Assembly: GCA_029776595.1 (NCBI GenBank)
Contig: JAKOSX010000119.1
Location: 1-38,694 of the forward strand
Source of the DNA: Bacillota bacterium
GTDB lineage: Bacteria > Bacillota > UBA4882 > UBA8346
DNA: 38,694 bases
Reading direction: 5' to 3'
Below, piece by piece: positions 1 through 38,694 of this stretch. A model generated the notes under the pieces. The model worked only from the letters and a program-made list of their open reading frames with translations. It was not told where the DNA came from and did no database searches. Both the position numbers and the translations under genes were made by a program. Every line of letters starts with the position of its first letter. Position 1 is the stretch's first letter.

Positions 1-210
1 AACGCGATCCACTCTCTCCGCGAGATGGAAGCCGAGGATGACGTTAAACCGAGCAAGCCGGTTAAATTAAAATGATGGCGGTTTTCTTGACTATATTTCG
101 GCTTCGTTAAGGTCACATTCTCAGCAATCAGCCAGCGGTTTTATTTTTTGGCCAATCACAATCGTTTACCATGTATTTAAAATGCGAATTGAAATTTCCG
201 AAAAACGAAA

Positions 211-235
211 AACCTCCGTCGCACCAACGGAGGTT
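211..235 (-). terminator. Rho-independent terminator after tRNA-Leu
   Basis: Stem AACCTCCGT/ACGGAGGTT; on the minus strand followed by TTTTTCGTTTTTC. Confidence 0.75.
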
Positions 236-248
236 TAAATATCTTTTT

Positions 249-335
249 TGGTGCCGAAGGCGGGATTTGAACCCGCACGTCCGTACGGACACTGCGCCCT
301 GAACGCAGCGCGTCTGCCAGTTCCACCACTTCGGC
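249..335 (-). tRNA. tRNA-Leu (anticodon CAG), 3' CCA encoded
   Basis: Minus strand reads GCCGAAGTGGTGGAACTGGCAGACGCGCTGCGTTCAGGGCGCAGTG...GGGTTCAAATCCCGCCTTCGGCACCA. 7-bp acceptor stem GCCGAAG/CTTCGGC, discriminator A, long variable arm, T-loop GGTTCAAATCC, anticodon loop TTCAGGG. Confidence 0.95.
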
Positions 336-346
336 ACGTACAATAA

Positions 347-375
347 ATTATAATCTATCTTTAATTTACTGTAAA
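347..375 (-). promoter_or_regulatory. sigma-A type promoter for tRNA-Leu
   Basis: Minus strand TTTACA-N17-TATAAT directly upstream of the tRNA 5' end. Confidence 0.65.
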
Positions 376-428
376 GGGTTTTTTCAAAGATAATTTTTGG
401 TAAATCAAGCTAGAGTCGCGGACTTTGG

Positions 429-457
429 TTGAAATATCTCCCAAAGTTCATTATAAT
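429..457 (+). promoter_or_regulatory. sigma-A type promoter for the aminotransferase gene
   Basis: TTGAAA (429-434), 17-nt spacer, TATAAT (452-457). Confidence 0.65.
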
Positions 458-539
458 TACAACTAAATTAAAGGCGTTACGGCCTCATCGGGCGGTGAAC
501 CCATAAACCGCACGGCCGTGCCTGATAGGAGGAATCATC

Positions 540-1730
540 ATGCCCGTCTCTGCAAAAATCCGCCAAGCCATCGGCGGTTCGTCCTTTATCCGGAAGATGT
601 TCGAAGAAGGAGAACGGTTGCGCAAGATTTACGGACCCGATAAAGTATACGACTTTTCCCTCGGCAACCCCGATCTGGAACCGCCGGCCGCCTTCAAGGA
701 AAAACTGGCCCAGTTGGCCAACCATCCCATCCCCGGCATGCATCGCTACATGAGCAATGCCGGTTACCCTGAAAGCCGAAAGGTCATTGCCGATTACTTA
801 AATTCCAAATCAGGTACGGCCCTTACGGAAAACCACGTGGTCATGACCGTCGGAGCCGGTGGCGGATTGAATGTAATTTTCAAAGCGATCCTCGATCCCG
901 GCGATGAAGTGATCGTTTCCGCACCGTATTTCGTGGAATATGGGACCTACGTCGACAACTACCTGGGTAAATTGGTGGTCGTCAAGTCCTTGCCCGATTT
1001 CCAACTGGATTTGAAGGCCATTGCCGCAGCTATCAACGACCGAACCAAAGCGATCCTCATCAATTCACCGAACAATCCCACCGGAGTGATCTATACCGAA
1101 GAAACCTTGCAAGGCTTGGCTGCTTTATTGGCCCAAAAAGAAGCGGAGCTGGGTCGGGAAATCTATCTGATCTCCGACGAACCCTATGCCGGTCTGGTCT
1201 ATGACGGCGCTACCGTACCGCCGGTGCTTCGGATCTTCAAACATGGCATTGTCGCCACTTCCCACAGTAAAGACTTGGCCATACCGGGAGAACGTATCGG
1301 CTATATTGCCATCAATCCGGCCATTCCCGAGGCAGACCTGTTATTCAATGCCCTGGTCTATGCCAACCGCGTCTTAGGCTTTGTCAACGCCCCTGCCCTA
1401 ATGCAGCGTTTGGTTGCCGACTTCCAGGGCCAGGTGGTTGGCTTGGATATTTATCAAAGGCGGCGGGATATCCTGTATAATCACTTAACCCAAATCGGCT
1501 TCAAGATGGTGAAGCCCCAAGGCGCCTTCTATCTCTTCCCGGAAAGTCCCATACCGGACGACATCGCCTTTATCCAGGCTGCCACCAAGTACAATCTGCT
1601 CTTGGTCCCGGGCAGCGGTTTCGGCGCTCCTGGATATTTCCGTATCTCTTACAGTGTTTCCGACAGCACCATCCAAAACTCCCTCCCGGCCTTCAGCGCT
1701 TTGGCGAAGGAATTCGGGCTTACGAAATGA
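540..1730 (+). CDS. PLP-dependent aminotransferase class I/II
   Basis: 396 aa; NSPNNPTG motif, SHSKDLAIPGERIGY (PLP lysine region), C-terminal RISYS; AGGAGG SD just upstream. Confidence 0.93.
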   Translation: MPVSAKIRQAIGGSSFIRKMFEEGERLRKIYGPDKVYDFSLGNPDLEPPAAFKEKLAQLANHPIPGMHRYMSNAGYPESRKVIADYLNSKSGTALTENHVVMTVGAGGGLNVIFKAILDPGDEVIVSAPYFVEYGTYVDNYLGKLVVVKSLPDFQLDLKAIAAAINDRTKAILINSPNNPTGVIYTEETLQGLAALLAQKEAELGREIYLISDEPYAGLVYDGATVPPVLRIFKHGIVATSHSKDLAIPGERIGYIAINPAIPEADLLFNALVYANRVLGFVNAPALMQRLVADFQGQVVGLDIYQRRRDILYNHLTQIGFKMVKPQGAFYLFPESPIPDDIAFIQAATKYNLLLVPGSGFGAPGYFRISYSVSDSTIQNSLPAFSALAKEFGLTK

Positions 1731-1743
1731 ATAACCAGGACCG

Positions 1744-1823
1744 GGTAATGGGTACTGAGTTCTAGGTATTGGGTTCTGGATACTTGTTTCTGGGCTATAG
1801 AAAAGGAACGCATAATGCGTTCC
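1744..1823 (+). repeat. dispersed intergenic repeat with terminator palindrome, copy 1
   Basis: GGGTACTGAGTTCTAGGTATTGGGTTCTGGATAC plus AGGAACGCATAATGCGTTCCT; reverse-complement counterpart at 9981-10045. Confidence 0.7.
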
Positions 1824-1832
1824 TATTTTTTC
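1803..1832 (+). terminator. Rho-independent terminator downstream of the aminotransferase
   Basis: Palindrome AGGAACGCATAATGCGTTCCT followed by ATTTTTTCT. Confidence 0.7.
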
Positions 1833-1905
1833 TATGTATAGAGAATGTATAACCGTCCCATCCATATCCCATACCGGTGCCTGGAAACCGTGCACTGTGT
1901 ACTAT

Positions 1906-2715
1906 TTACACTTCCGCCTTCAGCACGGCATCCACCGGTTCGCTCCACAGGAGACGGATCACTTTTGAAACCTCCTGGGGCCCACCGGTGGTATAAAACA
2001 CCGTCCGGCCCGGGCCCGGCTTATCGCTATGCAACTGTTTCTGCGTCAGCACTTTCGCCGTCTGCCTGGCGACCGCCGTCCCGGTATCCAATATCTCGAC
2101 TTCAGGACCGACAATCCGGGCAATCACCGGTTTTAAAAAGGGATAATGGGTACATCCCAACACCAGCGTGTCCACGCCCTTTTCCAGCAACGGAGTCAGG
2201 TACTCTTTTAATATTTGCTCGGTTTCGTCCCCATCCAGCTTGCCGCTTTCCACCAATTCCACCAATCCCGGGGCAGGCTGGGTATATACTTCAATGCCGG
2301 TTCCATATTTTTCCACCAACAACAAGAACCGCTTCCCGCTCAATGTCATATCCGTGGCCAAAACTCCAATCTTTCCGCTGCGAGTCACGTCATGGGCCGG
2401 TTTCACCGCCGGTTCTACACCGACGATGGGAATTTCCGGATGAACTTCCCGAACATGGTCCAATCCGGCAACGCTGGCGGAATTGCAGGCAACTACAATC
2501 ATTTTGGCACCGAGCGCCATCAAATATTCGGAGACATCCAAAACCCGTTCTCTTATCTCTTCCACCGATTTGACACCGTAAGGGCAATGGGCCGTATCTG
2601 CCAAATAAAACAAATCTTCACCCGGCAGCATTTTCCGGATCTCAACCAGGACCGATAAACCTCCCACACCGGAATCAAACACGCCAATTGGGGCCGAAGA
2701 CGGCAAAAGGATCAC
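1906..2715 (-). CDS. murI: glutamate racemase
   Basis: IGVFDSGVGGLSVL, ACNSASVAGLD, LGCTHYPFL motifs. The start may be TTG at 2706 (MPSSAPIG...) given SD placement. Confidence 0.95.
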   Translation of the reverse strand: MILLPSSAPIGVFDSGVGGLSVLVEIRKMLPGEDLFYLADTAHCPYGVKSVEEIRERVLDVSEYLMALGAKMIVVACNSASVAGLDHVREVHPEIPIVGVEPAVKPAHDVTRSGKIGVLATDMTLSGKRFLLLVEKYGTGIEVYTQPAPGLVELVESGKLDGDETEQILKEYLTPLLEKGVDTLVLGCTHYPFLKPVIARIVGPEVEILDTGTAVARQTAKVLTQKQLHSDKPGPGRTVFYTTGGPQEVSKVIRLLWSEPVDAVLKAEV

Positions 2716-2813
2716 CTCAAATAAAATTAGTGCACCTGTTAGGATACCCTATTCTATTCTCGGTTTAACCCAAATTTCCTCCATTCTGTTAAAATGCCTT
2801 TTCAGTTTGCCGG

Positions 2814-3176
2814 CTATTTTGCCAGTACTGCTTTCACCACTTCGACCACTTTTTCGCTTTCATAAGGTTTGACAATAAAATTTTTGGCGCCGGCCTGAAT
2901 CGCTTCCAATACGATATCTTTCTGCCCCATCGCGCTACACACCAAGATTTTGGCTTTGGGATCCAGTGCCATAATATGCTTAATTGCGGTTAATCCATCC
3001 ATTTCCGGCATGGTCACATCCATGGTGACAATGTCCGGCTGTTCACGTTTGTAGACTTCAATAGCTTCCAGGCCGTTCGAAGCTTCCACCATTTCATCAA
3101 ATAGCCCGTTGCTTTGGAAGATCTGCTTCAAAGACATTCTGACAAAAGCAGCGTCATCTACAATTAAACATTTCAT
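2814..3176 (-). CDS. cheY: chemotaxis response regulator CheY
   Basis: Single REC domain MKCLIVDDAAF...TMDVTMPEMDG...VKPY. SD GGGAGATGAC places the start at 3176. Confidence 0.92.
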   Translation of the reverse strand: MKCLIVDDAAFVRMSLKQIFQSNGLFDEMVEASNGLEAIEVYKREQPDIVTMDVTMPEMDGLTAIKHIMALDPKAKILVCSAMGQKDIVLEAIQAGAKNFIVKPYESEKVVEVVKAVLAK

Positions 3177-3189
3177 AAGCGTCATCTCC

Positions 3190-4236
3190 CTACATTGCAT
3201 AATTAATATGTTCAGTACCCCATCGGTTTATTTCATCGGCGATCGCCGCCAGATCCATGACTTTGCACACGCCCCCCAACTCCACGGCTTTGCAGGGCAT
3301 CCCATAAACGACGGAGCTGGACTCATCCTGGGCTATGGTGTAAGCCCCCCGGTCGTACAAAGCCCGTAACCCTTTGGCTCCGTCACTGCCCATCCCGGTT
3401 AAGATAACTCCCATCGCATCGGGCCCGACTACTTCCGCCACAGACAAGAAAGTATAATCAATCGAGGGATTATATACGGATCGAGGGTCCCGAGGCCCGA
3501 CCCGGACTGCCAGGCAGCCGTCCTGGTCACGGACAACCGCCAGACTTTTCCCTCCGGGCACCACCAGAGCTGTCCCTTCCATCACCCGATCTCCGTCAAC
3601 AGCCTCGCGAACCCGCACTTTGCCGGAACGCTCCAACGTCTTGGCAAAATCCGCCGTATATGGTGCCGGCATATGCTGAACAACGATTATCCCTGGAAGA
3701 TTGGGCTTCAACCGCTGAAAAATGCTGTCCAGTGCGACGGTTCCTCCCGTCGAAGCGCCAATCACGATCAACCGTCCCGATGCCGCTCCGGAGGCCGCCA
3801 GTTCTCTGTGAACTTTCCGGGCCGGAGTCCCCGAATCCATCCGTGTTTGAGCAGCCGCTAAAAAACGGCGCCGTATCTCCTCTGCCTGGGTAATTAAGAT
3901 CTCTTTATATCCAACCGACGGCTTGACGATGACATCGACAATGCCGTAGGAAGCCAGCTCTTCCAGAACTTCCCCGTCGATCTCCCGTTTACTGAACCCA
4001 ATGGCTGCACAACGCGCCGCCGAGCGTAATTTCGTATAAAATAAGCTTCCGTCTGCACACTGAAGTTCCAAGTCCAAAGCCACTGCGTTAATGGATTCCG
4101 AGGCCATGATCCGCAATGCCCGTTCCGGGTCGCCGAGGGCACCAATGACTTCAAAATCGGACGAAGCTCCCAAAATATCCCGTAAAAACTGTCGCATGAA
4201 CGCCGAACCGTCGACAATTAACACCCGATATTTCAC
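3190..4236 (-). CDS. cheB: chemotaxis protein-glutamate methylesterase CheB (REC + CheB_methylest)
   Basis: GASTGG, QHMP and TGMGSDGA catalytic motifs; N-terminal REC-like domain with an altered acidic pocket. Confidence 0.95.
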   Translation of the reverse strand: MKYRVLIVDGSAFMRQFLRDILGASSDFEVIGALGDPERALRIMASESINAVALDLELQCADGSLFYTKLRSAARCAAIGFSKREIDGEVLEELASYGIVDVIVKPSVGYKEILITQAEEIRRRFLAAAQTRMDSGTPARKVHRELAASGAASGRLIVIGASTGGTVALDSIFQRLKPNLPGIIVVQHMPAPYTADFAKTLERSGKVRVREAVDGDRVMEGTALVVPGGKSLAVVRDQDGCLAVRVGPRDPRSVYNPSIDYTFLSVAEVVGPDAMGVILTGMGSDGAKGLRALYDRGAYTIAQDESSSVVYGMPCKAVELGGVCKVMDLAAIADEINRWGTEHINYAM

Positions 4237-4239
4237 AGT

Positions 4240-5064
4240 CTACTCCCTCTTCAAAAATATGCTGTTTTTTAAGGGTTTCCATCGTGGATCACGGTGTACG
4301 TCCATGGTTTCGCAAGTACCTAATACCAAATATCCGCCATCGTTCAAAACGGCATGAAATCGATCAATCAATCGTTCCCGCGATGATTTTGAAAAATAGA
4401 TCAAAACATTGCGGCAGAAAATAATATCAAACCGGATTTTCGCCGGAATATCAAATTCTTCGTTAAGGTTGATCTTACGAAACGTAATGGTCCGACGCAG
4501 TTCATTCCGGACCTGGTAAATCTCTTGAGGACCGGGCAACGGTTTAAAATACCGGCTAAGATAATCAGGAGGAATATCTTTAACGGCCTCGGAGGAGTAC
4601 ACTCCCTTCATCGCTTCTTTCAACTTTTGGACACTGATGTCGAAAGCCAAAATCGAAAATTTTCCATCCCCGTTAAAAACATTGTCAAACATCATACCCA
4701 ACGTATATGCTTCCTCTCCCGAGGAACAACCCGCCGACCAACACAACACCTTTCGTTTTTTCGTCTTTAAACCCGGTAATATGGTACGGTTGACGATCTC
4801 CAATTGGTGTTTTTCCCTAAAGAAACTGGTCACATTGGTCGTCAACAATTCAATAAACTCGTTAACCTCCGACGGATCCTGCTGCAACCGATGGATATAT
4901 TGACTGATGGTACTCATATTTAATTGACGCAACCGTCTTTCCAAACGAGTCACAATCAACATCTTCTTATCCGGGCCGTACGAAAAACCTAACCGGCTGT
5001 TGACGATCTCGCACAGCTTTATCAATTCGGCCTCGGACAGTCTTCCATCGTTACCCAGTTGCAT
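4240..5064 (-). CDS. cheR: chemotaxis protein methyltransferase CheR
   Basis: TNVTSFFREKHQ, CWSAGCSSGEEAYTL, FDIIFCRNVLIYF motifs. Confidence 0.96.
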   Translation of the reverse strand: MQLGNDGRLSEAELIKLCEIVNSRLGFSYGPDKKMLIVTRLERRLRQLNMSTISQYIHRLQQDPSEVNEFIELLTTNVTSFFREKHQLEIVNRTILPGLKTKKRKVLCWSAGCSSGEEAYTLGMMFDNVFNGDGKFSILAFDISVQKLKEAMKGVYSSEAVKDIPPDYLSRYFKPLPGPQEIYQVRNELRRTITFRKINLNEEFDIPAKIRFDIIFCRNVLIYFSKSSRERLIDRFHAVLNDGGYLVLGTCETMDVHRDPRWKPLKNSIFLKRE

Positions 5065-5617
5065 TTTTGCTACTCCTGCCTCGTTTTCCCGAAGCTTCAG
5101 CGGCCTGATTCGCTTTTATACGGGCCATGGACTGTTCCACCGCCTCAAAATCCACCAATTTATCCAGATCCAACATGAGAACGATTTGATCGTCATGTTT
5201 GGCCATGGATTTCAGATAGCGGGTTTTCTCATTATTGCTAAATTCGGGGACCGGTTGAATTTCTGACGTACCAAAACTCACAATATCCAATACGTTTTCA
5301 ACCAACAACCCGTACATCTTTTGCGACGTTTCCACCACAACGATAACCGTATATTCTTTATCATCGCAATCCAGGCCGAACACCCGGTCCAGGTTTATCA
5401 CCGGGATGATCTCACCCCGGAAATTAATGACCCCTTCGACAAAGACCGGCGCTTTCGGCACTTTGGTCGGCTGAGTATATCGGATAATTTCCTGAATATT
5501 GAGAATATCGATACCGAAATATTCATCGCCGACATTAAAGATAACCTGTTGTGTCCCACCTTCAAGGCTGGTAAACTGCAAATTAAGAATCGCCATAATA
5601 TTATCGACGGCAGCCAT
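5051..5617 (-). CDS. cheW: chemotaxis coupling protein CheW
   Basis: GDEYFGIDILNIQEIIRYTQPTKVPKAPVFVEGVINFRGEIIPVINL. SD GGAGGTGG supports a start at 5617, inside the longer ORF. Confidence 0.95.
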   Translation of the reverse strand: MAAVDNIMAILNLQFTSLEGGTQQVIFNVGDEYFGIDILNIQEIIRYTQPTKVPKAPVFVEGVINFRGEIIPVINLDRVFGLDCDDKEYTVIVVVETSQKMYGLLVENVLDIVSFGTSEIQPVPEFSNNEKTRYLKSMAKHDDQIVLMLDLDKLVDFEAVEQSMARIKANQAAEASGKRGRSSKNATG

Positions 5618-5642
5618 CGCTAACCCCACCTCCGATTTACTG

Positions 5643-7631
5643 TCATCCGGCTTTACCTTGCAAAACTTCGGCAATCAACTGTTTGGCATCTAAGATTAAA
5701 GCCACTTCCCCGTTTCCGAGCAAGGTCGCACCGGACACCAACGGATTATCCGGTAATGCTTTATTAATTTGCTTAATCATGATCTCAGCCTGGCCCACCA
5801 GCTCGTCAACGACCAATCCCAGTTTGTTCCGGCCGCGTTGAACCACCAGCAACGATAAGATGCCGGATTCCGATGCCACTGAATCTTCTTGACCAAACAG
5901 CCGGTTCAAATGAAATAAAGGGACGAACTCCTGGCGCAACGAAAACACAGCGTTGCCTCCCACATCCCGAATATCCTCGGGCCTGACGGCATAACTCTCC
6001 AACACGTTCACCGAGGGAATCGCCATGATTTGATTGCCGCACTTGACCAAGAAAGCTTGAATAATCGCCAAGGTCAACGGCACTTTCAGCCGGAAGGTGG
6101 TTCTCTTTCCTTCCTCGCTTTCGACCTCGATCTCTCCTTTTAGACTCTTAATGCTGGTCTCCACTACATCCAGGCCCACGCCCCGGCCGGAAATATCGCT
6201 CACCTGTTCGGCCGTTGAAAAACCGGGAGCGAAAATCAACCGGATGATTTCCTCTTTGGACAATTGCGCCGACGGATCGATCAGTTTGTTATTGATGGCC
6301 TTTTGCCGAACTTTTTCCACATTAATCCCATTGCCGTCATCGCTGATGCTGATGACGATATAGTCGCCTTCCTGGGAAGCCCCCAGCCGAATCTTGCCGG
6401 TGGGCGACTTGCCGGAAGCCTGCCGCTTTTCGGGGGATTCCACCCCGTGGTCCATTGCGTTCCGGATCAAATGGGTCAACGGATCCACCAATTTTTCGGC
6501 AATCTGTTTGTCAATCTCGGTATCTTCCCCGAAAAATTCTATGTCCACCGGCTTGTTTAACCGTTTGGAAATATCCCGGATAATCCGGGGAAACCTGGCA
6601 AAAATCTGATTTAAGGGAACCATCCGCAGTTCCATCAATGCCAGTTGAAAGTCTCCGGTAATTTGTTCAAATTGCTGGACCAGCCTGGTCAGCTGATTCC
6701 AAGCCGCTTTGGATTGTTCCTGCCGTTCCAGCAGATCATTAAATCCGGCTTTGACGGTTAACAGATCGCCGATATAGTTAATCAACCTGTCAATCTTGAT
6801 CGAATCCACTCGGATGGTTTGGTCGGCGGAAACCGGCGCCCGTTCAACAACCGGCGCAACCGGCTTGGACGGTTTCGGCCGATACTCCCAAAGTTCAATC
6901 TGAACTTTTTCCAAATCAAACACCGGATAATGGCTGATCTTTTCGAGCGTCGCCCCGTCGAGTACCGTTTCACTTTGAAGGATCATTACGGCTCCGTCGG
7001 CCTGTTCCAACGCCGGATCATCCATCGCCGGTACCACAGTAAATACCGAAGCCCATTGTTCGATATGTTTTTTCAGGGTAAACACGGATACGGCCTTCAT
7101 CGCCGCATCCCGTCTGAAGGTCAGATCCACCCGGTAAAGCTTTTTACCAGACGACTGCCAAGACTCCAACAATTTCGCTTGTTCTTCGTTAAACTCCAAC
7201 GGTTGTTTGGACCGAGTGCCCGTCGGACCGGTTTTCTCCTGGGATTCAAAACCTAACATTTCGAGCCACGACTGACTGTCCCAGGGACTTTCCCACGCTC
7301 CTGCCTCAATATAATTGGACAAATCATCGGAAAGCCGGAGTAAAACGTCGATCATCTCCGAAGACAGGCCTGCATTCCCCTGGCGGATTGCATCAAAGTG
7401 ATTCTCAATCCGGTGCATGACCTCTTTAACGGAGTTCAGGCCCATCATTCCGGAAGATCCTTTGATGTTATGGGCAATCCGAAACAATTCGTGAACTTCT
7501 GTTTCGAGCCGATTCGGTTCATTGTCGATGTTGACCAGGATCTGCGTAAACTTCTCCAACTGTTCTTTGGTTTCTGCAATGAACAACCGGCTTAAAGTTT
7601 GGTCAATATTGTTTCCACTCACGGCAAACAC
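5643..7631 (-). CDS. cheA: chemotaxis histidine kinase CheA
   Basis: P1 AHNIKGSSGMM, HATPase NAMDHGVE, DDGNGI, GRGVGLDVV, C-terminal CheW-like domain. Confidence 0.97.
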   Translation of the reverse strand: MFAVSGNNIDQTLSRLFIAETKEQLEKFTQILVNIDNEPNRLETEVHELFRIAHNIKGSSGMMGLNSVKEVMHRIENHFDAIRQGNAGLSSEMIDVLLRLSDDLSNYIEAGAWESPWDSQSWLEMLGFESQEKTGPTGTRSKQPLEFNEEQAKLLESWQSSGKKLYRVDLTFRRDAAMKAVSVFTLKKHIEQWASVFTVVPAMDDPALEQADGAVMILQSETVLDGATLEKISHYPVFDLEKVQIELWEYRPKPSKPVAPVVERAPVSADQTIRVDSIKIDRLINYIGDLLTVKAGFNDLLERQEQSKAAWNQLTRLVQQFEQITGDFQLALMELRMVPLNQIFARFPRIIRDISKRLNKPVDIEFFGEDTEIDKQIAEKLVDPLTHLIRNAMDHGVESPEKRQASGKSPTGKIRLGASQEGDYIVISISDDGNGINVEKVRQKAINNKLIDPSAQLSKEEIIRLIFAPGFSTAEQVSDISGRGVGLDVVETSIKSLKGEIEVESEEGKRTTFRLKVPLTLAIIQAFLVKCGNQIMAIPSVNVLESYAVRPEDIRDVGGNAVFSLRQEFVPLFHLNRLFGQEDSVASESGILSLLVVQRGRNKLGLVVDELVGQAEIMIKQINKALPDNPLVSGATLLGNGEVALILDAKQLIAEVLQGKAG

Positions 7632-7689
7632 CTGTCCCTCACGCCTAAATTTCAGGGCTTATCGGTTTACGGCTGACACAACGTGAAAC

Positions 7690-9753
7690 TTATAAATTAT
7701 CCCATAAATTATCCCAGTTATCTCCGACAAACTCATCGTCACTCTGGTGTTTCTCTTCCGAGGAAACAGGGACTTCCTCCGACGGTTCGGCAGCCGCAGC
7801 GGATTTTGCGACGGACTGTTGCAGTTTAAATTGGTTCACCATCTGGGTCAGATTCACCGATTCCTGGCTCAAGGTCTGGCTGGATGCAGACACTTCCTCG
7901 CTCATGGCGGCATTCTGCTGGGTTACCTGATTCAACTGCTCAATCGAGGTCTGAATCTGCTGGCTGGCCGTCATCTGTTCCCGCATGGCCGAAGCCACTT
8001 CAGCGATAACATCTGCCGTCTGCCGGGTATTCTCCACGATTCGGCTCAACATTTCCGAAGATTGTTGCACCATGTAATTGCCCCGTTCAACCCGTTCAAC
8101 GCTTTCTTTAATCAACATCTCCACTTCTTTGGCTGCCGCCGCGCTACGTCCGGCCAAATTGCGCACTTCAGCGGCAACCACCGCAAAGCCCCGACCCTGC
8201 TCACCGGCACGGGCCGCTTCAATCGCCGCATTCAAAGCCAACAAATTGGTTTGGAAGGCAATATCGTTCACCACTTTAATGATTTCGGCAATCTGTTTGC
8301 TGCTGGTATAAATCCGATCCATGGCTTCTTTCGTTTCCGCGATGGATTTCTCTCCTTCTTCAACCGCACTCAACGTCAGCCGGGAAATATGATCGGCTTG
8401 TTCGGCATTGGCCGAAGTCTGGGTAACCGACGCCGTAACTTCCTCCACCGTCGCTGCGATTTCTTCCAACGTGGAAGCCTGTTCCTGAGTCCGCTGTGAC
8501 AAATCCTGATAGCCTGCAGACAGTTGTTGGGTGGCATCCTGCAGGAATTGAGCACTGCGCTGAATGCCATGGACCATTTCGGACAAGGTCGTGACCATCT
8601 TATTAAGCTCCGCAGCCATCTCCCCGATCTCATCCGTCCGGTCTTGTTTGATCTGGACGGTCAGATCGCCTCCGGCCACTGCCTTTAACTTCAGGCCGAT
8701 CATCCGGATGGGTTTGACGATGTTCCGCGCCATAATCCAACCCATCATCGGAACCCCGATAAAGACGATAACCAACAATCCGAAAATCATATTCCGATAG
8801 ACATTGACCGAAGCATAGGCTTCCGCCGCACTGGTCTCTATGATTAATCCGAGATAATCCGTTCCCAGCCCGATCAGAGAACCGCTGGCCACCACCCGTT
8901 CTTTGCGGTACGGGTCATAGAACTCAAACCATTTGGTCTCCCGATCCATATCTTTGATGGCTTGAGCCACTTTTTTGGCTGCAGGCGTCTCCAGTTTGGT
9001 TTGGTATACCGACCGTTCGGCCGGGTTCATCGGTTCAGTCAGCAGCAACTGTTCAGCATTGATAAAATAAGCGTCGGCTTTGGAACCGATGAGTTCCAAC
9101 CCTTCTCCCAACATCGTGCTGATTTCGGACAGACTCAGATAACACCCTAGAATACCGTCGATTCGAATCCCGTCCGCATTCCGGATGGGAGTCCCCATAA
9201 ACACTAACAAGTCCCCGTCTTCTTCCGAATATTTCATATCGGAAAAACCGGTTTTCCCGGCGAATACCCTGACTGTATCTTGTTCGGAAAGCATCTGCCC
9301 TACTAAAGAATCGTCGGTACTGTAAATAATTTCCCTGTTTTCAGTCGTTAAAAACATCTTGGCAAATTGGTTTTTGGCTTGTATGACCCGGAAAAACTGG
9401 TCCAAAGTCTCCGTTTTATATGACTCCCAACGGCTTTTGTCTTTATAAACGGTAAAAGCTTTACGTATCGCTTCAGCGTTGGACAGGTTTTGCATATTTA
9501 ACTGCTTGTTTTGGAACCAGTCCACCACGATACGCCGCTTTTGCTCCCCATAAAGTTTCATCTTGTCTTCAATTTCATGATGAAGCAAATTGCTGGCAAA
9601 AAAATAGGACATTATCCCCGTGACAAACATGGGAATCAACCCCACCGCCAGCATGGTCAGGGTCAACTTGGGCTGAAGCTTAAGATTTTTTAGCTGGATT
9701 CCTTTGAACTTCTTGAGCAACTGTTTGAAATGAATTTTCGGAAATTTTAACAT
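7690..9753 (-). CDS. methyl-accepting chemotaxis protein (sensor/Cache-like, HAMP, MCP signal domain)
   Basis: Two TM segments, HAMP, hairpin tip [41 protein letters not shown]. Start set at ATG 9753 (the ORF extends to 9786). Confidence 0.95.
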
Positions 9754-9980
9754 CCAAACCCACGCTCCTATCCGATTTGTCCTCAAGCAGAATCAAACGT
9801 TTTGGGCAGCCTCGCTCGTCCGTGAACGCCCAAAACGCAGCAAAACTTACTCCTTTAATACATCGGCAAAGCGTGGCCTTTACTTAAGGCACTTTTACGG
9901 AAAATACATGGTTTCGATTAGGAAATCACAGGGTATGCGACAGCGAGAACGCTGCTACGTTTCATACAAAAATAAAAAAA

Positions 9981-10002
9981 TTAAGGAACGCATATGCGTT
10001 CC
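9981..10002 (-). terminator. terminator downstream of rmuC
   Basis: Palindrome AAGGAACGCATATGCGTTCCTT; minus-strand continuation AATTTTTTTATTTTTG. Confidence 0.75.
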
Positions 10003-10045
10003 TTCTTAAACTCAGTACCCAGTATCCAGAATCCAATACCTAATA
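9981..10045 (-). repeat. dispersed intergenic repeat with terminator palindrome, copy 2 (inverted)
   Basis: AAGGAACGCATATGCGTTCCTT plus ACTCAGTACCCAGTATCCAGAATCCAATACCTAATAC. Confidence 0.7.
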
Positions 10046-10063
10046 CGCATCGCCCCGCATTTT

Positions 10064-11287
10064 TCAAATTTGACCATTATCTGCTTCCGCATCAGGATTG
10101 TCGCCGGAAGGAATTTCAACGTCCAAATTGCGTTCGCGGCGGAGAGAATCGATCATCTGCAGCGGCCGTTCCAATGCATGGCGGCGGGTAGAGACTAAAG
10201 AAGCATACTCTTTCTGGGCATCGGCCAATCTTTTGCCCATACGGTCCATGGCACTGCAAAAGGCATCCCATTGTTTGTAGAAACTTCCCAACAACGAAAG
10301 GATTCTGGACGTTGCCTGTTCCAGATGGAAATTATCCACGGCCTGGCGGATGACGGACAAAAATGCATATAACGTCAGCGGCGAGCAAAGCACCACCCGG
10401 TGTTGCAAGGCCATGTCCATCAATGTCCCGTCCGACTCATGAATAAAACCGTAAATTTGCTCATTGGGTATAAATACCAAAACATAATCCAGGGTATTCT
10501 CTTCCGGGTTGATATAATCCCGTGTGGTTACCTCTTTAATCCGGGTCCTCACGTCTTTCAGAAACTGTTGTTTATACGTCTCCTTCATATCCGGACGCTC
10601 CGCTTGAAGGTATTGTAAATAATTGTCCAGGGGGAATTTCACATCCATATGGACCTTCCTGGCCTTTGGCAGATAAAACGTGTAGTCCGGACGGTTCCCG
10701 CTGCTCAATCCTTCCTGTTTGGTATAATTGACGCCTTCGACAAATCCGACCATCCGCAGCACATCTTCGGCCATCCGTTCCCCCCATTGACCCCGGACCC
10801 GGGTGTTGGTCAAAACGGCCCGTAAATGTTCGGCCGTATCCCGCAATTTGGCCGTCTGTTCCGCCGTCATCTGCAACTGTTGGCTCAGCTCGCCGAATTT
10901 CAACTGCCGGTCCCTTTCATATTGGGTAATGACTTCATTCACCTTGGCTATTTCTTTTCCGATTTGGGCCAAAGTCTGGTCAATCAACTGTTTCTTGGAC
11001 TCCAGTGTCTGTTCGTTGAGAACAGTTTGATTTTTCAACGTTTCCCCGGCGATATTCATGAATTGTTGCAAATTATTGCGCAACGCTTCATAGGATATGG
11101 CCGTAAAAGACTCCTTCATCCTTCCCAGGACCTGTTCAAATTCTTTGCTCCGTTCCGTCTGGGCCTTATCCAGCAAATCCGCGGTTACCCGCCGTAACCT
11201 ACCCATCAGGCCCGCGGCCACGAGCCCGGTGATACCGGCCCCGACTAAAACGCCGGCCCCGAAAAAGACCATGGATGATTGATTCAT
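10064..11287 (-). CDS. rmuC: DNA recombination protein RmuC
   Basis: N-terminal TM, coiled coil, then RGQWGE...NRPDYTFYLP...DVKFPLDNY...LVFIPNEQIYGF motifs. Confidence 0.94.
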   Translation of the reverse strand: MNQSSMVFFGAGVLVGAGITGLVAAGLMGRLRRVTADLLDKAQTERSKEFEQVLGRMKESFTAISYEALRNNLQQFMNIAGETLKNQTVLNEQTLESKKQLIDQTLAQIGKEIAKVNEVITQYERDRQLKFGELSQQLQMTAEQTAKLRDTAEHLRAVLTNTRVRGQWGERMAEDVLRMVGFVEGVNYTKQEGLSSGNRPDYTFYLPKARKVHMDVKFPLDNYLQYLQAERPDMKETYKQQFLKDVRTRIKEVTTRDYINPEENTLDYVLVFIPNEQIYGFIHESDGTLMDMALQHRVVLCSPLTLYAFLSVIRQAVDNFHLEQATSRILSLLGSFYKQWDAFCSAMDRMGKRLADAQKEYASLVSTRRHALERPLQMIDSLRRERNLDVEIPSGDNPDAEADNGQI

Positions 11288-11465
11288 CAGATATCCTTCC
11301 TTCCGCCATATGGCCCGTTGTCCGCCGCTCTGAAGCGCACATCGAATGAATCATTTCCACAATGGCTGACAATCCCCTCCCGCCCGGCTTCATAAAAAAA
11401 GCCGGTTGGGACATATTATTTAAAAGTACCCCTCCGAAACGTTCCGTTTGGAAAGGACGTTACCC

Positions 11466-13595
11466 ATGAAATGGTTTCGATATCTATGCCAAAACTTTCG
11501 GAATTACCATTGGAGCTGGAAAAACATATTCTTTTTCCTGGCCTTGGCGGGCATGGGGGCCCTCCTGGTCGTTCTGTATATTCCTTTGCCCCAACCGCAG
11601 ATGCCGCTGGCTTCGGAAGTCTATGATATCCACCATAACCTGGTCACCACCTTTTACAATCAGAACCGTCGCCATGTGCCGCTTGCTGCGGTTCCCGACT
11701 TTTTACAAAAAGCCTTTTTGGCTGTGGAAGACCATCGCTTCTTTGAACATCACGGCATCAATCCCGGCCGTATCCTCAAAGCTGCCTGGTACGACATTAC
11801 CCATCGCAGCCTGGCGCAGGGCGCCAGTACCATCACCCAGCAATTGGCCAAAAATGCTTATCTCACCCACGAACGGTCCTTCATCCGCAAACTTAAAGAG
11901 CTCTTTTTAACGATCAAACTGGAACTGCACCTGAGCAAAGCGGAGATTTTCGAATTGTACCTCAATCAGATTTACTTCGGCCATGGCGCCTACGGTGTGA
12001 AAGTGGCTGCCGAAACATACTTCGGAAAAGATTTAAGCCAACTCAATCAGGCGGAAATGGCTTTACTCGCCGGTTTGCCTAAAGGACCGGCGTTTTACTC
12101 CCCTTATACCCATCCCGAAGCCGCCCGCAAACGGTTGCGCCAAACATTACAGCGCATGCTAGCCTGTAACTATATTACGGAAGCCGAATATCAACGGTAT
12201 AGCCGACAGCCGTTAACCCTTCCGGGAATCAAAGCCCGCAACCGCCAAGCCCCCTATTTTTTGGATTTGCTTCAGGCCGAATTGGCGGCCATTTTTCCCA
12301 AAGATCCCGGAATCATTTATACCGGCGGTTTGATCATCGAGTCCACTCTGGACCTGAATCTGATGAACGCCGCCACCGCAGCCCTCAACCGGGGCCTGCC
12401 CCGATTAATCACGGATAAAAACGGCCTCATCCAGCCTCAAGGGGCCCTTATCGCCATCGAACCCAAAACCGGCGAAATCCGGGCTTTGGTCGGCGGGACC
12501 GATTACCGTCGTTCCCAGTTTAACCGGGCTGTCCAGGCCAAACGCCAGCCGGGTTCGGCGTTTAAACCCATTTTATATGCGGCCGCCCTCAGCAAAGGCT
12601 ACACACTGGCCAGCCTTATCGACCGTACTCCCAAAATATATCAGTTGGATGTGGGGACCTATCAACCCACCGACGGCGCCAACCTGAACGCCACCGGATT
12701 ACTCTCCCTCCGGGATGCGCTGGCTTCATCCAGCAATGTGGTTGCCGTCAAACTCCTGGATACCATCGGTATCGAATCGCTCTTAACCTATGCCGCCCGG
12801 ATGGGTATCACCTCCAAATTGCCTGCCACCCTCTCGTTGGCTTTGGGTTCCGGCGAAGTGACCCCGTTGGAGCTGTCTACCGCCTATCTTCCGTTGGCCA
12901 ACAACGGCATCGGCATCAAACCGGCCACCATCCGGCGAATTTTGGACCGGAACGGCAACGTCCTTTACAAACGCCAGATCCAACCTCAGAAAATCCTCAA
13001 TCCGGGAGTGGCCTATCTGGTAACCCAGGCGCTGACCGGGGTTTTCCAACCGGGAGGAACCGCAGCCAACATCGGCCGTCGCATCCCGTTTCCTGCCGCC
13101 GGAAAAACCGGGACCACCGAAGCCAACCGGGACGCCTGGTTTGTCGGTTACACCCCCGAACTTCTGGCAGCGGTCTATGTGGGCTGCGACCACAACGAAC
13201 GCTCCCTCCCGGGCGCCGCCAATCAAATTGCCGCCCCGATTTGGGCCGACTTCATGGGCCAAGTGATTTCCCCGGAGACAGCCCCGGATTTTCCCGTGCC
13301 CAAAGAAGTGGTCAAGGTCGCCATTTGTAAAGAAAGCAGCGGAAAAGCCACACCGTTTTGCCCGGTCCGTCCCGAATTCTTCCTCGCTGGGACCGAACCG
13401 GAGCAATACTGTCCTTTGCACCGGTTCGTTCGGCGGAAGGTTTGCGCCCGTTCAGGCATGTTACCGGGCCTTTATTGCACCGAGTTCGAGGAGAAAGATT
13501 TCTTCCTTGGCGAACAACCGGCCTCCGTCTGCGACCAATGCCGGCCGGAGTTCAAAATTTTCGACTGGATGCAACGCATCTTCAAATGGAAATGA
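11466..13595 (+). CDS. class A penicillin-binding protein (transglycosylase/transpeptidase, PBP1A family)
   Basis: AVEDHRFFEHHG, QGASTITQQLAKN, KRQPGSAFKPILY, SSNV, AGKTGTTEANRDAWFVGYTP; Cys-rich C-terminal tail. GAAAGGA SD precedes ATG 11466. Confidence 0.95.
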   Translation: MKWFRYLCQNFRNYHWSWKNIFFFLALAGMGALLVVLYIPLPQPQMPLASEVYDIHHNLVTTFYNQNRRHVPLAAVPDFLQKAFLAVEDHRFFEHHGINPGRILKAAWYDITHRSLAQGASTITQQLAKNAYLTHERSFIRKLKELFLTIKLELHLSKAEIFELYLNQIYFGHGAYGVKVAAETYFGKDLSQLNQAEMALLAGLPKGPAFYSPYTHPEAARKRLRQTLQRMLACNYITEAEYQRYSRQPLTLPGIKARNRQAPYFLDLLQAELAAIFPKDPGIIYTGGLIIESTLDLNLMNAATAALNRGLPRLITDKNGLIQPQGALIAIEPKTGEIRALVGGTDYRRSQFNRAVQAKRQPGSAFKPILYAAALSKGYTLASLIDRTPKIYQLDVGTYQPTDGANLNATGLLSLRDALASSSNVVAVKLLDTIGIESLLTYAARMGITSKLPATLSLALGSGEVTPLELSTAYLPLANNGIGIKPATIRRILDRNGNVLYKRQIQPQKILNPGVAYLVTQALTGVFQPGGTAANIGRRIPFPAAGKTGTTEANRDAWFVGYTPELLAAVYVGCDHNERSLPGAANQIAAPIWADFMGQVISPETAPDFPVPKEVVKVAICKESSGKATPFCPVRPEFFLAGTEPEQYCPLHRFVRRKVCARSGMLPGLYCTEFEEKDFFLGEQPASVCDQCRPEFKIFDWMQRIFKWK

Positions 13596-13705
13596 AGAGG
13601 CGGACGTAACCTTTTGGATTTTTCCCGGTTTTGGATTATAATGGAAATAAATTATCCGAAAGTTTCGGTGCTGTATTGTCAAAATGGAAGAACGGGGTGT
13701 CAACG

Positions 13706-15037
13706 ATGAAATCATTGTTTCCGCCAGATTTTCTGTGGGGGACCGCCACGGCTTCATACCAGATTGAAGGTGCAGTTAACGAAGACGGCCGGGGTCTTTC
13801 CATTTGGGATACTTTCAGTCATACTCCGGGCAAAATCGCCAACGGCGATACGGGCGATGTGGCATGCGACCATTACCACAGGTACGCGTCGGACATCCAC
13901 ATCATGAAGGAAATCGGACTTAACGCCTACCGGACTTCCATCGCCTGGTCCCGGATTTTTCCGGACGGCAAAGGGCCGCTGAATCGCAAAGGCCTGGACT
14001 TCTACGACCGGCTCACCGATACCCTGCTCAATGCGGGAATTCAACCGATGTATACCTTGTATCACTGGGATCTCCCCGCAAGCCTTCAGGCGGAAGGCGG
14101 CTGGGCCAACCGGGATTTGACCCAATATTTCCGGGACTATTGCGCTGTCGTCTTTCGCCATCTGGGCGACCGGGTCCGGTATTGGATTACTTTAAATGAA
14201 CCTTCTGTCCATACCAATGAAGGCCATTTGTACGGAACTCACGCTCCCGGCCTGTCCGACTGGAAAACGGCCACCCGGACCGCCCACCATTTATTGCTGG
14301 CCCACGGTTTGGCGATACAGGCCTTCCGGGAAGGGGGTTATCCCGGCTCGCTCGGCATTACCCTGAATATCAACTATTTCGAACCCGTCGGAGATACGGA
14401 AGAACACCGCCGGGCGGCTCAAAGCGTGGACGGCCTGTGGAACCGCTGGTACTTGGATCCTCTTTTCAAACAGCGTTATCCCGCGGACATGTGGGAACTT
14501 TACCAGAACCACGGCATAGCTCCGCCGGTACAAGCGGGCGATCTGGAGCTTATCAGCCAATCCCTGGATTTCCTGGGCATCAATTATTATTTCCGGGAGA
14601 TCATCCATGCAGATCCGGCCGTCCCTGTGCTAGAAGCAGCTGCGGGCGACCCTGTTCCACCCCTGACGGCCATGGGTTGGGAGATATTCCCCGACGGTCT
14701 GTACCGCGTCCTTACCCGAATCAAACGGGAATATACCGATATCCCGCTGTATATTACGGAAAACGGCGCGGCTTTCCCCGACGTGCTCCGGAACGGAACC
14801 GTTGAGGATCCGCAACGCATTGACTATCTCAAGCGGCACTTCCAGGCTGCGGCCCAGGCCATCGCCGACGGTGTCGATCTGCGGGGCTATTTCATCTGGT
14901 CCCTCCTGGACAATTTCGAATGGGCTTGCGGTTATGGGAAACGTTTCGGCCTAATTTATGTCGATTACCCTTCCCAACAACGCTATTGGAAGCAAAGCGC
15001 CCATTGGCTTAAGGATTTTTTAGCTAATCTTCGTTAA
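13706..15037 (+). CDS. bglA: family 1 glycoside hydrolase (beta-glucosidase)
   Basis: FLWGTATASYQIEGA, TLNEP, YITENGAA, LLDNFEWACGYGKRFGL motifs. Confidence 0.95.
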   Translation: MKSLFPPDFLWGTATASYQIEGAVNEDGRGLSIWDTFSHTPGKIANGDTGDVACDHYHRYASDIHIMKEIGLNAYRTSIAWSRIFPDGKGPLNRKGLDFYDRLTDTLLNAGIQPMYTLYHWDLPASLQAEGGWANRDLTQYFRDYCAVVFRHLGDRVRYWITLNEPSVHTNEGHLYGTHAPGLSDWKTATRTAHHLLLAHGLAIQAFREGGYPGSLGITLNINYFEPVGDTEEHRRAAQSVDGLWNRWYLDPLFKQRYPADMWELYQNHGIAPPVQAGDLELISQSLDFLGINYYFREIIHADPAVPVLEAAAGDPVPPLTAMGWEIFPDGLYRVLTRIKREYTDIPLYITENGAAFPDVLRNGTVEDPQRIDYLKRHFQAAAQAIADGVDLRGYFIWSLLDNFEWACGYGKRFGLIYVDYPSQQRYWKQSAHWLKDFLANLR

Positions 15038-15143
15038 CCCTCATATCCAGCGCATCGGGCTCTTCCGTCCTGTCTGTTCCCCGGTCCCAAAGAACGGTCC
15101 GCGGAATATCCTAGTATTATCCTACCCATGCAGGAGGAGCACG

Positions 15144-15575
15144 ATGAAGTTGCCCCATTCATCCATTGACTGCTTGATTATACATGTGAGCGAGATGATC
15201 ATCCATTGGGCGGAGATCATTCCCGCCTGGGCCGGAAACGATTTCCCTTATTCCCGCCTTTTTGCTGAAGATCTCCGCCAATTGGACGCCATTCACGCGC
15301 AACTCCGAATGGTCCTTTGCACCCGGCCCATCCACCCCTGGGCACGGAAAGCATGGGAAGCCAATCTGATCACCCTATTATCCCAATCCATCCGTCAAGC
15401 AAAACATTGTGTGGAGAAAACCATCGCCCTCAGCCCCTACCTTCCTCCCGCATATCTCCATAACCTGGCCGGGATTTACCGTGATTTCTTCCCATATTTA
15501 TTGGATGCGATCCAATTGGTAAAAACTTTCCCGTCTTCCCCGACAGGAATCCCGATATCCAAAGCCAACTGTTAA
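15144..15575 (+). CDS. hypothetical protein (143 aa)
   Basis: Open frame with CAGGAGGAGC SD 5' of the ATG; no family recognised. Confidence 0.6.
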   Translation: MKLPHSSIDCLIIHVSEMIIHWAEIIPAWAGNDFPYSRLFAEDLRQLDAIHAQLRMVLCTRPIHPWARKAWEANLITLLSQSIRQAKHCVEKTIALSPYLPPAYLHNLAGIYRDFFPYLLDAIQLVKTFPSSPTGIPISKANC

Positions 15576-15876
15576 TGCAACTCTCTTATTGTCCCTCCGT
15601 CCGCCACCTCCACTTTCCGCCATGCTCCTTTACCACCATTTTCCTCAAGGAATTTCCCAGTTTAAAAAGAATTTGCTAAATGCAGCAAGAGACTGACAGG
15701 TTTTGCATTTATTATCAATAAACCCGGTGTCTGGCAGCTTTCGTTTACAGTACCCTACGCATTGCAGCCTTCATTGCAACAAAATTCGCAGCAACCTTTT
15801 GCCCCATCGGAATACCGCAAAAGCGGTAAATGAATACCTTGAAACACGGACAAACGGACAAAAAGGAGCTGAGAAT

Positions 15877-17016
15877 GTGCAGAAAATGACATGGAAAAAA
15901 TTAATTATCACAGGATTGGTTTTTGGGACAACACTTACCGGAAGCACAATTTGGGGCCAGACCTATTATGTTCAACCGGGTGATTCTCTTTACAACATTG
16001 CGGCGCGCTTCGGAACCACCATCGCCGCCCTGCAGCAGTCCAATGGTTTGACATCCACAACCATCTACCCCGGACAAGCTTTGAGCATCTCCTTGCAGGG
16101 CTCCGGTTCTTCCTCATCCGCAACGCGCTATACCGTCAAAGCCGGGGACTCTTTGTACCTTATCGCTCAACGTTACGGTATCACCGTCGCCAGTTTAAAA
16201 AGTGCTAACAACCTGTCCAGTGATTACCTCATTGTCGGAAAGGTTTTAATCATTCCCTCGGGAAGTTCGGGAACGGGAACATCGTCCGGCTCGACGACTC
16301 ATAAAGTCTGTTCCGGCGAAAGCCTTTACCTTATCGCTCAAAAATACGGTATTACCGTCGAAGCCTTAAAACAGGCCAATCAGCTAAGCAGCAACACCAT
16401 TTGGGTCGGGCAGACGCTAACCATTCCTGCCAAAGGGAGTTCAGCTTCCGCCGGAACCAACAGTCATCTGGTGAAAACCGGGGACACCCTTTACCTCATT
16501 GCCAAACAATATGGCATTTCTTTGTCGGATCTTTTAAAGGCTAACAACTTAAGCAGCTCAGCCCAGATTTACCCGGGGCAACGGTTAACCATTCCGAAAA
16601 GCGGAACCGGTTCTTCCTCCGGCACAACTGTAGGAAATTATAATTTTAGCAGCAGCGATATTGACCTTTTGGCCAGGCTGGTATCGGCGGAGTCCGCCGG
16701 CGAACCTTTTGAAGGACAAGTCGCCGTCGCATCCACCATTTTAAACCGGCTGAGAGACCCCAGATATCCGGATACTATTCCCGGTATCATTTATCAGATC
16801 GAATCCGGGCGTTACCAGTACAGCCCGGTGCTTGACGGCCGGATTAATCTACCGGCGACGGCCAGCGCCATCAAAGCGGTTCAACAGGCTATCAACGGTT
16901 GGGATCCCAGCAACGGTGCCAACGGATTTTATAATCCGTCCAAAACCAGTAATCAGTGGGTCCGTTCCCATCCGGTTACCGCAGTCATCGGCAACCACGT
17001 GTTTTTCAGTTACTGA
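15877..17016 (+). CDS. LysM-repeat cell wall hydrolase (SleB/Hydrolase_2 family, spore cortex-lytic type)
   Basis: Signal-like N-terminus, four LysM units (e.g. YTVKAGDSLYLIAQRYGITVASLKSANNL), C-terminal LARLVSAESAGEPFEGQVAVASTILNR...FYNPSKTSNQWV. AAAGGAG SD before GTG 15877. Confidence 0.93.
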   Translation: MQKMTWKKLIITGLVFGTTLTGSTIWGQTYYVQPGDSLYNIAARFGTTIAALQQSNGLTSTTIYPGQALSISLQGSGSSSSATRYTVKAGDSLYLIAQRYGITVASLKSANNLSSDYLIVGKVLIIPSGSSGTGTSSGSTTHKVCSGESLYLIAQKYGITVEALKQANQLSSNTIWVGQTLTIPAKGSSASAGTNSHLVKTGDTLYLIAKQYGISLSDLLKANNLSSSAQIYPGQRLTIPKSGTGSSSGTTVGNYNFSSSDIDLLARLVSAESAGEPFEGQVAVASTILNRLRDPRYPDTIPGIIYQIESGRYQYSPVLDGRINLPATASAIKAVQQAINGWDPSNGANGFYNPSKTSNQWVRSHPVTAVIGNHVFFSY

Positions 17017-17049
17017 CATAACATCGGTCACAGACACATATCCAAAACA

Positions 17050-17077
17050 AAACCCGCTTTCAGCGGGTTTTTATTTT
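17050..17077 (+). terminator. Rho-independent terminator after the LysM/SleB gene
   Basis: AACCCGCTTTCAGCGGGTTTTTATTTT. Confidence 0.8.
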
Positions 17078-17149
17078 ATCTATTGTTCATAAATTGGGGG
17101 TGTGCCAAACAAAGTCTCCAACCGATATATAAAAGAAGGAGGATTAACG

Positions 17150-19687
17150 ATGACAACACACTGGATTACCGCAATTATCGACGGTGTTATTGTTATTTTT
17201 GCCGCATTTCTCATATTTATGGCTCTTCAATGGAAGAGACGTCACGCCGCCAAAAGCGCCCGGACCCATTCATTGCTGCATGCCAAACAGTTAATGGCCC
17301 AAGGCCGTTATGCCGAAGCACTGACCCAGCTTAACGCGCTGGCTTCGACCCTCGGCCGTCATCCGAAAAACGCCGTGGATATCCATTTGTGCCAGGGTAT
17401 TTGTTTAAGAGAAATCGGGATTTTTCAACGGGAGCCCGATTCGCTTCGCGCTGCCATTCCCCAGCTTGAAAAAGCATATAAACTGTGTGCCAACAAAAAA
17501 CCTATAGTCGCTGCCAAAGTTCTTTATGAGCTGAGCCGTTGTTATTTAGCATTGGCAGATTTTGAATCCAAAGAGATTTTTTTAGCCAAAGCCATTGCTG
17601 CTTCGAAAGAAGCCATTGCGCAGATATCTGCCAAAGCGGCTCCGACGCTCTGGGCACAGCTCCACCACCAACAAGGAATCTGTTGTTACCAGATCTCCCA
17701 TATCCGTCGGGACGAAGCATTGCCGTTTTTAACCAACTCCGTCGCTGCACTGCAGGAAGCCCTGAACCATTTCTCCGAAAAAAAACAGCCTTATGAGTGG
17801 GCATTGACGCAATTAGCGTTAAGCCATTCTTACCGGGATCTGGCCAATTATGAAAATGCCCAGGCCAATTTGGACGCTTCTGTGGAAGCGGCAACCCGGG
17901 CGGCAGGCTTTTTTACTTATAAATCCTATCCTTCTTCCTATGCTGCGGTTCAATTGAGTTTAGGCGATACATACCTGGCCCTTTTCAAAAATGAAGCCGG
18001 AGGCCGTTATCTGTCCAGGGCATTCCGCGCTTTCAAACGGACGTTGAAAGTCTACCATCCTGAACTGAATCCTTTGGAATACGCCCGCGTCTATCAGCGG
18101 CTTCAAATTCTCTTTGAATTGGCCGCCAAGGCGACGAATAAATCCAAATATCTGCGGCGTTCGCTCGATTCAGCCGACATCGCCCTTTCCGTCTTTACTT
18201 TAAAACGTTACCCCCATAATTACGCTTCCATTTATTTTCACAAAGGCATCTGCTTTAATGAACTGGCCAACCATACGGATACGGAGCAAAACTTAACCTC
18301 CGCTTTGTCGGCTTTGAACGAGACCACCAAAGTCTATTTTGGCAGAACCCATCATGAGATATACCTGGACACATTGTGGCTGCGCAGCCAAATCCTTTAC
18401 CGGCTGGCAGACTTGAAACAATCCCATGAGTTACTGTCCCAGGCCCTGGTCTGCCTCAAACCCCTTCTTCAAAACGAATTTTCCAAAAAAAATCCCCAAG
18501 TTTATCTGCTGGCAGGCGATATTTATCAAAAACTGGCAGACTGGCAACACTCCCAGGAACACCTGGAGGAAGCCATTGACGTTTACGAGGTCGGCCTGGC
18601 CCATTTCCCGGCCGTCTCCGTTCCGGAAGAACACGCCAACATCCAATGCCAATTAGGAAAATGCCGGTTGACTCTGGGAATCCTGACCGGACAAGCCGAA
18701 CTCTTTCTGCAAAGCGTCCGTTCCTTGGAGACTGCCAAAGCGTTATTTGAAGCTGAATCAAAAGACGACAGATTACAGGAAACCATGAGCATTTTGGGAC
18801 AAGCTTACTATCAGTTGGCATCTGTTGAAAATAAACAGGCAAACTTGGAAAAAGCCCTTTCCTGCTACCAACATTCCCTGCAATTATGCCAAAACCAAAA
18901 GCCGGAAATATTAATTCCGCTGTATCGGAACCAAGGCCTCATCCTGAAATCGCTGAGCCGGTATAAATCAAAGCAGGCATACCTTGAGCAGGCCATCCAG
19001 GCCTTTCAAAAAGCTCTCAAGCTCTACCCGGAAGAAAACTCCTCTCCGGAACATGGCTTGCTCCTGATGCATTTGGGCGAGACCTATCTCGAACTGGCCG
19101 ATGTTACCGAGAAAGAATATAATTTAAGCCGGGCCAAGAATTATTTTGAAAAAGCCGTCGACAATCTGGATTCTAAGGAACATCCTCTCGATTATGCCCG
19201 GACCCAAAACCTGATTGGAAATACCCTTTTGGAACTGGCTGACTTCGGTAACAGCGCAATCCTGTTGAATGAAGCCATTCATGCATTCAATACGGCATTG
19301 GGTATTTATTCCCCTAAAAACGCTCCGGAGAATTATGCCGATACCCTCAACGCCCTTGGCGTGGCCTATCAAAACCTGGCGGAAGCGTCTCCCAAAAATC
19401 GGGAGATCAATCTTCTCAACGCCATCCAGTCGCTCAAGGAAGCCCTCCGGATTTATACCCTCCGGGACTATCCTTCCGAATATGCCATGGTCCAAAATAA
19501 TCTGGGTTCCGCCTACAGTTTGTTGGCAGAAACTCAACACCGGGACCAAAACCTGAAACTGGCGCTTAAGGCCTTTGAAGAGGCCGCCCGCATTTACACC
19601 CCGAAGGATTATCCGGACAATGCCCGCAAAGTCCGGATGAACATCGAAAAAATCCGAGGCCGCTTCCGCCTGCAGGTTAAATCATAA
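17150..19687 (+). CDS. large TPR-repeat protein with N-terminal membrane anchor
   Basis: TM segment WITAIIDGVIVIFAAFLIFMALQW, then many degenerate repeats around P..YA..Q..LG..Y..LA......L..AL.AF..AL.IY. AAGGAGG SD before ATG 17150. Confidence 0.9.
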   Translation: MTTHWITAIIDGVIVIFAAFLIFMALQWKRRHAAKSARTHSLLHAKQLMAQGRYAEALTQLNALASTLGRHPKNAVDIHLCQGICLREIGIFQREPDSLRAAIPQLEKAYKLCANKKPIVAAKVLYELSRCYLALADFESKEIFLAKAIAASKEAIAQISAKAAPTLWAQLHHQQGICCYQISHIRRDEALPFLTNSVAALQEALNHFSEKKQPYEWALTQLALSHSYRDLANYENAQANLDASVEAATRAAGFFTYKSYPSSYAAVQLSLGDTYLALFKNEAGGRYLSRAFRAFKRTLKVYHPELNPLEYARVYQRLQILFELAAKATNKSKYLRRSLDSADIALSVFTLKRYPHNYASIYFHKGICFNELANHTDTEQNLTSALSALNETTKVYFGRTHHEIYLDTLWLRSQILYRLADLKQSHELLSQALVCLKPLLQNEFSKKNPQVYLLAGDIYQKLADWQHSQEHLEEAIDVYEVGLAHFPAVSVPEEHANIQCQLGKCRLTLGILTGQAELFLQSVRSLETAKALFEAESKDDRLQETMSILGQAYYQLASVENKQANLEKALSCYQHSLQLCQNQKPEILIPLYRNQGLILKSLSRYKSKQAYLEQAIQAFQKALKLYPEENSSPEHGLLLMHLGETYLELADVTEKEYNLSRAKNYFEKAVDNLDSKEHPLDYARTQNLIGNTLLELADFGNSAILLNEAIHAFNTALGIYSPKNAPENYADTLNALGVAYQNLAEASPKNREINLLNAIQSLKEALRIYTLRDYPSEYAMVQNNLGSAYSLLAETQHRDQNLKLALKAFEEAARIYTPKDYPDNARKVRMNIEKIRGRFRLQVKS

Positions 19688-19708
19688 TCCGGAAAATCTG
19701 TCGCCCTG

Positions 19709-21034
19709 CTATCTTTCAACCAAGGAGAGCAGGGCTTTAAAAATTTCTCCCTGTTTCGGAAAGAACGGGTGCTTCTTACTGGCCGTATCCAATAACGATC
19801 GGATGAATGGATTGTTGAGCGAACGAAGCAGGTTTTGATTCCGTTCTTTTTGCCGCTCCAGCTTTTCACATAGCTGATCGACAGCCAGAAGTCCCGCGCC
19901 CTGCAATAAAACTCCTAATCCCATATCCCGTGCGGAAACTTTAAGCAACCGTTTCAGACGGTTCGGTGTCAGATCAGGCCATTTTTGTAGGACTTGAGCA
20001 ATCCCGCCGCTGACCATCGGAGTCGCCATGGACGTCCCGGTTAAAGCTACATAACCGTTTTTCGTGTCCAATGACGTGATATTGGTTCCCGGCGCCACCA
20101 CGTCCGGCTTCTCGAAAAAGTCGATGGTCGGGCCCCGGCTGGACGAATCATGCAGCCGGTCATCGTCAAAACTCAGGGTTTCCTGATCATTAAAATTTCC
20201 CACCGTAATGATTCGGGGATTGATGCCAGGTGAATTGATGGTTCCCAGAGCCGGGCCGTCGTTTCCTGCAGCGGCACAGACAACGATCCCAGCTTCCCAA
20301 GCTGCAGTCGTTGCCCGGCACAACGGATCCGTCCTGTACGATTCCTGGGCTTCGGCTCCCAGCGACAGATTGATCACTTTAATCGGCAATGCCGAACGAT
20401 GGTGGATACACCATTCGATGCCGGCAATAACATCGGAGATACTACCGCCGCCGTCCCGATCCAGTACCTTCACCCCTACCAGGCGCGCTTCCGGCGCCAT
20501 ACCGCTGTACATGCCGTCGGATCGGGTTCCGTTTCCGGCAATAATCCCCGCCACGTGCGTGCCATGACCGTTGTCGTCATAGGGTTCATTCTTCTTTTGG
20601 ACCAGATCATGCCAGGCTAAAATCCGATTGGTGGGAAGCGTCAAATCATCATGGGGATATATGCCGGTATCCAATACGGCAACCACAACGCCTTTTCCGG
20701 TTAATCCCTCTCTCCGGACGGCCTCGGAACCGGTGACGGCCGTTGCCACATCCAGCGTGGCCCGGACCGGAACATTGCTCCAAATTTTACGTACCCGTTG
20801 GGAACGGGCCAACTCCTCCACGGCCTCCTCCGGACATTCCACCACCAAGGCGCGAAGCATTCCCAGTTCACCGCAGACTCTGCCCTGATTCGACTCAACC
20901 AGGGCCATGATCGCATCCTGACGCCGGCTCATCAATTCAATGATCAGGCTGACTTTTTTTGGGACTTGGGCGCCGATTTCCCGTTGTTTTCGCAACACCG
21001 GAGAAAGTTTATACATCCATTGATTGGCCAACAT
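19709..21034 (-). CDS. S8 family peptidase (AprX-like subtilase), catalytically complete
   Basis: VVAVLDTGI (Asp), NGHGTHVAG (His), AAAGNDGP (Asn), GTSMATP (Ser); N-terminal prodomain; no signal peptide. AAGGAGTGA SD supports a start at 21034. Confidence 0.94.
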   Translation of the reverse strand: MLANQWMYKLSPVLRKQREIGAQVPKKVSLIIELMSRRQDAIMALVESNQGRVCGELGMLRALVVECPEEAVEELARSQRVRKIWSNVPVRATLDVATAVTGSEAVRREGLTGKGVVVAVLDTGIYPHDDLTLPTNRILAWHDLVQKKNEPYDDNGHGTHVAGIIAGNGTRSDGMYSGMAPEARLVGVKVLDRDGGGSISDVIAGIEWCIHHRSALPIKVINLSLGAEAQESYRTDPLCRATTAAWEAGIVVCAAAGNDGPALGTINSPGINPRIITVGNFNDQETLSFDDDRLHDSSSRGPTIDFFEKPDVVAPGTNITSLDTKNGYVALTGTSMATPMVSGGIAQVLQKWPDLTPNRLKRLLKVSARDMGLGVLLQGAGLLAVDQLCEKLERQKERNQNLLRSLNNPFIRSLLDTASKKHPFFPKQGEIFKALLSLVER

Positions 21035-21141
21035 CGACTCACTCCTTGGGATTTTTAAAATATTCTCCTCGATCCCTCGGTTTAGTTTATTAGCCTTCCG
21101 GGTAATCGGCATCATGCCCAAAAGCATAAGTTATCGTGGAT

Positions 21142-22605
21142 TTATTCCGATGCAGGTTCTGGAGAAATTAAAGCCCGAATCAGTTTGGTACCCATCTCCT
21201 GTAATTCCGAATTCAACCCGCCGCCGGCCGCCCGTATTCCGGACACAACGGCTTCCCATAATCTTTCCGGATTCAGGTTTTTATCCGCCGAAGACATACC
21301 TTCAGCGTCTGATTCGGTTTTCTCTATCGTTTCTTGAAGCAATGTCAAGCCGGTCCGAATCAGTTCCGGAATCATACTGTTTCGAAGCATATTTTCCATA
21401 GCTTCATTGAGCTTCAACGCTTTCATCAGAGCAATTCCCAGCTTAAACCATTCATTGACTTGCGGATTTTGATAAAATTCCATCCGTCTCAGCAATTTAT
21501 CCAGATCAATTTGGCTCAGATACGTGATAACCTGATCGATAATAGCCTGCATCTGTTTGCGGACTAACTCGCTCAATTCGGATTCCGGAGATTTTCTCCC
21601 ATCAACCTTGGATGCATTTTTCACCCAAAGCCGCTTAGCAATCGCCCTCTTCAGCCATTCGGACGACGCAAAGGGCTGCTCTTCCAAAATACACGCGGCT
21701 ATACCGCTGAGATAGCCCACGGCTGCACCGATTTCCGCTGTCTTTCCGTCAAAGAAAGGATGATCCGGAGCCACAATCCGCCCGGCCCCTCGCTCCACCG
21801 GCCATTCACTGTCCACGACGACCAACAGACGGCGGTGCATTCCCGGCGACACTGCCATCGACCGGTCATGTTCACCGGATTCCAAACCGGTACAGACTAA
21901 AATCCCATTTTTAGCAACACGGGCCAATGCCCTGCATAGCAGATCCCGTTCATCATCGCCTTGCGCTAATGTCTTTAGCGGAACAGCCATCACTTGAACA
22001 GGATCCGATTGGCTCCCGAGACACCATTCGATGCCCAGCAGCACATCGGCCAAAGTCCCGGTAGCTTTACGGTTAAGCACTTTGACTCCAATCAACCGGG
22101 CATCCGGTGCTTGTTCGGCAATAATCCGCGCCAAATAGGTTCCATGACCATGCTCATCATACGGGACGCTCCGGCCGTTTATCATATCCGCCCAGCCTAT
22201 CAATGATTTATCCCAACGGCCGAAACCGGGCCACTGCCGGATTCCGGTGTCCAGCAAAGCAACAGTCACTCCCTTACCGGTGGCTTTCTCCCGCCGCAGC
22301 CAAGGAACGGCCATCCGGTTTACGGTGGAAGCCAACGGTTCTACCGCTGTATTGCTCCAAACCCGCCGTACCGAAGGCAACCGGGCCAACTCGGAAACCG
22401 CCGATAGTGGCACGTCAATCTCCATGGCAGGTATCAGCTTTATTTCCCGGAATACCGTTCCCTGTTGGGACTCAACAAACCCGGCGACTTTATCCCAGGC
22501 ATTTCCGAAAAGCTCCACTATCAGACTGTACCGCTCTTCCGAACGGCCGTCCATATTCCTTAACAGCGGAGACAGTTTAAGATCAGACCACAATCCACCA
22601 GCCAT
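21142..22605 (-). CDS. S8-like pseudoprotease (catalytic Ser and oxyanion Asn absent) with C-terminal extension
   Basis: Prodomain plus VALLDTGI and HGHGTYLA are retained. The GTSMATPMVSG-equivalent reads EIGAAVGYLSG; the AAAGNDG-equivalent reads TGLESGE. Confidence 0.85.
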   Translation of the reverse strand: MAGGLWSDLKLSPLLRNMDGRSEERYSLIVELFGNAWDKVAGFVESQQGTVFREIKLIPAMEIDVPLSAVSELARLPSVRRVWSNTAVEPLASTVNRMAVPWLRREKATGKGVTVALLDTGIRQWPGFGRWDKSLIGWADMINGRSVPYDEHGHGTYLARIIAEQAPDARLIGVKVLNRKATGTLADVLLGIEWCLGSQSDPVQVMAVPLKTLAQGDDERDLLCRALARVAKNGILVCTGLESGEHDRSMAVSPGMHRRLLVVVDSEWPVERGAGRIVAPDHPFFDGKTAEIGAAVGYLSGIAACILEEQPFASSEWLKRAIAKRLWVKNASKVDGRKSPESELSELVRKQMQAIIDQVITYLSQIDLDKLLRRMEFYQNPQVNEWFKLGIALMKALKLNEAMENMLRNSMIPELIRTGLTLLQETIEKTESDAEGMSSADKNLNPERLWEAVVSGIRAAGGGLNSELQEMGTKLIRALISPEPASE

Positions 22606-22621
22606 CAAAAATCCCCCACTC

Positions 22622-22897
22622 TCACTCTTTTTCGCAAAGGGCTACTTTCAGATCGGCATTGATCATCCGGACCTGCTTCATTTGTGCCAATTCTTCGATA
22701 ACTGGGGGGTCCACTTCCACCACCAACGAATGTACGCAGTTTAATCGATGGCACACCTTCCCGTTTCTGGCCTTCACCAAAGCAATCACCGGTTCAAAGT
22801 CGTCCTGGCCCACTTCGACAATGACCCGGCGCGTTCCTGACGCAGTCGCTAAACGCTCAGCTTTTAACGATGTCGCGATTTTTTTGGCCCAATCCAT
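22622..22897 (-). CDS. stand-alone S8 prodomain (inhibitor I9-like) protein
   Basis: 91 aa: RVIVEVGQDDFEPVIALVKARNGKVCHRLNCVHSLVVEVDPPVIEELAQMKQVRMINADLKVAL aligns with the N-terminal prodomains of the neighbouring S8 proteins. AAAGGAGGTGG SD. Confidence 0.82.
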   Translation of the reverse strand: MDWAKKIATSLKAERLATASGTRRVIVEVGQDDFEPVIALVKARNGKVCHRLNCVHSLVVEVDPPVIEELAQMKQVRMINADLKVALCEKE

Positions 22898-23045
22898 TCG
22901 GTCCACCTCCTTTGCGGAGCATGTCATCGACTTTATAAAACTTCAAAAAATCTGCCGTGATATATTATAGTTACAAATTTCCTAAATTGTTTCGTTACCA
23001 AAAGCATTTCATCAACGTATCGGATTGGGCTTCAAACCTATAAAC

Positions 23046-23071
23046 GGAAAAGCCCGTTTCCGGGCTTTTCC
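23046..23071 (-). terminator. hairpin terminator after micropeptide 1
   Basis: GGAAAAGCCCGTTTCCGGGCTTTTCC. Confidence 0.65.
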
Positions 23072-23110
23072 GCATCATGATGAATGGCTATTTGGACCAG
23101 AGATTAACGC

Positions 23111-23212
23111 TTAGAACAATCCGCCGCCAAAGATAATGAAGAGGAAGATAATGATCCAAATCCACCACCAGTTACCACTGCCAAACAGTCCTTCATAACG
23201 ATTATCTGCCAT
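23111..23212 (-). CDS. micropeptide 1, 33 aa hydrophobic
   Basis: MADNRYEGLFGSGNWWWIWIIIFLFIIFGGGLF*; GGGAGGTG SD. Too short for the ORF track. Confidence 0.7.
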   Translation of the reverse strand: MADNRYEGLFGSGNWWWIWIIIFLFIIFGGGLF

Positions 23213-23323
23213 TTCATTCACCTCCCGGATCATGATAATTTATTCTATGGAGATCGAACAAAGCCTGAACCGCGCTATAGTTTGAAAATGTTATGCTAAA
23301 GATATGATTTGTAACAATAACAA

Positions 23324-23343
23324 GCTGCCCTGAAACGGGCAGC
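23324..23343 (-). terminator. hairpin after micropeptide 2
   Basis: GCTGCCC-N6-GGGCAGC; minus strand continues TTGTTATTGTT. Confidence 0.5.
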
Positions 23344-23375
23344 CATTGTTTAACTGCTGTTTTCAGCGGATTTTA

Positions 23376-23480
23376 TCAGAAGCAGCCTCCGCCGCAACCC
23401 ATCACTAACAGCACAAAGATGAGGAACATTAACCAACCGTTATTGCCAAATCCACCGAAAAACCCTTTACTCTCTGCCAT
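23376..23480 (-). CDS. micropeptide 2, 34 aa hydrophobic with Cys/Gly C-terminus
   Basis: MAESKGFFGGFGNNGWLMFLIFVLLVMGCGGGCF*; AAAGGAGTG SD; paralogous to micropeptide 3. Confidence 0.75.
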   Translation of the reverse strand: MAESKGFFGGFGNNGWLMFLIFVLLVMGCGGGCF

Positions 23481-23627
23481 GTGTTTCACTCCTTTCTCGC
23501 CTTCATAAAGGCTTTGATGATAGTATATTTATATTATGTGGCTGTCAAAAGTGTCATGGGCGATTGTTATTTTCATATCGGATATAATAGTATATACCCT
23601 TTATCCTGTTACATCCGGCATCACAAA

Positions 23628-23647
23628 ATGCCGGGAAACCCCGGCAT
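23628..23647 (-). terminator. hairpin after micropeptide 3
   Basis: ATGCCGGG/CCCGGCAT stem with a short loop. Confidence 0.5.
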
Positions 23648-23671
23648 CATTTAATATACGGATACCTGATT

Positions 23672-23779
23672 TTAGAACCGGCAACCGCCGCAACCAATGA
23701 CTAAGAGAACGAAGATTAAGAACATTAACCAACCGTTATTGCCAAAACCATCAAATAAGCCTTTCACAGCATCAGCCAT
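23672..23779 (-). CDS. micropeptide 3, 35 aa hydrophobic with Cys/Gly C-terminus
   Basis: MADAVKGLFDGFGNNGWLMFLIFVLLVIGCGGCRF*; AAAGGAGGG SD; shares GFGNNGWLMFLIFVLLV with micropeptide 2. Confidence 0.75.
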   Translation of the reverse strand: MADAVKGLFDGFGNNGWLMFLIFVLLVIGCGGCRF

Positions 23780-23887
23780 AATGAAACCCTCCTTTGCATC
23801 GCCTTTATCAGGCTTCTATTGCAGTATATGAAGATGATTTCATAAATTGTTCAGGCAAATGTTATTTCCATATTGGATAAAATAATA

Positions 23888-25154
23888 TTATGCAAATGCC
23901 GGTTGCTTGGCAAAAAAGGGCCGGAATAAAGGAATACGGCGTAAGATTTCGATGATCCATCCGATAAGCCCGCGGCTTTCTGACGTTTCATCCTCGAAGA
24001 CCTCCGCTACGCTTAAGGCGCCGGATCCTTCAATGTATGGACGCAGTCCCATGTCCCGGGCATTTTGTTTCAAAATCCGTTTCACCTGGTCCGGTTTTAA
24101 TCCCGGTCTGTGTTGCAGAATTTGAGCCGCTGCCCCGGCAACCATCGGGGCGGCCATGGATGTTCCGGTCATGGTCTGATATCCCCCCACCGGGTTTTAA
24201 CGAAACGATATTGGTCCCCGGTGCCAATAAGTCCGGCTTAACCTGGTCGTCAATGGTCGGACCCACGCTGGAAGACTCATTGACAATATCATCCGAAGGA
24301 TCAACGGTGCCCCGATCATCCAGATTTCCGACAGTGATAGCTTTCGGTTCAATGCCCGGCGTGTTGATGGTCCGGGCTCCCGGACCGTCATTCCCGGCAG
24401 CCACACAAACGACTAACCCATTATCCCAAGCACTGCGCACGGCAGCACACAAAGGGTCACTCACGGAGGACTGATAAGCCGGAGCTCCCAACGACAAGTT
24501 GAGCACCCGGATATTGTAGACCGCTTGCTTCTCAAGGCACCATTCGATGGCCACCAAAATGTCGGAAATATTGCCGGTCCCCTCTTTATCCAAGGCTTTA
24601 ATGCCGACTAGATTGGCTTCAGGAGCTACACCCGTATATTTGCCTCGGGAAGACCAACCGTTTCCGGCTACAATCCCAGCCACATGAGTCCCATGGCCGT
24701 TGTCGTCATAGGGCGAGCTTTTGCCGTTCACCAGATCGTACCACCCGATTATCCTGTTTTCTGGCGATGTCAAATCAGGATGAGGTGCAATACCGGTATC
24801 GATAATGGCAACTGTCACACCTTTACCGGTATAGCCTAGGCCCTGTCCGACTTTGCTGCCGATGGTGGGAACGGCGATATCCAATAAAGCTTTCACTTTT
24901 GTATCATGCCAGATTCTCCGGACATAAGGTGCCATGGCCAGCGGCTGCAGCGCGCCGTAAGGCATCTCGATGATCGTCCATGGAAACCGGTTAAACTGGC
25001 GACGAATCACTCCGGAATTGGCTTTGACATAAGGTCCGACTCTCCGGATTTCCGGAGTGACCATCTCCACGATAAACCGGACCGGACGTTCCGGATGTTC
25101 GACGAACTCGGAATTCAACAATTCCGGGGATAACTTTTGTATCCATGATTTCAT
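23888..25154 (-). pseudogene. S8 family peptidase (AprX-like), reading frame interrupted at a G6 tract
   Basis: Frame 1 (25154..~24190) carries the Asp, His and Asn blocks. The Ser block GTSMAAPMVAG is in another frame (24190..23888). Removing one base from the C6/G6 run at 24183-24188 gives SLKPGGGYQTMTGTSMAAP. Confidence 0.8.
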
Positions 25155-25330
25155 GATAAATCCACCTCCTGCCCTATTCTCAGTATATGAAGGGCCGGAA
25201 AGATGGCGATAAGGCGAAGGTATTATCGTCGCAGCAAGGCCAGGCCTTCCCTTTATCCAGGCCGAAAAAACTTTGGTATAATTGTGATCGTCAGGATAAT
25301 AAACGCTTGGTACGGAAAAGGAGGATAATC

Positions 25331-25945
25331 ATGAAAGTATTATTGATTAACGGCAGTCCCAACGCGGACGGTTGCACCTACACCGCATTAAAAGAGGTTG
25401 CAGGCCTGATCGAGAAAAACGGCATCGAAACCGAAATCTTTCAAATTGGAAAACAAGCGGTCCAGGGATGTATCGCATGTCACAAATGTTTCGAATTGGG
25501 GCGATGCGTCTTCAATGACAAACTCTATAGTGAACTGTTGGAGCGTATCAAGGGAGCTGACGGTATCGTCATCGGCTCACCGGTATATTATGCCGGACCC
25601 AACGGCGCTCTCTGCGCCATCCTTGATCGTCTGTTCTTTTCAGCTGGCGCTTATTTGACCAATAAACCGGCGGCCGCCGTGGTCAGTTGCAGAAGAGGCG
25701 GGGCAAGTGCCGCCTTTGACAGACTGAACAAGTATTTCACCATTAACCAGATGCCCGTGGTCACGTCACAGTATTGGAATTCAGTCCACGGAATGACGTC
25801 GGAGGAAGTCAAGAAAGATTTAGAGGGGCTTCAAACGATGCGGACATTAGGGAATAATATGGCCTGGATGCTGAAGACGATTTCCGAATCAAAACAACCG
25901 CGTCCCGAAAGGGAAGAAAGGATCGCCACCAATTTTATCCGGTGA
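25331..25945 (+). CDS. NADPH-dependent FMN reductase / flavodoxin-family protein
   Basis: MKVLLINGSPNADGCTYTAL, GCIACHKCFELGRCVFND, GIVIGSPVYYAGPNG. AAGGAGG SD at the internal ATG. Confidence 0.92.
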   Translation: MKVLLINGSPNADGCTYTALKEVAGLIEKNGIETEIFQIGKQAVQGCIACHKCFELGRCVFNDKLYSELLERIKGADGIVIGSPVYYAGPNGALCAILDRLFFSAGAYLTNKPAAAVVSCRRGGASAAFDRLNKYFTINQMPVVTSQYWNSVHGMTSEEVKKDLEGLQTMRTLGNNMAWMLKTISESKQPRPEREERIATNFIR

Positions 25946-25970
25946 AACGCCTCCTGCTTTTCAAAATAAA

Positions 25971-25999
25971 AAGAGAGGTTTCTCCTCTCTTTCTTTTTC
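25971..25999 (+). terminator. terminator after FMN reductase (possibly bidirectional)
   Basis: AAGAGAGGTTTCTCCTCTCTTTCTTTTTCT. Confidence 0.7.
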
Positions 26000-26019
26000 T
26001 CCGGATATTAACTCTGGTC

Positions 26020-26676
26020 TTAATGAGGTGCATGAATGTCCGTCAGATCAAAAGGTTGCCCGCCCGGCGTCGATAAATTAAAGTATAATTTGGAATCTTC
26101 AGTGACTCCAAAATCCCGGTTTGATCCGGTCTGGGCGACTTTCCCCAAAGCTTTCCGGAAAAGTTGATTATGGGCTTCCTCCCGGTTGAGTAAGAAGTCA
26201 ATGGTGTCCCGGACGCCTTTGTCATCGATTTGCCTGTAAAGATACTCGTAAACGACTTTGGCCCGCATTTCTGCAGCAATATCTGACAACAGATCCGCCA
26301 CCAGGTCGCCGGTGACATTGACATAGTCGGCAGTCCACGGATGCCCGGAGGCATTGATTAAACCTGGTGCCAAACCCGTCAGTAAATGGGTTTGAACTTC
26401 TCCGACGGTTGCTTGATTCCCCTGTAATTCGCTGCCGTTTAACTGTGTGATCAGCATAGAAACCATTTCCATATGGGATAACTCTTCAGCGGCAATATCC
26501 AACATCATGTCTTTGATCTCCGGATCCTGCACCCGAAAACTTTGGGAAATATATTGCATGGTCGCTTTAAGTTCTCCGTTGGCTCCTCCCAATTGTTCCT
26601 GAAACATTGCCGCAAACTTAGGATTAGGCCGATCAACCTTCACTGTATGCAATGGTTTTTTATCATGTAAAAACAT
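26020..26676 (-). CDS. manganese catalase family protein (CotJC-like)
   Basis: EQLGGANGELKATMQYISQSF, DIAAEELSHMEMV, RAKVVYEYLYRQIDDKGVRDTIDFLLNREEAHNQLF di-Mn ligand motifs. Confidence 0.92.
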   Translation of the reverse strand: MFLHDKKPLHTVKVDRPNPKFAAMFQEQLGGANGELKATMQYISQSFRVQDPEIKDMMLDIAAEELSHMEMVSMLITQLNGSELQGNQATVGEVQTHLLTGLAPGLINASGHPWTADYVNVTGDLVADLLSDIAAEMRAKVVYEYLYRQIDDKGVRDTIDFLLNREEAHNQLFRKALGKVAQTGSNRDFGVTEDSKLYFNLSTPGGQPFDLTDIHAPH

Positions 26677-26694
26677 AAGCCTTCCCTCATTTTA

Positions 26695-26940
26695 TTAAGA
26701 ATTTTTGGTAACGCCGTCGACCCCGATTTGATCCGAATAAGCCGGCACAAAGGTCTTGCAGCAGGTTTCCATACATTGATTAGCCTCCATTTGAGGGAAT
26801 TGGACATGGTCGGAAGCATCCAAATCATCCGGCGCTTGGCTGGCAAAGGCATCCGACGTCACCATAATCTCCGATGCCCCACATTGGTTTCCCTGGGACC
26901 AGTAATGACAATTATTAATATTGCAATAAATTTTCGGCAT
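26695..26940 (-). CDS. DUF1540 domain-containing protein
   Basis: KIYCNINNCHYWSQGNQCGASEIMVTS...ETCCKTF Cys pattern; start MPKIYCN at 26940. Confidence 0.82.
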   Translation of the reverse strand: MPKIYCNINNCHYWSQGNQCGASEIMVTSDAFASQAPDDLDASDHVQFPQMEANQCMETCCKTFVPAYSDQIGVDGVTKNS

Positions 26941-26995
26941 TTTTCTTCTCCTCTCCGTTGATTTGAATCTAGTATCCCCACGTCTGTTCAAAAAA

Positions 26996-27023
26996 GGGCT
27001 GGGATATCATCGCATCCCAGCCC
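26996..27023 (-). terminator. terminator after the histidine kinase gene
   Basis: GGGCTGGGAT-N8-ATCCCAGCCC with a minus-strand TTTTTT tail. Confidence 0.8.
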
Positions 27024-27042
27024 TTCATTTCTTCATTAACTA

Positions 27043-28443
27043 TTATTTTGAAATATCTCCGTTGCCCTTCGGCAAGATCACCTTAAAACAACTGCCCTGG
27101 TTTACCTCGCTTTGGACCTGAATCCGGCCGCCATGGGCGTCCACGATGGCTTTGATGATGGTCAGGCCGATCCCGGAGCCCCCGGTGGATCGGTTGCGGG
27201 ATTTATCCCCACGGTAGAAGCGTTCAAAGATATAGGGTAAATCCTCGGGAGCGATCCCCGCCCCGTTGTCGCGGACCTGCAGCTCTACCCAGCGGTCCGA
27301 CGCTTTCACGTTTACTTCCACCGAACCGCCTTTCGGCGTAAATTTCAGGCTGTTAACCAAAAGATTGATGATCACCTGACTTATTTTGTCTTCATCAGCC
27401 GTCAGCACCGCCGGTTCCCCCGAATAATCCAAAGTCACGGCTTTATTTTCAAATTCCGGCCTCAAATTGGTCACAACCTGCTCTGCCAGTTGGTTCAGGT
27501 CAAACGGCTTCTTGGATAGGATCACCCGATCGCTGTCATACTTGGACAGCCGTTCCAAGTCCTTCACCATCCGGGTTAACCGGAGAATTTCAGCATGACA
27601 CCCTTTCAGTCGATTCTTGTCCACCTCCCAAATCCCGTCGATCATCGCCTCCAGATGGCTTTGGACCGTGGACAATGGGGTACGCAATTCATGGGCCACA
27701 TCGGCCGTCAGCCGTTTTCTGATTTTTTCCTGGTTTTCCAAAGCTTCTGCCAATTCATTGATGGACCTGACCAACTGATTTATCTCTTTGATGTCGGTCC
27801 GTTCATGGCTGCGTGCCTTCAGATTGCCGGCAGCCATCTCCCGGGCGGTCTCGATGACTCGGGTGATGGGATTGCTGATGCGCCGGGAGATCACCGTACC
27901 GGTAACCAAGGCGAACACCAAGGCGATGAGTAAGGCCCCGACCAGAATCCGGTTGAGGGTGTTAATGAAAGCCAAATCCGTATCTCTATAATAAAACGGC
28001 CCATAATAACCGATGAGAACCTTCCCGACGACGCCGTCACCCCTGGTCACCGGGTACTCGGACTCCATATAACTTCCCCGCCAGTTCGGATAACGGCTGG
28101 CCATATTCTTGGCCATATGGGCGATCATTTCCCGGCAGAATCCGTTATTATGGGTAAATGCATCCCATACCGTCCGGCCTTCCGCATCCATCACCCGGAT
28201 AAACAGCCCCTCTTCCATGCTAGTGATTCCGATATCGGCGATCTTTGCCCCACTCCACCCGTTTTGGCTGTATTGCTGGGACACCAAAGAGACCAGTTGC
28301 CGATTGCGGTTTTCAATATTCTTTAAAATATAGTTTCGAAATTGCCGTTCTAAAAAGAGATTGGCCAGTACTCCAACGACGATGATGCTAATCAGGATAC
28401 TCCACATATAGGACGCTGACAGCCGAGCCCGTAGACTTACCAT
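27043..28443 (-). CDS. sensor histidine kinase (two TM, HAMP, HisKA, HATPase)
   Basis: TADVAHELRTPLSTVQSHLEAM, QVIINLLVNSLKFTPKGG, VRDNGAGIAPEDLPYIFERFYRGDKSRNRSTGGSGIGLTI. Confidence 0.95.
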   Translation of the reverse strand: MVSLRARLSASYMWSILISIIVVGVLANLFLERQFRNYILKNIENRNRQLVSLVSQQYSQNGWSGAKIADIGITSMEEGLFIRVMDAEGRTVWDAFTHNNGFCREMIAHMAKNMASRYPNWRGSYMESEYPVTRGDGVVGKVLIGYYGPFYYRDTDLAFINTLNRILVGALLIALVFALVTGTVISRRISNPITRVIETAREMAAGNLKARSHERTDIKEINQLVRSINELAEALENQEKIRKRLTADVAHELRTPLSTVQSHLEAMIDGIWEVDKNRLKGCHAEILRLTRMVKDLERLSKYDSDRVILSKKPFDLNQLAEQVVTNLRPEFENKAVTLDYSGEPAVLTADEDKISQVIINLLVNSLKFTPKGGSVEVNVKASDRWVELQVRDNGAGIAPEDLPYIFERFYRGDKSRNRSTGGSGIGLTIIKAIVDAHGGRIQVQSEVNQGSCFKVILPKGNGDISK

Positions 28444-28444
28444 A

Positions 28445-29137
28445 TTATTCACCGCCAAACTGATAGCCGATACCGTGGACGGTCAGGATATACTTGGGAT
28501 CTTTGGTATCGGACTCAATCTTCTGCCTGAGATTTTTCACATGGGCGTCGATGGTCCGATCAAATCCTTCATAATCGGCGCCCAAAACCAACGTGACCAA
28601 TTCGTCCCGGGTAAATACCTTTCGCGGATATTTGGCAAAAGTCAATAACAGTTTATATTCGATGGGCGTTAACGCCACTAATTGCCCGGTTTTACGGACC
28701 TCATGCCGGTCGCAGTCAATGACCAAATCCCCCTCATTGTACGAAAGCAGCTTACTTAAAGGAATGGCTTCTGCCGTCGTCCGCCGTAGCAACGCTTCAA
28801 CCCTGGCCATCAATTGCCGGGGACTGAAAGGTTTTGTCACATAATCGTCCGCCCCCAAATCAAACCCGGCCACTACATACTCTTCTTCCGCCTTTGCCGT
28901 CAGCATGATGATGGGGACCCGGGAGGTCCTCCGCAGCCGTTGACACACTTCCTCTCCGGGAATGTCCGGCAGCATCAAATCTAATATAACCAGCGCCGGA
29001 TATTCCCGTTCAAAAAGAGACAAAGCATCCCTTCCGTTAAACGCTTCAATCACCGCATAGCCTTCGGCTTCCAGATAAGAACGGACGACTTCGACGATTT
29101 TAGGTTCATCATCCACCACGAGAATTTTGGATTTCAC
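28445..29137 (-). CDS. OmpR/PhoB-family response regulator
   Basis: ILVVDDEPKI, LVILDLMLPD, VTKPFSPRQL; winged-helix TPIEYKLL...FDRTIDAHVKNLRQKIE. Confidence 0.95.
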   Translation of the reverse strand: MKSKILVVDDEPKIVEVVRSYLEAEGYAVIEAFNGRDALSLFEREYPALVILDLMLPDIPGEEVCQRLRRTSRVPIIMLTAKAEEEYVVAGFDLGADDYVTKPFSPRQLMARVEALLRRTTAEAIPLSKLLSYNEGDLVIDCDRHEVRKTGQLVALTPIEYKLLLTFAKYPRKVFTRDELVTLVLGADYEGFDRTIDAHVKNLRQKIESDTKDPKYILTVHGIGYQFGGE

Positions 29138-29183
29138 ATTGATCCCTCTGTTTTCGGCGAATGGCCTTCGCCCGAATAATATC

Positions 29184-31592
29184 TTACTTAAACCTTCTCA
29201 GGCTCAACGAATTGATGACAACAGACACCGAGCTTAACGCCATGGCGGCGCCGGCAATGATCGGATTCAGCCTCCCGGCGGCAGCGAACGGAATTCCGAT
29301 AATATTGTAAATAAAAGCCCAGAAAAGGTTTTGCTTGATCTTGCTCATGGTTCTCCGTGATAAGCGGATCGCCGTCGGAATCGCCCGGAGGTCGCCTCGC
29401 ATCAAGGTAATATCCGCCGCTTCCATCGCAATATCCGTCCCGGTACCGATGGCCATTCCCACATCCGCCATGGCGAGGGCCGGAGCATCATTGATGCCGT
29501 CACCCACCATGGCCACCACTTTGCCTTCTTTGCGCAGCTTTTCCACTTCTTCCGCCTTATGCTCAGGCAGCACCTCCGCCAGCACATGGCGGATGCCCAC
29601 CTGTCTGGCAATGGCTTCAGCCGTCCGCCGGTTATCGCCGGTCATCATATAGACGTCAATCCCCATGTGCTGCAGTTCCTCAATGGCCGCTTTGGAGTTT
29701 TCTTTCACCACGTCAGCCACAGCAATCACTCCGGCCAGGCGGCCATCATACGCCAAGAACATGGCCGTCTTGCCTTGCTCTTCCATAGCCGCGGCGACGG
29801 ACTCCACCCCGTCGGTGGCGATTCCTTCCTCCATCATCAGCTTCCGCGTCCCCACCAACACCTTTTTCCCGTCAATCACGACCGAGACGCCATGGCCCGG
29901 GATGGCCTGAAATTCCTCGGGATCAGGGATGACTCCCAGCTTTTCCTTGGCATATTCGTAAATGGCCATGCCCAATGGATGTTCCGACTTCTTCTCCGCC
30001 CCGGCCGCCAACTGCAGGATCTGTTCGGAAGAACAATCACCGACAGATACCACATCCGTCACCTCCGGCTGGCCCTTGGTGATGGTGCCGGTTTTATCGA
30101 GAACCACCGCATTGATCCGATAGGCTGTTTCCAAATGTTCGCCGCCTTTGATCAAAATGCCTTTTTCAGCCCCTTTGCCGGTGCCCACCATAATGGCTGT
30201 CGGCGTCGCCAGTCCCAACGAGCAAGGGCAAGCGATAACCAGGACTGCCACGGCACTGATAATTCCCTTCGACAGATCATACCCGCCAAAGGCCCAGACG
30301 ATAAAGGTTAAAACCGCAATCCCCAGAACCACCGGGACAAACACGCCGGAAACCCGATCTGCGATTTTTTGAATCGGCGCCTTCGAGCCCTGGGCTTCTT
30401 CAACCATTTTGATGATCTGGGAAAGAACCGTGTCTTTGCCGACTTTGGTGGCTTGATAATTGAATGTACCGTATTTGTTGATGGTGGCTCCGATGACCGG
30501 GTCCCCCACATGCTTCTCCACCGGCAGGCTTTCCCCGGTTAACATGGATTCGTCCACCGCTGAACTGCCCTCGATCACCACCCCGTCCACCGGGATCTTT
30601 TCACCGGGCCGGACCACGATCACCTCACCCACTTCCACTTCTTCGATGGCCACGTCCGTCTCCTGCCCGTTACGGATGACCCGCGCAGTTTTTGGCTGCA
30701 ATCCCATTAATTTTTTGATGGCCTCCGAGGTTTTTCCTTTGGCCACCGCTTCCAGATATTTACCCAACAGGATTAAGGTGATAATCACCGCCGAAGCCTC
30801 AAAGTATAAATCCTTCATCTTCATTCCCGGCATCATTTCCTGGAAGAAGGAATTATAGACGCTGTAAAAGTAAGCTGCCGAAGTCCCCATGGCGATCAAC
30901 ACATCCATATTGGGGCTCATGGCCCGCAAAGCGAAGAAAGCGTTGCGGTAAAACCGAAATCCGATAATAAACTGAACCGGTGTCGCCAGGATCAGCTGAA
31001 ACAGCCAATGATGCAAAAAGGGAACATCGATTCCTATCAAAGCCAATACCATCGCGAGAATCAGCGGCGAACTGAGAACGGCCCCGATGATCAATTCCCG
31101 GCGAAGCTGTTGAATCTCTTTCTCTCGTAGCTCCTTCTCCCGGTCCACAGGCATTTCGTCTACCCGGACCGCTTGATAACCCAACTTTTCGATGGACCGA
31201 ATGATTTCAGACACCTTAATGACAGCCGGATCATAGGTCACCGTCGCCCTTTCGGTGCTCAGATTCACCGCGGCCTGGGCCACGCCTTCCAGCTTGTTCA
31301 ATTTCCTTTCGATCTTCGCCGAACAGGCAGCGCAGCTCATTCCGGTGATTTTCAATTGGACATGGCCCGTCGCAGGCGTCTCCTGGACGACGCCATATCC
31401 CAAATCCCGGATAACCTTCTCTATATCAGCCCGCCCCAGTTGGCTGTCGTCAAACTCCACCGTGGCTTTTTCCGTAGCCAGATTCACCGCAGCCAGCCGG
31501 ATACCGGGCAATTTACCCAGTTTCTTCTCTATCTTTGACGCGCATGCGGCGCAGGACATTCCTTCAATGCGTATCACTTCTTTGCGATTCAT
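29184..31592 (-). CDS. copA: copper-translocating P-type ATPase with two HMA domains
   Basis: Two GMSCAAC motifs, [38 protein letters not shown] before ATG 31592. Confidence 0.96.
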
Positions 31593-31636
31593 AACCGACA
31601 CTCCTTTCACGATACCGCCAACCATCTGTAAAAAAC

Positions 31637-33070
31637 TCAGTATCCTACCGAACAACAGCCTCCACCGCCTCCGGTGCCAATTCCCGGATCAACGGATGCG
31701 GCATCCCGTTCCGAAACAGCGGTTATGTCCGGTACCACTTTGATTGTACTCCGAATCATTCCCATCCAACAAGTATAGGTTAGACTGCCTTCTTCCTCCG
31801 GAATAAACTCGATGATATTGTTTCCGGGGATCAGCCTCTTCTCCAGCCCATACTTAGGGATGGTTATGGGATTGTTGCAACCGTTGATGTCATCCGCTGC
31901 GGCTTTAATGATCCACCGTACCGGAATCCCTTTTTGGACAATGATGGGCGTATACCGGCCGGGCATGAGCGTGGTGGTTACCTCCTGGACTCCGTCCCGT
32001 AGTACCGCCACCGCTGCTCTGGAACCGTCCGAAACCGGTGGGATCACCGATATACCTGAAAGAGATAAACCGCGGGAGACCATGACCATACCAAGAACGA
32101 TCACCAATACGGCACCGGCTTTCAGCATCGGCCGCGTCAATTTCCGGCTCAACAACGAACTGAGAGCGCCAAAACCGAACATCAGCGGGACCGTTCCCAG
32201 ACTGAACAGGAACATGGACAACGCCCCGGCCTCGAAACTGCCGGTTCCCAAAGCATACAATTGCATGGTCTGCAAAGGCCCGCAGGGCATAAAACCGTTC
32301 ATCAAACCCACAACAAACGGCCCATATCGGCCTCCGCCGCTAAATCGTTTGTTCCCGAAAAATTTCGGCATTGGAAGATTAAAACGCTTCAACCACGGGA
32401 AAACCTCCAGCATCTTCAGGCCAATGATCACCATCAGAAAACCGGCCACCACCGCTACGATGCCTTTAGCCGGGCCGGAAAAACTCACCACCGCTCCTAA
32501 GGCACCGACGATTCCTCCGATGAGCGTATACGAAATGACCCGTCCGCCATTATAAAGCAGGCTGGGACGAATTTTGGAAAAAACCGACGGCGGTTGGGAA
32601 TCCGATTCACCCGCCTGCATGCACTGGGAAATATTAATGCCGCCGCACATGGCGATACAATGGAACGAAGTGAGAAGCCCGATCAAAAATAACATACCGT
32701 AACCGGCTTTCTCATCCACTTCCGGAATGAAATTAAATCCGACCGTGGAATTGATCAGACGATAAAGCACATAAAAGATAATTCCCCATCTCAACAGCTG
32801 TTCTAAAGAAAATTTTTGAAATTCCGTTTCGTTTCCCCCGTCTTTCGGGACAAGGGCGGCTTCATAGCCCAGATCTTCGATGACCTTGAGGATGTCTTCT
32901 TCGGAAATCATCTCCGGATCATATTCAACCACTGCCTGCATTTTGGCCAAGGAAACCCGGGCCGACCGAATTCCGTCCCGCTTTTTCAGCCCGTTTTCAA
33001 GTTTTACAACGCAACTTGAACATGACATGCCCCGGACCGTAAACACTTTTCTGACAAATTCCCCGCTCAT
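31637..33070 (-). CDS. HMA - SafE/UreH-like membrane domain - cupredoxin-like fusion protein
   Basis: N-terminal [14 protein letters not shown]; multi-TM core with [23 protein letters not shown] and [28 protein letters not shown]-terminal cupredoxin-like domain ending [15 protein letters not shown]. Confidence 0.9.
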
Positions 33071-33154
33071 TGGCTTACCTCCATGGGATCCGAATTTTAT
33101 TCGGTAAGGTCATTATAATACTTTTTGATGAAGATTTTATGAAGATAAAAATAA

Positions 33155-33170
33155 ACCCCCAAAAGGGGGC
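33155..33170 (-). terminator. terminator after htrA-like gene
   Basis: GCCCCCTTTTGGGGGTTTATTTTT on the minus strand. Confidence 0.7.
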
Positions 33171-33179
33171 TGCAACGAA

Positions 33180-34316
33180 TTATTTCGCTTCGGTGAAGGT
33201 CAGTTTAATTTGATACTTTTTCCCGTTCCGCACGATGACGGCTTTGACCGTGTCGCCGGGTTTATACTTTTGCTTGACGGCATTCAGTTCCTTCATGGTG
33301 GACGTCGACTTCCTGCCTAGGCTGATCAGGATATCTTTGGGCTTAATCCCGGCTTTCGCCGCGCCACTCTGATCCACCACCTCGGTGACGAAGATTCCCC
33401 GGGGCAAATTGTATGCCTTGGCCAGATTTTCCGGAATCTCCTGCCCGATGATGCCGATGAGCGGCCGCCCCTTCACATATCCGTATTTGATCAGTTGGTC
33501 GACAATGGGCTTTGCATCATTAATCGGAATGGCAAATCCCAATCCTTCCACGCCGGAGATGGAGACTTTCACCGTATTGATCCCCACCACTTTTCCATTG
33601 CCGTCCACCAGCGCACCGCCGCTGTTTCCGGGATTAATGGCCGCATCCGTCTGAATCAGGTTTAATGTGCGATCCTCCACTTCGATCTTTCGGTTGAGGG
33701 CACTGATGACGCCGGTAGTCACCGACCCGGCAAATTCCAGCCCGAGCGGATTGCCAATCGCTACTGCCAACGCTCCCACTTTCAACTTGGATGAATCGCC
33801 TAAAGGGGCAACCGGCAAGTTTTTCAGGTCAATCTTGATCACGGCCAGATCATTGACCAAATCCCCACCGATGAATTTGGCCTTGGCTTTCCGGTCGTCC
33901 GGCAAAAATACCTCCAAAGTCACCTTCTGACCTTGATTGTTGCGGGGGTCGGCATCCTGAACTACATGATAATTGGTTAAAATATAGCCGTTTTTTCTGA
34001 TGATAATTCCGGAACCCTCCGAAGTGGCACTCTGTTCCCCGGTATCGAAAAACCGGTCCAATGAGGCCTGCGACTGGACAGTCGTCCGAATCCCAACGAT
34101 GGAAGGTCCCACTTTCTCGGCTATTTGGACCACCGTCTCCGTTTCATTTGGTACCCCGGCTTTGAGAAGACTGTTCTTGGACATGTTGCCAAAAAACCGT
34201 TCGATGGCCCGGCCGAACAACACAGTCGCCACAATCAGCACCATGACGGCGATCAATCCCAATTTCCGCCCGATGATATCACGGAACCAATTTTTATCCC
34301 GGCCTTCCTTGTTCAT
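33180..34316 (-). CDS. trypsin-like serine protease, HtrA/DegP family with PDZ domain
   Basis: TNYHVV, NDLAVIKID, TDAAINPGNSGGALVDGNGKVVGINT, C-terminal PDZ; N-terminal TM anchor. Confidence 0.95.
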   Translation of the reverse strand: MNKEGRDKNWFRDIIGRKLGLIAVMVLIVATVLFGRAIERFFGNMSKNSLLKAGVPNETETVVQIAEKVGPSIVGIRTTVQSQASLDRFFDTGEQSATSEGSGIIIRKNGYILTNYHVVQDADPRNNQGQKVTLEVFLPDDRKAKAKFIGGDLVNDLAVIKIDLKNLPVAPLGDSSKLKVGALAVAIGNPLGLEFAGSVTTGVISALNRKIEVEDRTLNLIQTDAAINPGNSGGALVDGNGKVVGINTVKVSISGVEGLGFAIPINDAKPIVDQLIKYGYVKGRPLIGIIGQEIPENLAKAYNLPRGIFVTEVVDQSGAAKAGIKPKDILISLGRKSTSTMKELNAVKQKYKPGDTVKAVIVRNGKKYQIKLTFTEAK

Positions 34317-34408
34317 CGCTCTTATCTCCCTTGTTTTTACCCATAGATTATCCCATCGGGAAAAATTTCATAACTTGAGGGAGAAAGAAGGCCGGACAAT
34401 GACATTCC

Positions 34409-34822
34409 TTACAACGGACGCATCCTTTGATACCACAGGCACTTGTCCTCCCATTGGCAATTTCCGCAAATGTCTTGGATATCCCAATACGTCCTAAACC
34501 GGGCAGCGATGCGTTCCAGAAAATTGCAAGCCAAATCTTGAGTGCCCGGTACCACATCCAGTTTTTCAAGGATTTTCAGATCCTTCGCCCGGATCCTGAG
34601 TTCGGAGTCTTTATTCTTTCCGCATCCGGTTTCGCTTCGGTGAGGGCAACAGCTGCAGATAATGTCTTCTTCGGCAACAACCTGAATTTCCAGGTGGGGA
34701 GAAGTCAGCAAATGATCCCGTATCCCCCGGAGATTGGCGACAAAGTCCTTACTGTACCCATACCCTTGAAATCCTTGAAGGCATAAAAGATGATGAGCCC
34801 GAATTTTAAGCGGTTGTTCCAT
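34409..34822 (-). CDS. DUF1284 domain-containing protein
   Basis: KIRAHHLLCLQGFQGYGYSKDFVANL and CSCCPHR Cys motifs. Confidence 0.8.
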   Translation of the reverse strand: MEQPLKIRAHHLLCLQGFQGYGYSKDFVANLRGIRDHLLTSPHLEIQVVAEEDIICSCCPHRSETGCGKNKDSELRIRAKDLKILEKLDVVPGTQDLACNFLERIAARFRTYWDIQDICGNCQWEDKCLWYQRMRPL

Positions 34823-34847
34823 ATTCTTCTTTCGCCCTTTCCAAAAA

Positions 34848-35606
34848 TCATATCAACAAAACCATCAGGCATGCGGCAACGGTAAAACCCAGCAACAACC
34901 AGTCCGTTGGCGTGGTTTGAAACGCCGTCGGAGTCCGCACCTCCGAATAACAGCGGGATTCCATCGCCTGGACGATTTCATCCGCCCGCATAAACGTATG
35001 GAATAAAAGGGGCCCTGCCAAAAACGAAATCCGGGCAATGGGGTTTTTTCGGCCGTCAATGCATCGGGCTTTTTGAGCATCCAGCATTTCGGAAGCCTGG
35101 TCAAAAATGGCCGGAATCAAAACCAACGTCAAACTGAACATCATGGCAACTCTGGCCGCCGGGATAAACGGCACCGGCCGGAGAAACCACTCCACCACGT
35201 TTTTAAAGAGGGAAAAAGAGGTGGTTCCCGTCATGATGTTTCCGATGATAAGCATTAACATCAGCCGCCAACCGAATAACAGACCGGAGCGCAGCCCTTC
35301 CCATGTCATTCCCTGAACCGGAAGGCCCGGGATAGCCGTCCCCGGAATGGTAAATGAATGGGCAACGACAATGATCCCTATTAAGACGAGAAAATACCTT
35401 ATCTCTGTCATCAATCGTTTGATGGATAATCCGGCGGCCATATAAACCATAAGCAATACGGCGGTTAAAACGGCCAGGTCAAGCCCTTTCTGCGAAAAAC
35501 CGACTGCCATGGTGAACAAAATCATGCATATCAGCTTAATCCTCCCGTCCATCCCATGGATTAACGTTTTTTTCGCAATATAATGAAATAGAGTCAACTC
35601 AGCCAT
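34848..35606 (-). CDS. bioN: energy-coupling factor transporter transmembrane protein (EcfT/CbiQ family)
   Basis: Hydrophobic protein with MLDAQKARCIDGR coupling motif; operon with bioY and an ECF ATPase. Confidence 0.88.
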   Translation of the reverse strand: MAELTLFHYIAKKTLIHGMDGRIKLICMILFTMAVGFSQKGLDLAVLTAVLLMVYMAAGLSIKRLMTEIRYFLVLIGIIVVAHSFTIPGTAIPGLPVQGMTWEGLRSGLLFGWRLMLMLIIGNIMTGTTSFSLFKNVVEWFLRPVPFIPAARVAMMFSLTLVLIPAIFDQASEMLDAQKARCIDGRKNPIARISFLAGPLLFHTFMRADEIVQAMESRCYSEVRTPTAFQTTPTDWLLLGFTVAACLMVLLI

Positions 35607-36337
35607 GTCATAGTTTCCACGCTTTCACCGGATGGTTTTTTGATACCATACGTTTCAACGTCTCCGATTAACCGGGCGGGGTCCCCGTCCCTGACAATCC
35701 GGCCTTTTTCCATGATAATCAACCGGGTGGCATGGGCCAAAACCTTCTCTAAATCGTGAGTCACCACGAGGATGGTATGGCCTTTGCGGTGCAAATCGAC
35801 AATCTGGCTTAATACCTGAAGAACTCCCTGATAGTCCAGGGCTACAAAAGGCTCGTCAAAGGCGATAATTTGAGGCCTCATAGCAAGCACGCCCGCCACA
35901 GCCAGCCTCTTCTTCTGGCCTCCGGAGAGAGTGTGGGGTTGTCGGCAGGCAAGGTCGCTCAAACCGACCGCTTCAAGAATCTCCTTGACCAGCCTGTCCA
36001 CTTCCTCCCGGGATAAGTTGAGGTTTTCCGGCCCGAAAGCCACATCCTCAGATACGGTTTGCCCCACAATTTGATTGTCCGAATTTTGAAAGATTAAACC
36101 GATTTTTCTCCGGGCACGGGTAAGGTCTTTGGCGATAGGCACCCCTTCCAGAAGAACCTCCCCCGACGTCGGGCGGAGAAGGCCGTTCAAATGCCTGAGC
36201 AAAGCCGTTTTCCCCGAACCGTTGGCACCGGCGATGACAACAAACTCCCCGGCTTCAACAGATAGATTAATATCATTAAGAGCGATGGTTCCGTTTGGAA
36301 AAATATGCGTTAAATGCCGAATCTCCAAAATGGCCAT
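35594..36337 (-). CDS. bioM: energy-coupling factor ABC transporter ATP-binding protein
   Basis: GANGSGKTALLRHL Walker A, LSGGQKKRLAVAGVLAMRPQIIAFDEP signature/Walker B. Confidence 0.92.
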   Translation of the reverse strand: MAILEIRHLTHIFPNGTIALNDINLSVEAGEFVVIAGANGSGKTALLRHLNGLLRPTSGEVLLEGVPIAKDLTRARRKIGLIFQNSDNQIVGQTVSEDVAFGPENLNLSREEVDRLVKEILEAVGLSDLACRQPHTLSGGQKKRLAVAGVLAMRPQIIAFDEPFVALDYQGVLQVLSQIVDLHRKGHTILVVTHDLEKVLAHATRLIIMEKGRIVRDGDPARLIGDVETYGIKKPSGESVETMTWLS

Positions 36338-36370
36338 GATTATCTCCGTTTCTCAGAATTATCCATACAT

Positions 36371-36937
36371 CTATGCACGGTATTCATCTTCCCGCGGCAA
36401 CAGCGACTTTAAATAGGGCCGTAACGTCCTGACCAAGATTATGGCTGTCGCCATTTTAATCACCGTGCCGGGTATAAAAGGCAACAGCCCGAACCCTAAC
36501 GCTTTTGCCCACGTCACTTTCAATACGGTTTTTAACCAAACGATTCCCAATCCGAACAAAACAAAGTCTCCCAACAGCAAAGCGATGAAATCCTTAACCG
36601 ATGAGGGTTTCCCTTTCCCCGACACCCAGCCGATAACCAGAGCACCCAGCAAATATCCCACTAAAAAACCGCCGGTCGGGCCGAGAAAGACCGCCACTCC
36701 TGACGCTCCGCCCGCAAAGACCGGTATCCCCATGGCACCCAAGAACAAAAACAGCCCCACGCTGGCGCTTCCCCAGGCAGCACCCAATAACAACCCGGCC
36801 AACATCACGAAAAAGTCAGCCAAGACGATGGGCACCGGAATCAACGGAATGGGAAAACTCAGATAGCCCCCAATGGCGATCAAAGCCGTCATCAACGAGG
36901 CAAAAACCATCATCCGAAGTTGAGCGCTGGTATTCAT
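36371..36937 (-). CDS. bioY: biotin transporter BioY
   Basis: LIAIGGYLSFPIPLIPVPIVLADFFVMLAGLLLGAAWG...GPTGGFLVGYLLGALVIG. Confidence 0.93.
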   Translation of the reverse strand: MNTSAQLRMMVFASLMTALIAIGGYLSFPIPLIPVPIVLADFFVMLAGLLLGAAWGSASVGLFLFLGAMGIPVFAGGASGVAVFLGPTGGFLVGYLLGALVIGWVSGKGKPSSVKDFIALLLGDFVLFGLGIVWLKTVLKVTWAKALGFGLLPFIPGTVIKMATAIILVRTLRPYLKSLLPREDEYRA

Positions 36938-37009
36938 CGAATATCTTTCCTTTCGTCACGTTTTTGACATACCCGTTCTTAAGTACTCTTTCATTGGCAC
37001 CTGTAGGTA

Positions 37010-37039
37010 ATTATAAAAGCCCGTCATATCGTTTGTCAA
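37010..37039 (-). promoter_or_regulatory. sigma-A promoter for the bioY operon
   Basis: Minus strand TTGACA-N18-TATAAT; the -35 box lies inside the downstream BirA half-site. Confidence 0.7.
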
Positions 37040-37064
37040 CCATAATTTATTTTATGGTTTACAA
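37033..37064. promoter_or_regulatory. BirA operator (biotin repressor site)
   Basis: TTGTCAACC-N14-GGTTTACAA inverted repeat upstream of bioY. Confidence 0.85.
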
Positions 37065-37083
37065 TAACACTCGGCACAGAATA

Positions 37084-37108
37084 AAAAACTCCGGATGAAC
37101 TCCGGAGT
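37084..37108 (-). terminator. terminator after metY
   Basis: ACTCCGGA-GTTCA-TCCGGAGT followed by TTTTT on the minus strand. Confidence 0.8.
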
Positions 37109-37150
37109 CTTTGTTGACATCGATATTTGATCAAACCTTTCCCTATGTCT

Positions 37151-38458
<1,308 letters not shown>

Positions 38459-38694
38459 TCATATATAATACATGGGCGCAGCGTTGATTTTGTTGAATGC
38501 ATCCGCCAAATCCTGAAGACTGATGGAATCTGCGACTTTATTCAGGCTGGCATTTATGGGGTTCCAGACATTCGTCTGTAAACATGAAAGCATCGCATTT
38601 TCCACGCCTTCTCCGGCATTCTCTTCGTCAACAACGGCCAATTCGCCTTCCAACGCCCTTAAAATCATCCCCACAGTCACCTGGGCAGGATCAA
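38459..38694 (-). CDS. Rrf2-family transcriptional regulator, C-terminal part (truncated by window edge)
   Basis: PAQVTVGMILRALEGELAVVDE...SLNKVADSISLQDLADAFNK pattern of Rrf2/CymR-like regulators; frame open to the window end; 15 bp upstream of metY. Confidence 0.82.
   Translation of the reverse strand, partial: DPAQVTVGMILRALEGELAVVDEENAGEGVENAMLSCLQTNVWNPINASLNKVADSISLQDLADAFNKINAAPMYYI

Follow-up and report, generated by a model that had tools for sequence, protein, structure and literature searches.

The window analysed here is a contig of 38,694 nucleotides from a Bacillota bacterium (JAKOSX010000119.1, assembly GCA_029776595.1), and among its genes for S8 (subtilisin-family) proteins lies a short open reading frame whose product aligns with the prodomains of the flanking S8 proteins and stops before any protease domain. 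The original prediction was that this product is a prodomain made on its own, acting in trans as an inhibitor or a chaperone. Two questions follow, namely whether the frame is a gene in its own right or the cut-off front of a longer one, and what a free prodomain would do beside proteases that already carry one.

The prodomain is encoded by a separate gene

The product contains neither a signal peptide nor a protease domain, and the description of a separate frame of about 91 codons with its own strong Shine-Dalgarno sequence, some 16 bp before the pseudoprotease start, is confirmed from the sequence (Table 1). The frame as far as position 22605 was rechecked for a sequencing artefact, and none is apparent: the pseudoprotease ATG at 22605 lies 16 bp past the stop codon in a different frame and opens a protein with a complete prodomain of its own, and the congener (G001, an independent assembly and the nearest relative of the window's genome, G000) has the same two genes with the same stop, 16 bp spacing and frame change. 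Because the next gene has a full prodomain and the independent assembly agrees, the stop is taken to be real, and a frame error or a cut-off S8 domain is ruled out as far as sequence can do so.

Upstream of the gene there is a probable intrinsic terminator, which is not among the features listed by the sequence scan that also covered promoters, and a block containing a TATAAT-like sequence that pairwise alignment shows to be almost identical in G000 and G001 and that is the probable promoter. Given the terminator and this conserved block, the stand-alone gene is probably the first of its transcript, which probably continues into the pseudoprotease gene and perhaps into that of the active S8 protease. 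A scan for sigma factor classes gave only consensus-like matches, at about twice the number found in shuffled sequence and none of them decisive.

Table 1. Features of the S8 locus in the window
Feature	Position	Strand	Remarks
Intact S8 protease with prodomain	19709..21034	-	D, H, oxyanion N and S all present; no signal peptide; Shine-Dalgarno-supported start at 21034
S8 pseudoprotease with its own prodomain, 487 aa	21142..22605	-	Retains Asp and His; lacks the catalytic Ser segment and the oxyanion Asn
Stand-alone S8 prodomain gene	22622..22897	-	91 aa, 10.1 kDa; ATG at 22897, TGA ends at 22622
C-terminal tail, D82-L-K-V-A-L-C88-E-K-E	22625..22654	-	From profile and alignment coordinates
Shine-Dalgarno sequence of the stand-alone gene, AAAGGAGG	22906..22913	-	Strong; conserved in congener G001
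Probable promoter element with TATAAT-like sequence	22956..23000	-	Block almost identical in G000 and G001
Probable intrinsic terminator after the preceding small gene	23043..23072	-	GC-rich inverted repeat, then T; conserved in congener
Tiny hydrophobic peptide gene, 33 aa	23114..23212	-	Shine-Dalgarno sequence; conserved in congener
Tiny hydrophobic peptide gene, 34 aa	23379..23480	-	
Tiny hydrophobic peptide gene, 35 aa	23675..23779	-	Copies near S8 genes in another genus reach 89% identity
Second S8 protease (S8b) with prodomain	23888..25154	-	Split over two frames in the window; intact, 440 aa, in congener

Homology and predicted fold

The proposed alignment with the prodomains of the neighbouring S8 proteins is borne out by BLASTP, in which the stand-alone protein matches the intact S8 protease best (E 1e-10; 85 aa aligned at 32% identity), followed at lower but still clear significance by the pseudoprotease (E 1e-5) and the third S8 protein (E 3e-5), in each case through the prodomain; judged by these values, the similarity to all three exceeds chance. 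Comparison with Inhibitor_I9, suggested at the outset, came out in two parts. The Pfam model (PF05922) did not match the stand-alone protein in hmmscan up to an E value of 10 and found nothing in a search of the window's whole genome, and all other Pfam and NCBIfam models likewise left the protein unmatched, whereas a profile made from an alignment of 26 family prodomains (profile A3) matched solved subtilisin propeptides in the PDB, best that of Tk-subtilisin (E 3.8e-6), with weak matches to the propeptides of subtilisin E (0.0095) and BPN' (0.041).

The AF2 model of the protein has a pLDDT of 85, and its top Foldseek match in the PDB is the subtilisin propeptide 2z58_B (E 2.5e-4, TM 0.81 by target), with a second subtilisin propeptide, 1scj_B, at TM 0.76 and, lower down the list, the prodomain of CspB and the stand-alone inhibitor POIA1. 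The predicted structure is that of a propeptide, as the original prediction held, though the C-terminal tail is modelled with low confidence (pLDDT 49-70). The I9-type fold is visible only by profile search and in the predicted structure, and the protein fits MEROPS I9 and Pfam Inhibitor_I9 by fold and by propeptide homology, not by the curated family model.

The chain ends at or just after the expected cleavage point

The last residue of a subtilase propeptide is the P1 residue of the autoprocessing site, which leaves the propeptide with a product-like tail (PMC10580911). The profile places a conserved Asp (position 86) that corresponds to the helix-capping Asp71 of BPN' (for the capping role, PMC6993865), and in three solved propeptides, 2z58_B, 1scj_B and 1spb_P, the chain ends six residues past this Asp. 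By alignment, the equivalents in the stand-alone protein of the window are D82 for the capping residue, V85 for P4 and C88 for P1.

Stand-alone prodomains from two other genera of the same family (G008 and G005, see below) end exactly at Asp+6, with the tails IKIV and IKIC, and those of the window and the congener end at Asp+9, three residues past the P1 equivalent (VALC followed by EKE, VAHC followed by KEE). All four have Val or Ile at P4, which is also the rule, with few exceptions, among the linked prodomains. The P2 Ile of the G008 and G005 proteins agrees with that of the neighbouring active S8 protease (VRIR and VFIR), most other S8 proteins having Ala or Thr there, an agreement that is suggestive only, and the window and congener proteins lack a Trp that is common in the family. 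With the autoprocessing sites of the S8 proteins placed by analogy, the pattern at the C-terminus fits a protein shaped like a cleaved propeptide.

Selection, orthology and distribution

The congener protein is 87% identical to that of the window, and over the 91 codons dN is 0.075 and dS 0.93, giving a dN/dS of 0.08, close to the 0.05 of the active S8 proteases in the same comparison, with the pseudoprotease at 0.24; these ratios indicate that the stand-alone gene is under purifying selection. The homologues in G008 and G005 have about 30% identity, and in a prodomain tree the four stand-alone proteins form one group with support of 93/88, which becomes 84/53 when the tail columns are omitted (80% of bootstrap trees), so that a single origin is likely on an alignment of about 90 columns. 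Its homology and predicted fold, its occurrence as a gene of its own in three genera and the purifying selection on it establish the protein as the stand-alone S8 prodomain that it was predicted to be.

The gene is present in 4 of 10 genomes of the family, always beside an intact S8 gene, and at least five genomes (G006, G007, G009, G002 and G004) seem to be without it despite having active S8 proteases; G003 was left out of the count, because both relevant contigs break off at the point where the gene order of G008, a genome of the same genus, would place the gene. Across 399 genomes of the phylum, Inhibitor_I9 gave 81 matches in 51 genomes, the shortest in an open frame of 253 aa and none of them a stand-alone prodomain, which points to the arrangement being rare. 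Outside the family, profile A3 found one further short frame, of 69 aa, in G407 (L050:2656-2865, -), which ends at the Asp+6 (P1) profile position like the G008 and G005 proteins and lies 6.4 kb from that genome's only S8 gene (L052:9243-10430, -, same contig), itself equipped with a prodomain. No stand-alone relatives of this frame were found in its own class, and the frame could have arisen independently or be no more than a chance fragment.

S8 neighbours and gene order

The order in G000 and G001 runs from S8b through three tiny peptide genes, the stand-alone prodomain and the pseudoprotease to the active S8 protease. In G008 and G005 a degenerate or atypical S8 comes first, then a tiny peptide gene, a 54-aa gene on the opposite strand, the stand-alone prodomain, a 51-aa gene and a convergent active S8 protease. 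For the intact S8 protease of the window a longer open frame is possible from 21127, and the split in the frame of S8b may reflect an assembly error or recent decay. The model of the pseudoprotease shows a prodomain and part of a subtilase fold, ending in a helical segment predicted with low confidence.

Degenerate S8 proteins are also present in G003, G006 and G008, and the equivalent protein of G005 keeps the triad but has altered motifs. Such proteins stand beside active S8 proteases in several genera (L032:1566-2945, L034:8764-10089, L035:272-1966 and 21142-22605 of the window) and have lost the Ser or the oxyanion Asn, differently in each, which suggests that a non-catalytic S8 protein is a regular member of the cluster. 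By inspection, none of these S8 proteins has a signal peptide; the proteases compared with the AprX type lack a hydrophobic N-terminus and measure 440-472 aa, where that type would have no signal peptide, about 440 aa and a place in the AprX clade of a subtilase tree (for the AprX grouping of intracellular subtilases, PMC9549277). The organism is probably a spore former, because Spo0A is present in the window's genome, and the setting of the S8 locus is probably intracellular and linked to sporulation.

Proposed function and alternatives

The reading we favour, at a probability of about 0.6, is that the stand-alone prodomain would be a trans-acting, product-like inhibitor of the active S8 protease or proteases of the same locus. 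From what is established (the gene, its homology, fold prediction, orthology, selection and S8 linkage, and the position of the C-terminus) we infer binding, inhibition, the S8 protein that is the target, and the timing. Like a cleaved propeptide, the prodomain would bind through its beta-sheet face to surface helices of the catalytic domain and place its tail, from the P4 Val/Ile to the P1 Cys/Val, in the substrate cleft. Because the inhibitor is made separately from the protease it could set a threshold, the protease staying inhibited after processing of its own prodomain and being released once the inhibitor was removed or outnumbered. Released propeptides do inhibit in trans (PMC10580911), and the active S8 proteases and the stand-alone protein alike lack a signal peptide. 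Against such a role stand the inhibitory prodomain that each S8 protein already has, the three extra residues past P1 and the missing Trp in the G000 and G001 copies, and the family genomes that have active S8 proteases and no such gene.

The other half of the original proposal, in which the stand-alone protein would template the folding of an S8 domain of the cluster in trans, has in its favour that mesophilic subtilases have propeptides that serve both as chaperones and as inhibitors (PMC10580911) and that the gene comes first in the probable operon of the window. On the other side, each S8 protein encoded there already comes with a linked prodomain, and in G005 and G008 the stand-alone gene lies downstream of the degenerate S8 gene and runs towards the active one, so that it would not always be made first. 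We consider a chaperone distinctly unlikely; inhibition is the better supported of the two, since the protein has retained the C-terminal tail, which finishes at P1 or shortly past it. The partner could instead be the degenerate S8 protein, which cannot process its own prodomain and which the stand-alone protein might bind as part of a sensor or scaffold. This is unlikely, although the two genes are 16 bp apart in G000 and G001 and the nearest upstream S8 on the same strand in G008 and G005 is also degenerate or atypical: the pseudoprotease retains its own prodomain, which should occupy the site, its dN/dS is about three times that of the stand-alone gene, and G006 has a degenerate S8 with no stand-alone prodomain.

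That the target might be a different S8 protease, elsewhere in the genome or extracellular, draws on the ability of propeptides to inhibit heterologous subtilases and on one more S8 in the congener, a 609 aa frame on a different contig, but in the window's genome (86% complete) no S8 genes were found outside this locus, and linkage to S8 genes is kept in three genera, which makes such a target improbable. We attach very little weight to the idea that the gene is a functionless leftover of a truncated S8 duplicate. The locus has gained S8 genes, some of which have decayed, and the stand-alone gene occurs in only part of the family, but a decaying fragment is contradicted by the dN/dS of 0.08 over 91 codons, and the gene has an intact frame, a strong Shine-Dalgarno sequence, a conserved upstream element and orthologues in three genera, with a shared gene order in two of them. 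Returning to inhibition of the active protease, a speculative extension that we rate as doubtful, on a par with the chaperone, is a three-part spore module in which the pseudoprotease, as a decoy or sensor, would remove the inhibitor on a signal and so release the protease; in this reading the pseudoprotease would offer the same docking surface as the active S8. Such a module, if real, would be a differently built counterpart of the CspB/CspA/CspC germination system.

Comparison with known systems

Stand-alone propeptide-like inhibitors are known as POIA1, yeast Pbi2 (proteinase B inhibitor 2), Arabidopsis SPI-1, Toxoplasma MIC5 and Plasmodium SUB1-ProM, all eukaryotic (PMC6993865). SUB1-ProM is encoded beside SUB1 and is a potent inhibitor of it (PMC6993865), and by analogy it is the nearest parallel, because it is encoded beside three subtilase genes. 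Both are products of a small separate gene, with a propeptide fold, a conserved position beside subtilase genes and the acidic helix-capping position kept; SUB1-ProM differs in being eukaryotic and secreted and in having had its inhibition measured, whereas the bacterial protein is intracellular as judged by its sequence, has no signal peptide and ends at or near P1. POIA1, Pbi2, SPI-1 and MIC5 (MEROPS I9 members or propeptide mimics) likewise have a propeptide fold and no protease domain, and for POIA1 and the yeast inhibitor the C-terminal residues matter (PMC10580911). As with POIA1, Pbi2, SPI-1 and SUB1-ProM, the gene is separate, here with stop and frame conserved in the congener and a stand-alone form in three genera. 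Unlike the eukaryotic I9 inhibitors, which have no significant sequence similarity to propeptides, the bacterial protein is a recognisable paralogue of linked prodomains. The propeptides of Tk-subtilisin, subtilisin E and BPN' are its closest solved structures by profile and fold, with the same Asp at the same distance from the C-terminal residue, but they are parts of a precursor released by autoprocessing and have no gene of their own.

The Csp proteins (CspB, CspA and CspC; PMC6636752) are also an S8 cluster of spore formers that mixes active and Ser-less members, and the prodomain of CspB stays bound and blocks the site (PMC6636752). The pseudoprotease of the window has, in the manner of the C. 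difficile type, lost catalytic residues. The locus nevertheless has no CspBA-type fusion and no jelly-roll insertion (about 130 aa), the intact S8 protease matching positions 1-277 of PF00082 over 260 residues in one stretch, and the lack of the insertion rules out membership of the Csp family. To our knowledge, no stand-alone prodomain is known in Csp systems. Bacillus subtilis IPI (PMC3901451) is a separate bacterial protein reported to inhibit the intracellular subtilisin Isp1, but it has an Ig-like fold unrelated to propeptides.

We found no characterised bacterial stand-alone S8 prodomain in the open-access literature, the coverage of which is incomplete. The inhibitors of this kind characterised so far come from fungi, plants and apicomplexans, and convergent evolution has been put forward for them; the bacterial protein, which is recognisably kin to its neighbours' prodomains, is maintained by selection and terminates at the natural cleavage site or close to it, would be a clean case of a protease's own folding aid turned into a free regulator. 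Should it act in sporulation or germination, it would point to a circuit of protease, inhibitor and pseudoprotease in a poorly studied lineage of spore formers.

Small genes and other neighbours of the S8 genes

The tiny peptides (33-39 aa) interleaved with the S8 genes follow the pattern MAD..KGLFDG..NNGWLMFLIFVLLVIGCGG, and most have a Shine-Dalgarno sequence. Homologues occur in L031, L032, L033, L034 and L035 and are up to 89% identical between genera; searches against Pfam and NCBIfam gave nothing above the cut-offs, and a resemblance to small sporulation peptides is an impression only. The 54-aa and 51-aa families that flank the stand-alone gene in two genera (L032:3263-3424, -, and L032:4453-4605, +; L033:8338-8499, +, and L033:7608-7760, -) carry no family name and recur near S8 genes in L034, L035 and L039. 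A short NlpC/P60 protein, absent from the window, is frequent near the S8 genes of relatives (L034:2760-3167, L035:4347-4757, L037:284-694, L039:4217-4633 and L043:2037-2456), and a large protein of TPR-like appearance lies beside S8 genes in several genera, at 17102-19687 (+) in the window, where it has 861 aa, and at L031:2440-4977, L036:1638-4229 and L038:2792-5383.
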